Origin: Alteraurantiacibacter aquimixticola
GTDB taxonomy: Bacteria; Pseudomonadota; Alphaproteobacteria; Sphingomonadales; Sphingomonadaceae
Reading direction: 5' to 3'
Length of the DNA stretch: 64,000 nucleotides
Assembly (NCBI RefSeq): GCF_004965515.1
Contig: NZ_SSHH01000001.1
Coordinates: 313,280 to 377,279, forward strand
Under the pieces are notes generated by a model. It saw only the letters and a program-made list of their open reading frames with translations. It did not search any database and was not told the DNA's origin. Each line of letters opens with the position of its first letter. Positions within the stretch are counted from its first letter, which is position 1. This document shows positions 1 through 64,000 of this stretch, piece after piece. The position numbers were made by a program, and so were the translations under genes.

Positions 1-1
1 C

Positions 2-3000
2 GATTTCGCAGACGGCACCATCTGGGGCGAGACCGAGATTTTCGAGGCGCTGCTGCGCAGCACCGATGGCGACGACCTGATCCACGGCTTCGAAGGCCGG
101 GATGACGTGCTGTCCGGCGGTTACGGTTCCGACGATCTGCGCGGCTATACGGGCAACGACACCTATCGTTTCGATGTCGGCTTCGGCCAGGACGCGATCG
201 AGGACACCGGCGGCATCGACCGCATCGAGATGGGCGAGCGCATCAGTCCCGACATGCTCGCATTCGAGGCGCATGGCGACGACCTGGTCATCCGCGTTCC
301 TTCGACCGGCGACAGCCTGCTGGTGCGCGATGGCCTGCTCGATGCAAGCAAGATCGAAAGCATCGTGCTCACCGATGGCTTCACCTATTCCTATGAGGAC
401 GTGCGCAATGCGCTGATTTCCGGGCAGGTGACCGACAATGACGATATCGTCGTCGGTTTCGCCGGGCGCGACGATTTGATCGAGGGCGGCGCCGGCAATG
501 ACGAACTGAAGGGCCTGACGGGCGACGATCTCTACGTGATCGGCGCGAACCCGGGGCTGGACATCATCTCCGACACCGGCGGGACAACGGATCGCGTGCG
601 CTTCGAAGCCGGTTCGATCGACCGGCTGCAGGTGCGCAGGCTCGACCCGCAAAGCGGCGACATCGCCATTTCCTTTGCCGGTCTTCCAGGTGAAACGATC
701 ATCCGTGGCGCGATTTCTGGTGCCTCGCGGATCGAGGAATATGAATTCTCGGGCGGCGACGTGCTCTCGTCCGAAGACATCCGTGCGCGGATCATCGAAG
801 CGGCGGCGACAGCCGGAAACGACCTGATCCAGGGCTTCCCCGATGCCGGCGCACCGCCGGCGACCTTCGCCGGCGGGCGCGGTGACGATATCATCGTCGG
901 CCAGTCGGGTGGGGACACCTACGTCTTCCGCCGGTTCGATGGGGCCGACGTCATCATTGACAGCGGCAGCGGAACCGACGTGCTGCAAATCGAGGGCTAT
1001 CAGGCCTCGGACCTTTCATTCTCCTATCTCTACGACGGCAGCGGCGATGTGCTTGTCGAATTTGCCGGCAGCGAGGACCGGATTATTCTCCGCGGCCAGG
1101 CCCTCGCCGGTTCGGCGGGGATCGAGGAAATCCGCTTCGGGGATGGCTCGATCATTGCCCGTTCGGAGATAGCTGACAGCCTGCAGACCGACACGGAGGG
1201 TTTTCTCGCCTTCACCGATGGTGACGACACCATCAACGGCACCAGCGGCGCGGATGTGATCACCGGCGGTCCCGGCAACGATACGCTGAACGGCGCTGGT
1301 GGCAACGACACCTATATCTTCAATCTCGGCGATGAATACGACAGCATTCGCGATACTGGCGGGACCGATACCATCCGCTTCGGTGCGGGCATCGCGCCCG
1401 GCGATGTCCGTATCACCATGCTCAATACCAATGACGCCCTGCTCTATGTCGGGGCGGACGGCGACCGGCTGTTCATCGACGAGCTGTTCAACGGCAGTTA
1501 CCGGATCGAGCAATTCGTCTTCGAGGACGGTACCGTCTGGACGCAGGCCGACATGGCCGAGCGGGCGCGCATCGGCACCGATGGCGACGATCATATGTTC
1601 GTTCCGCGTAATTTCGGCGGCTCGCTTGATGGCGGAGCGGGTGACGACTGGCTGGAAGGCGGCGATCCGGGTGAGACCCTCTATGGCGGCGATGGCAATG
1701 ACCGGCTTGATGGCTGGGGCGGTGCCGACACCTATGTCGGTGGCAAGGGCGATGACGCCATGTACGACCGCTCCGGCAACGATCTCTACCTGATCGAAAA
1801 GGGTGACGGGCAGGACCTGATCTACGAATCCGGAGGCACCGACACGGTGCGCTTCGGCGAAGGCATTTCGCCCGACGATGCCTATGTCGAGCGGGTCAGC
1901 AACGACATCGTCATCCGCTTGGCGGACGACCAGCGCCTGACTCTCAAGAACCACTATTCGAGTACCAGCTGGCGAGTCGACTTCATCGAGTTCGCGGATG
2001 GCACCGTGTGGACGCAGGCCATGCTGGAGGAGATGACGCTGCGCCCGCCGGTGGTGACGGAGCGGGCAACGGAAGGCGACGACGACGTCAATCTCTCCAG
2101 TTCCGAGCCGGACATCGATGCGCTGGGCGGCAATGACGAAGTCGACGGAACCAGCGGCGCCAATGTGATCACCGGCGGCCCCGGCGACGACTACCTCAAG
2201 GGATCGGGCGGCAACGACACCTATCATTTCAACCTCGGCGATGGTCAGGACCGCATTTACGACAATGGCGGAACGGACCGCATCGTCTTCGGCGCGGGTA
2301 TTGCGCCCGAGGATCTGCAATTCATCTCTTCTGGCAGCACGCTGGAATTCCGCATTGCCGGGACAGAAGACCGGATCGAGATATCATCGGGCCTGTATTC
2401 GCCCTCCTATGCCATCGAGACTTTCGAGTTCGACGGTGGCGCGGTGCTCACCCTTGCCGATATCGATGCGATCATCTCGCAGCACACTGCTGGTGATGAC
2501 GAAGTATTCGGCAGCTATCTCGAGAATGATGCAACCGGCGGCGCCGGCACCGATCGGCTTGCCCTGGGAGGCGGCGCCGACATCTATCGCTTCAACCTCG
2601 GCGACGGACATGACACGATCTATGAGGGATACAGCGCCGATCTCAATCGCGTCTATTTCGGCGAGGGGATCACGCCCGACGACATCATGGTCGTCGATCG
2701 CGGCGAGGACGATGTGCAATTGCACATCCGCGGCACGAATGACTCGCTGACCATCCTCGACCAGAACTCAGGCTCCGCTTACGGTATCCAGGAATTCCAC
2801 TTCGCCGACGACACGGTGTGGACGTCGGATGATCTGTTCGATTTGACCGTCTCTTCGGAAGTGGGGGATTCCGAGCTGTTCGGCGCGCTGCCGGACGATC
2901 CCTTTGCCGGCGAACCCTATATCAGTTCAACCGGCGGCGGTGACGGCGGAGAGACCTTCCCGCCGGAGGTGATCGACGTCTTGGCCGGTGATACGATCGA

Positions 3001-6000
3001 GATCGACCTCGAACGTCCGAACCGGACCTACACCAATTTCATCGCTGGTGCCGGCGGAAACCACGTCTGGATTGACGATAGGGCCTTCGCCGAGTTCGCT
3101 GGTTTCGAATTCGGGGACGATCCCTTTGTCACCGGCCATCTATCATGGGTGGAACAGGGCGGCGATGCGGTACTGATGGTCAGCCTTGTCGGCGACGGAT
3201 CGGATGCGACGCCCGTTGCAACCTTGCAGGGCGTCGATCCTGCCGCGCTGGACTTCACGCAGTTCTGGCAGGGTTTCCATCCCGACGGTGTTGGCCAGAG
3301 TGGCCCCGATATCATCACTGTTGACGGGGAAACCGATTACTACCCAAGCAGTTACAGCAGTGTCATCTTCGTGTCGGGCGAAGGCGACGTGTGGGCTGCG
3401 GGCGGTGACGATACCTTGATCGGCGATGACGGTGCCAACTTCCTGATTGCCGGGGAAGGCGCTGATGTGGTCGATGCCGGCGGTGGCAACGACACCATCG
3501 TCAACTACACCGATCTCAAGGTTGATTATATGACCGGCGGCGCCGGTGCCGATACCTTCGAGATCGATGTGTCGGCATATCCGCTGATCTATTTCGGCGG
3601 CCTGCACGAAATCGACGTGATCACCGATTTCACGCCGGGCGAAGATAGCCTGGTCTTCTACATCGATTCCAACGCCCTCGTCGAAGATCCATCCCACATG
3701 GACTTCTATCCGGACGTCAGTTTTGCCCTGTCCCTCAATCCCGATGGCGATGACACACTGATCTCCTATGTGAAGTTGCACGTCCTCGACGACGGAGAGA
3801 TCTTGGGCATCTCCCCCGAGTTCATCCCGTTCCTTCGCCTGGAGGGAGTTGCACCGGAAGACATCGACCTCTCCGCGCTTCCCATCGACATCTACCAATC
3901 CTACCTCGACCCGATCTCGACCCCCGGTGGCACCGGCCCGAGCGGGTTCCAGATCCTTGGCAGTCCGTATGAAGACTATCTCGACGGCAGTAATCTGGAT
4001 GACTGGATCTTTGGCGGCGCCGGCAGCGATCAGATATGGGGCTATGACGGGAACGACATTCTCGATCCCGGCTTCGGCAATGACGATGTCTATGGCGGCT
4101 TGGGTGACGACACCTATTTCATCCGCAATTCGAGCGGCGAGATCGACATTGGCGATGATGGCGGTACCGATCGGATCCTGTTCGCCGAAGGGATCACATC
4201 GGCCGATATCAGCTTTTCCAGCCTCGGTAGCTTCCATATCCAGATCACCAACCTGCTCAGCGGCGGGGTCATCAACCTCCTCTCGTACGCCAGTTACGAG
4301 GAGCGGATCGAAACCATCGAATTTGCCGATGGCACGATACTTACCGCGGACGATGTTATCGCGCGGCTCGGCTGGGGCGATGGCGACGACGATGTCTTCG
4401 GCACGACCGACGGCAGCCTGATCGAGGGCTTTGGCGGCAATGACAGCCTGCACGGCACTCCGGATGCCGATATCCTCGATGGCGGCAGCGGCAACGATTA
4501 CTTGCGGGGCGAGGGAGGCAACGACACTTACCTGTTCGGCATCGGCAGCGGCCAGGACACCATCTATGAGCGTGACTCCGAGCAGGTTGGCCCTGATATC
4601 ATCGAAATGGGCGCCGGTCTTACGATCGACGATCTCGAGGTCAGCTTCGTTTCCAGTGACCTGATCATTCGTATTCATGGCGCCGAAGACCGATTGACGA
4701 TTGACGGGCTCACTTACGCCGGGCTGGATCGTTTCGATTTCCATTTCTCTGACGGGTCGGTCGCCTCAAGCGCGGCGCTCGTCGTACAGCTTTTCGTTCC
4801 CACCGAAGGCGCCGACGACCTCAATCTCTACTGGACCAGCATGCCGTGGGTTATCGACATGCTTGGCGGCGACGACGAGCTAACCGCCACGAACTATGAC
4901 GACGTGATCGATGGCGGGGCCGGGGACGACGACCTTTATGCCGGTGATGGCGACGACCAGATTTCCGGCGGTTCGGGCAATGACTTCCTCGACGGCGGCG
5001 ACGGCGACGACCTCCTGATCGGTGGTACGGGCAATGACCGCCTCGACGGCGGGCGCGGCAACGACACCTATCATTTCGAACGTGGCGACGGACAGGACAC
5101 GATCCTGGTCAGCTCGAGTGACGGCAGCGACGTGATCACTTTCGGCGCGGGTATTACGCCGGAAGAGGTCCGCATGATCTTCGACGGCAACGAGCTGGAA
5201 TTGCAGCTCGACGGCGGCAACCAGCGGATCACCATCCCCAACGCCTTCAGGTATTCCAGCTACACGCTGGCCGAAATCCGTTTCGAGGACGGAACGGTCT
5301 GGGATGCCGCCTATATTGCGCAGCAGCGACCGGCCGGAACCGAGGGTGACGACACGATCACCGGCACGTCAGGCGATGACCACATCCTGGCACTGGGCGG
5401 GATCGACACGGTCAATGCCGGTACCGGCAACGACTTCATCGATGGCGGCAGAGGGGCGGACACGTTGTCCGGCGAGGGTGGCGACGACACCTATTTCTTC
5501 AAGCGCGGCAGTGGCGGGGATACCATTATCGATGGTGGCGCCGGTGGCGCCGATCGCATCCTGCTGGGTGCCGGGATCACTCCGGCCGACCTGCAGGTCA
5601 CGGCCCATGACGCCGACTACCGCATCGCCATCCTTGGCGGCAATGACCGGATCACCGTCAGGAACGGCTTGCATCAGGTCGACAGCGGGGTGGACTTCCT
5701 CGAATTCGCGGATGGCACGATCTGGACCGCGCAGCAGCTGCGCGACCTTGCCTATGGCGGCACCGCTGCCGATGACCGCATCACCGGCGGCCCCGGCGGT
5801 GTGTCGATCGGCGGTCAGGCGGGCGATGATCGCCTGACTGGCGGCAGCGGCAATGACAACATTCGCGGCGGGACCGGGAACGACATCCTGTTCGACCTCT
5901 CCGGCGGCGATGACACCTACTACTTCTCCGCAGGTGACGGGCGCGACGTCCTGCGCGACACCGCCGGCAGCAACACGCTGGTGGTCGAGGGGCTGGCCTC

Positions 6001-9000
6001 CGCCGATCTCACAGTACGCCGCTTCGAGGCAGGCAATGATGACCTGCTGCTCGATTTCGGCAACGGGAATTCCGTGCTGCTGCTGGGCGGCCTCCTTCCC
6101 ACAAGCTCGATCGCTTCGCTGGTGTTCGCCGATAGCGGCGAGACGCTGGATCATGCCGAACTTGTCGGCCGCGCGATCGCCGACCTTGCCAATGCCGGCA
6201 ACAATTACATCGTCGGCACCGAAGAGGGCGAATTGCTGCAGGGCGGCAAGGGCAATGACAACCTCGCCGGTCTCGGCGGCGATGATACCTATGTCTTCGC
6301 TGCGGGTGATGGCGTGGACCGCATTGTCGATACCGGCGGTGCGGCGGACAGGCTGCTGTTCACCAACTATCTGGCGGCGGACGTCACCCAGCTCTTCCGC
6401 AGCCCGCCTGCCGGGCACGACCTCGTTATCGAGTTCGCCAATGGTGACCGCGTGGTGCTGGCCGATGCCCTGCTGGAAGGTGATACGGGCGTCGACATCG
6501 TCGAATTCGCCGATGGCGAGACCTGGTCGCCCGACGCGCTGCGTCCGCAGCTGCTCTCCGCGCTCGATGCGCCTGGCGATGCCCGTATCTGGGGTTTTTC
6601 CGGCAACGACCAGCTTGCCGGCGGGCAGGGTGATGACGAGCTGCACGGTCTTGCCGGCGACGACGTCTACACTTTCCGCGCGGGCGACGGGCATGACCTG
6701 ATCGAAGACAATGGCGGTGGTTTCGATCGGCTGGTCATCGAAGGGTACGATGCCGACGATGCGCGCCTCACGCGGCTCTATTTCGGCTCCGACGGGGTAG
6801 TACTCACCTTTGTCGGCCATGATGGAGACAGCCTGACGCTGGTGAACATGCTGGCCGATGGCGAGGATGCGATCGAGGAGATCGAATTCGCGGATGGCAC
6901 GGTATGGGATCGCGCTGAGGTTGATGCGATCCTTGGCAACCATATCCCTGTCGCCAATCCTGACGGGTTCCGCGACCTTGTCCAGGGCACCACGCTGCAA
7001 ATCGCGGCAGCGTCGATCCTCGGCAATGATTTCGATGCCGATGGCGATCCGTTGTCGATCCATGCACTGGGCGAGGTGGTCGGCGGCAGCGCCGTGCTCA
7101 ACCCGGACGGCTCTATCAGCTTCACCGCCGATGCCGATTTCACCGGCGTCGCGCGCATCGAATATACCGTGTCCGACGGCCGCCAGGGCTTCGTCGATAC
7201 CGCGCTCGCGCTCCGCGTGCGCCCGGTGGCAGAGGCAAATGACGATGCCGGCCTGACGGTCAATGAAGACGAGACGCTCGTCATCCGTTCGCGCACCCTG
7301 CTGGCAAACGACACCGATGGCGATCGCATGACGATCGCCCAGATATATGACGTTGTCGGCGGCCAGGCGGCCCTGTCCAGCAATGGCGACATCACTTTCA
7401 CGCCCGACGCCGATTTCAACGGCAAGGCCTATTTCACCTATCTCGCGAATACGCCCGAGGGTGGTAGCGACGAGGCACGGGTCGAAATCGATGTGCTGCC
7501 GGTCAATGACGCACCGGTAGCGCGCAACGACAATCTCGGCCTTGAAACGGATGAAGGCGCGCCGCTCCTCGTCAGTGCGGCAACGCTGGCCACTGTGCTG
7601 GCGAATGACACAGACATCGATGGCGACATACTCTCCATCTCGGCTGTCACGGGCAATGCCGACATCTCCGTCCAGATGCAGGATGACGGCAGCCTTGTCA
7701 TCACTCCGATCGGCGATTTCTTCGGCACAACGAGCATCACCTATCAGGTGAGCGACGGCGCGGGCGGTTTCGCCACCGCGACGGTGCCGATCATCGTGCA
7801 CCCGGTGAACGATGCGCCGGTGGCGGCGCTCGATACGCTGGAGACGGATGAAGATACCTTGCTGTTCTTCAGCGGCGATGTGCTGACCGCCAACGACTAT
7901 GACGTGGACGGCGATCCGCTCAACATCGTCTCCGTATCGATCATCTCCGGCGGCGGATCGGTGGAGCTGTTCGAGAACAACACCATCCTTTACGATCCCG
8001 GCGCCGATTTCAACGGCACTGCCGCCTTCCGCTATACGCTGGATGACGGGCAGGGCGGCATCACCACGCAGCGCGTGGACGTTGTCGTCAACCCGGTGAA
8101 CGATGCCCCCACGGCAAGGCATGACAGCGCCACGGGCAAGAACGGCATTGCCGCGCTGTTCGGCGTGCAGGACCAGGCCCTGCGCTTCGACGCCTCGATC
8201 CTGCTTGGCAACGACTTCGATATCGACGATCCGGACAGCTCGATCATCCTCAATACCGTGACCAACGCCAGCCATGGCACGGTGGTGCTGGGCGATGACG
8301 GCTTCATCACCTACACGCCCGACGAAGGGCACTGGGGCACCGCCACCTTCAGCTATGTCATCAGCGATCCGCACAATGCGGTGAGCGACGGCACGGTCAG
8401 CCTCTATTTCCGCCCCACCGGCAATGTCGGGCCGACGGCCGGATGGGACGATTTCACCGGTACCGAAGACACGCCGCTGATCATCACCAAGGAGGAGCTG
8501 CTCGCCAACGATTTCGATCCCAATGGCGACACGCTGACCGTCCTTCCGGGCGTCTACAGCCTCGGCCCGTCGGCCTACCGGCTGAAGGACTGGTACTGGA
8601 ATGAAGATGGCGACCTGGTGCTGGTGCCCAAGGACAATGTCCCGGGCAGTAGCGTACTCTACTATGAGATCACCGATGGCGAGTTTACCTCCACCAGCCG
8701 GATCGATGTAAACTTCGAGAATACGCCTGATGCTCCGACCGCGCTGGACGACGAAGGCTTCGACAGTGGCGCCCAGCGCCCGCTCGTCCTGCGGATTAGC
8801 GAGCTGCTTGCCAATGATTACGACATCGACAAGTCGATCTTCTCCGCGAATGCCGGATGGGTTCACAAATATGGCGAGTCCGGCGTTGTTCTGGACGATT
8901 TGCTCAACCTGAGCACCGGCAGCTGGTCGATCTATGACGGCGAGTTCATCGTCATCGAATTCGACACTTCCCATTCCGGGCCGATCGAGTTCGACTATGC

Positions 9001-12000
9001 GATCGACGACCAGACCGGGCTGTTCGATATCGGCCATGTCAGCTCGACCATTCGTGCCGAACGCGACCTTGTCATCACCGGCACGGCGGTGCGCGACCTG
9101 CTGATCGGCTCGGCACAGGCGGAGACGATTGTCGGCCTGGACGGCGAGGACGACCTCTATGGCCGCGAAGGCGACGATATCCTGCGCGGCGGTGACGGGG
9201 CGGACCTGCTCGATGGCGGCGAAGGCTTCGATATCGCCGATTTCAGCGATTCCAATGTCGGCCTGCGCATGGATATCCTCGCGCGCATCGGCCAGGGCGG
9301 ATATGCCGAGGGCGACGAGCTCGAGAGCATCGAAGGCCTGATCGGCAGCGAGCGCGGCGACCAGCTCTATGGTTCGCTCGAGACCAACATGCTCGACGGG
9401 CGCGGCGGCGACGACCTGATCTACGGCCGCGATGGTGACGACCAGCTGCTGGGCGGTGAAGGCGACGACTTCATCGATGGCGGCCTGGGCGCCGATGCGA
9501 TCGATGGCGGCGAAGGCGTGGACACCGCCAATTACAGCGATTCCGCCGAAGGCGTGACCGTCTCGCTGGTCGATGGCACGGGCAGCGGCGGCGAGGCCGA
9601 GGGCGATACGCTGACGAGCATCGAGAATGTCATCGGCACGCTCCATGCGGACAGCCTGACGGGCAACGATGCCGACAACTTCCTCGACGGCGGCCGTTCG
9701 GACGACGTGCTGCTGGGCGGGGCGGGCAATGACCATCTCGTCGGCGGTCGCGGCTCGGACGTGATCGATGGCGGCGAAGGTATCGACACTGCCGATTATT
9801 CGATCAGCGCCGAAGGTATATCCATCGACCTCGCGGCGGGCACGGCCAGCGGCGGCGATGCCGAGGGCGATGTGCTCTCGGGCATCGAGAACCTGATCGG
9901 CTCGGCAGCGGCCGACACCTTGCTGGGCGACGATGGCGATAACGTGATCGCCGGCGGCAATGGCGCCGACGTGATCGACGGGCGTGGTGGACGCGACCTG
10001 CTCGACTTCTCCGATGCCGACAGCGGCGTTACGATGAGCCTTGCTACCGGCAGCGGTTCGCGCGGTGAGGCGAATGGCGACAGCTACGCCAATATCGAGG
10101 ACGTGCGCGGATCGCTCTATGGCGACGTGATCGAAGGCGATGCAGGCGACAATCTGCTCGACGGCAATCGCGGCAATGACGACCTCACCGGCGGTGGCGG
10201 CAGCGATACCTATATCCTCGGCAACCGCACCGGCCAGGACGTGATCCGCGAAGCCGCGCTCGACACCGATGTCGACGTGCTGCGGATCGTCGATGGCTAC
10301 ACGACCGATGCGGTCAGCCTTTATTACGATGGTGACGACCTGATGGTCGAGCTGGAGCAGGGCGACGGCTTCGGGATCGACCTGGTCCGCATCGTCGACC
10401 ACTTCTCCGGCGGTGGCGCAGGTATCGAGAGCATCGTCTTCGATGACGGCACTATGTGGGACCGCGCGACCATCGACGCGACCGCTGCGGCGACGCGCTT
10501 CCAGGCGGAAGACGACATCGTGCGCTGGGCGGACGAGGACGAACCTTTCACCTTCGACACAGCCCTCCTCACCATCAATGACGGTGGCGATCCGGATGCG
10601 ACGCTGAGTGTGATCCAGGTGAGCGACATTTCCGGCGGCCATGCCGTGCTGAACGGTGATGGCACGATTACCTTCACCGGCGCGCAGGGTTTCAACGGCG
10701 ACGCCTATTTCTCCTACAAGGTCACCGACGGCAACGGCCGTGTCTCCACCGGCCGGGTCGAGGTCAATATCCGCCCGGTGAACGACGATCCCTTCGCGCT
10801 GGATGACGGCACCTTCATCCTCAACGAGGATGAGCTGTTCAATATTCCGAGTGGCTGGCTGCTCGAGAATGATGGCGATATCGACGGCGACGGCCTGAGC
10901 ATTGTCGGCTATTCGACCAGTGCCGACGATCACGGAACGGCATCGTCCGAAGCGGCAGGCTATGTCACTTTCCGGCCCGAGGCCGATTACAGCGGCACGG
11001 CGGGCTTCTCCTACCAGGTGAGCGACGGCAATGGCGGCTTTGCCTGGGCGCATGTCACGCTGGAAATCCGCCCGCTCAACGATGCGCCGCGCGCCGGCAA
11101 TGACAGTGCCAGCGTGCGCAGCGGCAGCGATATCGTGATCGATGTCGCCACGCTGCTGGCCAATGATGCCGACCCCGAAGGCGATGCCTTCTCCTTCGAC
11201 AGCCTGGGCACTGCCAGCAATGGCACGGCGGTGCTGGAAGTCGTCGAAGGCCGCCAGGTCATCCGCTTCACGCCGGCGGACGGCTATGTCGGCCCCGCCA
11301 GCTTCACCTATTCTATCATCGAGGATGGCACCGGCCTCACCGGCAGCGGCACGGTCGCGGTCAACGTCCTGCCGCCCAACGATCCGCCGACCGCGCGCAA
11401 TGACAGCTTCGACGCGCTGGAAGACACGCCGCTCATCATCACGCAGGCTGAGTTGCTCGCGAACGACACCGATCCCGATGGCGATACGCTGGTAGTTTCC
11501 CGGCTCGACGATTTCCCCGAGCATGGCTCGGTCGCTTTCGATGGCGATGGCAATATCGTCTTCACTCCGGCCGAGAACTACAACGGTCCCGCCTCCTTCT
11601 ACTACTGGATCAGCGACGGCGAGTTCGAGCGCCAGGCCACTGTCACGCTCGATATCGCGCCGCAAAACGACGCGCCGGTCGTGGTAGACGACGAAGGGCC
11701 CTTCGTGGGTGACGAGGACAGCGTGCTGGTCCTGCGCGCCGCCGATCTCTTCGCCAATGACAGCGACCAGGAAGGCGATTTGCTCGAGTTCGCCGAGTTC
11801 GAGACCGATATCGGCACGATCGTGCGCGACGGGATCAACCTGCTGCTGACGCCTCCGGCCAATTACAATGGCCCGATTACCGTCCGTTATCGGGCGCGGG
11901 ACGAGAAGGGGCTTGTCTCCGAAGACTGGGCCACGGTCACGGTCGAGATTACCGACCTGCCGGACAAGCCGGAAGCGGGCGACGATGCCTTCGTCACCGA

Positions 12001-15000
12001 TGAGGATACGCCGCTGGCGATCGATGCCGCGGAACTGCTGGCGAACGATACCGACGCCGATGGCAGCCCGATCCGCGTCTCAGCCGTGGGCAATGCTTTG
12101 CACGGTACGGTCACACTCGAAGACGGCGTGGTGACCTTCACCCCGGATGCCGATTTCCACGGCACAGCTGGCTTCGACTATACGGTGACCGACGACGATG
12201 CCGGTCCGACCACCGGCCATGTCATGATCACCGTGGCCCCGGTGAACGATGCGCCGCGTGTGCGCAGCGATGTGCTGGCGACCGACGAGGACGTTGCCCT
12301 GCATCTCGCCCCCTCGGCGCTGCTGGGCAATGACGTCGATCCGGATGGCGATGCGATCGAGATCGTCGGCGTTTCCGCCATCACCGAAGGCGCGACTGCC
12401 GTTCTCGAGGCGAATGGCACGGTGGTCCTCACGCCGCCTGCCGATACGCACGGGCTGGTGACCTTCGAATATACGGTCGCCGATACGAATGGCGCGCAGT
12501 CGACCACCACGATCAGCGTCTTCGTCGCCTCGATCAACGATGCACCGATTGCCAATGATGACGGCCCGGTCGCCGTGGACGAGGACCAGGTGCTGCTGGT
12601 CGCGGTGGCGGACCTGCTTGCCAACGATGTCGACGTGGACGGCGATCCGCTGACCCTGTCGATCGCCGCAGTTGTCGGCGGTACCGCGACGATCGAAGGC
12701 GATTTCCTGCGCTTCGTGCCCGATGCAGATCGCACCGGCGCGGCATCGGTCGGCCTGACCGTCAGCGACGGCAATGGCGGGACCGCCAGTTCCTCGCTGG
12801 CGATCGATATCCTGCCGGTCAACGATGCGCCGGTGACAGGCGATGCGATTGCCGATGTCAGTTCCGATGAGGACGGCGCCTTCAGCTTTGCGATCGACCC
12901 CGCGGCGTTCAGCGATGTCGATGGTGATGCGCTGACGCTGTCGGCCACGCTGGCTGGCGGCGACCCACTGCCCGACTGGATGAGCTTCGACGGCAACGCC
13001 TTCACCGGCACTCCGCCCGCCGACTTCAACGGCGCGCTGCAAATCGAGGTCACTGCCAGGGACGGTGCGCTTTCGGCCACCCAGTCCTTTACCTTCACCG
13101 TGGACCCGGTGAACGATGCGCCGGTCCTTGCGCAGGCGCTGGCCGACCGAGCGATTGCGGAAGATGCCGCCTTCTCGCTGGCGCTCCCGGCAGGCAGCTT
13201 CGCCGATGTCGATGGCGATGCCCTGTTGCTGAGCGCCACGCTCTTCGATGGCTCGCCGCTGCCCGGCTGGATTGCCTTTGACGGCGCCACCTTCTCGGGC
13301 ACGCCGCCGCAGGACTTCATTGGCAGCGTGACGATCCTCGTCACTGCCAGCGATGGCGAATTCCCGGTGTCGGACAGCTTCGTCCTCACCGTCGATCCGG
13401 TGAATGATGCGCCTGTGGTGCTGGCTGGTCTTGCCGATGCCACGGCTATCGAAGACACGGCTTTCGCCTTCGACCTGCCTGCGGATGCTTTTGCTGACGT
13501 GGACGGCGATGCGCTGACGCTGACCGCCACGCTGGCGGGCGGCGATCCGCTGCCCGATTGGCTGGGCTTCGATGGCACGAGCTTCACCGGCACCCCGCCG
13601 CAGGACTTCAACGGCGCGCTGGAAATCACCGTCACCGCCAGCGATGGCGCGCTGTCGGTCAGCGACAACTTCGTGTTGACGATCGACCCGGTCAACGATG
13701 CACCCGTACTGGCGCATGCGCTGGACGACGCTTCCTCGCCCGAGGATGCGGCCTTCAGCATCGCGCTTCCGATCGATGCCTTCGCCGATGTCGACGGCGA
13801 TGGGCTGTTGCTGACCGCCACTCTGGCGGGTGGCGATGCGCTGCCCGATTGGCTCTCGTTCGACGGCAACGCCTTCACCGGCACGCCGCCGCAGGACTTC
13901 AATGGTTCGCTGGAAATCACCGTCACCGCCAGCGATGGCGAGCTGTCCGTCAGCGACACTTTCCTGCTGACCATCGACCCGGTCAACGATGCGCCGGAGC
14001 TTACCGGACCGCTGGGCGACTATCTCGGCATGGAAGACCAGTCCGTCTCGATCATGCTGCCGGTCGAACGCTTCGTCGATCTGGATGGCGACACGCTGAC
14101 CATCAGCGCAACGCTGGCAAATGGCGATCCCCTGCCCGATTGGCTGCAGCTCGCCGATGGCGTGATCTCGGGCACTCCGCCGGCCAACTATAATGGCGTC
14201 CTCGACATCACCGTGACCGCCAGCGATGGCGAATTGTCGGCCAGTGACGCGGTCACGCTGACGATCCTGCCGGTCAATGACGCGCCGGTGCTGACGGCAC
14301 CGCTTGATGACGTTGCCGGCGTGGAGGACCAGCCGGTATCGATCACCCTGCCGGCCGGTCTCTTCACCGATGTCGATGGCGATGCGCTGACCATTTCCGC
14401 TACCCTGGCCAATGGCGATCCGCTGCCCGACTGGCTGTCGCTTGTCGACAACCAGATCTCCGGCGTGCCACCGCAGGACTTCAACGGGACGCTGGAGATC
14501 CGCGTTGCTGCCAGCGACGGTGCGCTTTCGGCCAGCGACGTGTTCACGCTCACCATCGATCCGGTGAACGATGCGCCGGTGCTGGTCGATGCCAATGCCG
14601 ATGTGCATGCGGACGAGGACACCGCGTTCAGCTTTGCCATCAACGCGCCCACCTTCACCGATGTCGATGGCGATGCGCTGGCGATCATCGCCACGCTTGC
14701 CGATGGCAGCGATCTTCCGGACTGGGTCGCCTTCGATGGCAATGCCTTCACCGGCACTCCGCCGCAGGATTTCAACGGCGTGCTCGAAATCCGCCTGGCA
14801 GCGACCGATGGCGAGGGGCTGGTGGTCAACGACCAGTTCCTGCTGACTATCGACCCTGTGAACGATGCTCCGGCGGTGCTGCAGCCGCTGGCCGACCAGG
14901 TGTTCCAGGCGAGCGAGAACATCCAGATCGCCCTTCCCGCGGGCAGCTTTGCCGATGTGGATGGCGATGCGCTCACCTATTCGGCGACGCTGGCTGACGG

Positions 15001-17821
15001 ATCGGCCCTGCCCAACTGGCTCATCTTCGATGCCGCCACGCAGACCTTCACCGGCCTTGCGCCGAACCAGAACGAGCAGCTCGATATCCGCGTGACCGCT
15101 AGCGATGGCACGCTCTCGGTGTCCGACGACTTTGCCATCACCGTCGAAGACGGCGGGGAATCGGCGGGCTTCAGTTTCCTGAGCCTCAACAGCTGGTATG
15201 ATCCCAGCTGGGGCGGCGGCTACAACGTCACCTTCCAGTATACGGTGCAGCCCGAAGCGATTGCCGAGGGCGAGCTGAAGGCCTGGGACATCGTCTCGAC
15301 CTATACCGGCCCCGGCACCATCGTGGGCGGCTGGGTCAGCGGGTTCCCCGGCCCGGCGAGCTTCACTATCGATGAAAACGGGGCGATATTCTCCACCGAC
15401 GGGCAAAGCTATCAGCCCGAACTGGACGAGGGCGAGACCTTCCAGATCACCATCCAGGTCGACGGCGCTCCCTATACCGAGGGCGACTTCGCCTTCGTGA
15501 TCTTCGATCGCGATCCGGCGCTGAACCTCGCCGATGCGGGAGATACCCTGCTGACAGTCCAGCCGACGCAGGATTGGGGCGGCGGGCTCACGCAGGACGT
15601 CTCTTTCAGCAACAGCAGCGACACGCTGATCGACGATTGGCAGATGGTGCTCGACGTTCCCGATGGCGTTGTGTTCACGCTGACCAGCGTCTGGGGCGCG
15701 ACCGCCACCACGCTGGCGACGGGCGACATCCTGTTCGAGGCTGCGATCTCCAATGAGGAGGTTGCACCGGGCGCTCAGGCAAGCTTCGGCTTCGGCGCCA
15801 GTTACACGGGCGCCGCCAGCCTTCAGTTCACCAATGGCAGCTTCACCTTCACCGATGCCGATGCGCGCCAGTTCGATGTGGCTCTGGCCGCGTTCGGCGC
15901 TGCCGCGACCGGACTTGCCTGGACCTATGGCACACAGGCTGCGGATGTCCTCACGGGTGCGGACCAGCAGGTCAACCGCATCTTCGGCGGCGTGGGCGAC
16001 GATGAACTGACGGGCGGCAGCATGGCCGACTGGCTCGCCGGCGGATCAGGTGACGACGTGCTGGTGGGCCTTGCCGGGGATGACGTGTTCATCGGTGGCC
16101 ATGGCAACGACCTGATCTATGGCGGCAGCGGCATGGATACGCTCCGCATGCTGGGCTATCGTGACAGCTATGCGCTGGTCACGCAGGGCGGCACGCTCGG
16201 CCTGCAGGTCCGTGACCTTGGCGCGATTGCCCATGGCGATGATGGCACCGATCAGCTTTCCTCGATCGAACAGCTGGCCTTCAAGGATGGCGAGACGCTC
16301 AACATCGCCTCGCCGATCATTCTCGACCTCGATGGCGACGGTATAGAGACGGTGAGCTCCGCCGATAGCGAGGCGCGCTTCGATCTGGATGGCGACGGGC
16401 TGGCGGACGACACCAGCTGGATCGGCGCGGGCGACGCCTTCCTCTATCTCGACCGTGACGGAAACGGCACGATGTCGGGCGTTGAGGAAATCAGCTTCAT
16501 CGACGACGTGGTGGGCGCTGCCTCCGACCTCGCCGGCCTGGCCGCTTTCGACAGCAATGGCGACGGCGTGCTCGATGCTTCAGACGCGCGTTTTGCCGAA
16601 TTCGGCGTCTGGCGCGATGTGGATGGCGATGGCGCGGTCGATGCGGGCGAAACCCTCAGCCTGGCAGAGGCCGGTATTGCCTCGATCGACCTTGCCGGAA
16701 CGCCGGTCGACGGGGCGGCCCTGCCGGGCGAAATCGCGGTGATCAACACTGGCAGCTTCACCATGGCGAATGGCGAGCAGCGGGACTTTGCCGATGCCGC
16801 GCTGACCTATTACTCGGCCGCGACCAACCTGCCCGGCATCACCGCCACGCAGCTCGGCTTCGGGCGCGGCTGGCGGGGCACGCAGGATCTTGGTGCGCAT
16901 TCCGTGATCTCCCGCTGGCGCTACACCCTTGGCCTGTTCGCGACTGTCGCGCTCGACCTCGACGGCGATGGCCTGGAGATGGTCAGGCGCCGCCGCTCCG
17001 ATGCGGGCTTCGACTTCGACGGAAACGGTACGCTGGAAGACAGCAGCTGGCTGGGCGCTGATGACGGCTTCCTGGTGATCGACCGCAACAATGACGGGCT
17101 GATCACCGGGGCATCCGAACTCTCGCTGGCGGCGGAGAGCCCGCTCGCAAGGGGCGGGCTGCAGGGCCTGGCATGGCTCGACAGCAATGAGGACGGCCTG
17201 GTTGACGTGTATGATGCACGCTTTGGCGAGCTGCGCGTGTGGCGGGATAGCAATGGCGACGGTATCACCGATGCAGGGGAGCTGCTCACGCTTGGCGACG
17301 TGGGGATTGCGGCTATCCGCCTCGATGCAATCGAGGGAACGGACGGTCGCGGGTTCTTCGGCGGCAATGGCGTGCTCGCGACCACCAGCTTCCTGCGCGA
17401 CGATGGCACGAGTTCGACCGCTGCGGATCTCGCGCTCGCCTATCGCGGAGAAAGCGATGGCGGCGTGCCGGGCCTCGGCGCGTTGTTCGACCGGATCCGG
17501 CAGGGCGGTCCCGACCAGATCGCGGCGCTATTCGATGCCTATGACACGACGGGATCGACGCGCCGGGGGCAGGACTTGCCGGAGACCGAGCGTGTCAGCC
17601 TCGCCAGCCTGCAGGACGGTGCAGCTGCAATGCCGCGTTCGACGGCAGACCTGCCGTTGCAGGCCAGGCCGGCAGCGGGTCTGGCAGTCCGCCAGGCACA
17701 GATTGATAGCCACAGGGTGGCGATGATCCGCCAGTCGATGGCAGCCTTCGGTGGGTCAGGCTTCGATCAGGCCGACAATCTGGAGCGTCGCGAACCGATC
17801 TATTCCGACTGGTTCATGTAG
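2..17821 (+). CDS. Giant RTX / cadherin-like calcium-binding secreted adhesin, 5' truncated by window edge
   Basis: The reading frame is open from the left edge (first codons DFADGTIW) for 5939 codons to TAG, so the true start lies outside. Domain order, numbered from the first codon: residues 1-2310 glycine/aspartate nonapeptide (RTX) repeats alternating with about 15 F-x-DGT-x-W type modules; 2313-3020 seven cadherin-like modules; 3027-3500 a second RTX block; 3500-4272 eight cadherin-like modules; 4273-5051 eight CADG-type repeats; 5052-5297 two modules, the second resembling a family 2 carbohydrate-binding module; 5305-5383 a last RTX patch; 5437-5810 two EF-hand-rich units. Such proteins are normally exported by type I secretion and fold on binding extracellular calcium, acting as biofilm or attachment adhesins. 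No secretion ATPase, membrane fusion protein or TolC gene is in the window. Absence of any frameshift over 17.8 kb argues for a functional gene. The family call is firm; ligand and role are inferred. Confidence 0.93.
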   Translation, partial: DFADGTIWGETEIFEALLRSTDGDDLIHGFEGRDDVLSGGYGSDDLRGYTGNDTYRFDVGFGQDAIEDTGGIDRIEMGERISPDMLAFEAHGDDLVIRVPSTGDSLLVRDGLLDASKIESIVLTDGFTYSYEDVRNALISGQVTDNDDIVVGFAGRDDLIEGGAGNDELKGLTGDDLYVIGANPGLDIISDTGGTTDRVRFEAGSIDRLQVRRLDPQSGDIAISFAGLPGETIIRGAISGASRIEEYEFSGGDVLSSEDIRARIIEAAATAGNDLIQGFPDAGAPPATFAGGRGDDIIVGQSGGDTYVFRRFDGADVIIDSGSGTDVLQIEGYQASDLSFSYLYDGSGDVLVEFAGSEDRIILRGQALAGSAGIEEIRFGDGSIIARSEIADSLQTDTEGFLAFTDGDDTINGTSGADVITGGPGNDTLNGAGGNDTYIFNLGDEYDSIRDTGGTDTIRFGAGIAPGDVRITMLNTNDALLYVGADGDRLFIDELFNGSYRIEQFVFEDGTVWTQADMAERARIGTDGDDHMFVPRNFGGSLDGGAGDDWLEGGDPGETLYGGDGNDRLDGWGGADTYVGGKGDDAMYDRSGNDLYLIEKGDGQDLIYESGGTDTVRFGEGISPDDAYVERVSNDIVIRLADDQRLTLKNHYSSTSWRVDFIEFADGTVWTQAMLEEMTLRPPVVTERATEGDDDVNLSSSEPDIDALGGNDEVDGTSGANVITGGPGDDYLKGSGGNDTYHFNLGDGQDRIYDNGGTDRIVFGAGIAPEDLQFISSGSTLEFRIAGTEDRIEISSGLYSPSYAIETFEFDGGAVLTLADIDAIISQHTAGDDEVFGSYLENDATGGAGTDRLALGGGADIYRFNLGDGHDTIYEGYSADLNRVYFGEGITPDDIMVVDRGEDDVQLHIRGTNDSLTILDQNSGSAYGIQEFHFADDTVWTSDDLFDLTVSSEVGDSELFGALPDDPFAGEPYISSTGGGDGGETFPPEVIDVLAGDTIEIDLERPNRTYTNFIAGAGGNHVWIDDRAFAEFAGFEFGDDPFVTGHLSWVEQGGDAVLMVSLVGDGSDATPVATLQGVDPAALDFTQFWQGFHPDGVGQSGPDIITVDGETDYYPSSYSSVIFVSGEGDVWAAGGDDTLIGDDGANFLIAGEGADVVDAGGGNDTIVNYTDLKVDYMTGGAGADTFEIDVSAYPLIYFGGLHEIDVITDFTPGEDSLVFYIDSNALVEDPSHMDFYPDVSFALSLNPDGDDTLISYVKLHVLDDGEILGISPEFIPFLRLEGVAPEDIDLSALPIDIYQSYLDPISTPGGTGPSGFQILGSPYEDYLDGSNLDDWIFGGAGSDQIWGYDGNDILDPGFGNDDVYGGLGDDTYFIRNSSGEIDIGDDGGTDRILFAEGITSADISFSSLGSFHIQITNLLSGGVINLLSYASYEERIETIEFADGTILTADDVIARLGWGDGDDDVFGTTDGSLIEGFGGNDSLHGTPDADILDGGSGNDYLRGEGGNDTYLFGIGSGQDTIYERDSEQVGPDIIEMGAGLTIDDLEVSFVSSDLIIRIHGAEDRLTIDGLTYAGLDRFDFHFSDGSVASSAALVVQLFVPTEGADDLNLYWTSMPWVIDMLGGDDELTATNYDDVIDGGAGDDDLYAGDGDDQISGGSGNDFLDGGDGDDLLIGGTGNDRLDGGRGNDTYHFERGDGQDTILVSSSDGSDVITFGAGITPEEVRMIFDGNELELQLDGGNQRITIPNAFRYSSYTLAEIRFEDGTVWDAAYIAQQRPAGTEGDDTITGTSGDDHILALGGIDTVNAGTGNDFIDGGRGADTLSGEGGDDTYFFKRGSGGDTIIDGGAGGADRILLGAGITPADLQVTAHDADYRIAILGGNDRITVRNGLHQVDSGVDFLEFADGTIWTAQQLRDLAYGGTAADDRITGGPGGVSIGGQAGDDRLTGGSGNDNIRGGTGNDILFDLSGGDDTYYFSAGDGRDVLRDTAGSNTLVVEGLASADLTVRRFEAGNDDLLLDFGNGNSVLLLGGLLPTSSIASLVFADSGETLDHAELVGRAIADLANAGNNYIVGTEEGELLQGGKGNDNLAGLGGDDTYVFAAGDGVDRIVDTGGAADRLLFTNYLAADVTQLFRSPPAGHDLVIEFANGDRVVLADALLEGDTGVDIVEFADGETWSPDALRPQLLSALDAPGDARIWGFSGNDQLAGGQGDDELHGLAGDDVYTFRAGDGHDLIEDNGGGFDRLVIEGYDADDARLTRLYFGSDGVVLTFVGHDGDSLTLVNMLADGEDAIEEIEFADGTVWDRAEVDAILGNHIPVANPDGFRDLVQGTTLQIAAASILGNDFDADGDPLSIHALGEVVGGSAVLNPDGSISFTADADFTGVARIEYTVSDGRQGFVDTALALRVRPVAEANDDAGLTVNEDETLVIRSRTLLANDTDGDRMTIAQIYDVVGGQAALSSNGDITFTPDADFNGKAYFTYLANTPEGGSDEARVEIDVLPVNDAPVARNDNLGLETDEGAPLLVSAATLATVLANDTDIDGDILSISAVTGNADISVQMQDDGSLVITPIGDFFGTTSITYQVSDGAGGFATATVPIIVHPVNDAPVAALDTLETDEDTLLFFSGDVLTANDYDVDGDPLNIVSVSIISGGGSVELFENNTILYDPGADFNGTAAFRYTLDDGQGGITTQRVDVVVNPVNDAPTARHDSATGKNGIAALFGVQDQALRFDASILLGNDFDIDDPDSSIILNTVTNASHGTVVLGDDGFITYTPDEGHWGTATFSYVISDPHNAVSDGTVSLYFRPTGNVGPTAGWDDFTGTEDTPLIITKEELLANDFDPNGDTLTVLPGVYSLGPSAYRLKDWYWNEDGDLVLVPKDNVPGSSVLYYEITDGEFTSTSRIDVNFENTPDAPTALDDEGFDSGAQRPLVLRISELLANDYDIDKSIFSANAGWVHKYGESGVVLDDLLNLSTGSWSIYDGEFIVIEFDTSHSGPIEFDYAIDDQTGLFDIGHVSSTIRAERDLVITGTAVRDLLIGSAQAETIVGLDGEDDLYGREGDDILRGGDGADLLDGGEGFDIADFSDSNVGLRMDILARIGQGGYAEGDELESIEGLIGSERGDQLYGSLETNMLDGRGGDDLIYGRDGDDQLLGGEGDDFIDGGLGADAIDGGEGVDTANYSDSAEGVTVSLVDGTGSGGEAEGDTLTSIENVIGTLHADSLTGNDADNFLDGGRSDDVLLGGAGNDHLVGGRGSDVIDGGEGIDTADYSISAEGISIDLAAGTASGGDAEGDVLSGIENLIGSAAADTLLGDDGDNVIAGGNGADVIDGRGGRDLLDFSDADSGVTMSLATGSGSRGEANGDSYANIEDVRGSLYGDVIEGDAGDNLLDGNRGNDDLTGGGGSDTYILGNRTGQDVIREAALDTDVDVLRIVDGYTTDAVSLYYDGDDLMVELEQGDGFGIDLVRIVDHFSGGGAGIESIVFDDGTMWDRATIDATAAATRFQAEDDIVRWADEDEPFTFDTALLTINDGGDPDATLSVIQVSDISGGHAVLNGDGTITFTGAQGFNGDAYFSYKVTDGNGRVSTGRVEVNIRPVNDDPFALDDGTFILNEDELFNIPSGWLLENDGDIDGDGLSIVGYSTSADDHGTASSEAAGYVTFRPEADYSGTAGFSYQVSDGNGGFAWAHVTLEIRPLNDAPRAGNDSASVRSGSDIVIDVATLLANDADPEGDAFSFDSLGTASNGTAVLEVVEGRQVIRFTPADGYVGPASFTYSIIEDGTGLTGSGTVAVNVLPPNDPPTARNDSFDALEDTPLIITQAELLANDTDPDGDTLVVSRLDDFPEHGSVAFDGDGNIVFTPAENYNGPASFYYWISDGEFERQATVTLDIAPQNDAPVVVDDEGPFVGDEDSVLVLRAADLFANDSDQEGDLLEFAEFETDIGTIVRDGINLLLTPPANYNGPITVRYRARDEKGLVSEDWATVTVEITDLPDKPEAGDDAFVTDEDTPLAIDAAELLANDTDADGSPIRVSAVGNALHGTVTLEDGVVTFTPDADFHGTAGFDYTVTDDDAGPTTGHVMITVAPVNDAPRVRSDVLATDEDVALHLAPSALLGNDVDPDGDAIEIVGVSAITEGATAVLEANGTVVLTPPADTHGLVTFEYTVADTNGAQSTTTISVFVASINDAPIANDDGPVAVDEDQVLLVAVADLLANDVDVDGDPLTLSIAAVVGGTATIEGDFLRFVPDADRTGAASVGLTVSDGNGGTASSSLAIDILPVNDAPVTGDAIADVSSDEDGAFSFAIDPAAFSDVDGDALTLSATLAGGDPLPDWMSFDGNAFTGTPPADFNGALQIEVTARDGALSATQSFTFTVDPVNDAPVLAQALADRAIAEDAAFSLALPAGSFADVDGDALLLSATLFDGSPLPGWIAFDGATFSGTPPQDFIGSVTILVTASDGEFPVSDSFVLTVDPVNDAPVVLAGLADATAIEDTAFAFDLPADAFADVDGDALTLTATLAGGDPLPDWLGFDGTSFTGTPPQDFNGALEITVTASDGALSVSDNFVLTIDPVNDAPVLAHALDDASSPEDAAFSIALPIDAFADVDGDGLLLTATLAGGDALPDWLSFDGNAFTGTPPQDFNGSLEITVTASDGELSVSDTFLLTIDPVNDAPELTGPLGDYLGMEDQSVSIMLPVERFVDLDGDTLTISATLANGDPLPDWLQLADGVISGTPPANYNGVLDITVTASDGELSASDAVTLTILPVNDAPVLTAPLDDVAGVEDQPVSITLPAGLFTDVDGDALTISATLANGDPLPDWLSLVDNQISGVPPQDFNGTLEIRVAASDGALSASDVFTLTIDPVNDAPVLVDANADVHADEDTAFSFAINAPTFTDVDGDALAIIATLADGSDLPDWVAFDGNAFTGTPPQDFNGVLEIRLAATDGEGLVVNDQFLLTIDPVNDAPAVLQPLADQVFQASENIQIALPAGSFADVDGDALTYSATLADGSALPNWLIFDAATQTFTGLAPNQNEQLDIRVTASDGTLSVSDDFAITVEDGGESAGFSFLSLNSWYDPSWGGGYNVTFQYTVQPEAIAEGELKAWDIVSTYTGPGTIVGGWVSGFPGPASFTIDENGAIFSTDGQSYQPELDEGETFQITIQVDGAPYTEGDFAFVIFDRDPALNLADAGDTLLTVQPTQDWGGGLTQDVSFSNSSDTLIDDWQMVLDVPDGVVFTLTSVWGATATTLATGDILFEAAISNEEVAPGAQASFGFGASYTGAASLQFTNGSFTFTDADARQFDVALAAFGAAATGLAWTYGTQAADVLTGADQQVNRIFGGVGDDELTGGSMADWLAGGSGDDVLVGLAGDDVFIGGHGNDLIYGGSGMDTLRMLGYRDSYALVTQGGTLGLQVRDLGAIAHGDDGTDQLSSIEQLAFKDGETLNIASPIILDLDGDGIETVSSADSEARFDLDGDGLADDTSWIGAGDAFLYLDRDGNGTMSGVEEISFIDDVVGAASDLAGLAAFDSNGDGVLDASDARFAEFGVWRDVDGDGAVDAGETLSLAEAGIASIDLAGTPVDGAALPGEIAVINTGSFTMANGEQRDFADAALTYYSAATNLPGITATQLGFGRGWRGTQDLGAHSVISRWRYTLGLFATVALDLDGDGLEMVRRRRSDAGFDFDGNGTLEDSSWLGADDGFLVIDRNNDGLITGASELSLAAESPLARGGLQGLAWLDSNEDGLVDVYDARFGELRVWRDSNGDGITDAGELLTLGDVGIAAIRLDAIEGTDGRGFFGGNGVLATTSFLRDDGTSSTAADLALAYRGESDGGVPGLGALFDRIRQGGPDQIAALFDAYDTTGSTRRGQDLPETERVSLASLQDGAAAMPRSTADLPLQARPAAGLAVRQAQIDSHRVAMIRQSMAAFGGSGFDQADNLERREPIYSDWFM
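6946..9060 (+). repeat. Seven tandem cadherin-like modules inside the giant adhesin gene
   Basis: Each unit of roughly 100 codons begins near a VNDAPVA-x-x-D signature and contains EDTPL and LLANDxDxDGD motifs followed by a TPDADFNG or similar strand. The motifs are calcium-ligand rich and typical of extended rod-like bacterial adhesins. Units are divergent, so this is an old array rather than a recent expansion. Confidence 0.8.
10510..12817 (+). repeat. Eight further tandem cadherin-like modules
   Basis: This is the same module type as the block at 6946-9060, separated from it by an RTX nonapeptide block. Signatures such as VNDAPRVRSD, INDAPIANDD and NEDELF recur about every 100 codons. The split into two blocks by calcium-binding repeats suggests block duplication within the gene. 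Confidence 0.78.
12818..15154 (+). repeat. Eight tandem CADG-type repeats of about 97 codons
   Basis: Eight units follow each other without spacers. Each carries VNDAPV, DVDGDALTL, LPDWLSFDG, TGTPPQDFNG and VTASDGELS motifs in the same order, and each is about 291 bp. Internal similarity is much higher than in the two cadherin-like blocks, especially units 3 and 4, so this is the most recently amplified part of the protein and a likely site of length variation between strains. Confidence 0.88.
16318..17430 (+). repeat. Duplicated EF-hand-rich terminal unit of the adhesin
   Basis: Two copies of one module begin at about 16318 and 16945. Each starts with LDLDGDG, continues through DxDGDG or DRNNDG loops, and has a D-S-N-G/E-DG segment followed by ARF-x-E-x-x-VWRD and DxDGDG. 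These are dockerin/EF-hand-like calcium loops close to the C terminus, where a type I secretion signal is expected. Confidence 0.75.
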
Positions 17822-17829
17822 GAAGCTGA

Positions 17830-17858
17830 GCGCAGCGCGAGATCACCTTGCGCTGCGC
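17830..17858 (+). terminator. Possible terminator hairpin after the giant adhesin gene
   Basis: A perfect 9-bp inverted repeat GCGCAGCGC / GCGCTGCGC with an 11-nt loop lies 9 bp after the stop codon. No T-run follows directly, so intrinsic termination is uncertain. Confidence 0.4.
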
Positions 17859-18030
17859 CTCCAATCCCTGCTCGTTGCGATCTTTTCAGCGAGCTGCAGG
17901 TGAAGCGATCCAAGCCAATACCGGGCAGATGGCTGCGCAGGCAAAGGTGCATGGCAAATTCCCGTTTCGATGGTACAGCTTGGGGCACTTGAGTCAGTGT
18001 CCCATTGTCCTGAAACGGCCGAATATGTTC

Positions 18031-18057
18031 ACGTTATTTCAAATATTTAAATAACGT
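18031..18057. promoter_or_regulatory. AT-rich palindrome, putative operator upstream of the autotransporter gene
   Basis: Nine-base arms ACGTTATTT and AAATAACGT flank a 9-base AT centre that is itself almost self-complementary, and an outer pair GAAACG/CGTTTC lies around it. In GC-rich surroundings this 27-bp symmetric AT island, about 190 bp before the autotransporter start, looks like a regulator site. It occupies the only sizeable gap between the two surface-protein genes. The regulator is unknown. Confidence 0.45.
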
Positions 18058-18248
18058 TTCCATCCTTCAGAGTTGACCGGCTTGCATCTGGTCCATCCAG
18101 GCATGCCTGAGCTGTTCGAATGGGTCTTGGCGACTTCACCTGCTGAAAGGCTCTTTGCCTGATAGCCCGCCAGGCTTCTGCCCAAGCTTGATTTTCGGAC
18201 GCAGGGCAATATGGACCCTACGTAGTTTTACTTGGGGGCAAGCTGACA

Positions 18249-19868
18249 ATGGACAAAAAAATCATCGCGCTTGGCTTGGTGTCAGGCGTAGCACTGGTCG
18301 CATCGCTTTCATCCAGCGAGGCTGCCGCGCAGGCAGTGTGCGGGGTCAGCGCAACCGGCGGCGCTCCGCATGGGAGCGGCAACTCGGTGGCTACGAACCA
18401 ACACGACGTGGTATGCGGGACCTTCTCGACAGCCAACGGGGCGCCCACCGGGACATCGGGCGGCGCGAGTGCATTCGGTTTCGGAGCCTTCGCTCTCGGC
18501 GAGAATACGACAACCATGGGTAGCTTTGCCGGGGCAGGTACGCCAGCCGCCGGTGTGACGTCCATCGGCGCAAATGCGAACGCTTTTGGCGGTCCTGCGG
18601 GGATCTACAGCACGGCGATCGGCGCTGGCTCAAATCCAAATACCGCCACTTTCGTCCAGTCCTTCGGGGCCTACAGCGTCGCCATTGGCGGCGGTGACGG
18701 GACGGGCGCGACTCCTGCCCGTGCGCTCTCCAACCTGAGCGTCGCCATCGGTGGCAGCACCGTCGTCAACAACAACAGCGCGAACAGCACTGTCGTTGGT
18801 TCCAACAGCACAGTGACCGGTGCCAACTCATCCGCCTTTGGCACAGGAAACACCGTGAACGGCACGAATTCCGGGGCTTTCGGTACCGGCAATACCGTGG
18901 CGGGTAACGGCAGCTTTGCGTTCGGCGATCCCAACGTCGTCAATGGCAACGGCACTTTCGTGACCGGCAACAACAACAATGTGAATGTGCCAGCGACGGC
19001 CGGGAATGGTGACAACATCAACCTTCTGGGTTCGAACAATACCGTTGCCTCGGCTGCGAACGCTTCCGGTTCGGCGATCGTCGGTAACAGCAACACGGTG
19101 AACGCGGTGAACGCCATCGCGGTCGGCAACAGCTCGACCGTTACGGGGGCTGATGCCGTATCGCTGGGCAGCGGGAACAATGTGGCGCATGTCGGTGCCG
19201 TGGCGATCGGCAACGGCGTCACCACGACCCAAGACCAGCAGGTCGCCATCGGTAATGCCGGCAATACCTACACGTTCGCGGGGATCAATTCCGCGGCCAG
19301 CCTCGCGGCTCAGAGCGGGCCGGTGCAGGTCGTTACTGCGGATGCCTCCGGCAACCTCGCTACGACCGTTCTCGATATTCCGGACGTTAGCGGCCTGACC
19401 AGTGACGTGGCATCGCTTGATGGACGGGTCGACACTCTGGAAACCGATGTTGGTGGCCTGACTACGCAGGTGGCTTCCGTCGATGGGCGGGTCGGCACGC
19501 TGGAAACGAATGTCAGTGGCTTGACCACCGAAGTCGCCACACTCGGGACGACCGTCAACGGGCTGAGCAACCAGGTCACCGCGATCGACGGGCGCGTCGG
19601 CATCCTGGAATCGGGTGTGGCAGAACTGCGCGATGACATTCGGCGCGGTTACGAAGGCAGCGCCCTCGCCATGGCAATGGGCGGCGCCATCCTTCCGCAG
19701 GGCGCGTCGTTTGCTGTTTCCGGCGGCTGGGGCACGTATCGCGGCGAACATGCCTTCTCGCTTTCCGGCGTTGGCAGGCTGGGCAACAATGTCTACGCGC
19801 AAGGCGGCCTCGGTGTTGGCGAGCGCGGCGGTGTCGGCGGCAGGGCCGGCGTCACTCTCGCCTGGTAA
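18249..19868 (+). CDS. YadA-like trimeric autotransporter adhesin
   Basis: The product has 539 residues. It opens with a signal peptide (MDKKIIALGL..., likely cut after AAAQA near residue 29). Residues about 60-350 are left-handed head repeats of the SxAxGxxxxV type (for example SVAIGGSTV, SSAFGTGNTV, AIAVGNSSTV). Residues about 375-460 form a coiled-coil stalk of three to four LDGRVDTLETDVGGL-type repeats. The last 75 residues resemble the YadA membrane anchor, with GTYRG, gAgv-like glycine strands and a terminal aromatic (TLAW). By family knowledge three chains make one 12-stranded barrel that exports the head (type Vc secretion). It follows the giant adhesin and lies 12 bp before a periplasmic-protein gene, suggesting an adhesion operon. 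It is short for this family but complete. Confidence 0.88.
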   Translation: MDKKIIALGLVSGVALVASLSSSEAAAQAVCGVSATGGAPHGSGNSVATNQHDVVCGTFSTANGAPTGTSGGASAFGFGAFALGENTTTMGSFAGAGTPAAGVTSIGANANAFGGPAGIYSTAIGAGSNPNTATFVQSFGAYSVAIGGGDGTGATPARALSNLSVAIGGSTVVNNNSANSTVVGSNSTVTGANSSAFGTGNTVNGTNSGAFGTGNTVAGNGSFAFGDPNVVNGNGTFVTGNNNNVNVPATAGNGDNINLLGSNNTVASAANASGSAIVGNSNTVNAVNAIAVGNSSTVTGADAVSLGSGNNVAHVGAVAIGNGVTTTQDQQVAIGNAGNTYTFAGINSAASLAAQSGPVQVVTADASGNLATTVLDIPDVSGLTSDVASLDGRVDTLETDVGGLTTQVASVDGRVGTLETNVSGLTTEVATLGTTVNGLSNQVTAIDGRVGILESGVAELRDDIRRGYEGSALAMAMGGAILPQGASFAVSGGWGTYRGEHAFSLSGVGRLGNNVYAQGGLGVGERGGVGGRAGVTLAW

Positions 19869-19880
19869 GTCTGGGAGGAT

Positions 19881-20426
19881 ATGGTTTTGCGGTTTCGGGA
19901 CGGCGGAAAGCACTCCGCCTTTTCGCTAGGGGCAATGGCACTTGCTGCCGGTCTGGTGGCTATGCCCGCACCGGTGGCGCATGCGCAGGACGCCGCGCCC
20001 GAAGCCGCCGAACCGGGCAGCAGGCCTGCGCAGATCGACTGGAACGGGGTTCTGATCCTTGTTCGCTCAAGCCTGCTGGCAGTCGACCAGGCGAACAAGA
20101 CCGGCAATTATACCGTGCTGCGCGAGCTTGGGGCGCCCGGCTTCCAGGGCGCCAACACGACTGCGCGGCTTGCCGATGTCTTCGCCAACCTGCGCAGCCA
20201 GAACCTGGACCTGTCCGCGATCGCGGTGCTCGAGCCGCAACTCGCGCTGCCGCCGATGATCGAGCCCAACGGCATGCTGCGACTGGCAGGTTATTTCCCT
20301 TCCGCCCCCCAGCAGGTTAATTTCGATCTGCTCTACGAGCCGCTGAATGGCCGGTGGCGGCTCTATGGCGTTGCGATCAACGTCACCCCGGCAACGCCCG
20401 CGGCTCCCCAACCGCTGTCCCGCTGA
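19881..20426 (+). CDS. Periplasmic protein of unknown function downstream of autotransporter
   Basis: The product has 181 residues. A signal peptide is clear: a basic start, the hydrophobic SLGAMALAAGLVAMPAP and a cleavage-like AHAQD near residue 36. The mature part has no membrane segment. Its sequence (VDQANKTGNYTVLRELGAPGF..., PQQVNFDLLYEPLNGRWRLYG) reads like a small alpha+beta domain with a conserved-looking GRWRLYG strand, which I do not recognise with certainty. GGGAGG precedes the ATG by a few bases and the gap to the autotransporter stop is 12 bp, so co-transcription is likely. A chaperone or assembly role for the adhesin is possible but only inferred from position. Confidence 0.8.
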   Translation: MVLRFRDGGKHSAFSLGAMALAAGLVAMPAPVAHAQDAAPEAAEPGSRPAQIDWNGVLILVRSSLLAVDQANKTGNYTVLRELGAPGFQGANTTARLADVFANLRSQNLDLSAIAVLEPQLALPPMIEPNGMLRLAGYFPSAPQQVNFDLLYEPLNGRWRLYGVAINVTPATPAAPQPLSR

Positions 20427-20923
20427 CAGAATTTCGCTGACAGGGCGCATTGCTCGACCTGTCAGTGCCGGATCTATCAGAGCACTGGCGATTCGGAGGG
20501 TGGGTGGTGCCCCATAGACGACAAAGATGGGCACTCAAATCATTGGGAAATTTTTCTATCGAGGCCCTGATCCCTCCATTAGGGCCAGGAGAATGGCGGG
20601 TTATCGGCCGTCTTCCGACGGTCCGCTATTGCAGTCGAACCTCGAATAGCTGCCGTTCGGTTGGCAACCCAAATTGATGCCGAAGCTGACTGAGTACTCC
20701 CCATTCAGTTTGGTTGCGAAGTACTCCCCTCACAATGCGAACCAGTTGCCGCCGCTATGCCGCTTCGAGGATGTCAGTTTAGCGCGATTCCTTCCCCTGC
20801 AGATAAAAATACCATGGCTGTTTTCGGAAAAGCCGAAAAAAATGATCTAGATTATCCCAGTCCTGCGAATAAATCGACGCGCCTACATCCTCTCCATCAG
20901 TTCTCTTGCTGAAGGAGAAGACC
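20427..20923. other. 497-bp intergenic region with short direct repeats
   Basis: No convincing gene is present. AGTACTCCCC occurs twice, at 20693-20702 and 20720-20729, which could be relics of a transposon end or a regulator site. A weak hairpin GGCCCT/AGGGCC lies at 20563-20586, and an A/T-rich stem TTTTCGG/CCGAAAA lies at 20821-20839. Base composition drops toward AT close to the pirin gene, where its promoter should be. Confidence 0.5.
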
Positions 20924-21622
20924 ATGATTGAACTGCGCAAATTTTCCGATCTCGGCCATGCTGACCATGGTTGGCTGGACGCCCATCACCACTTTTCCTT
21001 TGCTGGTTATCACGATCCGCAAAGGATGCACTGGGGCCAGCTGCGCGTTTGGAACGATGACATTATCGCGCCCGGCACCGGCTTTCCGCCGCATCCCCAT
21101 CGGGACATGGAAATTATCACCTATGTCCGCAAAGGAGCCATCACGCATCGTGACAGCCTGGGCAATGAAGGCCGGACCGCGGCCGGTGACGTCCAGGTGA
21201 TGAGCGCCGGGACCGGCATCCGCCACTCGGAATACAATCTGGAGGACGAGGTCACCCAGATTTTCCAGATATGGATCCTGCCCGACGAGCAAGGCGGCGA
21301 GCCCGTCTGGGGGGCGCGGCCTTTTCCCAAGGCCGATCGCAGTGGGCACTTCGCCGTGCTCGCTTCCGGAATGGACGCGAATGACGATGTCCTGCCGATC
21401 CGGGCGAAGGCCCGCGTGCTGGGTGCCACTGCCAAGGCCGGCGAAACGCTGACCTATCCCGTCGGTGTGGACCGCAAGGCCTATCTGGTGCCCGCCACCG
21501 GTCGCGTGACTGTGGGCGGCATCGAAGTCGGGGCTCGCGACGGCCTCGCCATCGCCGAGTTGGACACCATCACCATCACCGCCCTCGAAGACAGCGAGCT
21601 GGTGCTTGTCGACGTCGGCTGA
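20924..21622 (+). CDS. Pirin family protein (cupin fold)
   Basis: The product has 232 residues. The bicupin pirin signature is plain: HPHRDMEIITYV with the metal-ligand histidines, GDVQVMSAGTGIRHSE, and DEVTQIFQIW. Pirins bind iron and act as quercetin 2,3-dioxygenase-like enzymes or redox-sensing cofactors; which applies cannot be read from sequence. I place the start at the ATG at 20924, preceded at 7-nt spacing by AAGGAG, and not at the in-frame TTG at 20906, because the ribosome site lies inside that extension. Stop to the next ATG is 41 bp on the same strand, so it may be transcribed with the outer-membrane barrel gene. Confidence 0.92.
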   Translation: MIELRKFSDLGHADHGWLDAHHHFSFAGYHDPQRMHWGQLRVWNDDIIAPGTGFPPHPHRDMEIITYVRKGAITHRDSLGNEGRTAAGDVQVMSAGTGIRHSEYNLEDEVTQIFQIWILPDEQGGEPVWGARPFPKADRSGHFAVLASGMDANDDVLPIRAKARVLGATAKAGETLTYPVGVDRKAYLVPATGRVTVGGIEVGARDGLAIAELDTITITALEDSELVLVDVG

Positions 21623-21663
21623 CCACTCCAATCACACCGAATACCCCCAGAAAGGAATATACG

Positions 21664-22245
21664 ATGAAGTCCCTCTCCCTCCTTGCGCTTGCCGCCACGG
21701 CACTGCTTCCCGCAACCTCTTTGGCGCAGAGCTTCGAAGGCCCCTATGCTGGCGTCCAGATCGGCTGGAACAATGACCGCGCGCCGCTTCCCGACGGCGC
21801 GGCGACCTCCACCCAGGAACGCGACTCTTTTGTCGGCGGCATCTATGCGGGGTACGACCATGCAGTTGCCGACAATGTCGTGCTGGGCGTCGAAGGCGGT
21901 TTCCAGATTGGCGTGGATGACCGGATCTCCGGGGCCAACAACCTGGTCGCTGTCGACCAGCGCTATGCCTTCGATATCTCCACCCGTGCCGGTTATGTCG
22001 TGGGCGACAGCACGCTGGCCTATGTCCGCGGCGGCTATTCCAACAGCCGTGTTCGCCTGAGCGATGTCTCAGCGACCGGCTACGAAACGGAGAATCTCGA
22101 CGGCTGGTTCGTCGGCGGCGGTGTCGAGCACAAGCTGATCAACAACGTCTCGGCCCGGCTGGAATACCGCTATCACCAGTATGATTTCGACGAGGACGAT
22201 CTCGAGCGTCATCAGGTGCTGGCGGGCGTTTCCTACCGCTTCTGA
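21664..22245 (+). CDS. Outer-membrane beta-barrel protein (small porin-like / OmpA-like N-terminal type)
   Basis: The product has 193 residues. A signal peptide ends near TSLAQ (residue 22). The mature chain alternates polar and aromatic residues in strands (GPYAGVQIGWN, VGGIYAGYDHAV, NVVLGVEGGFQIG, RYAFDISTRAGYV, ARLEYRYHQYDF) and ends in the terminal phenylalanine strand HQVLAGVSYRF, the usual signal for barrel insertion. This fits an eight-stranded barrel of the surface antigen family. AAAGGA precedes the ATG. It follows the pirin gene by 41 bp. Function beyond membrane structure is unknown. Confidence 0.87.
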   Translation: MKSLSLLALAATALLPATSLAQSFEGPYAGVQIGWNNDRAPLPDGAATSTQERDSFVGGIYAGYDHAVADNVVLGVEGGFQIGVDDRISGANNLVAVDQRYAFDISTRAGYVVGDSTLAYVRGGYSNSRVRLSDVSATGYETENLDGWFVGGGVEHKLINNVSARLEYRYHQYDFDEDDLERHQVLAGVSYRF

Positions 22246-22268
22246 CGGCGCAGCAGCGGTTCACGCAT

Positions 22269-22298
22269 GCGGGGCAGGCCAGCGATGGTCCGCCCCGC
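22269..22298. terminator. Hairpin between convergent genes
   Basis: GCGGGGC and GCCCCGC are separated by 16 nt, followed on the plus strand by TTTGC. The hairpin sits between the convergent stops of the barrel gene and the LysR gene, so it may serve as a bidirectional terminator. Confidence 0.5.
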
Positions 22299-22323
22299 TT
22301 TGCATGGGTTCGAACGTCGGGGA

Positions 22324-23250
22324 TCAAACGTCGGGCAGGCCGCCTTGCCCGTCCGCCTCGCCCAGCTCGATAAACCGCTGCTTGAGCCATGACGCCGCCG
22401 GACCGGGCGGGCTGTCTGCGCGGTGTATGGTCGAGAAGCGGAAGTTCCCTCCTTGTGCGTCTGGCAGGTCGAGTCTTACCAGGCAGCCTTGTTCCAGATC
22501 GGCCTCCACCATAGGCAGCGGCATATTGCCCCAGCCGAGGCCGGCCTTGAGCAGGTGATGCTTCGCCCCGAGGTCGGCGAGCCTCCAGTTGCGTGGAGAG
22601 GCCACGGCAAAGTCCCGCCCGGCGGTGAGCGTCGAGCGGTCGGCGAGGACGAGCTGGATATGCTCGCGCGCGGCACCCGGCATGGGCTTCGCCAATTGCG
22701 CCAGCGGATGGCCGGGCGCGGCCACCGGGACCAGCGCCACCGACCCTGCGGCATGCCGCTCCAGCCCTTCGAATTGTGCGGCCACCTGCCCTGCCACGCC
22801 CAGCCCGGCGCGCCCATCCAGCACCAGCGCGGCGACCGCGCCCAGTGTTTCGACATGCAGGCGCAGCGATACTGTGGGGAACTCCTTGGCGAAGGCATTC
22901 AGCACATTGGCCAGCCGTTCCGATGGAAGGAACACGTCAACCACCAGCGTGACTTCCGCCTCGAGGCCGTCAAGCAGGCCCTTGGTCCGCGCCCGCAGGC
23001 CGTCGACCGCGTTGCCCACCCGTTGCGCTTCGGCCAGGATCGCGTGGCCGGCCTCCGTCAAGACCGGCTTCTTGGTCCCCTCGCGGATGAATAGCTTGAG
23101 GCCGAGCTGGGCTTCGAGGTTCTCTATGCCATAGGAAATCACGGACACGGCACGGTTCAGCTTGCGGCCGGCGCCGGCGAAGCTGCCGGCTTCCACCACC
23201 GCCATGAAGATGCGCAGCTGATCGAAAGTGGGCGTGCCCGGTTGCGCCAT
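22324..23250 (-). CDS. LysR-family transcriptional regulator
   Basis: The product has 308 residues, usual for the family. The N-terminal winged helix is clear (FDQLRIFMAVVEAGSFAGAG, LNRAVSVISYGIENLEAQLG), followed by a substrate-binding domain with the typical WGNMPLPMVEADLEQGCLV end. I choose the ATG at 23250 because GGAGG lies 7 nt before it; an upstream TTG at 23271 is in frame but lacks a ribosome site. It follows a nitroreductase and a DoxX-family gene on the same strand, which it probably controls. A perfect 14-bp palindrome lies just upstream. The effector cannot be inferred. Confidence 0.9.
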   Translation of the reverse strand: MAQPGTPTFDQLRIFMAVVEAGSFAGAGRKLNRAVSVISYGIENLEAQLGLKLFIREGTKKPVLTEAGHAILAEAQRVGNAVDGLRARTKGLLDGLEAEVTLVVDVFLPSERLANVLNAFAKEFPTVSLRLHVETLGAVAALVLDGRAGLGVAGQVAAQFEGLERHAAGSVALVPVAAPGHPLAQLAKPMPGAAREHIQLVLADRSTLTAGRDFAVASPRNWRLADLGAKHHLLKAGLGWGNMPLPMVEADLEQGCLVRLDLPDAQGGNFRFSTIHRADSPPGPAASWLKQRFIELGEADGQGGLPDV

Positions 23251-23284
23251 GTCAGAGCCTCCAGCAGTCAAGAAAATGCCCGGC

Positions 23285-23298
23285 TGAAGCTAGCTTCA
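23285..23298. promoter_or_regulatory. 14-bp perfect palindrome upstream of lysR-type gene
   Basis: TGAAGCTAGCTTCA is fully self-complementary and lies in the 78-bp gap between the nitroreductase stop and the LysR start. Having no loop, it is better read as a protein-binding site than as a terminator; LysR autoregulation is the simplest idea. Confidence 0.45.
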
Positions 23299-23328
23299 AC
23301 CAGGCACCGGGGGAATGGGGGAAAGCAA

Positions 23329-23910
23329 TCAGGCGGGGAAGCCTCCTGCAAAGGCAATTGTGTCGAGTGGCTTGCGGTCGCTCTTGACCTCCTTGTCCTG
23401 CAACCCTTCGGGCAGAACGGAAACATCGGCGCGCTTGCCGATCGCCACGGCCGCTTCGATGCGGAAGCTCTCCGGGATCGCCAGTTCGGCTCGCGCCCGG
23501 TCGAAGTCCACGCCGGTCATCGCATGGGCGTGATAGCCGGATCTGATGGCTTGCAAGGCCAATTGCGCCCAGGCGGCACCGGCGTCGAAGCTGTGGCTGT
23601 AGGACGGCGTGGGCCCGTTCGGCCCGATCGAAACCGAATCCGAGGTGATGAAAAGCAGGGCCGAGGCATCCCTCGCCCAGCTCTGGTTGAAGGGGATCAG
23701 CAGCGCGAGGAAGAGATCCCAATGGGCATCGCCGCGTTTCGCATATAGCAGCCGCCAGGGCTGGTAATTGAAGGCGGAGGGTGCCCAGCGCGCGGCATCG
23801 AGAATGGTCCTGAGATCACTTTCGGTAATGTCGGATTGGTCAAAAGCCCGCGGAGACCAGCGATCGAGGAAGAGCGGGTCGATCTGGGTGTCGGTTTGGC
23901 GTTCGGTCAT
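23329..23910 (-). CDS. Nitroreductase family FMN oxidoreductase
   Basis: The product has 193 residues, matching short single-domain nitroreductases. RWSPRAFDQSDI near residue 17 is the FMN-phosphate-binding start, PSAFNYQPWRLLYAKRG is the second conserved FMN segment, and a C-terminal VAIGKRAD strand completes the fold. Enzymes of this family reduce nitroaromatics, quinones or flavins with NAD(P)H. AAGGAT precedes the ATG. It lies between doxX-like (upstream) and lysR-type (downstream) genes on the same strand, consistent with an inducible quinone/electrophile defence unit, though the inducer is unknown. Confidence 0.9.
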   Translation of the reverse strand: MTERQTDTQIDPLFLDRWSPRAFDQSDITESDLRTILDAARWAPSAFNYQPWRLLYAKRGDAHWDLFLALLIPFNQSWARDASALLFITSDSVSIGPNGPTPSYSHSFDAGAAWAQLALQAIRSGYHAHAMTGVDFDRARAELAIPESFRIEAAVAIGKRADVSVLPEGLQDKEVKSDRKPLDTIAFAGGFPA

Positions 23911-23972
23911 GGTTTGTATCCTTCATGGGGTAGGAGTGCACGCGCCATGCGAGAAGGCGCGTGCATCTCAGT

Positions 23973-24416
23973 TCAACGGCGGGAATCGAGCGAAAGGCGA
24001 CCAGCGCCAGCAGCGACCACTTGGGCAAGGCCGCCAGCCATGGCGACATTCTTGAAGAAGTGGATGAACTGGTTCTGGTCAGCGAGATCGGCATGGAAGG
24101 CGATGGCAGTTGCCAGAGAGAACAGCGCGAGCACACCGGCCACGGCCTTGGTGCGGTAGCCCAGAACCAGGGCAAGGCCGCCGATCACCTCGACGACAAT
24201 CGCGCCGACGAGCGCCAGTTCGGGAAGGGGCAGGCCGACCGAGGCGATGTAGCCGATTGTGGCTTCTGGCGCGGCGATCTTGGACAGGCCGCTCAAGATG
24301 AAGATGGCTGCCAGACCGGCACGACCGGTCAGCTGGAGCCAGGATGCAACGGGTTGGGATACAGCTTGAAGGGATCCGGCAGGGACGGCCCGATCCGCAA
24401 TATTGTCGATATTCAT
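23973..24416 (-). CDS. DoxX family membrane protein
   Basis: The product has 147 residues with four membrane helices (about 33-50, 62-82, 88-106, 115-135). Family marks are LTGRAGLAAIFILSGLSKI and the EVIGGLALVLGYRTK segment. DoxX/DoxD-like proteins are thought to be quinone-linked redox membrane subunits, though most bacterial members are uncharacterised. The start is the ATG at 24416, with AAGGAG 8 nt before it; a longer reading frame upstream is ignored because it is basic, lacks a ribosome site and crosses the promoter region. It is the first gene of a probable doxX-nitroreductase-lysR unit. Confidence 0.88.
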   Translation of the reverse strand: MNIDNIADRAVPAGSLQAVSQPVASWLQLTGRAGLAAIFILSGLSKIAAPEATIGYIASVGLPLPELALVGAIVVEVIGGLALVLGYRTKAVAGVLALFSLATAIAFHADLADQNQFIHFFKNVAMAGGLAQVVAAGAGRLSLDSRR

Positions 24417-24717
24417 GGTCAATCTCCTTGAAACTTGACCGCGAGACTGGGGTGTCCCGGGATAGGGACAGTTCAAGCCTCCTTTTTGCTTCGGAGATAT
24501 CCAGATAATCTGCGTCGATTTGTTCGGTTTTCTTGAAAACCTGATCCTCGAGGTGGCGAAGGCGAATTGGGCGTGATCTCGCGACAGGCCGGAGGATTGT
24601 TCGCAAAACAAGCGGCGGGATGTGCCTGAAAGCGTCGTCCGGGCGCGCGACCCGTGATACAATCACCATCGTCCACGGCGATGGCCGACAGGCCAACACT
24701 TCCCGGGAGAATGGATC
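24417..24717. promoter_or_regulatory. Divergent promoter region of doxX-like and NADPH-oxidoreductase genes
   Basis: This 301-bp stretch separates two divergent starts. An extended -10-like TGATACAAT ends about 55 bp before the plus-strand gene, and GGGAGA gives its ribosome site. No clear -35 was found. No gene is evident inside. Confidence 0.4.
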
Positions 24718-25338
24718 ATGCAAATCGGAATTCTCGGAGCAGCTACGGTCGGCCAGACCCTGGCCAGCCGCCTTTCTGAAGCGGGACACGACGCAACTAT
24801 CGCCAACAGTCGCGGCCCTGAGAGCTTGCGCGATCTGGTTGCCGAGCTCGGACAATGCGTAACGGCTGGAACCCTTGTCGAAGCGCTGGACAAACCCGTC
24901 GTCATTATGGCCGTGCCATGGACGAAAGTTGCCGACCTCCTTTCGGCTGACATTGCATGGAATGGCCGGATCCTCGTCGACGCCACGAATATCTTCGTGA
25001 GCTACGCTCCGGATTTCGAGATCGACGATCTGGGAGAAGATTCCGGAAGCGAGATTGTGGCGCGTCTGGCGCCCACGGCGCGCGTCGTGAAAGCGTTCAA
25101 CACGCTCCCCATCGAGCATATGTTCGCGCCGCTCCCAGCCGATGGTTTGCGCCGCGTCCTGTTCCTGGCCGGAGACGATGCGGAGGCTGTCGGCACGGTC
25201 GCGCAACTGGTCGACGATATGCACCTGCGCCCGATCGCGATTGGTTCGCTCGCATCAGGGGGCCGGATGATGCAGCTGGGCGGGCCGTTCAGCGGGCTCG
25301 AACTGTTCAGCGCGAACGGCTCGACGCAGGAAGATTAG
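24718..25338 (+). CDS. NADPH-dependent oxidoreductase, F420-dependent NADP reductase fold
   Basis: The product has 206 residues. The N-terminal Rossmann motif is MQIGILGAATVGQTLASRL, followed by the NADP-selective TIANSRGPESL and the strand VVIMAVPW. The segment RVVKAFNTLPIEHMF and the glycine-rich end (LASGGRMMQLGGPFSGLELF) match the NADPH-dependent F420 reductase-like family that is widespread in bacteria lacking F420. In such hosts the substrate is unknown; flavin or small carbonyl reduction is usual speculation. It converges with the HxlR gene and is divergent from the doxX unit, so it belongs to the same redox-enzyme block. Confidence 0.85.
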   Translation: MQIGILGAATVGQTLASRLSEAGHDATIANSRGPESLRDLVAELGQCVTAGTLVEALDKPVVIMAVPWTKVADLLSADIAWNGRILVDATNIFVSYAPDFEIDDLGEDSGSEIVARLAPTARVVKAFNTLPIEHMFAPLPADGLRRVLFLAGDDAEAVGTVAQLVDDMHLRPIAIGSLASGGRMMQLGGPFSGLELFSANGSTQED

Positions 25339-25368
25339 CGAAGCCGCCATGCGGCATCTGACACAGAG

Positions 25369-25770
25369 CTATCCTTCCCCATCCTGCGCGAAGCCGAGTT
25401 CGGCTTCGTAGCGCAGTGCCCAGTCGCGTATCATCGCGAACAGCGGGATGAGATCCTTGCCGGCGCGGGTCAGCTCATATTCCACGCGCGGCGGGATTTC
25501 CGGAAATTGGATGCGGATGACAATGCCGTCCGCAGCAAGCGCGCGCAGTTGCTCGGTCAGCATGTGTTGGGTGATACCGGGCAGCGCGCGGCGCAGTTGG
25601 CCGAAGCGCAACGGCCCCATGATCAGGCTGCACATGATCTCGATTTTCCACTTCCCGGTGATCGCGCGAATGGCGCGCTGGAAGCGCATGACATCGACTG
25701 TCTCAGGCTCTGAGCATTCCTCGCAACTGTCCGCGAGACCGCTCTGTGTGCCGTTGGTCTGATTTTCCAT
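25369..25770 (-). CDS. HxlR-family winged-helix transcriptional regulator
   Basis: The product has 133 residues. The family core is AITGKWKIEIMCSLIMGPLRFGQLRRALPGITQHMLTEQLRALAADGIV with the PPRVEYELT wing. Two cysteines, Cys16 and Cys19 (CEEC), stand just before the core; in redox-sensing relatives such as YodB, HypR and QorR N-terminal cysteines sense quinones, aldehydes or disulfide stress. I place the start at the ATG at 25770; the longer frame reaches across the divergent promoter and its inverted repeat. It is divergent from the epimerase-type reductase at 25862, its probable target. Confidence 0.9.
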   Translation of the reverse strand: MENQTNGTQSGLADSCEECSEPETVDVMRFQRAIRAITGKWKIEIMCSLIMGPLRFGQLRRALPGITQHMLTEQLRALAADGIVIRIQFPEIPPRVEYELTRAGKDLIPLFAMIRDWALRYEAELGFAQDGEG

Positions 25771-25814
25771 ACTAGGTAATAAAATCCATCCTGGTTGATG
25801 AATCGAACCTAGTA
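25770..25814. promoter_or_regulatory. Inverted repeat in divergent hxlR-type/reductase promoter
   Basis: TACTAGGT at 25770-25777 and ACCTAGTA at 25807-25814 form 8-bp arms with a 29-bp spacer. One arm touches the HxlR start codon, the other lies 47 bp before the reductase start. The spacing of about four helical turns centre to centre suits two dimers or one extended site, consistent with autorepression and control of the divergent gene. Confidence 0.6.
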
Positions 25815-25861
25815 ACCGAAGTGCAGGCCCAACAAGAGATAACTTCTGAAGAAGGCCGACA

Positions 25862-26881
25862 ATGGCAAATGTACTGGTTACCGGGGGCACCGGCTTCGTG
25901 GGCGGTCATCAGATTGTCCGACTTCTCTCGGACGGGAATCGCGTTCGCGCGACCCTGCGCAATGCGAGCCAGGCGGACGAGCTGCGAGACATGGTTCGCG
26001 TGGCCGGGGTGGATGACGTCGGAAGGCTGGAATTTGCAGAAGCGGATTTGGCGTATGACGATGGCTGGCCGCAAGCACTGAAAGGGTGCGACTATGCAAT
26101 GCACATTGCCTCACCCTTTCCATCCGGCGCTGTCGCTGACGAGGATCGCCTGATCGGCACTGCCCGCGATGGAACATTGCGTGTCCTGCGTGCCGCACGC
26201 GATGCGGGAGTGAAGCGGGTCGTCCTCACCTCCTCCTTCGCCGCTATCGGCTATGGTCACCCGGAAAACGGACGCGCCTTCACCGAAGCCGATTGGAGCG
26301 ATCCCGATGGCCGGGATGTGCAGCCCTATGTCAGGTCGAAGATAGTCGCAGAGCGGGCAGCTTGGGATTTCATCGCGAATCAAGGCGGTGGTCTGGAGCT
26401 GACCGTCGTCAATCCGGTCGGCATCTTCGGCCCGGTTCTGGGAGCACGGCTTTCCAGCTCGATCGTGCTTGTCCAGCGGCTGCTCCAGGGGATGCCCGGC
26501 GTGCCTCGGCTAAACTTCGGAATTGTCGATGTACGTGACCTGGTGAAACTGCAATCCAAAGCGTTGACCGCGCCGTCTGCAGCCGGAGAGCGGTTCATGG
26601 CGGTGGCCGAGCCGCAGCTTTCACTATTCGAAGTGGCCCGGATTCTGCGCGACGAGCTCGGCCCGGATGCCCACAAGGTGCCGACACGGCAGTTGCCGGA
26701 CTGGCTGGTGCGGCTCGGTGCGCTCATGAGCCCGCAATTGCGCGAGCTCGTCCCGCAACTGGGCCGGATACGCCTCGCCAGCAGCGACAAGGCCCGTCAT
26801 CTCCTCGGCTGGCAAACCCGGCCAGTTGCTCAGACCATGGCGGATACGGCCAGGAGCCTGATCGAACTCGGGTGCGTCTGA
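25862..26881 (+). CDS. Extended SDR / dihydroflavonol-4-reductase-like NAD(P)H aldehyde or ketone reductase
   Basis: The product has 339 residues. The nucleotide motif is VLVTGGTGFVGGH at the N terminus; the catalytic Ser lies in LTSSFAAIGYG and the YxxxK pair in PYVRSKIVAE. NPVGIFGP and the C-terminal SSDKARHLLGW are typical of the family that contains dihydroflavonol reductases and stress-induced aldehyde reductases. The start is the ATG right after the divergent promoter. Its likely controller is the adjacent HxlR protein, which suggests induction by reactive carbonyl or electrophile stress (inferred). A C-terminal fragment of a second such gene lies at 29398. Confidence 0.9.
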   Translation: MANVLVTGGTGFVGGHQIVRLLSDGNRVRATLRNASQADELRDMVRVAGVDDVGRLEFAEADLAYDDGWPQALKGCDYAMHIASPFPSGAVADEDRLIGTARDGTLRVLRAARDAGVKRVVLTSSFAAIGYGHPENGRAFTEADWSDPDGRDVQPYVRSKIVAERAAWDFIANQGGGLELTVVNPVGIFGPVLGARLSSSIVLVQRLLQGMPGVPRLNFGIVDVRDLVKLQSKALTAPSAAGERFMAVAEPQLSLFEVARILRDELGPDAHKVPTRQLPDWLVRLGALMSPQLRELVPQLGRIRLASSDKARHLLGWQTRPVAQTMADTARSLIELGCV

Positions 26882-26894
26882 GCTGAAGTCAACC

Positions 26895-26928
26895 AAGGGC
26901 GGGACCACCTCCCGGCGGTCCCGCCCTT
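26895..26928. terminator. Strong bidirectional terminator hairpin
   Basis: Perfect 12-bp arms AAGGGCGGGACC and GGTCCCGCCCTT with a 10-nt loop lie between the convergent stops of the reductase gene and the Ohr gene. The AAG/CTT ends give short T-runs on both strands. Confidence 0.82.
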
Positions 26929-26947
26929 GTGGCCAGCCTGCCTGGCT

Positions 26948-27370
26948 TTACGCTGTCTTGAGCTGAACTTCGATATTGCCGCGCACGGCATGCGAATAGG
27001 GGCAGATCGTATCCGCCTCCGCAATCAGCGCTTCGGATTCGGCCTCCGACAGGCCGGGCAGGCTGATTTCCAGCGTTACCGTCAAGCCGAAGCCCTTGTC
27101 TGCGCGCGGACCGATGCCGACCGTGGCGGTGACGGATGCGTCGGCAGGCACCTTGGCGTGGCTTCCCTGCGCCGCGACATATTTCATCGCGCCCAGGAAA
27201 CATGCAGCATAGCCCGATGCGAACAGCTGCTCGGGGTTGTTACCCATGCCAGTGCCGCCGAGCTCTTTCGGTGTGGCGAGGGCGACTTCGAAGGAGCCAT
27301 CGGTGGTCCGGGCGCGGCCATCGCGCCCGCCGGTAGCGGTGGCAGTGGTGGAATAGGCGATCTTGGTCAT
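26948..27370 (-). CDS. ohr: Organic hydroperoxide resistance protein (Ohr/OsmC family)
   Basis: The product has 140 residues. Both redox cysteines of Ohr are visible, one in GYAACFLGAMKY and one in DTICPYSHAVRGN, with the N-terminal ATGGRDGRARTTDGSFEV typical of the Ohr branch rather than OsmC. Ohr is a dimeric thiol peroxidase that reduces organic and fatty acid hydroperoxides using lipoylated proteins as donor. The start is the ATG at 27370, preceded by AAAGGA; a longer frame lacks a ribosome site. No OhrR regulator is adjacent, so control may come from one of the LysR or HxlR proteins nearby (inferred). Confidence 0.93.
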   Translation of the reverse strand: MTKIAYSTTATATGGRDGRARTTDGSFEVALATPKELGGTGMGNNPEQLFASGYAACFLGAMKYVAAQGSHAKVPADASVTATVGIGPRADKGFGLTVTLEISLPGLSEAESEALIAEADTICPYSHAVRGNIEVQLKTA

Positions 27371-27412
27371 GGGCTGATCCTTTCTGGAAAGGGTGTTGGC
27401 GACGTGGTGGGA

Positions 27413-27453
27413 GGCGGGGCGCAACGACCGGTTAGTCGGTCTTTCCGCCCCGC
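27413..27453 (-). terminator. Terminator-like hairpin downstream of SDR gene
   Basis: Outer arms GCGGGGCG/CGCCCCGC enclose an inner pair GACCG/CGGTC. It begins just after the SDR stop (minus strand) and ahead of the Ohr start, separating the two transcription units. Confidence 0.6.
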
Positions 27454-27464
27454 TCCGCGTGCTC

Positions 27465-28214
27465 TCAAATCTGGTTCATGCCGCCATCGACGAACAGCTC
27501 GATACCGTTGACGAAGCTCGAGTCCTCGGAAGCGAGGAAAAGCACGGCGTTGGCGATATCTTCCGGCCGCCCGATCCGGCCCGACGGGATGGTGCCGATC
27601 ATGAAGTCCTTGACGCCTTCGGCCTGCTCGCCGCCGCCGAACAGATCGTTGAGACCCGCGGTTTCGGTGAGGCCGGGGCTGACTACATTCACACGGATGC
27701 CACGATCCTTGAGGTCGAGGATCCAGCTGCGCGCGAAATTGCGCACCGCCGCCTTGCTGGCCGAATAGACACTGAAATTCGCCGTGCCCGCCGTACCGGT
27801 GGTGGACGAGGTGAGGATGATGGATGCGCCATCGCGCAGCACCGGCAGGGCCTTCTGCACAGTGAAGAGCACGCCCTTCACATTGGTGTCGAAAGTGGAC
27901 TGGTAATGCTCTTCGGTAATCGCGCCAAGCGGGGCGAGTTCGCCGCCGCCGGCATTGACGAACAGCACATCGATCTGCGCATGGCTCTGCTGGACGATGT
28001 CATACAGCCGGTCGAGATCGGCCAGGCTGGACATGTCGCCGCGCACGCCGGTGACGTTGCCGCCGATGGCCCGCACCGCGGCGTCGAGCGCCTCCTGGCG
28101 CCGACCAGTGATGTAGACTGCCGCCCCCTTCGAGGCGAAAGCCTTTGCCGTGCCCAGGCCGATGCCGCTGGTTCCGCCGGTGATGACCACGACCTTGTTG
28201 TCGAACTTGCTCAT
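27465..28214 (-). CDS. Short-chain dehydrogenase/reductase
   Basis: The product has 249 residues, the classical SDR length. Motifs: VVITGGTSGIGLGTAKAF for cofactor, FVNAGGG, the catalytic Ser in LTSSTTG, YSASKAAV for Tyr and Lys, and the RVNVVSPGLTET loop. The start is the ATG at 28214 with AAGGAG before it. The gene is divergent from a LysR-type regulator whose palindromic site overlaps its own start, so the two form a classic LysR-target pair. Substrate is unknown; the NAG variant GGG and the arginine after TGG favour NADPH (inferred). Confidence 0.92.
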   Translation of the reverse strand: MSKFDNKVVVITGGTSGIGLGTAKAFASKGAAVYITGRRQEALDAAVRAIGGNVTGVRGDMSSLADLDRLYDIVQQSHAQIDVLFVNAGGGELAPLGAITEEHYQSTFDTNVKGVLFTVQKALPVLRDGASIILTSSTTGTAGTANFSVYSASKAAVRNFARSWILDLKDRGIRVNVVSPGLTETAGLNDLFGGGEQAEGVKDFMIGTIPSGRIGRPEDIANAVLFLASEDSSFVNGIELFVDGGMNQI

Positions 28215-28293
28215 GTGAATTCTCCTTTGCTCTCGGTCGAGACTGCCTCGCCGTGGACAAAGGAGATGAACTTGCAACGCTAATCCTTGTAGT

Positions 28294-28332
28294 GGCCAAA
28301 AATGGCCTCTATCGTTCCAAAATAAGAACGAT
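28294..28332. promoter_or_regulatory. Two inverted repeats in SDR/lysR divergent promoter
   Basis: GGCCA-N4-TGGCC lies at 28294-28307 and ATCGTTC-N8-GAACGAT at 28311-28332. The second has the T-N11-A form of a LysR recognition box and overlaps the regulator's ATG, as expected for autorepression; the first lies toward the SDR promoter and could be the activation half. Confidence 0.65.
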
Positions 28333-29242
28333 GAAGAGCGACCTAAACGACTTTGCCTATTTCGCCGAGGTTGTGCGCCATGGCGGTTTCGCGGCTGCCG
28401 GGCGTGCACTGCGCGAGCCCAAGTCCAAGCTCAGTCGCCGTATCGCCCGGTTGGAGGAGCGGCTGGGACTGCGGCTGATCGAACGTTCGAGCCGGCGCTT
28501 TCGGGTGACCGATGTCGGCCAGGCTTTCTATGAACGTTGCCGCGCGATTCAACTGGAAGCCGAACAGGCAGAAGCGCTTGTGGCACAGGCCCAATCGGAA
28601 CCGCATGGCCGCATGCGCTTCAGTTGTCCTACAGGGATGATCGAGGTGGTATCGGACCTTGTTCACGGTTTCCTGCGGAAATATCCCAAGGTGCAGCTGC
28701 AACTACTCGCAACCGACCGGCCGGTGGACCTGATCGGGGAACGGATCGACCTCGCCTTGCGCGTCAGGACGGCGCTGACCAGTGATGCCGAATTGACCAT
28801 GCGAAGTCTCGGCAGTTCGACCAGAATCCTCGTCGCGGCCCCCGCGCTGGCCCATCGCTTGCAGGAGGTCTCTGATCTCGCCCGCCTGCCAACACTCGCG
28901 ACCAGCGACGCTGACATGGAGATCGAGTGGGCGCTGGAAACCCGCAATGGACGAACGGCAATGCACCGCCATTACCCGCGGCTCGGATGCGAAGACATGG
29001 CGGCGGTGCGCGAAGCGGCGATTTCAGGTCTGGGGATTGCCCTTCTGCCCTGGCATGTCTGCTTGCGGGCGCTGGAAGCAGGCCAACTGGTTCAGGTCCT
29101 GCCCGAATGGCAGGGCCAGCAGGGTATTGTGCATCTGGTTTTCACGACCAGGCGCGGCCTTCCCCCCTCCGTGCGGGCATTGATCGATCACTTGGCGGCA
29201 AACTTTCCGAAGGACCTCCTGCGCAATTCCGGAACAGAATGA
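28331..29242 (+). CDS. LysR-family transcriptional regulator divergent from SDR
   Basis: The product has 303 residues. The helix-turn-helix runs through MKSDLNDFAYFAEVVRHGGFAAAG and EPKSKLSRRIARLEERLGLRL; the effector domain includes MRFSCPTGMIEVV and ISGLGIALLPWHVC. Its style (SKLSRRIARLEERLG) matches the LysR group that controls divergent quinone or aldehyde reductases. The start is the ATG at 28331, inside the palindrome, not the upstream in-frame ATG at 28253, which lies in the promoter. Its likely target is the adjacent SDR gene. Confidence 0.9.
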   Translation: MKSDLNDFAYFAEVVRHGGFAAAGRALREPKSKLSRRIARLEERLGLRLIERSSRRFRVTDVGQAFYERCRAIQLEAEQAEALVAQAQSEPHGRMRFSCPTGMIEVVSDLVHGFLRKYPKVQLQLLATDRPVDLIGERIDLALRVRTALTSDAELTMRSLGSSTRILVAAPALAHRLQEVSDLARLPTLATSDADMEIEWALETRNGRTAMHRHYPRLGCEDMAAVREAAISGLGIALLPWHVCLRALEAGQLVQVLPEWQGQQGIVHLVFTTRRGLPPSVRALIDHLAANFPKDLLRNSGTE

Positions 29243-29397
29243 TGAGCGTGGGCTCGACCAAAACCGATGGATGCATTCGGCCCTGCCAGGCATGAACTTT
29301 GGGCCGGTTTCGGACTGTCGGGTTCTGGCTTCGAACATGCGTGAGCTGCCATGGCAATTGACCTTCTCGGCCTCATCAGCTTGGGGCACGGTCTGGC

Positions 29398-29535
29398 CTA
29401 AGCAGTTCCCACCGCGATGGCGCTTCGGGCTGTGTCAACGATCGTGGTCTCCGTCGGGCGCGGCTTCCAACCAAGGAGCTCTTGAGCCTTGGCGGAGCTG
29501 AATTCGCGCTTTCGGCCAGGGAGCGGAACCAGAAA
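29398..29535 (-). pseudogene. C-terminal fragment of an epimerase/dihydroflavonol reductase-like gene
   Basis: The last 45 codons of a minus-strand frame read FLVPLPGRKREFSSAKAQ, then ELLGWKPRP and TIVDTARSAI, ending in TAG. This aligns with the C-terminal end of the intact reductase at 25862-26881 (LVPQLGRIRLASSDKAR, HLLGWQTRP, MADTARSLIELG). Nothing upstream in any frame resembles the rest of the enzyme, and the hydrolase gene at 29549 begins directly beyond it. The fragment is not identical to the intact gene, so it is the remnant of a second, diverged paralogue removed by a deletion. Confidence 0.7.
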
Positions 29536-29548
29536 CCGTGCCGAAGGA

Positions 29549-30241
29549 TCACGCAGCGGGCGCCTTCGACCCCGCCAGAGAGGAAGCTTCGTGCGGGAAG
29601 GTGCCTCGTTGAGGCGCCTTGTGGACCATCGTGTAGGCGTAGTCGACGCCCATGCCATAGGCACCCAGATGCTCGCGCACGATGTCCATAAGCTCGTCGT
29701 AGGTTTCACGGTTGGCCCAGTCGCGCTGGAGTTCGAGCACTGCGTTGATCGTTGTCAGCGAGTGTGCACCGGCCTGCTCCATCCGGCGCACGGCCGCATC
29801 ATGCGCTTCCTGCGAGGTCCCGCCCGAAGCATCGGTAACGATGAACACCTCGAACCCTTCCTCGAGCGCGGACAGCGTCGGGAACAGCAGGCAGGCCTCG
29901 GTCCACAAAGCGGCGATGACGAGCTTCTTCTTGCCGCTCGCCTGGACCTGGGCGACCAGCGCGCCGGAATCCCAGGAATTCATCGAGGTCCGCTCGATCG
30001 GCCTTTGCTGCACAACGTCCAGCAATTCGGGCCAGATATAGCCGGAGAACCCCTCGGTCTCGACCGCGGTCAGGACGATCGGCACACCGAACAGCTTGGC
30101 CGCCTTGGCGAGTGCTACGGTGTTGTTCTTGAGTGTCTGGCGGTCGATGCTGGTGACGCCAAAGGCCATCTGCGGCTGGTGGTCGATGAAGATGAACAGT
30201 GTGTCGTCGGGATTGATCAGCTTTTCGGCTCGGAAGGTCAT
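29549..30241 (-). CDS. Isochorismatase-family cysteine hydrolase (YcaC-like)
   Basis: The product has 230 residues. The catalytic triad positions are visible: Asp in FIFIDHQPQ, Lys in the SGKKKLVIA region, and the nucleophile Cys in ALWTEACLLFP. This is the YcaC-like branch whose substrate is unknown. The 20-residue tail after MVHKAPQRG is low-complexity and probably not part of the fold; the frame may have been extended by the deletion that joined the neighbouring epimerase remnant. A GAGGAG site precedes the ATG. It lies downstream of the frameshifted alpha/beta hydrolase, a pairing I recall from other proteobacteria. Confidence 0.87.
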   Translation of the reverse strand: MTFRAEKLINPDDTLFIFIDHQPQMAFGVTSIDRQTLKNNTVALAKAAKLFGVPIVLTAVETEGFSGYIWPELLDVVQQRPIERTSMNSWDSGALVAQVQASGKKKLVIAALWTEACLLFPTLSALEEGFEVFIVTDASGGTSQEAHDAAVRRMEQAGAHSLTTINAVLELQRDWANRETYDELMDIVREHLGAYGMGVDYAYTMVHKAPQRGTFPHEASSLAGSKAPAA

Positions 30242-30264
30242 GGGATTGCTCCTCGAAAGAGGTG

Positions 30265-30342
30265 TCAGTGCGCTTCACGGCACCAGACCTGCTTGTCGGT
30301 CTCGTGCGAGATAGGGATGAAGATACCAGCGGTTTCAGCCAT
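30265..30342 (-). CDS. Possible 25-residue peptide between hydrolase remnant and YcaC-like gene
   Basis: ATG at 30342 to TGA at 30265 reads MAETAGIFIPISHETDKQVW followed by CREAH. The start is 4 bp after the ancestral stop of the frameshifted hydrolase and the stop is 23 bp before the next ATG, a tight operon-like arrangement. It may be a small translated peptide or the surviving start of a lost gene. I do not recognise it; support is only its position and start spacing. Confidence 0.3.
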   Translation of the reverse strand: MAETAGIFIPISHETDKQVWCREAH

Positions 30343-30346
30343 CGCG

Positions 30347-31176
30347 TCAGCTCCGGACCAAGGCGAGCAGGTCGGCGTTGATAATTTCGGGTTGGGTTGA
30401 GGCCATGCCATGCGGAAAACCCGGATAGGTCTTGAGGTACCGCGCTTGACCAGCTTGATAGCCAGTTCGGCGGAATCGGCTATCGGCACGATCTGATCGT
30501 ACACCCGTGCATGATCAGGACCGGCGCCGTGATGGCTTGCAGATTCTCGGTGAAATCTGTTTCCGAGAGGGCCTTGATGCAGTCGCAATGCGCCTTGGCG
30601 CCGCCCATCATGCCTTGCCGCCACCAGTTGTCGATGAGGGCCTGGCTGATGGTCGTGCCCGGACGGTTGAAGCCGTAGAAAGGTCCCGCTGGCCACGTCG
30701 CGATAGAACTGTGTGCGGTTGGCAGCCAACGCAGCACGGAAGCCGTCGAACACGTCCAGCAGCAGGCCGCCGGGGCTGGCCGTCGTCTTGAGCATGATCG
30801 GCGGGATGGCTCCGATGAGCACGGCCTTGCTGACGCGGCCCGGCTTCGAACGGGCAATGTAACGCGTCACTACGCCTCCGCCCGTGGAGTGACCCACGTG
30901 GACCGCACCTTCGAGATTGAGATGGTCGGTCAGCGCGGCCACATCGGCGGCGTAGGTTTCCATCTCAATCCCGGTGTCGGTCTGTGTCGAGCGGCCGTGC
31001 CCGCACCGGTCATGCGCGATAACCCGGCAGCCTGCGAGCAAGAAGAACATCGTCTGGTTGTCCCAGTCATCGGCGCTGAGCGGACAGCCGTGGTGAAACA
31101 CGATCGGCCGGGCGTCGCGCGGTCCCCAATCCTTGTAGAAGATCTCGGTACCGTCCTTGGTGGTGAGCGTACCCAT
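30347..31176 (-). pseudogene. Alpha/beta hydrolase (chloroperoxidase/arylesterase type), three frameshifts
   Basis: Read across frames this is a complete hydrolase of about 275 residues: TTKDGTEIFYKDWG, FHHGCPLSADDW, the nucleophile elbow VGHSTGGG, then after a one-base insertion near 30690 PFYGFNRPG and WWRQGMMGGAKAH, after a one-base deletion near 30503 DQIVPIADSAELAIKLV, and after another deletion near 30440 YPGFPHGMA with the catalytic His, ending in TGA at 30347. All three triad segments therefore survive but in different frames. Start ATG at 31176. This is a recently broken copy of a non-haem chloroperoxidase-like esterase; sequencing error is the alternative, although neighbouring genes show no such errors. 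Confidence 0.85.
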
Positions 31177-31398
31177 TCTTCGTTCGCCTTGGGAAATGGC
31201 GGGATTTGAAAGTGCAACTCCAGGCATGTTCGTGAGCGCTATTCCAACCGATGCAGCCGCCAGAAAATGCAGGTTCCTGCGCCGGCGGCGCCTTCACCCT
31301 GATCTGTCAAGATGGCACCGAAGGGGCTGTGGGAGGGATCGCGCCCTGGCACCGCAGCCGGTGCAATTGCTGGCCGGATGCCTTCTAGCACTTGGCCA

Positions 31399-32331
31399 TC
31401 ATCCATGGTCGCGACCAATGAAGTCGCGGATCATTCTTACGGTCGTCTCGGGCTGTTCCTCCATCAGCCAGTGCCCGGCATCTGGGATGACGCCTTCCGA
31501 AACATCGGTTGCCGCAAACCGCGTCACGCTTGCCATGGTGGAGCCGAAGGACTGCGCGCCGCCAATTGCGAGTACAGGCATGGTCAGCTTGCCTTCGGCA
31601 AGAAAGGCCTGGTTGTCGAGCGCGTCCTGATCGAAGGCCGCGAACTGTGCGAAGCCTGCGTGCATGGCTCCGGGTGCTGCATAGAGGCGCGCGTAGTGTT
31701 CGCGGGACGTTTCGGCGAACCGGGCCGGATCGGCGGAGAACTCGTTCCAGAACCGGTCGAGATAGATTCGCTCGCGTCCGGCCACCAGGCGTTCCATGTC
31801 GGGACCTCCGAACCGGAAGTGCCACAACAAGGGATTCTTCAGGATATCCTCCCACGGGCCGACGCCGGGTAGCGGTGCATCCATCAGCACGAAGCGTCTG
31901 ACCCGGTCGCGGTGCTGCGCGGCAAAGGCAAAGCCCACCATGTTTCCGATGTCATGGGTAACGAGGTCGGTCTCTGTTACGTCCAATGCGTCCAGCAGGC
32001 CGGCCATGTCCTGACCCTGGGTCTTTTTATCATACCCCAAAGGCGGCCGTGCGGACAGACCCATGCCGCGCAGGTCCGGCACGATCACCGTGTGGTCGCG
32101 CATCAAATCCCGCGCGAGCGGCGCCCACATGTCGCCCGTCTCGGCATAGCCATGGAGGAGCAGCACTGCGGGTCCGCTGCCGCCGATCCGCACATGCAGG
32201 GTGGTTCCGTTGGTGGCGACCTCCTGTGTGCGGAAGCTGGTCGGGAACACGAAGTCCTGCGCAGTGGCAGCCGTGGAGGAGAGCCACAGGGTCACGACCA
32301 GGCACATCGACAAGAACGAAGCTGGTTTCAT
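31399..32331 (-). CDS. Exported alpha/beta hydrolase, epoxide hydrolase/haloalkane dehalogenase type
   Basis: The product has 310 residues. A signal peptide is evident (MKPASFLSMCLVVTLWLSST, cleavage near TAAQ residue 25), so the enzyme is probably periplasmic. Motifs: oxyanion segment LLLHGYAETGDMW, the nucleophile elbow THDIGN with Asp (not Ser), and DAGHWLMEEQPE with the catalytic His. An Asp nucleophile places it with epoxide hydrolases and dehalogenases such as fluoroacetate dehalogenase. A secreted member is less common. It is divergent from a LysR-type gene whose inverted repeat lies in the shared promoter. Confidence 0.9.
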   Translation of the reverse strand: MKPASFLSMCLVVTLWLSSTAATAQDFVFPTSFRTQEVATNGTTLHVRIGGSGPAVLLLHGYAETGDMWAPLARDLMRDHTVIVPDLRGMGLSARPPLGYDKKTQGQDMAGLLDALDVTETDLVTHDIGNMVGFAFAAQHRDRVRRFVLMDAPLPGVGPWEDILKNPLLWHFRFGGPDMERLVAGRERIYLDRFWNEFSADPARFAETSREHYARLYAAPGAMHAGFAQFAAFDQDALDNQAFLAEGKLTMPVLAIGGAQSFGSTMASVTRFAATDVSEGVIPDAGHWLMEEQPETTVRMIRDFIGRDHG

Positions 32332-32440
32332 GCCTTGGCCCTTCCTGGCTCAAGTAGGAGAACTGCGACCGACAAGGGCGCCTCGTTTCGCCTGAGCGCC
32401 CGTTGGTTTTATGATCGGAACTAGAGTAAGGGGGAAGGCG

Positions 32441-32462
32441 GGAAGATCCGAACCAATCTTCC
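32441..32462. promoter_or_regulatory. LysR-type inverted repeat before regulator at 32477
   Basis: GGAAGAT-N8-ATCTTCC has 7-bp arms and an 8-bp spacer, the same geometry as the site at 28311-28332, and ends 14 bp before the regulator start. It overlaps the ribosome site GGAG, so binding should block the regulator's own expression. Confidence 0.6.
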
Positions 32463-32476
32463 GGAGATTCCGACCC

Positions 32477-33403
32477 ATGAAGCTCGACGGAATAGTGGCC
32501 TTTGTTGCCGTGGCGGACAATGGGTCGATAAACGGAGCGGCCCGCTTGCTGGGCGTGTCCAGATCGACTGTCAGCGAGAGGTTGATCGAGCTCGAACATT
32601 CGCTCGGCACCAAGCTGATGATCCGCAACAGCCGCAGTCACACGCTAACCGAAGACGGGAACGCGCTGCTCGAGCGAGCGCGGCGCATTGTTGCGGAAAC
32701 CAACGAGGCCAAGGAAGACGTAGCCCGGCGGCGGGGAGAAGTTTCGGGTCCACTTCGCCTTGTCGTCCCGCGTGCCTTCGGCGACCTGCATCTGGGGCCG
32801 GCCCTCTACGATTTCATGGCACTGTATCCGCAGGTAAAAGTCACAGCAGACTTTGATGACCGGATCGGCGATCTGGGCACTTCGTTTGACGCGCTCGTGC
32901 GGATTTCCCCTGTGCCACTTCCGAACCTAGCGACAGAGGAGCTCGCCTTCAGCCGCCGCACACTTGTGGCAGCTCCGTCGTATCTTGACCGGTGCGGCAG
33001 GCCAGGTTCGGTCGATGAATTGCAAGAGCACCAGGCAATCCATTATCTCGACCGGGGACCAAACGATTGGAGCTTTGAGGCTGAAATCGAGCGTGTCGTA
33101 GCGCATGTAACGCCGCGACTTCGGGTCAGTTCATGTTACGCGATGCGAGATGCCGCCATCGCGGGTCTCGGCATCGCTTGGCTTCCTACCTTTCACAGTT
33201 TTCGAGCGATCAAGGCCGGCAAGCTCGAATTGCTCAACATCGGCGTCGACCCGGACATCACCCCAATTTTGATAGCCTTTCATCGTGAACATGGGCCTTC
33301 GGTCAAACTGCGAGCGCTCATCGATCATTTGAAATTGGCTTTCGGAAGCCCACCCTATTGGGATGAGGGGCTAGCCATTCCTCGAGCGGATATTGTCGCT
33401 TGA
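32477..33403 (+). CDS. LysR-family transcriptional regulator divergent from exported hydrolase
   Basis: The product has 308 residues. The helix-turn-helix is MKLDGIVAFVAVADNGSING with LGVSRSTVSERLIELEHSLG, and the effector domain includes RLVVPRAFGDLHLGP and IAGLGIAWLPTFHS. The ATG at 32477 has GGAG 10 nt upstream; a longer in-frame start at 32411 lies within the operator. It is one of three LysR genes within 11 kb, each with its own target and palindrome. The segment after its stop is degraded DNA, so this gene marks the right edge of the intact redox block. Confidence 0.9.
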   Translation: MKLDGIVAFVAVADNGSINGAARLLGVSRSTVSERLIELEHSLGTKLMIRNSRSHTLTEDGNALLERARRIVAETNEAKEDVARRRGEVSGPLRLVVPRAFGDLHLGPALYDFMALYPQVKVTADFDDRIGDLGTSFDALVRISPVPLPNLATEELAFSRRTLVAAPSYLDRCGRPGSVDELQEHQAIHYLDRGPNDWSFEAEIERVVAHVTPRLRVSSCYAMRDAAIAGLGIAWLPTFHSFRAIKAGKLELLNIGVDPDITPILIAFHREHGPSVKLRALIDHLKLAFGSPPYWDEGLAIPRADIVA

Positions 33404-33690
33404 TTGGTTGAGATCAGACGAGAGGGCCAGCTCCCGGCTTCATCCCGTCACATGCTGCAAAGTCATCCAATTCTGCCAGCTGGTCAGAGTGCCGCAGACG
33501 GTGCATCCCCTACCCATTTGAGCGGACGTGATCAGACGTCTGCTTCTGGGCACAGCTACGATTGCTTCGAATGACCGCATGGAGGGCGCAAAAGCAGACT
33601 GGCTCGAAAGGGCCGACAGGAGACTGTCAGCTTTCGGGCTGGGCTTTCCACAATCCGGCCAGTCCAATTGGAACCCGTCCTATGTGAGGG
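33404..33690. other. Degenerate spacer before IS6 remnant
   Basis: I find no gene here. GATCAGACG occurs twice, near 33413 and 33531, and the composition is mixed. It probably contains the unrecognisable 5' part of the decayed insertion sequence. Confidence 0.4.
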
Positions 33691-34327
33691 CCGGGCCGCC
33701 GGGAGCCTCTCCAGCGTTTCCGTGGTGTCAGGTCACTTTCGGTGGGAGGGGGTATCTGTCACGAGACGGTGCGGCATTGGTGGGACAGGTTCGGTCCGCT
33801 GTTCGCAGCTGACATCAGCCGCCAGCGCATAAGCAGGATGAGAGGTTTCAGACAGTGGAAGTGGTACCTCGACGAGGTCTACGTGATGATCAACGGCGAG
33901 ATGCATTACCTCTGGCGCGCGGTCGACTAGGAGGGCGAGGCCCTCGAAAGCTACGTGACGAAGACCCGCGACAAGAAAGGCGCCTTGCGGTTCATAAAAA
34001 GGCGCTGAAACGGCACGGATCTCCTGAGGAGATAACCACCGAGGGTCTGCGTTCGTACAAGGTCGCGATGGCAGAACTTGGCAATGCCAGCAAGCGGGAG
34101 GTGGGACGCTGGGCCAACAACAGGGTCGAGAACGGCCACCTGCCTTTCCGAAGACGGGGTAACGTGTCATGCTCGGGTTTCGACAGATGAAGAGCTGACA
34201 GAGGTTCGCCGCTGTCCATCACAACGTCTACAACCACCTCAATCTCGACTGCCACTTCACCGACAGCATGACTTATAAAGCGAACCGCTCGGCTGCACTG
34301 GCCGAGTGGCAAAACCTCCTGGCCTGA
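33691..34327 (+). pseudogene. Decayed IS6-family DDE transposase
   Basis: The remains follow the IS6/IS26 order: CHETVRHWWDRFGP, WKWYLDEVYV with the first catalytic Asp, INGEMHYLWRAVD, a TAG at 33928, EGEALESYVTKTRDKKGALR, a one-base loss in an A-run near 33998, KRHGSPEEITTEGLRSY where the usual second Asp is Glu, GRWANNRVENGHLPFRRR with the third Glu, a frame change near 34160, a TGA at 34196, and finally RFAAVHHNVYNHLNL to the stop at 34325. Two nonsense codons, at least two frameshifts and a changed catalytic residue make it inactive. Terminal inverted repeats could not be placed. Gene damage on both sides fits past IS-mediated rearrangement. Confidence 0.85.
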
Positions 34328-34475
34328 TCTGACCGCGGGAAGGGGATTGATGCGGCGATCGGAGCCAAGTTGCGATTAGACTGACAGCACGCTGGCCACC
34401 GATCTGGCCTGCAATTTCGCCCGGGGAGCCTACCGCCTTTGAAGTGCACTGCAATGCACAGGTAGGTGAAGCTGA

Positions 34476-35561
34476 TCGACAGTTCGTGCACCGGGGGAGG
34501 ATCAGATCGGGTGCGGTGCGGGTGCGATCCTGCTGCACCTCGCGCGCGGCGCCGCAATTGCGGTCGGGACCGACATCAACCCGCGCGCCGGAGCCTTCCT
34601 CGTGCTCAATGCGCGGTTAAACGGGTTCGACAACGTGGAATTTCGCTGCGGCGACCTATTCGCGCCGGTCGCAGGGGAGCGGTTCGACCTGCTGGTCAGC
34701 CAGCCGCCCTTCATGCCGACGCCGCCCGCTGCCTCGCCTGCCGTCTTCCGCGACGGCGGCGCGCGCGGCGACGGCTTGTGGCGCAAGGTGGTGGCCGGGG
34801 CGCCCGATCACCTGACCGAGGGCGGCGTGGCGGTGATTGTCGGCGAGATCGGAGGCGGGATTTCCGGCCATTTGTCGCAAGCTGGCGGCGAGCCGCGCGA
34901 TGGTTGCCAGTCGCTCTGCCTGATCGGCCAGCCGGTTAGCGCCGAGGAATATGCCATCCGCGCCAGCATCGGGGCGCTGAAGCACGGCTATGCGCGCTAT
35001 CGCGGGGACGTGCGTATGCTCCTGCGGCACTTGCGCGCCTGCGGGCTGGACCTGCTCGCTCCGCTGGTCCTCACCATCCGCCGCACGGCGCAAGCGGGCG
35101 GCTGGACGCTCCGCTCGGACAAGGACGTGTGGGAGGATTTCGACCTCGATCATGCGCTGCGCCATATCGATGCCCGCCTGGCGCTGGAGGAAAGCGCATC
35201 GACCACGAGCTTCGTCGCCGCAGCTGATCTCGCGGCGGCGACCCTCATTCGCTACCGCAGCGTCGGCGCGGGCGATGGAAGGGACGAGAGCGCGCATCTG
35301 CACCTGCCGCGCGGCGCCTTGCGCCGGGGCCTCGAAATGCCACTGGCGGAATGGGATGCGCTCGAAGCGCTCGGCGGGGGGATCGAACTGCGCCACGAGG
35401 GCGACTGGCGTCCCGTGGACGCCGCTGGGCGCGGCGAACCGGGCGCCGCGGTGGCGGGCGCCATGACGCGATTGTTCGAGGCAGGGTTGCTGGTGGTGCA
35501 GGAGCGCGCACCTCTTGCGCCTGCCCCCGCCGCAGTATCGGCCGGGCAGGGCGGCGACTGA
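34476..35561 (+). pseudogene. Class I SAM-dependent methyltransferase gene lacking its 5' end
   Basis: The frame opens after a TGA at 34473 and enters directly at motif I (DQIGCGAGAILLHLARGAA), then VGTDINPRA, NARLNGFDNVEFRCGDLF and the SQPPFMPTPP motif that resembles the (N/D/S)PP(Y/F) of N- or O-directed methyltransferases. About 280 C-terminal residues follow, with an alanine-rich end. No start codon or ribosome site precedes motif I, and the preceding DNA is the IS6 remnant, so the N-terminal domain has been removed. The GTG at 34602 would make a protein without the SAM-binding loop. The substrate is unknown. Confidence 0.72.
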
Positions 35562-35784
35562 GGGAAGGGCGGACCGCAGGGCAATAGCGCGGTCCCGCAC
35601 CGCAAGGGCTGTCTCAGCGCTGGCGCCCGCCTTGCGCGGTCCGCATCCGACCGTAGCACGAACCCGCTACGCCGGAGTGGCGCTGGCGTTGAGGTAAGCG
35701 CAGGCCCACGAGCGCACCGCTTGGATTGAGCGATGTCCGCCATATGCAGACCCTTTCAGCTCCTTCAACCTGAAGAGTCGATCA

Positions 35785-36177
35785 ATGAACGAGATTATTC
35801 CGATTGGTCCGGTCAGCCTGCTTCGCCAGCGGCTGATCCAAGACTTGACCATGCGCCGCTTCAGCCATGATACGCAGCGTAACCATCTGCGCGATGTCGG
35901 GCGGTTCGCAACCTGGCTAGAGCGCTCACCCCACACCGCGAGCGCCGAAGATATTCGCCGGTTCCAGATCGAGCAGCAGACAGCAGGCGTACCGGCGCCG
36001 ACCATGAACAGCATAGTCGCAGCATTGCGGTTCTTCTTCACGCATACGCTCGACCGCAAGCTGGTCCGCACCGCTCACGCCCGCAATATCCCGGTGGTGC
36101 TGACCCAGCCCGAGCTGAAGCGGCTGTGGTCGATCTCCAAAGGCCGGCTTGCATCCATGATGATGTTCACCAGGTAG
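35785..36177 (+). pseudogene. Truncated tyrosine recombinase, N-terminal SAM-like domain only
   Basis: The 130 residues are the core-binding domain of a XerC/D-like integrase: SLLRQRLIQDLTMRRFSHDT, LERSPHTASAEDIRRFQ, MNSIVAALRFFFTHTLDR and IPVVLTQPELKRLW. This form is typical of recombinases that accompany IS91-like transposases in alphaproteobacteria. The frame leaves the homology after LWSISKGRL and ends soon after, so the whole catalytic domain (R-H-R-Y) is gone. No IS91 transposase is present. It sits about 0.7 kb from two tRNA genes, in a debris-rich stretch. Confidence 0.8.
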
Positions 36178-36849
36178 GAACTCGTGGCACCCGCCGACAT
36201 CGCAGGCAGCCAAGGTTTGTTCGGGCTTGTCGACTCGATTTCTTTGCGCTTCGGGGAGGTTGTTCGAGTGCGGTTAGGTAATCGTTCCACGCATTTGGTC
36301 CGCTAAACTGGTTATTCATGACCGTCCACGGAGCATTAATATATGGCTCTCACCTGCGCCATTCAGAGCCTCTATTCAGCATGCATACCCCAGATTCAGA
36401 ATATCATTCAGTTCAATTTACTCTAACTGTGTTGGCTCCTTGGTAAAGGTGCAAGTTCATTCATGGAGGCACACATAACCAAGTTCGCGGCATGACCGCT
36501 TCGGCTTGAGTTAAACTTTGCAGCAAACCTGTCCCAGATGGCGGGGTAACCTCAGCAGCTAGGGACTGACAATTCGGGCGCTTGCCAAGGCCTTGCGCGT
36601 GGAGACACCGACGCAGCCCTATGTTCGCTATTCCGTATATGCGGTTGTAACCTGCCGTCCAGCATCGGACGACTTTGCTGTCATTCCCGGTTCACGAGGT
36701 CATGTCCGCTTTCGGGGACCAAGCGAACCGTCTCTAGTGACCGAAACGGGGCGCAAAACCGACACTGGGGCGCCCTACTCAATCGAGAGTTCTCAGCTGT
36801 CTTGAATGGGGTTAGCAAGAAATGGCGGCTTTCCGCCATTCATGAAAAG
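36178..36849. other. 672-bp gene-free stretch beside tRNA genes
   Basis: I see no credible gene on either strand. Composition is lower in GC than the neighbours, especially 36330-36480, where the word ATTCAG recurs several times. The position between a truncated recombinase and two tRNA genes suggests remains of an integrated element. The hairpin at 36821-36840 belongs to the tRNA transcript. Confidence 0.5.
36821..36840 (-). terminator. Terminator hairpin downstream of tRNA-Thr
   Basis: AATGGCGG and CCGCCATT are separated by 4 nt. Read on the minus strand it follows the tRNA-Thr 3' end by about 10 nt and is followed by a short T-rich run (TCTT), so it probably ends the tRNA transcript. Confidence 0.65.
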
Positions 36850-36925
36850 TGGTGCCGCTTAGGTGACTCGAACACCTGACCCCATCATTACGAATGATGT
36901 GCTCTACCAACTGAGCTAAAGCGGC
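36850..36925 (-). tRNA. tRNA-Thr (anticodon CGT)
   Basis: The minus strand folds as a cloverleaf: acceptor GCCGCTT pairing with AAGCGGC, D-arm GCTC...GAGC, anticodon stem CATCA/TGATG with loop TTCGTAA giving anticodon CGT, T-arm AGGTG/CACCT with TTCGAGT. Discriminator A and an encoded CCA follow. Threonine codon ACG is frequent in GC-rich genomes, so this isoacceptor is expected. Confidence 0.96.
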
Positions 36926-36979
36926 ACTCTTCCCGGGGCCATTATCGCCGGTTTATCGCCAGCGCAATGGCCGAAAATG

Positions 36980-37053
36980 TGGAGGCCCGAGCCGGAATCG
37001 AACCGGCGTGCAAGGATTTGCAGTCCTCTGCGTAACCACTCCGCCATCGGGCC
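36980..37053 (-). tRNA. tRNA-Cys (anticodon GCA)
   Basis: The minus strand gives acceptor GGCCCGA pairing with TCGGGCC, anticodon stem GAGGA/TCCTT with loop CTGCAAA giving anticodon GCA, and T-arm GCCGG/CCGGC with TTCGATT. Discriminator T and an encoded CCA follow. It lies 54 bp from tRNA-Thr in the same direction, so both may be cut from one transcript. Confidence 0.96.
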
Positions 37054-37165
37054 TCATTTCCCCAATGGAGAGCGCGGGCAACTAGCGAATGGAGAGGGTC
37101 TATGCAATCCTTTCCTGACCACCTCGCTTGCCGCTTGCCATATGGGGCGATAGATCGGCCGGCAT

Positions 37166-38644
37166 ATGGCAAATGATGAAGTGAAGATGGCCAGCGTCGA
37201 GGGCCACAGCGAGGAGCGCTTCCTGGGCTCCGACGTGTTTGAAAGCAGCGCGCGCAACCTGCCGCCGCCCAATGGCACGGGTACTATCCGCGAGGATGCG
37301 CGCGAGATCGATATCTATCACACGTGCGATGTCGCCGTGATCGGTGGCGGTCCCGCCGGTTGCGCGGCTGCTTGGGCTGCGGCCAAGGCCGGTGCGGATG
37401 TGACGCTGGTGGAACGCTATAACTGCCTCGGCGGGCTTTCCACGGGCGGCCTCGTCATGTGGATCGACCGCATGACCGATTGGCAGGGCAATCACGTGAT
37501 CCAGGGTTTCGCGCGCGAATTCATCGACCGCATGCCGCCCGAGGCTGTGGCCGGTCCCCCGAAGGAGGATTGGGGCAGCACCGACCATGACAAGTTCGCC
37601 TATTGGTCCAACCGCACCACCGCCTTTCACGGCATCGTGCAATGGGCGCCCACGCTCGATCCGGAGCGGATGAAGCTCAATGCGCAGGAAATGCTGCTGG
37701 AGGCTGGCGTCCGCATCGTCTTCCATGCCTGGGCCGCGCGCCCGCTGGTAGAGGACGGCACGGCCAAGGGCGTGATCTTCGAAAGCAAGCAGGGCCGCAA
37801 CGCGCTGCTCGCCAAGGTGGTGGTCGACACGACCGGCGATGGCGACATGTTTGCCCGCGCCGGGGCGGAGTTCGATACCGATATCGAGGAAGGCGACGTC
37901 CACCATTCGATGAACACCGGCTGGGTGCTGGGCGGCGTGAACATGGACCGCTGGATCGACTGGAAGGTCTATCATCCGAACGAGCTGCGTGAGTTCATGG
38001 CGCGGGGCCGCGAGGAACTAGGATACTTCCAGACGCCCTATGTGAGCTGGCGGCCCGATATCGCGCTGTTCCTGGGACCGCGGCAGAGTGGCCTTTCCGC
38101 CCTCAATGTCGATGACCAGACCGAAGTCGAAATCCGCAGCCACCGGCTGATGGAGGGGCATTGCCAGTTTTTCCGCCGCCATGCGCCGGGCTTCGAGAAC
38201 GTCTATTCACTGCAAAGCGCCAGCCAGCTGGGCGTGCGCCATACGCGGCGTCTGGCGGGTCTGGGACGGATCGAGCGCAAGGATTGGAGCAATGGCACGG
38301 CAGTGGCGGACGAGGTGGGCGTCTCCCCCTCGATCAGCCCCAAATTCCCGGTGGTGAGCGTGCCCTATGGCTCGCTGGTGCCGCGCAACCTGGACGGGCT
38401 GCTGGTCGGCGGGCGGCATATCAGCTGCGATGCCAACAGCCACGGCTTCATGCGCGAGATCCCGCAATGCTGGCTGACGGGCCATGCGGCAGGCGTGGGT
38501 GCGGCGCTGGCGGCGGATCAGGGCGTGCAGCCGCGTGCGGTGGACGTGGATGCTATCCGCAAGGTGCTGCGCGAACAGGGTGCGCATTTGCATGACGAGG
38601 CGGCCGTTGTGGCTGCACGGGTGGAGAGCGTTCCGGCGCAGTGA
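37166..38644 (+). CDS. FAD-dependent oxidoreductase (FAD_oxidored family)
   Basis: The product has 492 residues. The dinucleotide motif is CDVAVIGGGPAGCAAAWAAA near residue 55, followed by the ribose-binding Glu in VTLVERYNCLGG. The VVDTTGDGDMFARAGAEF segment and the C-terminal GLLVGGRHISCDANSHGFMR complete the FAD site. The family contains poorly characterised dehydrogenases and oxidases. No quinone-binding or membrane segment is visible, so it is probably cytoplasmic. The start is uncertain because no good ribosome site precedes the ATG at 37166; an internal ATG at 37187 is an alternative. It converges with the P450 gene 9 bp away, and both may act on the same catabolic or biosynthetic substrate (inferred). 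Confidence 0.87.
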   Translation: MANDEVKMASVEGHSEERFLGSDVFESSARNLPPPNGTGTIREDAREIDIYHTCDVAVIGGGPAGCAAAWAAAKAGADVTLVERYNCLGGLSTGGLVMWIDRMTDWQGNHVIQGFAREFIDRMPPEAVAGPPKEDWGSTDHDKFAYWSNRTTAFHGIVQWAPTLDPERMKLNAQEMLLEAGVRIVFHAWAARPLVEDGTAKGVIFESKQGRNALLAKVVVDTTGDGDMFARAGAEFDTDIEEGDVHHSMNTGWVLGGVNMDRWIDWKVYHPNELREFMARGREELGYFQTPYVSWRPDIALFLGPRQSGLSALNVDDQTEVEIRSHRLMEGHCQFFRRHAPGFENVYSLQSASQLGVRHTRRLAGLGRIERKDWSNGTAVADEVGVSPSISPKFPVVSVPYGSLVPRNLDGLLVGGRHISCDANSHGFMREIPQCWLTGHAAGVGAALAADQGVQPRAVDVDAIRKVLREQGAHLHDEAAVVAARVESVPAQ

Positions 38645-38653
38645 CGCGGGCGA

Positions 38654-39862
38654 TCAGGCGATCCGCACGATCATCGGGGAAATCTGCCTGATCCCGCCAA
38701 TGCCGGTCAGTGCTGGTGCCTCGACCAGCTCGATCCGCGGCGCGATATCCACCAGCGCGCCGAGCGCCTCTTCCATCTCGATTTGTGCTAGCGCCTGGCC
38801 GATGCAGCGATGCGGGCCCTGGCTGAAGACGGGGTGCATGCGCGGGTGGTCGGTGCGGCGGACGTCGAATCGTTCGGGGTCGGCATAGACTTCCGGATCG
38901 CGCAGCGCCGCCATCGTGCTCACGCGCAGGATATGTCCGGGCTCAATCGGGAAACCGCATACCTCGAGCGGTTCAGTGGCAATTCGCACCACCGATCCGA
39001 CCGACGGATCGTAGCGCAACCCCTCTGCCACCGCGCCGGGGATCAGGGCGGGGTCGTCCTTCACCGCCTGCCACTGCTCCGGATGCTGGAGCAGTAGCGA
39101 GACCAGCATGGCAAAGGCAGCGCGCGTCGTGTCCACGCCGCCCAGTATCAGGCCGATCACCTGGTGGACGAGGCTGGAAAAGCTGATGGGCCGCTGGTCC
39201 TGCCACATGGTGGCGAGGCTGGAGAGCAAGTCGTCGCGCGGGTCTTCCAGCCGGTCCTGCAGGTTCCGATAGACGTAGTCGTACATCTCTGCGGCGGCCA
39301 CCTCGATCTCGGCGTGCCGGTCATGCGGGTAGATCGGTGAAAATGCGAGGGCAAGCGAATAGGCCCGCTGGCTGAAATAGGGGATATCGCCGGGGTCCAG
39401 GCCCAGCAGGCTGGCGATCATTTCTGCCGGGACGCGGGCTGCCATGCGGTCGAGAAAGTCGAAGGGTCTGCCGCGCGGCAGCTCATGGGCGATCTGGCGT
39501 GCCACCTCGCCCATTTGCGGCCGCTTCGCTGTCATCCGTCCCAGCGAGAATGAGTGGGCAAAGAGCGAGCGGATCGTGCGGTGATCCTGCCCATTGGAGA
39601 GCAGGAAGAAGTCCCGGAAGAAGCGGGTTGCCGCGCCTTCGGGCAAATCGTGCAATTGGACATATTCGCTTCCCTCCAGCGCCCGCATGCGCGGGTCGGC
39701 CAGGACAGAATTGGCGTCCTCGGCGCGCAGCACCAGGAATTGCCGTTTGCCGAAGCGGATCAGCGAATGGTCGCGGCGCAGGCTACGCAGGGTGCCATGC
39801 GTGTCCTCAAGCAGGGCTTCGGGCGCGATCGTGGGCGGTTCGGCAAATTGGCTGACGGACAT
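38654..39862 (-). CDS. Cytochrome P450
   Basis: The product has 402 residues, a soluble bacterial class I P450 length. The haem loop is FSQGPHRCIGQALA with Cys about residue 350; the I-helix oxygen-activating motif is GGVDTTR; the K-helix ExxR is EGLR; and PERFDVRR precedes the haem loop. It needs ferredoxin and reductase partners, which are not in the window. The nearest family and substrate cannot be fixed by eye; terpenoid or aromatic hydroxylation is usual for such proteins in sphingomonads. It is convergent with the FAD oxidoreductase and upstream of a 91-residue gene on the same strand. Confidence 0.93.
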   Translation of the reverse strand: MSVSQFAEPPTIAPEALLEDTHGTLRSLRRDHSLIRFGKRQFLVLRAEDANSVLADPRMRALEGSEYVQLHDLPEGAATRFFRDFFLLSNGQDHRTIRSLFAHSFSLGRMTAKRPQMGEVARQIAHELPRGRPFDFLDRMAARVPAEMIASLLGLDPGDIPYFSQRAYSLALAFSPIYPHDRHAEIEVAAAEMYDYVYRNLQDRLEDPRDDLLSSLATMWQDQRPISFSSLVHQVIGLILGGVDTTRAAFAMLVSLLLQHPEQWQAVKDDPALIPGAVAEGLRYDPSVGSVVRIATEPLEVCGFPIEPGHILRVSTMAALRDPEVYADPERFDVRRTDHPRMHPVFSQGPHRCIGQALAQIEMEEALGALVDIAPRIELVEAPALTGIGGIRQISPMIVRIA

Positions 39863-40022
39863 GGTAGCTCCCCGAGGTGTTCTGCGACGACATTGTCGAA
39901 TCGCGGATGCACCCCTTGCGTGGGAGCGAGCGTGGTAGTGAGCATGGTAATTGACGCCATCGGCGCGTGATTTGCGGTTGCGAAGGGGGCGGGCGCCCCA
40001 TGCAGGCGCGGATTGTTCTGCC

Positions 40023-40298
40023 TCAGCCGACCATTTCTCTCGCCACGCGGCGATAGTTGACGAAGGAGTTGGCGCTCATCACCACGAAGAAGGTTTCCAT
40101 GTCGATCAGGACATAGCCCTGCTCCAGCACGGCGCGGGAAAGGTCGCGGACATCTTCCTCATACAGCCGGCGACGGCCCATCAGCTCGGCCAGCAGTTTG
40201 CGCGGAATGCGATAGCGACCCGAAGGTTTTCCGCCGAATTCCTGCCCGTACATTTCGGCCAGCCTGACTGCCGCGGCTTCCAAATCGTTCAACTTCAT
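40023..40298 (-). CDS. Conserved-looking 91-residue protein of unknown function
   Basis: The product is predicted all-alpha: LNDLEAAAVRLAEMYGQEFGG, RYRIPRKLLAELMGRR, YEEDVRDLSRAVLEQGYVLIDMETFFVVMSA. The IPRKLLAELMGRRRLYEEDV stretch looks like a helical DNA- or protein-binding surface, but I do not recognise a named family. It is divergent from the retropepsin/RimK/AspA-like operon and shares with it a promoter that carries the perfect palindrome at 40320-40333, so it could be a small regulator or partner of that operon. Confidence 0.72.
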   Translation of the reverse strand: MKLNDLEAAAVRLAEMYGQEFGGKPSGRYRIPRKLLAELMGRRRLYEEDVRDLSRAVLEQGYVLIDMETFFVVMSANSFVNYRRVAREMVG

Positions 40299-40319
40299 TC
40301 CCCATTTTCCAAACTTTTA

Positions 40320-40333
40320 TTGTCTATAGACAA
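40320..40333. promoter_or_regulatory. Perfect palindrome TTGTCTATAGACAA in divergent promoter
   Basis: A 14-bp perfect palindrome in a short AT-rich island lies 22 bp from one start and 57 bp from the other. The form TTGTCTAtAGACAA resembles sites of GntR/FadR-type or similar dimeric repressors. No such regulator is encoded in the window. Confidence 0.6.
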
Positions 40334-40390
40334 AATAAAATCACCCGTCTAGAGGGCCCCATGGCAACGGGACCATCACGAGGAAATTTG

Positions 40391-40852
40391 ATGCAGAAAA
40401 AGCCCGGCAAGCGGTCGGCTCAGCCGGTCATGGTGATCGGCTGGCTGGAGTATGTGAGCCTGCCCGATCTCGGGTTGAGCGAGCTGAAGGCCAAGATCGA
40501 CACCGGCGCGCGCACCTCCGCGCTCCATGCACAGGATGTCGAGCGGTTTGAAAATGACGGCGAGGACTGGGTGCGATTCCGTTCCGTGCATGAAGACGGG
40601 TCGGTTTCGAACGTCGTCGAATGCCCGGTGCACGATGTGCGCGAGATCAGGAACACCGGCGGCGTCCCCGAAGAACGCATCATCATCCGCACCAAGTTCT
40701 GCATCGCCGATCGCTGCTGGTCGGTCGACGTGTCGCTGGCCGACCGGACGAACATGACGTTCGACCTGATCGTGGGGCGCACGGCGCTCAAGAACCATGG
40801 AATCGCGGTGCACACGCAGAAGGCATACCTCGCGCAGGCGCAGCAAGCCTGA
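40391..40852 (+). CDS. Retropepsin-like aspartic protease, RimB-type (formerly ATP-dependent zinc protease family)
   Basis: The product has 153 residues. The active-site signature is [15 protein letters not shown] near residue 33, where D-T-G is the catalytic triplet of single-domain, homodimeric pepsin-like enzymes; [19 protein letters not shown] forms the second conserved region. RimB proteins cut poly-glutamate tails from ribosomal protein RpsF in Pseudomonas. I choose the ATG at 40391, which has CGAGGA 6-9 nt upstream, over the ATG at 40361. It is the first of three tightly spaced genes with a RimK-like ligase and an AspA-like hydrolase, which fits a tailing/trimming unit. Confidence 0.86.
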
Positions 40853-40881
40853 ACAACAAGACAGACGGAAAGGATCAGAGA

Positions 40882-41787
40882 ATGAAGATTGCGATGCTCG
40901 CGCGGAACGCGAACCTCTATACGCACCAGCGCCTGAAGGAAGCTGCGGAGGTGCGCGGCCACCAGATCCACATCATCAACACGCTGCGCTGCTATATGAA
41001 CATCGCCTCGCGCCGGCCGGAAATCTACTACAATGGCGAGAACCTGACCGGCTATGATGCGGTGATCCCGCGTATCGGTGCTTCGGTCACCTTCTATGGC
41101 CTGGCCGTGCTGCGCCAGTTCGAGATGATGGGCGTCTATCCGCTCAACGAAAGCGTCAGCATCGGCCGCTCGCGCGACAAGCTGCGTTCCATGCAGCTGC
41201 TCGCCCGTGACGGCATCGGCCTGCCGGTGACGACCTTTGCGCATGACCCGAAGCAGACCGACGAGGTGCTGCAGCTGGCTGGTGGCGCCCCCGTGGTGAT
41301 CAAGCTGCTGGAAGGCACGCAGGGCATCGGTGTGGTGCTTGCCGATACCGACCGTTCGGCGAAATCCGTGGTCGAGGCTTTCCGCGGCGCGGGCGTGAAC
41401 ATCCTGCTGCAGGAATTCATCAAGGAAGCCGGCGGCACCGATATCCGCGCCATCGTGGTGGGTGGCAGGGTCGTGGCGGCGATGAAGCGTTCGGGCGCGG
41501 AAGGCGAATTCCGTTCCAACCTGCATCGTGGCGGCTCGGCCCGCGTGGTGAAGCTGACGCCGGAGGAGCGTTCGACCGCCGTGCGCTCCGCCAAGGCCAT
41601 GGGCCTGGCGGTCTGCGGCGTGGACATGCTGCGTTCCAACCACGGTCCGGTGGTGATGGAGGTCAATTCCTCGCCCGGCCTCGAAGGGGTGGAGAAGGCT
41701 ACCGGCCTCGATATCGCCGGCATGATCATCGAGCACCTGGAGAAGAAGGCCAAGCCCGGCGCGACAAAGACCAAGGGTAAGGGTTAA
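40882..41787 (+). CDS. rimK: RimK-family ATP-grasp amino acid ligase
   Basis: The product has 301 residues. Features in order: [20 protein letters not shown] with pre-ATP-grasp fold, the [20 protein letters not shown] boundary, the P-loop-like ATP region [14 protein letters not shown], the substrate-binding [18 protein letters not shown], and the metal-binding [15 protein letters not shown] near residue 270. RimK ligases add glutamate to the C terminus of RpsF and to other acceptors. Start ATG at 40882, AAGGA about 8 nt upstream; a longer frame starting at 40621 would overlap the RimB-like gene. The stop TAA shares one base with the next ATG, so translation is coupled. Confidence 0.9.
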
Positions 41788-42830
41788 TGGTAAAACGCGC
41801 CGATTTCGCAATCGGATCGGAGACTGTCGCACCCGGCACGCGCAAGACGATCGACCTGCCGGTCAGCGTGCTGTCCGATCATACGCCGGTCACGATGTCG
41901 GTGCATGTGATCCACGGCAAGCAGGACGGGCCGACCGTCTTCGTCAGTGCCGGCGTGCATGGTGACGAGATCATCGGGGTCGAGATCGTGCGCCGCCTGC
42001 TGCGCGCACCGAACCTCGACCGGCTGAAAGGCACGCTGCTCGTGGTCCCGGTGGTCAACACTTTCGGCTTCATCAGCCGTTCGCGTTATTTGCCGGACCG
42101 GCGTGATCTCAACCGCATGTTCCCGGGCAAGGAGACGGGCTCGCTCGCCTCCCGCCTGGCGCATATCTTCACCAGCGAGATCCTGTCGCGGGCGGAGCTG
42201 GGGATCGATCTCCATTCCGCCGCAATCCACCGCACCAACTTCCCGCAGGTGCGCGTGGCGCCGGACAATCCGGTGACGCAGGAACTGGCGCAGGTTTTCG
42301 GCGCGCCCGTGATCCTTGAAGCCGGCATTCGCGATGGCTCGCTGCGCGGTGCAGCGCGCGCAATGGGCAAGAACGTGTTGCTGTTCGAGGCGGGCGAGGG
42401 GCTTCGCTATGACGAGTTTTCAGTCCGCGTCGGCCTGATGGGGATCCTGCGCATCTTGCGCCACAAGGGCATGATCTCGGCCAAGGGCATCGCCAAGGCC
42501 CGGCAGGCACCGCAATATTGCGCCTCAAGCAAGTGGATCCGCGCGCCATTCGGAGGGTTGTTGCGGACCTACAAGGCCGATGGTGAACTGGTGAAGAAGG
42601 GCGATGTGCTGGGTTCGGTGACCGACCCTTTCGGAGAGAAGGAGGACGAATTGCTCGCCCCCTTCGACGGGGTGATCGTTGGCCGCGTGGTCATGCCGTT
42701 GGTGAATGAAGGCGATGCCTGCTTCCACCTGGCGCGGGTGAAGTCGGTCGCCAAGGCGGAAGGCGCGCTGGATGAACTCAGCGCCCAGATCGCCGATGAT
42801 CCGATGTTCGACGAGGACGAGATCCTCTGA
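41787..42830 (+). CDS. Succinylglutamate desuccinylase/aspartoacylase (AstE/AspA) family zinc hydrolase
   Basis: The product has 347 residues. Zinc ligands are visible in SAGVHGDEIIG (His and Glu) and GIDLHSAA (His), with the RDLNRMFPG arginine loop, and the late FEAGEGLRYD glutamate that acts as general base. A C-terminal beta-barrel-like part contains GELVKKGDVLGSVTDPFG and APFDGVIVGRV, resembling lipoyl or biotinyl domains. The enzyme removes acyl groups or C-terminal residues from amino acids. It overlaps the rimK stop by one base (TAATG), the tightest coupling in the window. Its likely job is to trim what the RimK ligase makes (inferred). Confidence 0.88.
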   Translation: MVKRADFAIGSETVAPGTRKTIDLPVSVLSDHTPVTMSVHVIHGKQDGPTVFVSAGVHGDEIIGVEIVRRLLRAPNLDRLKGTLLVVPVVNTFGFISRSRYLPDRRDLNRMFPGKETGSLASRLAHIFTSEILSRAELGIDLHSAAIHRTNFPQVRVAPDNPVTQELAQVFGAPVILEAGIRDGSLRGAARAMGKNVLLFEAGEGLRYDEFSVRVGLMGILRILRHKGMISAKGIAKARQAPQYCASSKWIRAPFGGLLRTYKADGELVKKGDVLGSVTDPFGEKEDELLAPFDGVIVGRVVMPLVNEGDACFHLARVKSVAKAEGALDELSAQIADDPMFDEDEIL

Positions 42831-42852
42831 TTCTTCCGGGGGCGGGGCTGCC

Positions 42853-44511
42853 TCAGTCCCGCTCGGGAAGCAGGACGCCGCCCGTTTCCATGCCGCGCAC
42901 ATCCTCGCGGAAATTGGAGAGGTAGCCGGTTGCGGGATTGAGGTAGCCGGGTCCCTCGCGGCGGGCGAGTTCCTCCGCCGGAACGTCGATATCGATGCTG
43001 CGATTGGCGACCGAGATGGCCACGATATCGCCGTCTTGCACCTTGCCAATGGGGCCGCCGGTCGCCGCTTCGGGCGCGACTTCGGCCACGGTCAGGCCCT
43101 TCAGGCACAGGCCCGAAAGCTGCCCGTCGGTGACGAAGGCAGTGGTCTTCGCCAGGCCTGCAGCATCAAGCGCAAAGAGGATCAGCGAGGCGCCGCCGCC
43201 CATGGCAGGGCCGCCCTTCAGGCCCTGGTTGCGGCTGATGACGACATCGCCTTCCTTGACCACCCCATCTTCGATCGCCTGCATGCACTCCGCCGTGCTT
43301 TCGAACACGCGCGCGGGGCCGGAAAATTCCTCGGGCCGGGATCCGTCGCGAATGCCGAGGCGGACCACGGCGGTATCGGCGAAGTTGCCCTTGAGGATGG
43401 CGATGGCGGGCCCCTTGCCTACGGGATCGTCCATCGCCTGGATCACGTCGGGGCCGGGAATGACATAGCCTGCCAGGTTTTCGGCCAGCGTCTTGCCGGT
43501 GCAGGTCATGACCGAAGTATCGATCCGCCCTTCCAGCCGCTTCAGGATGGCGCGGGCCCCGCCGGCATCCTCGAACTGCTCGATTCGCACATCACCCGTG
43601 GGCCGCACGGCGGAAAGGACGGGGATGTCGCTCATCTCCTCCCACAACTCGAAGATATCGATATCGCTTTCCGCCTCGATCGCGGTGGCCTGCAAATGCT
43701 TGATCGCATTGATGGAGCCTGACACGCCCAGCACGGTGGCGATGGCATTGCGGAATGCGCCTTCGGTCAGAATGTCGCGCGGCAGCAGCTGCTCGTCCAC
43801 CATCTCCACGATGCGGCGCGCGGCGGCGCGGGCATTGTCCTGCATCTTCGGGCTGTTGGCCCGCACCGGCGCATGGCCGGGCAGCGCCATTCCCAGCGCT
43901 TCCACCACCGAATGCATCGTGTTGGCGGTAGCCATGCCCGCGCAGACGCCGGGGCCCCTGATCGCATTTTCCGCCATGTCGGCGACGGGAAACTTGGGCT
44001 TGGCGCCGAAGCGTTCGCCCACCTGGCCTGACCAGACGTCCTCCACGTCCACCGGCTCGCCATCGATCTCGCCCGCCTGCTGGTATCCGCCAATCACGAG
44101 GATGGTGGGAATGTTGAGGCGGGCTGCCGCCATCAGGTGTCCCGGAGGCGTCTTGTCGCAGCTGGTGAGGCAAATCATGCCGTCGAGCAAGGCAGCTTCC
44201 ACTTGCACCTCGATATCATTGGCGATGATGTCACGGCCCGCGAGGATATAGGAGCCGGACTTGGCCGCGCCGGTGATGAAATCGGACGGGGCGGCGGTGC
44301 GCACTTCGAAGGGAACCCCGCCGGCCTTGCGGATCTCCTCCTTCACGATCTTCGCGATGCCATCGAGATGGGCGTAGCAGATCGCCAGTTCGCTGGAGGA
44401 ATTAACCACCGCGATCTTGGGCTTCTCCATATCCTCCTTGCTGAGGCCGAGTGCCTTCCAGTTGGCGCGGCGACCGGGGGAATTGGCGGAAAGCGAACGC
44501 AGTTGGGGCAT
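42853..44511 (-). CDS. IlvD/Edd-family dehydratase
   Basis: The product has 552 residues. Iron-sulfur and Mg ligand motifs are SCDKTPPGHLMAAARL near residue 130, and GVCAGMATANTM near residue 195; VTDGQLSGLCLKGLTV and NQGLKGGPAMGG are the substrate/phosphate loops. The N-terminal part lacks the PCNxH cysteine block usual in DHAD and reads SELAICYAHLDGIAK. That points to the sugar-acid dehydratase branch rather than branched-chain amino acid synthesis. It follows the MFS gene by 25 bp on the same strand, so this is a transport-catabolism pair; its substrate is likely an organic or aldonic acid. Confidence 0.88.
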   Translation of the reverse strand: MPQLRSLSANSPGRRANWKALGLSKEDMEKPKIAVVNSSSELAICYAHLDGIAKIVKEEIRKAGGVPFEVRTAAPSDFITGAAKSGSYILAGRDIIANDIEVQVEAALLDGMICLTSCDKTPPGHLMAAARLNIPTILVIGGYQQAGEIDGEPVDVEDVWSGQVGERFGAKPKFPVADMAENAIRGPGVCAGMATANTMHSVVEALGMALPGHAPVRANSPKMQDNARAAARRIVEMVDEQLLPRDILTEGAFRNAIATVLGVSGSINAIKHLQATAIEAESDIDIFELWEEMSDIPVLSAVRPTGDVRIEQFEDAGGARAILKRLEGRIDTSVMTCTGKTLAENLAGYVIPGPDVIQAMDDPVGKGPAIAILKGNFADTAVVRLGIRDGSRPEEFSGPARVFESTAECMQAIEDGVVKEGDVVISRNQGLKGGPAMGGGASLILFALDAAGLAKTTAFVTDGQLSGLCLKGLTVAEVAPEAATGGPIGKVQDGDIVAISVANRSIDIDVPAEELARREGPGYLNPATGYLSNFREDVRGMETGGVLLPERD

Positions 44512-44536
44512 TGTGCAGGAAGACTCCGTAAGGTGG

Positions 44537-45985
44537 TTATTCGGCCGGCTGGGCGGCGGCGGAAGCGCGTTCCTGCTCCTCGTTCATGCCGCGCACGAAC
44601 CAGGACAGGACCAGCACGAACAGCACGATGCCCGCAAGGCACAGCACGGTGAACATGTATCCGTCCATCGCGCCGATCTGTTTGGCCATCACATCGCCGT
44701 CACCGACAAGGAATTGCGAGCCGTAGATCGGGGCGGCCACGGCGGCGAACTTGGCCATGAAGCTGGCCCAGCCGCCACCCGTCGCGCGCACGGCGCTGGG
44801 GTAGTAGATGCTGGTGATCGAAATCACCGCGGCATGGCCTGCGCCGACCATAACCGCGCCGATCAGCAGCACGGGTATCAAGGCGGGGCCTCCCAGCACA
44901 TAGCCGGTGCCCACCAGCGCCACGAAGGGAATGCCGATCAGCGGGGCGAGCGTGATCCAGCCAGGACCGCGCCTTTCGGTCAGCGCCAGCAGCAGCGCGC
45001 CGCCGAGCGCGCCCAGGATTGCGCCGATGGAGCCAAGCCAGGCGGCGTTCTGCCGCTCGATCCCCAGGTTCTCCATGAAGATCACGCCATAGGCGCTCTT
45101 AAGATAGATGGCGAAGCTGGAGCAGAAATAGGCCGCCCAGATGCAGAGAGTGATAAAGGCGAGCTTGCCGATGAACAATTCGCGCACGCGCAGTACGAAA
45201 TTGATCCCCTGCCGCAGCAGCACGTTCACATTCCCATCTTCGTTCAGCTGCACCTTGCGCTCGTCCGAGAGGATGAACTTGTCGTAGTGCTGCAGCTCGA
45301 AGTCCGGATTGAAGCGCGCGAGCATCGGGGCGATGCGCGTGCGGGGCTTGCCCGTCGCCACCATCCAGCGCGTGCTTTCGGGCAGCATGAAGAACAGGAT
45401 CAGGGCAAAGACGCCGGTCATTGCGCCGCAGACCCAGAAGATTCCCTGCCAGCCCAGTACCGGTGCGGTCCAGTTGGCGATCGGCGCGGCTGAGGCGCCG
45501 CCGAAGGAAAAGCCCATCATGATGATCGCGACCGAGGTGGCGCGCATCGACTTGGGCATGCTCTCGATACCCAGCGCCCAGACCGGGGCGAGCAACCCGC
45601 CAATGGCGAGGCCCGACACGAAGCGCAGGCCGATCAGCATTTCCGGGCTGGAGGCGAAGCCGACAAGGGTGGTGAGCACCGCGCTGCCGATGGTAGAGAC
45701 GATAATGACCGGGCGCCGCCCGAAGATATCGCCGAGATAGGAGCCGAACAGCGACCCGATCATCTGGCCGAGGAACGCCGCGGAGCTGACATAGCCCGTC
45801 ATCTCGTCGGAGATCTGCATCTCGTCGCGGATATAGGGCAGGGCATAGGCAAGGGCCGAGAAGTCCTGCCCGTCGAAGAAAGTTACGAGCGCGCACAGGA
45901 CGAGTAGCGTCAGGTGGTAGCGGTTGAACTGTAACCCCTGCATGTATCCCGACACATCGAGTGTCTGACCCGGCTTGCTGGCCAT
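44537..45985 (-). CDS. MFS transporter, aromatic/organic acid:H+ symporter-like (AAHS)
   Basis: The product has 482 residues with about 12 hydrophobic segments. Family marks are DGQDFSALAYALPYI near residue 30 (the D of TM1 is typical of the aromatic acid:proton symporters) and LGDIFGRRPVIIVS in the loop between TM2 and TM3, with PESTRWMVATGK before the large central loop. AAHS permeases import benzoate, 4-hydroxybenzoate, vanillate and similar acids. The ATG at 45985 has GAGAGGA upstream; the longer frame has no ribosome site. It is followed by the IlvD-like dehydratase and preceded by the winged-helix regulator, probably one operon for import and use of a carboxylic acid. Confidence 0.85.
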   Translation of the reverse strand: MASKPGQTLDVSGYMQGLQFNRYHLTLLVLCALVTFFDGQDFSALAYALPYIRDEMQISDEMTGYVSSAAFLGQMIGSLFGSYLGDIFGRRPVIIVSTIGSAVLTTLVGFASSPEMLIGLRFVSGLAIGGLLAPVWALGIESMPKSMRATSVAIIMMGFSFGGASAAPIANWTAPVLGWQGIFWVCGAMTGVFALILFFMLPESTRWMVATGKPRTRIAPMLARFNPDFELQHYDKFILSDERKVQLNEDGNVNVLLRQGINFVLRVRELFIGKLAFITLCIWAAYFCSSFAIYLKSAYGVIFMENLGIERQNAAWLGSIGAILGALGGALLLALTERRGPGWITLAPLIGIPFVALVGTGYVLGGPALIPVLLIGAVMVGAGHAAVISITSIYYPSAVRATGGGWASFMAKFAAVAAPIYGSQFLVGDGDVMAKQIGAMDGYMFTVLCLAGIVLFVLVLSWFVRGMNEEQERASAAAQPAE

Positions 45986-46037
45986 TGTTGATCCTCTCCC
46001 ACCAACTTTTGCGGGCACGATAGAGGTAGGAGCGCCG

Positions 46038-46805
46038 CTAATCCAGTTGCGAATTGTGCGGAATTGTCGCTTGAGCGCTGCAGGCAGGCGATCCGTGCCA
46101 GTCGATCTGCCGCACATAGCGGTCCAGCGCATCGGTTCCGGCGGGCGGACGGGCGAGCATGAAGGGCACCTCGCCGGTCAGGCGGTAGCCGCCTTCCGGC
46201 ACGGTCGCCACCAGCTTGTCGCAGCCGACTTCGGCCAGCTTGCCGCGCAGGCGCGAGACGTGCACCTCGACGCTGTTGGTCCCCGGCTCGTGGTTGATGC
46301 GCCATACGTCCTTGAGCAGGTCCGCCCGGGTTACCCGCTCCCCCGGCGTGTCGGCGAGCCGCCACAGCACGCCGAACTCACGCGGATGCAGGTGCAGCCA
46401 GCGCGGGCCGTGGCGCGCATCGCGGTGGAAAAGGTCGAGCGTGATGGGGCCGAGGCTGCGCCAGCGCGGCAACAGGCCGAACATGTCGTCCACCCGCTTG
46501 GCCCTGGCCGCCAGTTCGCGCAGCGACGTGCAGGAGGGCAGGGCCTCCGCGCAGCCGATGGTGAGCAACTGCGCACGGTCTGCCGCTTCCTCAACCCCGA
46601 GCATGATGAGCCGCCAGGCCGGTCGGTCCGCTTCGGCCATGCCGATACGCTGTTCCTGCGTCAGGTGGCGCACATTGCAGACCAGCACATGTTTGCAGTC
46701 CGCCCTGCTGCCGTCCTGCCCCTTGCACAGGTTCCAGTCGCGCAGCCGCATATCCCAGCGATCGGGCGGTTCATCGCCCGCCGCGATCCAGCCGAAAACA
46801 CTCAC
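46038..46805 (-). CDS. Atypical OmpR-type winged-helix regulator with degenerate receiver domain
   Basis: The product has 255 residues. Residues about 135-215 are a Trans_reg_C winged helix (WLHLHPREFGVLWRLADTPG, LLKDVWRINHEPGTNSVEVH, GGYRL). The N-terminal 125 residues recall a receiver fold (HVLVCNVRHLTQEQ, RLIMLGVEEAADRAQLLTIG, SLRELAARAKRVDDM), but the acidic pocket, phospho-Asp and Lys are missing. Six cysteines (for example CKGQ, DCKH, VCNV, IGCAEALPSC) take unusual places there, so redox or metal sensing is possible. It precedes the MFS and IlvD-like genes on the same strand and may control them. Phosphorylation-based control seems unlikely. Confidence 0.8.
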   Translation of the reverse strand: MSVFGWIAAGDEPPDRWDMRLRDWNLCKGQDGSRADCKHVLVCNVRHLTQEQRIGMAEADRPAWRLIMLGVEEAADRAQLLTIGCAEALPSCTSLRELAARAKRVDDMFGLLPRWRSLGPITLDLFHRDARHGPRWLHLHPREFGVLWRLADTPGERVTRADLLKDVWRINHEPGTNSVEVHVSRLRGKLAEVGCDKLVATVPEGGYRLTGEVPFMLARPPAGTDALDRYVRQIDWHGSPACSAQATIPHNSQLD

Positions 46806-46854
46806 TCCATTACTCCCTGCTTAAAGGGGCAGGTCAGCGACAGGGGCAGTGCTT

Positions 46855-46873
46855 GGCAAGTCAGTAGCTTGCC
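46855..46873 (-). terminator. Hairpin downstream of aminotransferase gene
   Basis: GGCAAG and CTTGCC are separated by 7 nt, with an outer pair CAGGTC/GACCTG further out. It lies between the aminotransferase stop and the winged-helix start on the minus strand. No clear T-run, so termination is only possible. Confidence 0.35.
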
Positions 46874-46921
46874 CGACCTGACTGGTGCTCGCAGGAATGG
46901 TAGTGCGACCCCCACCCATTG

Positions 46922-48121
46922 CTACGCTGCGGAAGAATTGACCCCCATGCTCTGCAGGTAGCGTTTCACGTTGCGCGCGGCCTGGCGCAGCCGCTGTTCG
47001 TTTTCGACCATGCCGATGCGGACATAGCCTTCGCCATCCTCACCATAGCCGACGCCGGGTGCGACCGCGAGATCGGCATGGGTGAGCAACTGCTTGGCGA
47101 ATTCCATGCTGCCCATCTCTTTCAGCGCCGGCGGCAGCGGTGCCCAGGCGAACATCGAAGCGGGAGGGGGCGGGATGTCCCAGCCGGCACGGGCGAAGGA
47201 TTCCACCAGCACGTCGCGCCGCTTGTGATACATCTTGCGGGTCTGTTCGACATATTCTTGCGGGCCGTTGAGCGCCGCGCAGGCAGCTGCCTGGATCGGC
47301 GTGAAGGCGCCGTAATCGATATAGGACTTCACCCGCGTCAGCGCGCTGATCAGCGTCTTGTTGCCCACCGCGAAACCGATGCGCCAGCCGGCCATGCCGT
47401 AGGTCTTGGACAGGCTGGTGAATTCCACCGCAACGTCCTTCGCCCCCGGCACCTGCAGGATCGAAGGCGTCGGATTGCCATCGTAATAGAGCTCCGAATA
47501 AGCGAGATCGGAAAGGATCCAGACCTTGTGGAACTTCGCCCAGTCGACCAGCTTCTTGTAGAATTCGAGGTCCACCACCTCCGCCGTCGGGTTGGAGGGG
47601 AAGTTGACCACCAGGATGGTCGGGCGCGGCACGGTGAAGTTCATCGCCGCTTCCAGCGCTTCCCAGTAATGCTTGTCCGGCGTCGTCGGCACCGAGCGGA
47701 TCGAGGCGCCGGCGATGATGAAGCCGAAAGTGTGGATCGGGTAGCTGGGATTGGGCGCCATGATCGTGTCGCCCGGCGCGGTGATCGCGGTGGCGAGGCT
47801 GGCCAGCCCTTCCTTGGAGCCGAGCGTGACCACCACTTCGCTTTCGGGATCGAGTTCGACCCCGAAGCGGCGCTGGTAGTAATTGGCCTGGGCCTTGCGC
47901 AGGCCGGGAATGCCCTTGGACTGCGAATAGCCATGTGCGTCGGGATTCTGCGCCACCTCGCACAGCTTGTCGATCACATGCTGCGGCGGCGGCTGGTCGG
48001 GATTGCCCATGCCAAGGTCGATGATGTCCCGCCCTTCCGCACGCGCGGCCGCTCGCATCGCGTTGACTTCGGCGATGACATAGGGCGGCAGGCGCTTGAT
48101 GCGGTAGAATTCGGTGTCCAT
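46922..48121 (-). CDS. alaC: PLP-dependent class I/II aminotransferase, AlaC-like glutamate-pyruvate transaminase
   Basis: The product has 399 residues. It matches the E. coli AlaC pattern along its length: RIKRLPPYVIAEVNAMRAAA, IIDLGMGNPDQPPP, HGYSQSKGIPGLRKA, GSKEGLASL, NPSYPIHTFGFIIAGA, FPSNPTAEVVDLEFYKKLVD and SKTYGMAGWRIGF, in which Lys of SLSKTY binds pyridoxal phosphate. It makes alanine from pyruvate and glutamate. I use the second of two adjacent ATGs (48121); AAGGAT lies before them. The gene is divergent from phaC. Its start was mis-extended in a long upstream frame that runs through phaC and is not real. Confidence 0.9.
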   Translation of the reverse strand: MDTEFYRIKRLPPYVIAEVNAMRAAARAEGRDIIDLGMGNPDQPPPQHVIDKLCEVAQNPDAHGYSQSKGIPGLRKAQANYYQRRFGVELDPESEVVVTLGSKEGLASLATAITAPGDTIMAPNPSYPIHTFGFIIAGASIRSVPTTPDKHYWEALEAAMNFTVPRPTILVVNFPSNPTAEVVDLEFYKKLVDWAKFHKVWILSDLAYSELYYDGNPTPSILQVPGAKDVAVEFTSLSKTYGMAGWRIGFAVGNKTLISALTRVKSYIDYGAFTPIQAAACAALNGPQEYVEQTRKMYHKRRDVLVESFARAGWDIPPPPASMFAWAPLPPALKEMGSMEFAKQLLTHADLAVAPGVGYGEDGEGYVRIGMVENEQRLRQAARNVKRYLQSMGVNSSAA

Positions 48122-48259
48122 CATATCCTTCTGTTGCAGTGTGTGAATTCGTTCATTGCTTGCCCAATCTGTGGCCGAATCCGCAAGATTGCGCAACGCG
48201 CGCTTTAGCAGCGCAACAGATTGTCTCCCAAATAACATTTTTCTGCCTATGATGGCGGC

Positions 48260-50188
48260 ATGGGCAAGAAGACCAGCGGCAAGAAGTCCAGCGGCGCTAC
48301 CACCACAGGCGGCAAAGACGTGGCCGATATCTTTACCGAGATGCTGCGCCTGCAGGGCGAAGCTGCGCGGCAGGTGGTGCAGACCTTCGCGCCGCAGGCC
48401 GCCGAATCGCTTCCCGACGAGGAGGATATCGACGCGCTTGGCTCCGCGATCATGCAGTTTCAGGAGAACTGGTTCCGCCTCAACACCAAGAAGGACAAGG
48501 AAGGGCATTGCTTCATAGCCCCCTTCATGGCCGATCCCGCGCAATGGATGGCGGTGATGCAGGCCTGGTACGAGCAGTTTCCTGCGCTCGATCCCGAACG
48601 CCAGCAGGAATTGTGGGAGGAAGGCGTCGAGCTGTGGGGGCGCATCCTGGAGCATTTCACGCCCGACGGTGAAGATGTGGATGAGGCGCATAAGGGAGAG
48701 GGTGATCCGCATTTCCCCCGCTCCGACCGCCGCTTTGCCGATCCCGCCTGGCGCGAACAGCCGGTATTCGCCCTGATCCACCAGACCTACTTGCTGCTGG
48801 CCGAAAAGGTCGCCGAGGCAGTGGATGAGGTGGAGGGGATCGACGAGGACGAGCGCGAGCAGCTGCGTTTCGCCACCAAATCGGTGCTCGATGCGATGAG
48901 CCCGTCCAACTTCCCGCTGATGAACCCGGTCGTGCTCGAACGTACGATCGAGCAGAAGGGCGAGAACCTGGTCAAGGGGATGGAGCGGCTCGCCGCCGAC
49001 CTCGAAAAGGGCCAGCTGACGCATACCGACACCAGCCAGTTCGTGCTGGGGGAGAATGTCGCGGCAACGCCGGGCAAGGTGATCTACGAGACCGAGCTTT
49101 ATCAGCTTATCCAGTATTCTCCCGCCACCGAGGAAGTGCTGGAAGTGCCGCTGCTGCTCTTCCCGCCATGGATCAACCGCTTCTACATCCTCGACCTCAA
49201 CCCGAAGAAGAGCTTCGTCAAATGGGCGGTGGACCAGGGCCTCACCGTCGTACTGGTATCATGGCGATCGGCGGATGAAAGCCTCGCGCATATCGGCTGG
49301 GACGACTACGTTCGCGCGCAGATCGAGGCGATCGACGTGGTGCGCGAGAGGCTGAAGGTGGGGCGCGTGCACGCGCTGGGCTATTGCGTGGCGGGCACCA
49401 CGCTCGCCGCCACGCTGGCAATCCTGGCGCGGCGCGGGGAATCGCTCAAGGTCGCCTCCGCCACATTCCTGACCGCGCAGGTCGATTTCGAGGAGGCTGG
49501 CCAGCTCAAGCTGTTCACCGACGATGCGATGATGGAGCTGGTCAAGCGGGCGAGCCGTGGCGGCTATATGGACGGACGCTACATGGCCGCGACTTTCAAC
49601 CTGCTGCGCGGCAGCGACCTCATCTGGAACTACGTGGTCAATCACTACATGCTGGGCGAGGATTATCCAGCCTTCGACCTGCTGTTCTGGAATGGCGATG
49701 TCACCAATTTGCCGGCCAAGTGGCACGCCGCATATCTGGAAAACTGCTATCGCGACAACCTCCTGGTGAAGCCCGATGCGCTGGAGGCGGACGGTACGCC
49801 GATCGACCTCGGGCTGATCGCGACGCCCGCCTATGTCCAGGCCGGGCGCGAGGATCATATCGCTCCGCCCGAGAGCGTATTCCGCCTGACCAAGACGCTG
49901 TCCGGCATCGTGCGCTTCGTGCTGGCGGGCAGCGGCCATATCGCCGGGGTGATCAATCCGCCGGACGCGCACAAGTACCAGTACTGGACGGGCGACAGGA
50001 GCGCCGCCTCGCTCGATCAATTCGTCTCCGGGGCGGAGGAGCATCCGGGCAGCTGGTGGCCCGACTGGCTCGTCTGGATTTCGGAGATCGACCCCAGGAA
50101 GGTGAAGGCCAGGGGGCGCCGCAAGCCGGGCTCCAAATCCAACCCGGCGATCGAGGATGCGCCGGGGCGATATGTGAGGATGCACTAG
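48260..50188 (+). CDS. phaC: Class I poly(3-hydroxyalkanoate) synthase
   Basis: The product has 642 residues. The lipase-like box GYCVAG near residue 375 holds the catalytic cysteine, GREDHIAPPES holds the Asp and AGSGHIAGVINPP the His. The region around PPWINRFYILDLNPKKSFVKW and WNGDVTNLPAKWH is characteristic of class I synthases. The enzyme polymerises (R)-3-hydroxyacyl-CoA on granule surfaces. An N-terminal KKTSGKKSSG tail is lysine-rich. The ATG at 48260 is in the divergent gap with alaC. It is followed 151 bp later by a phasin gene, a normal granule pair; phaA/phaB and phaR are not in the window. Confidence 0.95.
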   Translation: MGKKTSGKKSSGATTTGGKDVADIFTEMLRLQGEAARQVVQTFAPQAAESLPDEEDIDALGSAIMQFQENWFRLNTKKDKEGHCFIAPFMADPAQWMAVMQAWYEQFPALDPERQQELWEEGVELWGRILEHFTPDGEDVDEAHKGEGDPHFPRSDRRFADPAWREQPVFALIHQTYLLLAEKVAEAVDEVEGIDEDEREQLRFATKSVLDAMSPSNFPLMNPVVLERTIEQKGENLVKGMERLAADLEKGQLTHTDTSQFVLGENVAATPGKVIYETELYQLIQYSPATEEVLEVPLLLFPPWINRFYILDLNPKKSFVKWAVDQGLTVVLVSWRSADESLAHIGWDDYVRAQIEAIDVVRERLKVGRVHALGYCVAGTTLAATLAILARRGESLKVASATFLTAQVDFEEAGQLKLFTDDAMMELVKRASRGGYMDGRYMAATFNLLRGSDLIWNYVVNHYMLGEDYPAFDLLFWNGDVTNLPAKWHAAYLENCYRDNLLVKPDALEADGTPIDLGLIATPAYVQAGREDHIAPPESVFRLTKTLSGIVRFVLAGSGHIAGVINPPDAHKYQYWTGDRSAASLDQFVSGAEEHPGSWWPDWLVWISEIDPRKVKARGRRKPGSKSNPAIEDAPGRYVRMH

Positions 50189-50237
50189 GAAAGGCAGGGA
50201 CGAATTTCCCTACCTGAAATTGCCTGCCTTAAATCCA

Positions 50238-50252
50238 TTGTGCACTGCACAA
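50238..50252. promoter_or_regulatory. Perfect inverted repeat, putative PhaR-type operator of the phasin gene
   Basis: TTGTGCA-C-TGCACAA is a perfect 7+1+7 inverted repeat just upstream of the -35 element. PhaR repressors bind TGCA/CTGC-rich palindromes before phasin genes. Additional TGCA words occur up to 50320. PhaR release from DNA by binding PHA would then switch on the phasin. Confidence 0.65.
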
Positions 50253-50259
50253 AAATTCC

Positions 50260-50287
50260 TTGACTTCGCGAGTGCAATGCATATTTT
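50260..50287 (+). promoter_or_regulatory. Putative sigma-70 type promoter of the phasin gene
   Basis: TTGACT (50260-50265) and TATTTT (50282-50287) with a 16-bp spacer fit a housekeeping promoter about 53 bp before the phasin ATG. The palindrome at 50238-50252 lies directly upstream. Confidence 0.55.
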
Positions 50288-50339
50288 GTGCATCGCAGCA
50301 TAAGGCTGCTTGTACGATTTGCACAGTGAGCGAGGAAAC

Positions 50340-51095
50340 ATGGCTGACACGAAGGACAATGATGGCAGTGCCGAACAGGCCTATGCCGCCGCTGCCTCCG
50401 AGCTGAAGCCGGAAAAGCCCGCCCCGGTGGTGCCGGCGGCAGAGGCCGCTCCGGTAGCCGCTAAGGAAGCTCCGGCCAAGAAGGCTCCCGCCAAAAAGAC
50501 AGTGGCCAAGAAGCCCGTTGCCAAAAAGGCGGCCGCGAAGCGCAAGCCTGCAGCAGTGAAAAAAACTCCGGCGAAGAAGGCTTCCCCCAAGCCCGCAGTC
50601 GCCTCCCCCCAGACCCCCACAGTTACCGAATTGAAGGAAAAGATCATGGCCACCAAGACCAAGGACTTCACCGATATGATGAGCTCTTCCATGAGCGATG
50701 CCGTCTCCGAAATGCAGACGAAGGCTCAGGAAGCCTATGACAAGGGCACCGGCATGGTGTCCGACATGACCGAAATGGCCAAGGGCAATGTTGAAGCCGT
50801 CGTCGAAAGCGGCAAGATCATGGCTGCCGGCATGCAGGACATGGGCAAGAGCTATGCCGACGACATGAAGTCGGCCTATGAGACCATGACCGCCGACCTC
50901 AAGGAAATGGCTGCGATCAAGAGCCCGACCGAGCTGTTCCAGCTGCAGGGCAAGATCATGCGCCGCAATTTCGACTCGATGGTCGCCAACAGCTCCAAGG
51001 GTGCCGAAAGCGCCATGAAGCTGGCGAACGACGTGTTCGCCCCGATTTCGGCGCGCGTGAACGTCGCTGTCGAGAAGCTGTCGAAGGCCGCCTGA
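50340..51095 (+). CDS. phaP: Phasin with N-terminal histone-H1-like lysine/alanine/proline tail
   Basis: The product has 251 residues. Residues about 40-100 are a repeated APAKK/VAKKP/AAKRK basic segment like histone H1 or PhaF tails. Residues about 110-250 form the amphipathic helical phasin domain ([40 protein letters not shown]). Phasins coat PHA granules; PhaF-like proteins also bind DNA and thus distribute granules to daughter cells. In Pseudomonas PhaF the basic tail is C-terminal; here it is N-terminal. The ATG at 50340 has GCGAGGA before it; the frame reaches up to 50310 but that start lies between the promoter and RBS. A strong hairpin follows. Confidence 0.9.
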
Positions 51096-51147
51096 GGCAC
51101 TTCCTTCTTTCCTCGCCGGGCTCTCCTCTCCCCCCGGCGACAGAATC

Positions 51148-51177
51148 GGGCCGGATAGCGTCAGCGCTGTCCGGCCC
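51148..51177 (+). terminator. Strong hairpin terminator after phasin gene
   Basis: Thirteen-base arms GGGCCGGATAGCG and CGCTGTCCGGCCC pair with one G-U, around a 4-nt loop TCAG, about 50 bp after the stop. No long T-run, but stability is high. Confidence 0.72.
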
Positions 51178-51249
51178 GTACTGCTTCAGGACGCAAAATT
51201 TCCGCGCCATCTTGCACCCGACAGCCGCGATACGATATCTGGCAGCGCC

Positions 51250-51663
51250 ATGACCTTCGAAGCCGAACCTACCCTTCTGTTGCCGTTGTCACTTTGCGCA
51301 GGTCCGGGTGACGATGATGGCGGTCCGGGCACAGGCACGCCCGGTGATGGCGGCGACGGCGAGGGGGAAGGGCAGCTCGGCCTTGCCACCAAGACCCGCG
51401 CCAAGCCCAAGAAACCCAGCCAATACAAGGTGCTGATGCTGAACGACGACTACACGCCGATGGAATTCGTCGTGATGGTCCTCAAGCGCTTCTTCCGCAT
51501 GGACCTGGAACAGGCGACGCGCGTCATGCTCCATGTCCACCAGCGCGGCGTGGGGGTGTGCGGCATCTTCCCCTATGAGGTGGCCGAAACCAAGGTGAAC
51601 CAGGTGATGGATTTCGCTCGCGAGAACCAGCACCCGCTGCAATGTACGCTGGAAAAGGCCTGA
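51250..51663 (+). CDS. clpS: ATP-dependent Clp protease adaptor ClpS
   Basis: The product has 137 residues. The adaptor core reads [20 protein letters not shown], where ND-D/Y binds the N-end rule substrate, and [20 protein letters not shown], where the ML-H segment completes the hydrophobic pocket; PYEVAETKV ends it. ClpS hands N-degron proteins to ClpA. An N-terminal extension rich in Gly and Asp ([20 protein letters not shown]) precedes it and may be disordered; the start at 51250 is uncertain since no ribosome site is clear. clpA is not in the window. Confidence 0.92.
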
Positions 51664-51793
51664 GCGCCTGGGCGACGTAACCTGAACGTAACCATCATAG
51701 GACGGCGCGCGACATTATCGGGGCATGACCTCGCGCGCATTTCTCGCTAAGGGCCATGACCTGCATCTGCATTGAGCCCTGTCGAGACCGACC

Positions 51794-53038
51794 TTGTCGA
51801 ACTTCATCACCGCCACGGACCGCTATATCTTCCGGCTCGTCCTCGTGCCGATGATCGGTATCTTCGTGCTCGCGGCCAGCCTGTTGCTGCTGGAAAAGAT
51901 GCTGCGGCTGTTCGAATTCGTCTCGACCGAAGGCGGACCGATCAATGTCGTGTTCGAGATGCTCCTGAACCTCATTCCCGAATATGCGGGCCTCGCCATC
52001 CCGCTGGGGCTGATGCTCGGCATCCTCTTCGCATTCCGCAAGCTGGCCATATCGAGCGAGCTCGATGTGATGCGCGCGGTCGGCTGGTCCTATGCCCGGC
52101 TGCTGCGCGTGCCCTATTTGATGACGCTGGCACTGATGGCGCTCAATTTCGCAATTGTCGGTTACCTCCAGCCCAAGGCGCGCTTTGCCTATGAGGAGAT
52201 GGAGTTCGAGCTGCGTTCGGGCGCGCTCGGCGCGTCGATCAAGGTGGGCGAGTTCAACGCGATCGAGGACCGCATGGCGCTGCGCATCGAATCGAGCGAG
52301 GACGATGGCCGCAAGCTGCAGGGCATTTTCGCCCGCCTCGCCAATGATGAGGGGCAGGTGCTGTCGATCTCCGCACGGGAAGGGCGTTTCCTCGCCAATC
52401 GGGAAGATCGCAACACCATCGTCCTCAGGCTGACGGATGGGACCATCGTGCATGACGTTCCCGACGGGTCGCCGCGCGTGCTTAGCTTCAGCCAGCACGA
52501 TCTGCCGATCGACCTCCCGGCGCTCGAACGCTTCCGCGAACGCGGGGAGGATGAGCGCGAATATATCCTGCCCGAACTGCTGGAGATCGGCTGGAACTCC
52601 GAAGTCTCGGCAGAAGATCGCGCGGGCAGCCTTGCCAATTTCAACTATCGCATGGTCGAAGTGGTGATGATGATCATGCTGCCGCTGCTGGCGGTGGCGC
52701 TGGCCGTCCCGCCCAAACGGTCGACATCGGCGCTGGGCATTTTCCTCTCCATCGTGATCGTGGTCGCCTATCACAAGGTCAATCAGTACGGGGAGGATGT
52801 GGCGCAGCTGGGCCGGGTCGATCCCTATCTTGCGCTATGGGGGCCCTTCGTGGTGCTCTTCGCGCTGATCGCCTGGATGTACTACCAGATCGCCTATGTC
52901 CCCGGCGGACAGCCGATTGCCGGGCTGGAGAATGTCTACGCCAAGCTCGCCAAGCGGGTGAAGAAGCTGTTCGGCCGCGCACGGCGCAATGCCGATCCCG
53001 TGACCTCGGATGCGGAAGATTCTGCCCTTGCTGCTTGA
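51794..53038 (+). CDS. lptF: LPS export ABC transporter permease LptF
   Basis: The product has 414 residues. The N-terminal TM (ATDRYIFRLVLVPMIGIF), the LEKMLRLFEFV segment, IPLGLMLGILFAFRKLAISSELDVMRAVG coupling helix region and a beta-jellyroll periplasmic domain (RMALRIESSEDDGRKLQGIF, IVLRLTDGTIV), then three C-terminal TMs match LptF/YjgP. LptF and LptG form the inner-membrane channel that, with LptB, extracts lipopolysaccharide. A TTG start at 51794 is supported because the in-frame TGA at 51773 excludes anything much longer. The stop overlaps lptG by 29 bp, so the two are co-translated. Confidence 0.92.
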   Translation: MSNFITATDRYIFRLVLVPMIGIFVLAASLLLLEKMLRLFEFVSTEGGPINVVFEMLLNLIPEYAGLAIPLGLMLGILFAFRKLAISSELDVMRAVGWSYARLLRVPYLMTLALMALNFAIVGYLQPKARFAYEEMEFELRSGALGASIKVGEFNAIEDRMALRIESSEDDGRKLQGIFARLANDEGQVLSISAREGRFLANREDRNTIVLRLTDGTIVHDVPDGSPRVLSFSQHDLPIDLPALERFRERGEDEREYILPELLEIGWNSEVSAEDRAGSLANFNYRMVEVVMMIMLPLLAVALAVPPKRSTSALGIFLSIVIVVAYHKVNQYGEDVAQLGRVDPYLALWGPFVVLFALIAWMYYQIAYVPGGQPIAGLENVYAKLAKRVKKLFGRARRNADPVTSDAEDSALAA

Positions 53039-54128
53039 TTTCTTTCCTTCGCGCCAGCTGACCATCTACCTGGCCAAGATGTTCGCCGTGCGCATCATCG
53101 CCGTGCTGGCGATGCTGGTCATGGTGCTGCTGATGCTCGACCTGCTCAGCCGCACGGGCGACATCCTCGCCGTTCCGGGCAATGGGCAGGACGATTTGCT
53201 GACCTATGCGAGCCTGCGCGCGCCGCAACTGGTGCAGCGCTTCCTGCCCTATTCGGTGCTGCTGGCTACGATCATCACGCTTGCCGGGCTCAACCAGAAC
53301 AGTGAGGTGACGGCGATGAAGGCCGCGGGGCTCTCCGCGCACCAGATCCTCGCCCCGCTGCTCCTGACCGCACTGATCGTGTCGGCCTTCACCTTTGTTT
53401 TCAATGAGCGTGTCGTCACCCGCGCCACCGCAACGCTGAAGGCCTGGCAGGATGTCGAATATGGCCAGGTGCCGGACGATCCGGGAACGCGCTTCAATGT
53501 CTACTTCAATGACGGGAACGACGTGCTGATGGCGCGCACGCTGTCCGGCACGGGAGAGGACACCGTGCTGACCGGCGTCACCTTCTATGAGCGGGACGAT
53601 TCCGACATGATCGCGCGCCAGGTTACCGGCAGCCGCGCCACCTTTGCCGCACCGGGCTGGCTGGTGGAGGATGCCGAGGTCTTCACCGTCGCCACCACGC
53701 GCACGCAGATGGCGGAGGAGCCGCTGCTGGTCGCCCCCGGCACCACGCTCGACCAGGTGGGCTTGCGCCGCGTCGATCCCGATGCCGAGACGCTGGGCGA
53801 GCTGGCGGATTCGATCGACGCCCTGAAAGCCGCTGGGCGCCGTACGGCAGAGCTGGAGGGGCGCTGGTGGCACAAGATTTCCGGGCCGCTATCGGCCGTG
53901 CTGATGCCGCTGCTGGGCGCGGTGGCGGGCTTTGGCCTCGCGCGCTCGGGCAACCTCTTTATCCGCGCGGTGCTGGGTATGGCGCTGGGCTTTGCCTATT
54001 TCGTGGTCGAGAATGCCGCACTCGCCATGGGCAGCTTCGGCGGATACCCGCCGCTGCTGGCGGCCTGGGCGCCGTTCTTCCTGTTCTTCCTGGTCGGAGA
54101 AACGGTGCTGATCAGGACGGAGGAATAG
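53010..54128 (+). CDS. lptG: LPS export ABC transporter permease LptG
   Basis: The product has 372 residues. It starts within the last 29 bp of lptF. Segments follow the family order: RQLTIYLAKMFAVRIIAVLAMLV TM1, DLLSRTGDIL, LPYSVLLATIITLAGLNQNSEVTAMKAAG coupling region, a periplasmic beta domain (ARQVTGSRATFAAPGWLVED, VATTRTQMAEEPLLV) and C-terminal TMs ending GETVLIRTEE. It is the partner permease of LptF. The 29-bp overlap suggests strict translational coupling to keep the pair in equal amount. lptB, lptC, lptA are elsewhere. Confidence 0.92.
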   Translation: MRKILPLLLDFFPSRQLTIYLAKMFAVRIIAVLAMLVMVLLMLDLLSRTGDILAVPGNGQDDLLTYASLRAPQLVQRFLPYSVLLATIITLAGLNQNSEVTAMKAAGLSAHQILAPLLLTALIVSAFTFVFNERVVTRATATLKAWQDVEYGQVPDDPGTRFNVYFNDGNDVLMARTLSGTGEDTVLTGVTFYERDDSDMIARQVTGSRATFAAPGWLVEDAEVFTVATTRTQMAEEPLLVAPGTTLDQVGLRRVDPDAETLGELADSIDALKAAGRRTAELEGRWWHKISGPLSAVLMPLLGAVAGFGLARSGNLFIRAVLGMALGFAYFVVENAALAMGSFGGYPPLLAAWAPFFLFFLVGETVLIRTEE

Positions 54129-54132
54129 GCGT

Positions 54133-55224
54133 CTAGTCCCGCCGCCCCATCGTGCTGCGGCTGATTTTCATCACCAGCGGAAGCATGCCCTTGTGAATCG
54201 CACCCTGATAGGTCGATTCTACGCCCAGATGCGCGCTGATACGGCAATGCGCCTCATGCAGCGAGTGGTAGGGCAGGCTGGGCAGCAGGTGATGCGTAGC
54301 GTGATAGCGCAGACCCACGGGAGCCCAGAAGCCGGCCACAATGCTCGGCACGTTGACGGAGTCGAGATATTGCGCGGTCACGCTCATGCGCTCGCCGTCA
54401 TTCTCCCACAGATGCGCGACCATGGTGCGCAGCTGGTTGAAGAAGGCGACGAAGGCGGTGACGGCCATCGCCACCAGCAGCGGCTTCCAGCCGAGCCAGA
54501 AAGGCGTCGTCAGCAGGAACATCGCCCAGATGCTCGAACCGACCTGTTGCCAGCGGAACCAGCGGCGCTGCTCCTCGGTCTCCGGCTCGCGGCGGCGGAA
54601 GGCAGGGTTGATCGAGAGCGAGGAGACGCGCTCCCACGCCCATTTGCGAACTGGCGGGATGACGAGGCCGATGGGCGCGATCACGCCCCAGCGCAGCAGC
54701 AGACCCACCGGCGCCAGCAGCGCGACGAGCAGGAACAGCGGCAGACTCCACGGCTTCATCAGCGCCAGCGGAAGGTATTCGGGATCCTCCGGCGTGCCAT
54801 AGCGCATGCGCGAATGGTGGATCGTATGCACCTGCTCATACATCAGGCTGGGCGTCAGCAGCGGAATGCCGACGAGGAGGTTCCACGTGGTGCGGAAACC
54901 GGGCAGCGCATTGCGGTGCAGATGCGTGATTTCGTGGATAAACAGCAGCGCGCGATAAAGCGCGACGAAGCTCACGAAGCCGCTCAGCAATGCCAGCCAG
55001 AGGGGCTGCAGCAGGATCGCGCCAGCCAGCGCCGCATAGCCGACCAGCGCCGAGATGATCATGTCCGGCCAGTAGATATCGGGCCTTGCGGTGCTGATAT
55101 CGCGCGTCAGCTCTGCCGCGGCGCGCAGCATAGCCTTGTCGTCCGGAATCTCCGACTTGCGCAGCGGTGTGGCGGCGCTGTTGCCTTCGGCGGCAGGGTC
55201 AAGGGTCGTCTGGTAAGCGGTCAT
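54133..55224 (-). CDS. Membrane fatty acid desaturase
   Basis: The product has 363 residues. The histidine boxes are HEITHLH near residue 108, HTIHHSR near residue 150 and HATHH near residue 315, spaced as in acyl-lipid and beta-carotene-type desaturases, with hydrophobic pairs (LPLFLLVALLAPVGLLL, SIWAMFLLTTPFWLG) between. It should introduce a double bond in membrane fatty acids or hydroxylate/desaturate a lipid. The start is the ATG at 55224; the longer frame extends over the divergent promoter. It converges with lptG at 4 bp distance and is divergent from a GNAT-like gene, a lipid-envelope neighbourhood. Confidence 0.88.
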   Translation of the reverse strand: MTAYQTTLDPAAEGNSAATPLRKSEIPDDKAMLRAAAELTRDISTARPDIYWPDMIISALVGYAALAGAILLQPLWLALLSGFVSFVALYRALLFIHEITHLHRNALPGFRTTWNLLVGIPLLTPSLMYEQVHTIHHSRMRYGTPEDPEYLPLALMKPWSLPLFLLVALLAPVGLLLRWGVIAPIGLVIPPVRKWAWERVSSLSINPAFRRREPETEEQRRWFRWQQVGSSIWAMFLLTTPFWLGWKPLLVAMAVTAFVAFFNQLRTMVAHLWENDGERMSVTAQYLDSVNVPSIVAGFWAPVGLRYHATHHLLPSLPYHSLHEAHCRISAHLGVESTYQGAIHKGMLPLVMKISRSTMGRRD

Positions 55225-55348
55225 GGCGACAGTTCTCGGGGAAGACTCCTGAAGGACGTGACGGGCCTTGTCCTTGCGGCACGTCAAAGGCCTGCTTGAC
55301 ATCGCGCGCAAAGCATAAGCAGAGCTAACCGCGAATGAACAGCTGCAC

Positions 55349-56518
55349 ATGCAAGGGCGTAACTTGGCCGACAAAATAGATATTGTGCCGGTTTCCGGCA
55401 AGGGTGAGCTCAATGCCTTTATCGATCTCACTTATCGGCTGAATGCAAATGACCCGAATTGGGTGCCGCCATTGCGCGCCGACATGGTCGAATTGCTCAC
55501 CCCCGGCCGCAACCCGTTTCACGAACATGCGCGCATGCAATTGTTCCTCGCCCGCCGCGATGGCCGCGACGTAGGCCGCATCTCCGCGCATATCGACGAA
55601 CTGGCGCTGGAACAGCCGGTGGAGCAGGGCATGGGGCCCGGCACCGGCAATTGGGGCCTGCTGGAAGCAGAGGACGAAGCGGTAGCCCATGCGCTGATGG
55701 CTGCGGCGGAGGACTGGCTTCGCGGCCAGGGCATGACCCGCTCGCTCGGCCCGATCAGCCTCTCCATCTGGGAGGAGCCGGGCCTCCTCACCATGGGCCA
55801 CGACCATCCGCCCATGGTGATGATGGGCCATCACAACGCTGCCTATGAAGGCTGGGTCGAAAGCGCCGGATACGAAGTCGCCAAGCGGCTGCTCACCTAT
55901 GACCTGGAGGTGGGCGACGGCTTCCCTTCGATCGTCAACCGCATCGTCAAGTCGGGCGAGCGGAACGAGGCGATCACCATTCGCAATGTCGACAAGGGCA
56001 AATTCGCCGAAGAGGCGGAGATCATCATCGGCATCTTGAACGAGGCGTGGTCGAAGAACTGGGGTTTCGTGCCTTTCACCGAGACCGAGAAGGCCTATGG
56101 CGCCAAGAAGCTGAAGCCGATCATCCTCGAAGGCGCGAACATGATTGCCGAGGTGGATGGCGAACCGGCTGCCTTCATGATCTCGCTGCCCGACCTCAAC
56201 GAGAAGCTTAAGGACATGAACGGCAAGCTCCTCCCCTTCAACTGGGCGAAGATCCTGTGGTGGCTGCGCAATCCGCAGGGCGCCGGTTTCCGCGTGCCGC
56301 TGATGGGTGTGGTGCGCAAGTACCAGAACACAAGGCTGGCGAGCCAGCTGGCCTTCATGATGATCGAATATATCCGCCGCTACGCCGTGGGTGAGCACGG
56401 CGCGAAGCGCGCGGAAGTCGGCTGGGTGCTGGAAGACAACAAGGGCATGATCGCCATCGCCGATGCGATTGCGGCCACGCAGAACCGCGAATACCGGATT
56501 TACACCAAACCGCTGTAA
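55349..56518 (+). CDS. GNAT-like N-acetyltransferase domain protein of unknown substrate
   Basis: The product has 389 residues. The N-terminal half contains DPNWVPPLRADMVELLTPGRNPFHEHARMQLFLARRDGRDVGRI-like strands typical of a GNAT core, and the C-terminal half repeats a similar fold (GANMIAEVDGEPAAFMISLPDLNE, VVRKYQNTRLASQLAFMMIE, AEVGWVLEDNKGM). I recall such two-domain proteins annotated only as N-acetyltransferase or uncharacterised. The motif EVGWVLEDN suggests CoA- or tRNA-linked acyl transfer. It is divergent from a desaturase and upstream of the stress receiver gene, whose EcfG promoter begins 18 bp after its stop. Confidence 0.8.
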   Translation: MQGRNLADKIDIVPVSGKGELNAFIDLTYRLNANDPNWVPPLRADMVELLTPGRNPFHEHARMQLFLARRDGRDVGRISAHIDELALEQPVEQGMGPGTGNWGLLEAEDEAVAHALMAAAEDWLRGQGMTRSLGPISLSIWEEPGLLTMGHDHPPMVMMGHHNAAYEGWVESAGYEVAKRLLTYDLEVGDGFPSIVNRIVKSGERNEAITIRNVDKGKFAEEAEIIIGILNEAWSKNWGFVPFTETEKAYGAKKLKPIILEGANMIAEVDGEPAAFMISLPDLNEKLKDMNGKLLPFNWAKILWWLRNPQGAGFRVPLMGVVRKYQNTRLASQLAFMMIEYIRRYAVGEHGAKRAEVGWVLEDNKGMIAIADAIAATQNREYRIYTKPL

Positions 56519-56535
56519 TCCCGCCCGTAGAGGTG

Positions 56536-56560
56536 GGAACGGATGGTGCCTTTTCCCGTT
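56536..56560 (+). promoter_or_regulatory. EcfG-type general stress promoter of receiver gene
   Basis: GGAAC (56536-56540), 16-bp spacer, CGTT (56557-56560): an exact match to the alphaproteobacterial EcfG promoter GGAAC-N16/17-CGTT, ending 43 bp before the ATG at 56604. The gene should be induced by the PhyR-NepR-EcfG partner switch. Confidence 0.85.
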
Positions 56561-56603
56561 GATGAAAGCATGGCGGTAGCCTGCCGCCCGTTCAGGGGTA
56601 TCC

Positions 56604-57038
56604 ATGGCCAGCGTAAAGCACAAAAATCCGAAGTCCGGCACGCGGAACGTCCGGGTGCTGCTGGTGGAAGACGATCCTATCCTCTCGCTCGATCTGGAGC
56701 AGGCGCTGCGCGAAGCGGGCGCGAACGATGTCGTGATCTGTGCCAGCATGGCAGCCACCGTTGCCGAGCTGGAGCGCAAGGCCCCCGATGCGATTATCCT
56801 CGATGTGCACCTGGCCGATCGCGACGACGGCTGGGCGCTGGCGGAAATCGTCAGCATGCTGGGTCCGAAAAAGCCGCGCATCGCCTTTTCGACCGGTTCG
56901 CCGCAGGATATCCCGCCGCAAGTGCGCGAGATGGGTTGTGTGTTCGAAAAGCCCTATGATCCGGCGCAGCTTGCCGACGTCCTGCTCAACCAGAAGAAGA
57001 CCGGCTTTATCGCCCGCCTGCGCGGAGCGCTTGGCTAA
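56604..57038 (+). CDS. Single-domain response regulator (SdrG-like)
   Basis: The product has 144 residues: a lone receiver. Phosphorylation residues: acidic pair in LLVEDDPILS, phospho-acceptor Asp67 in IILDVHLADRD, Ser/Thr switch in IAFSTGSP and Lys in FEKPYDP. The FSTGSP segment resembles the FATGUY-type receivers that regulate the general stress response in sphingomonads, such as SdrG, but differs at its glycine-tyrosine end. It lacks an output domain, so it should act as a phosphorylation sink or signal relay. The exact EcfG promoter before it and its place beside phyR support the stress link. Confidence 0.88.
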   Translation: MASVKHKNPKSGTRNVRVLLVEDDPILSLDLEQALREAGANDVVICASMAATVAELERKAPDAIILDVHLADRDDGWALAEIVSMLGPKKPRIAFSTGSPQDIPPQVREMGCVFEKPYDPAQLADVLLNQKKTGFIARLRGALG

Positions 57039-57047
57039 CCGCGCGCC

Positions 57048-57245
57048 TTAGCGGGGGACGCTCCCCAAAACGTCCCCCGCAGCCCCCTGTTTTCCCGGTT
57101 CGACCAGGTGCCGCATCAGCAGCAGGCGTTCATCGATGTAGGCCACTTGTTGCTTGATCCTGGCAATTGCAGCGGCGTGCTGCGCTTCCCAGCTCGACGC
57201 ATCCGTCGGACTGTCCGGACGTGTCTGCTCCTCAAGCTCAGTCAT
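57048..57245 (-). CDS. Small 65-residue protein, convergent with receiver gene
   Basis: The product begins MTELEEQTRPDSPTDASSWE and has a helical middle HAAAIARIKQQVAYIDERLLLM. I do not recognise a family, and it does not show the NepR signature, although a NepR would be expected near phyR. The start codon follows a G-rich stretch (GGGGGTAGGG). It may be a genuine small protein, but support is modest because of its size; the longer frame to 57278 starts within G-rich leader DNA. Confidence 0.45.
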   Translation of the reverse strand: MTELEEQTRPDSPTDASSWEAQHAAAIARIKQQVAYIDERLLLMRHLVEPGKQGAAGDVLGSVPR

Positions 57246-57356
57246 GGCCCTACCCCCAAGTAGCATCGATGCACCCATTTTACTGCGCCGGGCGATTCGC
57301 GTGCGTGATCGGCGTCACACCGCGAAAAAACTGCGTGAGGTCGGGGGTGGGAAACC

Positions 57357-57447
57357 AAAAAGGCCTCCGCCCGGTTTCGAGCGGAGGCCTTTCGGGATCG
57401 TGTCACCGGCCGCTTGGACGGGAGGGGGGATCTCGGCGGGTGACAGG
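57357..57447 (-). ncRNA. Candidate stress-induced small RNA with C-rich (anti-Shine-Dalgarno-like) loop
   Basis: On the minus strand an EcfG-like promoter (GGAAC 57477-57473, 16 bp, CATT 57456-57453) is followed by two hairpins. Hairpin 1 (57445 to 57401) pairs TGTCACC with GGTGACA and GCCG with CGGC, exposing a 21-nt loop that contains CCCCCCTCCC. Hairpin 2 (57392 to 57359) pairs AAAGGCCTCCGC with GCGGAGGCCTTT and is followed by TTGG, an intrinsic terminator. The predicted RNA is about 90 nt. C-rich loops complementary to GGAGG are known in alphaproteobacterial regulatory RNAs. No gene lies between promoter and terminator. Expression is predicted, not shown. Confidence 0.62.
57359..57392 (-). 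terminator. Intrinsic terminator in phyR upstream region
   Basis: Perfect 12-bp arms AAAGGCCTCCGC and GCGGAGGCCTTT with a 10-nt loop; on the minus strand it continues to a run of five T. It points away from phyR toward 57.0 kb and would end the candidate small RNA. Confidence 0.82.
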
Positions 57448-57452
57448 GGGAT

Positions 57453-57477
57453 AATGCGCGGAAAAGCCACCGGTTCC
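57453..57477 (-). promoter_or_regulatory. EcfG-like promoter for the minus-strand small RNA
   Basis: GGAAC at 57477-57473, 16-bp spacer, CATT at 57456-57453 on the minus strand. The -35 matches exactly; the -10 differs from CGTT by one base. It lies 108 bp from the phyR promoter, back to back with it. Confidence 0.55.
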
Positions 57478-57584
57478 CGGCGCTTTGCAAAAAACTTCCG
57501 CAATGATTCAGCGGGGCGGCGGGCCACGGCTTGCAATTGCTTCCACATGGTTCGATGGCAGGAACAAGCTATTGGCTGGGGGCA

Positions 57585-57609
57585 GGAACCCATCGCAAAG
57601 CAGTGCGTT
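57585..57609 (+). promoter_or_regulatory. EcfG-type promoter of phyR
   Basis: GGAAC (57585-57589), 16-bp spacer, CGTT (57606-57609), ending 33 bp before the phyR start. Exact match to the consensus, implying positive autoregulation of the stress response. Confidence 0.88.
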
Positions 57610-57642
57610 GGAAGCGAACCATCAACCGGGAAGGGTTATTGC

Positions 57643-58437
57643 ATGTCAATCGGGGCCGAAGTCGCCGCTCATCTTCCGTATCTGCGTCGCTATGCGCGCG
57701 CTCTCACCGGGTCGCAACAGACCGGTGATGCCTTTGTCAAAGCTACGCTGGAAGCAGCCCTCGCCGATGCCGAAGTCGCCGAAAGCCTGCGCGGCGGGCG
57801 CGTCCCGCTCTACCGCGCATTCAACAAGATGTGGTCCAGCGCCTATCTCGAGGTTGCCGGGAATGACGGTGGCGCCTCGCTGCATGAGGTTGCCGCGCAG
57901 GACCAGCTGAAGAAAATCACGCCGGTCAACCGTCAGGCGCTGCTGCTCACCACTGTCGAGGACTTCACGCCGGAAGAAGCGGGCGAGATCATGGACATGT
58001 CCGCTGCGGATGTGGAAGCGCTGGTGCGCGAGGCGGTGTCCGAGATCGATCGCGAAAGCGCCACGAGCGTGCTGATTATCGAGGACGAGCCGCTGATTTC
58101 GATGCAGCTGGAAGACCTCGTCCGCTCGCTAGGCCACGATATCTGCGGTACGGCCGCCACGCGCACACAGGCGCAGGAAGTGGTCGCCAAGGCAACGCCG
58201 GGCCTGGTGCTTGCCGACATCCAGCTGGCCGACGGGTCCTCGGGCCTTGATGCGGTGGATGATATCCTCGCCGATATCAGCGTGCCGGTGATCTTCATCA
58301 CCGCTTACCCTGAGCGCCTGCTGACGGGGGACCGGCCCGAGCCGACCTACCTCATCACCAAGCCGTTCCAGGAAGACACGGTGCGCGCGGCGATCAGCCA
58401 GGCGCTGTTCTTCGGCTCCAGCCGCCCGCTTTCCTGA
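57643..58437 (+). CDS. phyR: General stress response anti-anti-sigma regulator PhyR
   Basis: The product has 264 residues. The first 125 or so residues imitate an ECF sigma factor (AHLPYLRRYARALTGSQQTGD, LTTVEDFTPEEAGEIMDMS), and residues about 138-258 are a receiver: SVLIIEDEPLISMQ, phospho-Asp192 in VLADIQLADG, Thr in FITAYPERL, Lys in ITKPF. Phosphorylated PhyR captures the anti-sigma NepR and so frees EcfG. No nepR, ecfG or PhyP-like kinase gene is in the window, an unusual separation since nepR is often next to phyR. I take the ATG at 57643, 33 bp after the EcfG promoter, rather than the long frame starting at 57154. Confidence 0.95.
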   Translation: MSIGAEVAAHLPYLRRYARALTGSQQTGDAFVKATLEAALADAEVAESLRGGRVPLYRAFNKMWSSAYLEVAGNDGGASLHEVAAQDQLKKITPVNRQALLLTTVEDFTPEEAGEIMDMSAADVEALVREAVSEIDRESATSVLIIEDEPLISMQLEDLVRSLGHDICGTAATRTQAQEVVAKATPGLVLADIQLADGSSGLDAVDDILADISVPVIFITAYPERLLTGDRPEPTYLITKPFQEDTVRAAISQALFFGSSRPLS

Positions 58438-58455
58438 GCATGGGAAGGGCGCCGG

Positions 58456-59811
58456 TCAGTCCGGCGCCCTGTCCTTGCGGCGGTGGCTGACGAGATACCA
58501 GGCCAGTGCCATGGAGGCGGCCGCTCCTATCACATTGGCCAGCAATTCCGCTCCATAGACTGCATCGGCGCCCCATGCGCCTTGCAGCAGCGCGGCGAAG
58601 GGCACCATGATGATCAGAACACGGGCCAAGGACAGGCCTAAAGCGGTCGAGGCATGGTCTATGGCGTTGAAACTGCCATTGCCCATGATGAACAGGCCAT
58701 AGGCGGCGTAGCCCCAGACCGAAATCTGGAGATAGCGCGCGGCGGCCTCTACCGTTGCCGCATCCTCGCTGAACAATCCGGCGAACCAGAAGCGCGCGAG
58801 ATAGAGGACGAGCGCGGCGAACATGCCGTAGGCCACGCAAAAGCCACCCGCCTGCAACATCGCCGCGCGCACCCGGTCGTACCGTTCCGCGCCCCAGTTC
58901 TGTCCCACGATCGCACCGATCGAGCCCGACAGGCCGAGCAGCGGCACTACCGCCAGCATCTGCAACCGTCCGCCCACGCCGAAGCCGCCCACCGCCGCCT
59001 CTCCCGCCTTGGCGAGGAAAGCGGTCATGACGGCAAGGCCGACCGGGTTGATCGAATTGGTGAAGGCGGCAGGAACCGCCACGCGCGCCACGTCCTTCAC
59101 GCCCTGAGCAAGGTTGCCGCCTTTCAGTGCGGACAGGCGGAAGGGAATCTCCCCACGCTGCACCAGCCAGAAACCGACGCCCGCGCCCAGCACGAAACCG
59201 CCGATGGTGGCATAGGCGGCCCCGGCAATGCCGAAGCCCGGAAAGCCGAATGCTCCGCCGATCAGGATCGGGTCGAGCACCCAGTTGGAGAGCGCAAAGC
59301 TGATCGAGACCACCAGGCTCGACTTCGCTGCCCCTTGCGCGCGCAGCACGCCGTTGCATCCCGAAATGGTCAGCAGCAGCGGGAACCCCAGCGCATAGGG
59401 CATCATGTAGAGGCCCGTCTGGCGCAGCATCTCGCCATCGGCCTGCAGCAGGGTGAACAGCGCGTCATGGCCGAGGAACAGCGCGGCGGCGATGGCGAGG
59501 CCGGTGGCAAGGCCGATCAATATGCCCAAAGTCGCGCAGCGGCTCGCCCGCTCGTCATGCCCGGCGCCCAGCGCGCGGCTGACGACCGAGCTGGTGCCCG
59601 CCATCACGCCCACGCCGAGGCTGGAAAGCGCGGTGACGACCGGGAAGATGAAGCTCATCGCGGCAAGCTCGGTCGCGCCGAGCTGGCCGACGAAATAGGC
59701 ATCGACGAGGCCGATGGAGACCATCGCGGTCACGCCTATGATGAGCGGCGACGTCTGCCGCACAAGGTGCCCGGTGATCGAACCGCGCGTCAGCTTGGCT
59801 TTCTGGCTCAT
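58456..59811 (-). CDS. MATE family efflux transporter
   Basis: The product has 451 residues with 12 predicted helices in two similar halves. Typical marks are SPLIIGVTAMVSIGLVDAYF near the N terminus, GVMAGTSSVVSRALGAGH after TM2 and VGQNWGAERYDRVRAAML in the second half (the VGQxxGA repeat). MATE proteins expel cationic drugs or metabolites with Na+ or H+. It lies after phyR on the opposite strand and upstream of nothing directly coupled: the next gene at 59834 is minus-strand and ends 22 bp before its start, so it may be the last gene of the catabolic operon. Confidence 0.9.
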   Translation of the reverse strand: MSQKAKLTRGSITGHLVRQTSPLIIGVTAMVSIGLVDAYFVGQLGATELAAMSFIFPVVTALSSLGVGVMAGTSSVVSRALGAGHDERASRCATLGILIGLATGLAIAAALFLGHDALFTLLQADGEMLRQTGLYMMPYALGFPLLLTISGCNGVLRAQGAAKSSLVVSISFALSNWVLDPILIGGAFGFPGFGIAGAAYATIGGFVLGAGVGFWLVQRGEIPFRLSALKGGNLAQGVKDVARVAVPAAFTNSINPVGLAVMTAFLAKAGEAAVGGFGVGGRLQMLAVVPLLGLSGSIGAIVGQNWGAERYDRVRAAMLQAGGFCVAYGMFAALVLYLARFWFAGLFSEDAATVEAAARYLQISVWGYAAYGLFIMGNGSFNAIDHASTALGLSLARVLIIMVPFAALLQGAWGADAVYGAELLANVIGAAASMALAWYLVSHRRKDRAPD

Positions 59812-59833
59812 CTGCGCGCGCTTTGCCTCGCGC

Positions 59834-60835
59834 TCAGGGCGCGATCAAGACCTTGCACTGGTTCGTGCGCTTTTTGAGGCTTTCGAACACGTCGGGCGTA
59901 TTCGCCAGATCGATCGTATCGGTTACCAGCAGCCGCGGCTGGATCGCCCCCTGGTCGAGCGCGTCGAGCGCCGCCTCGAACTCCGGCACGGTGAAGAATG
60001 CGCTGGTGATGAGCCGCACCTGCCGCGACAGCATGGGGAAGGTGTGGATCGTATCGGGCCTGGTGCACAGGCCCAGCAGGACGATGCTGCCATCGGGGCG
60101 CACCTGCTTCACCGCCTGGTCGATCAGGCCGGGAATGCCGACGCATTCGAAGACGATATCCGCCTCGCCGCCCAGTCCCTCGATCGCGCTTTCGACCGGG
60201 TTTTCCGGATCGACCACGAACACATTCGCGCCCATTTCCAGCGCGAGGTTCTTCTGGAATTCGGAGATATCCTGCACCGCCACCTTGCCCGCGCCGAAGC
60301 GGCGCGCCCAGAAGGCGACGGCGAGGCCGATGGGACCGGCGCCGAGCACCAGCACCTTGTCGCCCGTCTTCATGCCGGACAGGTTGATGCCGTGCAGCGC
60401 CACCGCCAGCGGCTCGATAATCGCGCCATCGGCCAGCGTCAGGTCGCTGGGCAGTGTCACGCACTGGTTGGGACGGGTGACGGCATATTCGGCATAGCCG
60501 CCACCCTGCAGGCCGAATTGCTCGCACCATTGCACCGTGCCCTTGCGGCAGGCTTCGCACTTGCCGCAGCTCTTCAGCGGGATGACGGAGACGAGGTCGC
60601 CCACCTTCTGGCCGGTCGCTCCCTTGCCCAGCGCCACCACTTCGCCGGCGAATTCATGGCCCAGCACGTCGCCATGCTTGCAGCCATAGGCGGCATCCTC
60701 GGTCATATGCAGGTCGCTGCCGCAAATGCCGCAGCGGCCCACCTTGACCACCAGCTCTCCCTCGCCCGGCGTCGGGTCGGGGATTTCCTCGAAAGCGAGC
60801 GGCGTGTGCAGGCCCTGGAAGGTGACGGCTTTCAT
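59834..60835 (-). CDS. Zinc-dependent alcohol dehydrogenase, threonine/sorbitol dehydrogenase-like
   Basis: The product has 333 residues. Catalytic zinc ligands lie in GRCGICGSDLHM, LGHEFAGE and the later IIEPLAVALHG; the structural zinc set is CGKCEACRKGTVQWC; the Rossmann segment is VLVLGAGPIGLAVAFWARRFGAG. It oxidises a secondary alcohol or polyol with NAD(P). It ends the series of two alcohol dehydrogenase genes: its start is 4 bp from the stop of the next one upstream, so the two are surely in one operon. The substrate is unknown but would be a pathway intermediate made by the SDR and cupins. Confidence 0.9.
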   Translation of the reverse strand: MKAVTFQGLHTPLAFEEIPDPTPGEGELVVKVGRCGICGSDLHMTEDAAYGCKHGDVLGHEFAGEVVALGKGATGQKVGDLVSVIPLKSCGKCEACRKGTVQWCEQFGLQGGGYAEYAVTRPNQCVTLPSDLTLADGAIIEPLAVALHGINLSGMKTGDKVLVLGAGPIGLAVAFWARRFGAGKVAVQDISEFQKNLALEMGANVFVVDPENPVESAIEGLGGEADIVFECVGIPGLIDQAVKQVRPDGSIVLLGLCTRPDTIHTFPMLSRQVRLITSAFFTVPEFEAALDALDQGAIQPRLLVTDTIDLANTPDVFESLKKRTNQCKVLIAP

Positions 60836-60839
60836 GTGC

Positions 60840-61958
60840 CTACTCCGCCGAGATCCGCAGGACCGGCTTCACCACCGAGCCATCCTCGCTGGCATGGATA
60901 GCCTCGTTAATCTGGTCGAAGTCGAAGTATCCGATCAGCTTTTCGAAGGGGAACTGGCCCTTCACGTGATAGTCGAGCAGCTCGGTCAGGAACGGGCCGA
61001 CATCGCTGTCACCGCCGAGGATTCCCATCACCGTGCGCCCGCCGCCCATCATGGCGGCTTCGTTGAAGGTGAGGTTGTCCGCCGGGTCGGACGCGCCGAC
61101 GATGCCGCAAATGCCCTTGGGCGCGAGCAGGGCCCACGCCCCCTCGATCACCGAATTGATGCCGGTGGTGTCGAGAACATAGCCGAGGCCCTGCGGCACC
61201 AGTTCCTTGATCTTGGCAATGGCATCATCCTTCGCGTTGAAGGCGTGGGTGGCACCCAGCTCCTTCGCGAGCTCCAGCCGCGCGTCATTGACGTCCACCG
61301 CGATGATCGGATCGGCACCGGCGATCTTCGCCGCCATCACCGCCGCCATGCCGACAGTGCCTGCACCGAAAATGGCAATGGGCATGCCCTTGCGCACCTT
61401 CATGCTGCGCAGCACCGCGCCCGCGCCGGTCATCAGGCCGCAGCCGATGGGGGCAATGCGTTCGAGCGGGATCGCGGCGGCGCTGTCGGGCACTTTCACC
61501 GTATTCGCCTGATGCGCGATGGCATGGGTGGCGAAGGAGGACTGGCCGAAGAAATTGGCGTTCATTGTCTCGCCATTCTGGAACATCACCGGCGAGCCGT
61601 CCGCGCGCGTGCCGGACCAGTTGTGCGGGAAGAAATTGTAGCAATAGGTCGGCGCGTCGATATCGCAGGACGGGCAGGAGCCGCAGCTGTTGAAGCTCAT
61701 CACCACCCGGTCCCCGGGCTTGGCAACGGTGACCGCGCTGCCCACTTCCTCGACGATCCCGGCGCCTTCATGCCCCAGCACCACCGGATGCGGCACGGGC
61801 AGCTGCTCGTCACGCACGGCCATGTCGGTATGGCACACGCCGCAAGCGACCATGCGCACGCGCAATTCGTCGGGGCGCAGCGCGTCGAGCTCGACATCCT
61901 CGATGGAAAAGGGCTGCGAATTGCCGCGGCAGATGGCGGCGCGGGCGGGGGTGGTCAT
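60840..61958 (-). CDS. Zinc-dependent aryl/alkyl alcohol dehydrogenase (class III-like)
   Basis: The product has 372 residues. Zinc ligands: catalytic Cys in ACGVCHTDMAV, His in GHEGAG, and the third in IGCGLMTGAGAV; structural zinc Cys in CGSCPSCDIDAPTYC; cofactor motif AIFGAGTVGMAAVMAAK. The GCGLMTGAG loop is typical of benzyl alcohol and aryl alcohol dehydrogenases such as XylB. The ATG at 61958 has GAGGAAG before it; MREEETS upstream is in-frame but covers the ribosome site. It is followed at 4 bp by another alcohol dehydrogenase and preceded by the 86-bp palindromic repeat, which separates it from the SDR-cupin part. Confidence 0.9.
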   Translation of the reverse strand: MTTPARAAICRGNSQPFSIEDVELDALRPDELRVRMVACGVCHTDMAVRDEQLPVPHPVVLGHEGAGIVEEVGSAVTVAKPGDRVVMSFNSCGSCPSCDIDAPTYCYNFFPHNWSGTRADGSPVMFQNGETMNANFFGQSSFATHAIAHQANTVKVPDSAAAIPLERIAPIGCGLMTGAGAVLRSMKVRKGMPIAIFGAGTVGMAAVMAAKIAGADPIIAVDVNDARLELAKELGATHAFNAKDDAIAKIKELVPQGLGYVLDTTGINSVIEGAWALLAPKGICGIVGASDPADNLTFNEAAMMGGGRTVMGILGGDSDVGPFLTELLDYHVKGQFPFEKLIGYFDFDQINEAIHASEDGSVVKPVLRISAE

Positions 61959-61980
61959 CGAAGTCTCTTCCTCTCTCATT

Positions 61981-62066
61981 CGTCATTGCGAGGAGCCGGA
62001 GGCGACGCGGCAATCCAGACCGGATCGCGAGACGCTCTGGATTGCTTCGCTTCGCTCGCAATGACG
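61981..62066. repeat. 86-bp sphingomonad-type palindromic intergenic repeat
   Basis: Outer arms CGTCATTGCGAG (61981-61992) and CTCGCAATGACG (62055-62066) are perfect complements; inner arms CAATCCAGA (62011-62019) and TCTGGATTG (62036-62044) form a second stem. I recall this word order as a dispersed REP-like element in many alphaproteobacteria. It lies between the SDR stop and the alcohol dehydrogenase start and may fold in the operon RNA to set expression of the downstream genes. Confidence 0.8.
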
Positions 62067-62077
62067 GTCCTATCTTC

Positions 62078-62941
62078 CTAGTCGTTCAGCGGCTTGATCG
62101 GCCCCAACTGCATGCCGCCATCGATCATCACATGGCTGCCGGTCATGTAGCTGCCTGCGTCCGAGGCGAGCAGCAGGGCAAGCGGCTTGATCTGGTAGGT
62201 TTCGGCCATGCGGCCCACCGGCACCAGCTCGTCCCACGCCTTCTTCGCCGCCGGGTTCTTCTTCACCCAGCCGTCGCCGATATTGGTGACGAAGGGGCCG
62301 GGCGCGATGGCGTTCACGCGGATGCCGTAGGCGGCGAGTTCATAGGCCGAATGGCGCATGAAGTGCTTCACGCCCGCCTTGGCCGCCATATAGGGCACGC
62401 CGACAATCGCCTCGTTCACCTCGGCCGCATTGGAGCTGGTGATGACGATGGAGCCGCCGCGGCGGTAGCCCTTCTTCTCATTCGCCTTCATCACCCGCGC
62501 CGCTTCGCGCACCGTGTGGAACACGCCGGTCAGGTTGATCGCGATCGAGGTGTCCCACTTCTCCTTGGAATAGACGTCGATCTGGCCGTTCGGATTGCGG
62601 TCGCCCTCGGGCGTCCAGAAGCCGTCACCCACGTCGAGGCCGGCATTGGCGAAGGCGACGTCGCAGCCGCCATAGGCCGCGACATGGCCGTCGAACGCCC
62701 TAGCCACCTGGTCGAGATTGCGCACGTCGACCCCGGCCGCACGTGCCTCATGACCCGCGTCGCGCAGCCTCTTCGCTTCGCGCTCGGCACCAACGGCATC
62801 CACATCGGTCAGCGTGACCTTGGCGCCAGCCTCGGCCAGCACCTCGGCATAGGCGAGGCCGATGCCGGAGGCTGCGCCGGTGACGAGGCCAGAGCGGCCC
62901 GTCAGGTCGAACTGTTCGAGTGTACCCGGCGTCTGGCTCAC
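62078..62941 (-). CDS. Short-chain dehydrogenase/reductase coupled to cupin gene
   Basis: The product has 287 residues. SDR motifs: GLVTGAASGIGLAYAEVL for NAD(P), the acidic LTDVDAVG that indicates NAD, AFANAGLDVGDGFW, catalytic Ser in VITSSNAAEVN, YMAAKAGV for Tyr and Lys, and IAPGPFVTNIGDG. The start is a GTG at 62941 sharing GTGA with the cupin stop (4-nt overlap), which argues for translational coupling; the longer frame to 63013 has no ribosome site. It should oxidise an alcohol product or reduce a ketone in the paired-cupin pathway. Confidence 0.9.
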   Translation of the reverse strand: MSQTPGTLEQFDLTGRSGLVTGAASGIGLAYAEVLAEAGAKVTLTDVDAVGAEREAKRLRDAGHEARAAGVDVRNLDQVARAFDGHVAAYGGCDVAFANAGLDVGDGFWTPEGDRNPNGQIDVYSKEKWDTSIAINLTGVFHTVREAARVMKANEKKGYRRGGSIVITSSNAAEVNEAIVGVPYMAAKAGVKHFMRHSAYELAAYGIRVNAIAPGPFVTNIGDGWVKKNPAAKKAWDELVPVGRMAETYQIKPLALLLASDAGSYMTGSHVMIDGGMQLGPIKPLND

Positions 62942-63492
62942 AGGTAGAGCTGCTTGTTGATCGCGATGCCGTTCTCTTTGCAGTAGGTCTCGTAGTGATT
63001 CATGAACCACCACACGTCGAGCGTTTCGACGAAATTGCCGTCCTCGTCGTAGAACTCGTTGGCGCCCTGCATCCAGAAGAAGGCCTTCATGCCGTCTTCC
63101 TCGTCAGTCACCAGCGTGTGCGCATGGCCGGGGAATTCGGTGATGAAGTCTCCCGGGCGGCAGACCCAGTCATATTCGAGATAGCGGAAACTGCCTTCCA
63201 GCCCGATCGCCCAGACCATGCCACGATGCTTGTGCGTGCCGATCACGCCCTTGGACTTGATCCACAGCACATTGGCATAGACGTTGTTGCGCACGTCGAA
63301 AGCGAGGTGGCGGATCGCCGCATTGTCGCCGAAGGGAACCCACGGGCTCTCCTCCTCCGACGGGCCGACATAGGTGCCGGCGATGCAATATTGATCGAGC
63401 ATGTTCTGGTGCGCTTCGGGCACGTTGACGATCTTGAACGCGCCCGAAGGCGGGGCCTTCATCCCGCCGAGCTGCTTTTCCTGCGTGGCCAT
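62938..63492 (-). CDS. Cupin-domain dioxygenase-like protein (2,4'-dihydroxyacetophenone dioxygenase-like), copy A
   Basis: The product has 184 residues: one cupin fold. Metal ligands are suggested by GVIGTHKHRGMV (H-x-H) and GHAHTLVTDEED, with PWVPFGDNAAIRHLAFDV and YLEYDWVCRPGDFITE in between. The pattern resembles ChrR-like cupins of the 2,4'-dihydroxyacetophenone dioxygenase kind, which cleave the carbon-carbon bond next to an aryl ketone. It is followed by the SDR with a 4-nt overlap and preceded 13 bp away by a second, related cupin gene. Copies differ, so they may form a heterodimer or act on successive intermediates. Confidence 0.85.
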   Translation of the reverse strand: MATQEKQLGGMKAPPSGAFKIVNVPEAHQNMLDQYCIAGTYVGPSEEESPWVPFGDNAAIRHLAFDVRNNVYANVLWIKSKGVIGTHKHRGMVWAIGLEGSFRYLEYDWVCRPGDFITEFPGHAHTLVTDEEDGMKAFFWMQGANEFYDEDGNFVETLDVWWFMNHYETYCKENGIAINKQLYL

Positions 63493-63505
63493 CGTTACCT
63501 CTCCC

Positions 63506-64000
63506 TTACAGATAGAGCTTCTGGTTGATGGGAATGCCGTGTTCCTTGCAGTGGTTCTCGTAGTGTTCGATGAACCACCACACGTCGACCGTATCCATAT
63601 AGGTGCCCTGGGCGTCGTAGAATTCGATCGGGCCGTTCATCCAGCCGAACAGCTTGCAGCCTTCGGGATGTTCGGTGACCAGCGTATGCGCCTCGCCCGG
63701 TGTTTCCAGGATCAGGCCGCCCGGCGTGCCCACCCAGTCATATTCCAGATAGCGGACCGAACCCGTCAGCGTGACCATCGTCACCGTGCCGCGATGCAGG
63801 TGGGTGCCGATCGTGCCCGGACCCTTCATCCACAATATGTTGGAATAGGTGTTGGTGCGCACATCGAAGCTGAGGTGCTTGATGGCGGCATTGTCGCCGA
63901 AAGGAACCCATGGGCTGTCTACATCGGTTTCCGCATCGATATAGCGGCCGCCCGGACTCAGCCGTGCGACTGTATCGCGGTACGCCCAAGGCACATCGAC
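63506..64000 (-). CDS. Cupin-domain dioxygenase-like protein, copy B, 5' end outside window
   Basis: The frame is open to the window edge (first visible residues VDVPWAYRDTVARLSPGGR), so the N terminus is missing; 164 codons are seen. The core matches copy A: PWVPFGDNAAIKHLSFDVRT, WMKGPGTIGTHLHRGTVTMV with H-x-H, VRYLEYDWVGTPGGLILETPGEAHTLV and EFYDAQGTYMDTVDVWWFIEHYENHC. About 60 percent or more of positions agree by eye. It is the most upstream gene seen of the catabolic unit; more pathway genes may lie beyond the edge. Confidence 0.87.
   Translation of the reverse strand, partial: VDVPWAYRDTVARLSPGGRYIDAETDVDSPWVPFGDNAAIKHLSFDVRTNTYSNILWMKGPGTIGTHLHRGTVTMVTLTGSVRYLEYDWVGTPGGLILETPGEAHTLVTEHPEGCKLFGWMNGPIEFYDAQGTYMDTVDVWWFIEHYENHCKEHGIPINQKLYL

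Follow-up and report, generated by a model that had tools for sequence, protein, structure and literature searches.

We identified a gene for a predicted small RNA (sRNA) of ~91 nt on the minus strand of the window, i.e., the whole 64,000-nt stretch of DNA analysed. The gene probably encodes a trans-acting sRNA of the general stress response that would be transcribed by EcfG and pair with other RNAs through a C-rich loop. Conservation of its promoter, structure and near-invariant loop, its single copy and its position were all directly observed. The features of the region are as follows.

57246 to 57642: gap between a 65-codon frame and phyR, housing the sRNA gene on the minus strand
57477 to 57473, minus strand: GGAAC, -35 element of the EcfG-type promoter of the sRNA (GGAAC-N16/17 ahead of the RNA in all 110 loci)
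57456 to 57453, minus strand: CATT, -10 element of the same promoter, 16 nt from the -35
57357 to 57447, minus strand: predicted small RNA, ~91 nt (match to model R1, conservation, covariation)
57401 to 57445, minus strand: 5' stem-loop of 7 bp, a C-C mismatch and 4 bp (fold, consensus helix)
57413 to 57433, minus strand: exposed 21-nt loop AGATCCCCCCTCCCGTCCAAG, which contains CCCCCCTCCC (fold, conservation)
57393 to 57400, minus strand: single-stranded linker CGATCCCG (conserved)
57357 to 57392, minus strand: intrinsic terminator, a perfect 12-bp stem AAAGGCCTCCGC...GCGGAGGCCTTT plus five T (fold, consensus helix)
57585 to 57609, plus strand: EcfG-type promoter of phyR, GGAAC-N16-CGTT (pattern match)
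57643 to 58437, plus strand: phyR, encoding 264 aa with sigma-like domains and a receiver (Pfam PF22029, PF22233, PF00072)
56536 to 56560, plus strand: EcfG-type promoter of the response regulator gene, GGAAC-N16-CGTT (pattern match)
56604 to 57038, plus strand: response regulator of a single domain, carrying an FSTG motif and convergent with the sRNA (motif)
57245 to 57048, minus strand: 65-codon frame starting 112 nt past the terminator

The 5' end of the sRNA was placed from the promoter (about ±2 nt) and the 3' end from the terminator. Within the 5' stem (57445-57401), UGUCACC/GGUGACA and GCCG/CGGC pairs flank the single C-C mismatch. The 99-nt stretch holding the sRNA folds at -48 kcal/mol, against -28.3 (SD 3.2) for 200 dinucleotide shuffles (z -6.1), none of which (0/200) was as stable. 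The initial annotation had described a GGAAC-N16-CATT promoter, a hairpin with a 21-nt loop, a 12-bp terminator and five T; this layout is exact and far above chance. Likewise, its statement that no protein gene lies in the path agrees with RNA lengths that leave remainders of 0, 1 and 2 on division by three in 38, 24 and 26 of 88 sequences. The 65-codon frame may not be a gene, having no Pfam match and no relative in any of 80 named loci (the best 80 of 332; see below). A GGAAC-N16/17-CRTT match alone is not rare, with three in the 64-kb window as compared with 1.2 expected from mononucleotide shuffling, and it is therefore on conservation that we base the conclusion that the element is not a chance one. 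Like trans-acting sRNAs, it has its own promoter, its own terminator, a conserved structure and no conserved reading frame. Judged from these sequence features, the sRNA is very probably real and under EcfG control.

Conservation, covariation and distribution

To follow the region at the DNA level, a 151-nt query covering the sRNA was used. It matched 35 of 37 same-genus genomes (own included), one of the two genomes without a match being 98% complete, and none of 24 genomes from other genera. Amongst the 35 matches, 23 start at query position 46-53, the stem and expected transcript start, which indicates that the transcript is the best-kept part; most stop at the terminator.

Loci further afield were chosen by phyR, as the best 80 of 332 relatives in a PhyR protein scan (the 80 named loci). 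Their titles mostly give Erythrobacteraceae genera, i.e., Aurantiacibacter, Qipengyuania, Croceicoccus, Croceibacterium, Tsuneonella, Altererythrobacter, Erythrobacter and others, some reading only uncultured Sphingomonadaceae or Alphaproteobacteria. The sRNA was present in all 80 of these best 80 of 332 loci, and in 110 of 110 loci examined, one of which (L067) lies on a contig that ends after the first 45 nt of the RNA. The first 30 of the 110 (L001-L030) partly duplicate species of the others (L031-L110), and the 110 hold 88 distinct RNA sequences. Using a promoter pattern that allowed N15-N18 and C[AG]T[TA], no locus was dropped from the count, as all 110 fitted it: the spacing is GGAAC-N16 in 108 and N17 in two, and the -10 box, 5-8 nt ahead of the stem, is CATT in 98, CGTA in eight and CGTT in four. 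In 14 further copies found by the RNA model, mostly in more distant genomes, GGAAC was kept in 14/14 and the -10 box in 12/14, the divergent copies L189 and L191 keeping GGAAC without C[AG]T[TA] at the right spacing.

An RNAalifold consensus of 60 of the 88 distinct sequences comprised 20 pairs. In 13 of these, 10 of which belong to the terminator, both partners change with pairing preserved. Consensus cells were paired in 97.4% of cases; the corresponding figures were 90.9% for shuffles and no more than 52% for slid partners, and the structure lay above both controls on every measure. The terminator stem covaries strongly, with two-sided changes in 10 of the 12 pairs of its consensus helix. 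The 5' stem covaries weakly: 97.3% of the cells in its 8-pair consensus helix are paired, two pairs are invariant and so uninformative, and three of the eight show a two-sided change, each in a single sequence, for which reason its support is weaker than that of the terminator. At least four T follow the terminator stem in 92 of 99 complete RNAs; seven have no run of four. The initial annotation had named unconserved loop or stems amongst related species as one finding that would count against it; both proved to be conserved across relatives.

In the window's own genome, the covariance model R1 gave a single strong match (101.2 bits, E 2.5e-20). The three others of the four R1 matches there (E 0.004-0.02), one of which lies on the opposite strand of the sRNA, were set aside as chance. 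In a Sphingomonadales sample of 296 genomes, R1 matched 108 at E<=0.01, of which 92 also passed E<=1e-5. A second model, R2, built from divergent copies, matched 92 of the 296 genomes at E<=1e-4, once in each and in 24 of 79 genera, and brought no new lineages beyond R1. The 92 genomes from R1 at E<=1e-5 and the 92 from R2 at E<=1e-4 are all labelled as the window's family, and since the remaining 204 of 296 have no R2 match, the sRNA is not general to the order. At the class level, 23 of 385 genomes matched R1 at E<=0.01; four matches were strong (E<=2.3e-18), all in the window's family. The next best in the class sample, G365 (E 8.8e-6), was rejected as one of six chance loci. Inspection of 20 loci that came from the RNA model alone showed phyR in the stretch for 14; the six others (L175-L180) lack both phyR and the promoter and were taken as chance terminator matches, leaving 14/14 with phyR. 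A pattern independent of the loop (promoter plus TRTCAC) matched 108 of 296 genomes as compared with 34 for the reversed control, many of its matches falling just before R1 matches.

The stress-response neighbourhood

In line with the initial annotation, an EcfG-type promoter stands ahead of a terminated, non-coding C-rich-loop RNA that is divergent from phyR, and phyR has such a promoter of its own. Amongst the 80 named loci (the best 80 of 332), the sRNA points away from phyR throughout, and the phyR promoter GGAAC-N16/17-CGTT was found in 78, all with CGTT. The description of the two genes as back to back, however, holds for only part of this set. The distance is 133-322 bp in 42 of the best 80 of 332 loci and 955-1102 bp in the other 38, in which a Crp/Fnr-type gene (a label assigned from sequence by eye) separates the two, as in L103:3118-3864.

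On its 3' side the sRNA faces the convergent response regulator gene in 76 of the 80 named loci (best 80 of 332), at a median distance of ~92 nt. An F[AS]TG motif is present in the regulator of all 76, and its promoter was found in 60 of 76 (59 CGTT, one CATT; reversed control 0/76). The protein is reminiscent of the SdrG type and is likely a stress regulator of the SdrG/MrrA type, belonging to the same module. Given the same kind of promoter and the shared neighbourhood, the sRNA, phyR and the response regulator look like one stress module.

The -10 of the sRNA promoter is CATT in 70, CGTA in eight and CGTT in two of the 80 named loci (best 80 of 332), and its CATT, which departs from the canonical CGTT, differs consistently from the CGTT of the neighbouring promoters in the same loci. 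In Sphingopyxis granuli, the -10 of such promoters is described as flexible, which might, according to the authors, be relevant to the two EcfG paralogues (PMC7083833).

Of the 80 named loci (best 80 of 332), 53 contain an EcfG match as well as phyR. In the window's own genome, nepR adjoins a gene for a 210-aa sigma factor (L171, G000:C1:286587), ~84 kb from phyR, and we took this sigma factor to be EcfG. In two loci, L173:3032-3127 and L174:2999-3094, divergent copies of the sRNA sit between phyR and ecfG, a possible link towards GsrN-like arrangements.

Relation to GsrN and other C-rich-loop RNAs

C-rich loops directed against ribosome sites are a feature of stress RNAs in alphaproteobacteria, amongst them the CcsR or "cuckoo" RNAs, which carry the motif CCUCCUCCC and are linked to other sigma factors. 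This motif was found in none of 100 sRNA loops. At gathering score, Rfam placed no family on the sRNA, its matches in the window being two tRNAs elsewhere. At E<=5, four below-threshold matches fell in the gap (ctRNA_p42d twice, best E 0.014; sodF_sRNA; P17) and were taken as chance.

The closest counterpart is GsrN of Caulobacter crescentus, a σT-dependent RNA that pairs with G-rich targets through a cytosine-rich loop in its 5' part; it activates katG, its best-studied target, and pairing was rescued by compensatory mutations (PMC5869019). GsrN-like genes near the stress locus have been predicted in Caulobacteraceae, Rhizobiaceae, Brucella, Rhodopseudomonas and Bradyrhizobium (PMC5869019). 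The position of the sRNA, which the initial annotation knew from no earlier description, is thus not wholly new: an RNA of this kind, in roughly this place, is known from GsrN and GsrN-like RNAs near sigT and phyR (PMC5869019). The accessible open-licence literature yielded no description of the present sRNA in sphingomonads. A figure legend in the GsrN publication lists Erythrobacter litoralis as having no apparent gsrN-like gene (PMC5869019). E. litoralis SNB-035 (L103) carries the present sRNA, 965 bp from phyR, and may differ from the strain in that publication.

For comparison, GsrN-type loci were collected with a search pattern deduced from interaction strings that PMC5869019 lists in its Table 1. 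It matched four of the 385 class genomes, of which L225, beside phyR, was the one convincing case, and 27 of 60 genomes in the family of L225, taken as Caulobacteraceae, as compared with five for the reversed control. A recognisable promoter was present in 13 of the 27 loci, and phyR in the stretch for 11 of these 13.

GsrN and the present sRNA are alike in having a promoter of the general-stress sigma factor, an exposed C-rich 5' loop, a 3' intrinsic terminator and a length of ~100 nt; both adjoin phyR in many relatives, and neither encodes a protein. They differ in structure: GsrN-type RNAs are closed by a long stem with a hairpin inside it, their C run, which GACTTGA follows, lying in an internal loop, whereas the sRNA is a simple hairpin with CCGAGACCCCCCCTCCCGTCCAAGCGG on a short stem. 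Most sRNA copies have CATT as the -10; the 13 GsrN-type promoters all have CGTT, which was part of the search pattern. Moreover, no covariance model matched in either direction. The Rfam family RF01529 (CC3552, 106 positions) appears to be GsrN, since it covers both GsrN-type RNAs compared, L291 (101.3 bits) and L296 (73.2 bits), both Caulobacteraceae-like. It matched nothing in the window at gathering score and nothing in 57250-57640 at E<=5, and did not match L103 or L173 at gathering score. Conversely, R1 found no match at the GsrN position in the 27 GsrN-type loci, its seven weak matches (E<=1) lying elsewhere.

By description, the sRNA also resembles two other groups. The GsrN-like RNAs of Rhizobiaceae share an EcfG site, a place near the stress locus and an exposed cytosine-rich 5' loop, the published calls resting on expression, position and the promoter site (PMC5869019). 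PmaR of Agrobacterium has a long stem and an accessible C-rich regulatory loop, and regulates most of its targets positively; EcfG control or a link to phyR is absent from the accessible part of its description (PMC6234868).

That the sRNA is a true GsrN homologue, diverged past recognition, is a reading we take seriously, if at somewhat less than an even chance. The same kind of promoter, the neighbourhood and the order of parts (promoter, C-rich loop, terminator) speak for it, as do the frequent presence of phyR beside GsrN-type genes and the L173 and L174 variants, with their other C-rich loops between phyR and ecfG. Against it stand the failure of RF01529 and R1 to cross-match and the long closing stem with its inner hairpin, set against the simple hairpin of the sRNA. 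Taken together, the comparison suggests that the sRNA is likely a new family, GsrN-like in kind, that likely does the same kind of work as GsrN. It is possible, if rather doubtful, that C-rich-loop sRNAs were gained repeatedly at the stress locus; the present family would then be separate from GsrN, with a rigid loop and a CATT -10 that would give it a threshold or timing of its own.

Loop, candidate targets and proposed mechanism

Loop motifs were counted on the stem-loop alone in 100 distinct RNAs, i.e., the 88 and 12 further ones. The loop is less variable than the terminator: UCCCGUCC is kept in 98 of the 100, CCUCC in 95 and five or more consecutive C in 98, and the linker CGATCC is kept in 93, one of the seven exceptions being a cut-off sequence. 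In L185 and L186 the C run is absent and CTCCCGTCC is kept; L173 and L174 have a different C-rich loop. Given this retention, and CTCCCGTCC persisting without the C run, the seed likely includes UCCCGUCC and not solely the anti-ribosome-site C run that the initial annotation had stressed. Repression of translation through GGAGG ribosome sites, which that annotation had proposed, would be one candidate mode of action; GsrN, the nearest analogue, activates katG (PMC5869019).

Target prediction against 5' leaders, as the initial annotation had proposed, gave little. Leaders of the neighbouring genes (phyR, the response regulator, a GNAT-like gene, crp, nepR and ecfG) were little or no more complementary to the loop than shuffles, with median z from -0.76 (phyR, the best) to +0.36. 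In each of the 13 genomes searched, the loop had fewer near-complements than the reversed control, with no conserved target. In the window's own genome, a DUF3137 gene (L251:545-1498) carries GGACGGGAAGGGG two bases ahead of its ATG, 12/13 complementary to the loop, and L262 keeps 11 consecutive bases of this site. As a conserved full-length target it was dropped, because the leaders of 14 relatives, those with a clearly placed start amongst 22 loci and read by eye, share only the G-rich ribosome site. Also rejected as targets were GGCCGGGAGGGGG sites, found in six of nine same-genus genomes searched (the own genome, one of the nine, lacks them), since in L245 they make up the two arms of an inverted repeat.

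A loop kept near letter-for-letter over many genera exceeds the needs of a loose C-rich seed, and no target stands out; both points would suit a protein-binding site, with the sRNA as a sponge for an RNA-binding protein. We nevertheless think this unlikely, as GsrN acts by pairing (PMC5869019) and the retention of CTCCCGTCC without the C run in L185 and L186 fits a pairing seed. It is very improbable that the sRNA acts in cis on phyR or the response regulator, as an antisense or terminator element. Its place between both genes and a terminator convergent with the response regulator would fit, but no overlap is expected with a phyR transcript started at 57585-57609, phyR lies ~1 kb away behind the Crp/Fnr-type gene in 38 of the best 80 of 332 loci, and a mere terminator needs neither a promoter nor a near-invariant loop. 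Hardly credible is an attenuator or leader of a same-strand downstream gene, suggested by the 65-codon frame 112 nt past the terminator and by L173 and L174, where the terminator has no four-T run and ecfG follows on the same strand ~210-260 nt downstream, but opposed by the lack of relatives of that frame and the convergent response regulator on the 3' side in 76 of the 80 named loci (best 80 of 332 for both), and by the GGAAC-N17-CGTT that ecfG in L173 and L174 has of its own between the RNA and its start.

For a trans-acting sRNA of the general stress response, we propose the following course. Under stress, phosphorylated PhyR would titrate NepR and so free EcfG, which would transcribe phyR, the single-domain response regulator and the ~91-nt sRNA. 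The latter would end at its own terminator, and its short stem would hold the C-rich loop open. The loop seed UCCCGUCC, together with the adjoining C run, may pair with G-rich stretches of mRNAs and thereby alter how these are translated or how stable they are, in the manner of Caulobacter GsrN. From the conserved features we infer transcription, dependence on EcfG, pairing and the existence of targets, on which the effect may be repression or activation.

For Erythrobacteraceae and their relatives, the sRNA would thus represent a putative post-transcriptional arm of the general stress response; in Erythrobacter litoralis, the GsrN study recorded no such RNA (PMC5869019). The family is well bounded, being single copy and described by a covariance model. 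It makes it possible to test if C-rich-loop RNAs next to the PhyR-NepR-EcfG switch are ancestral to the stress response of alphaproteobacteria or were arrived at several times.
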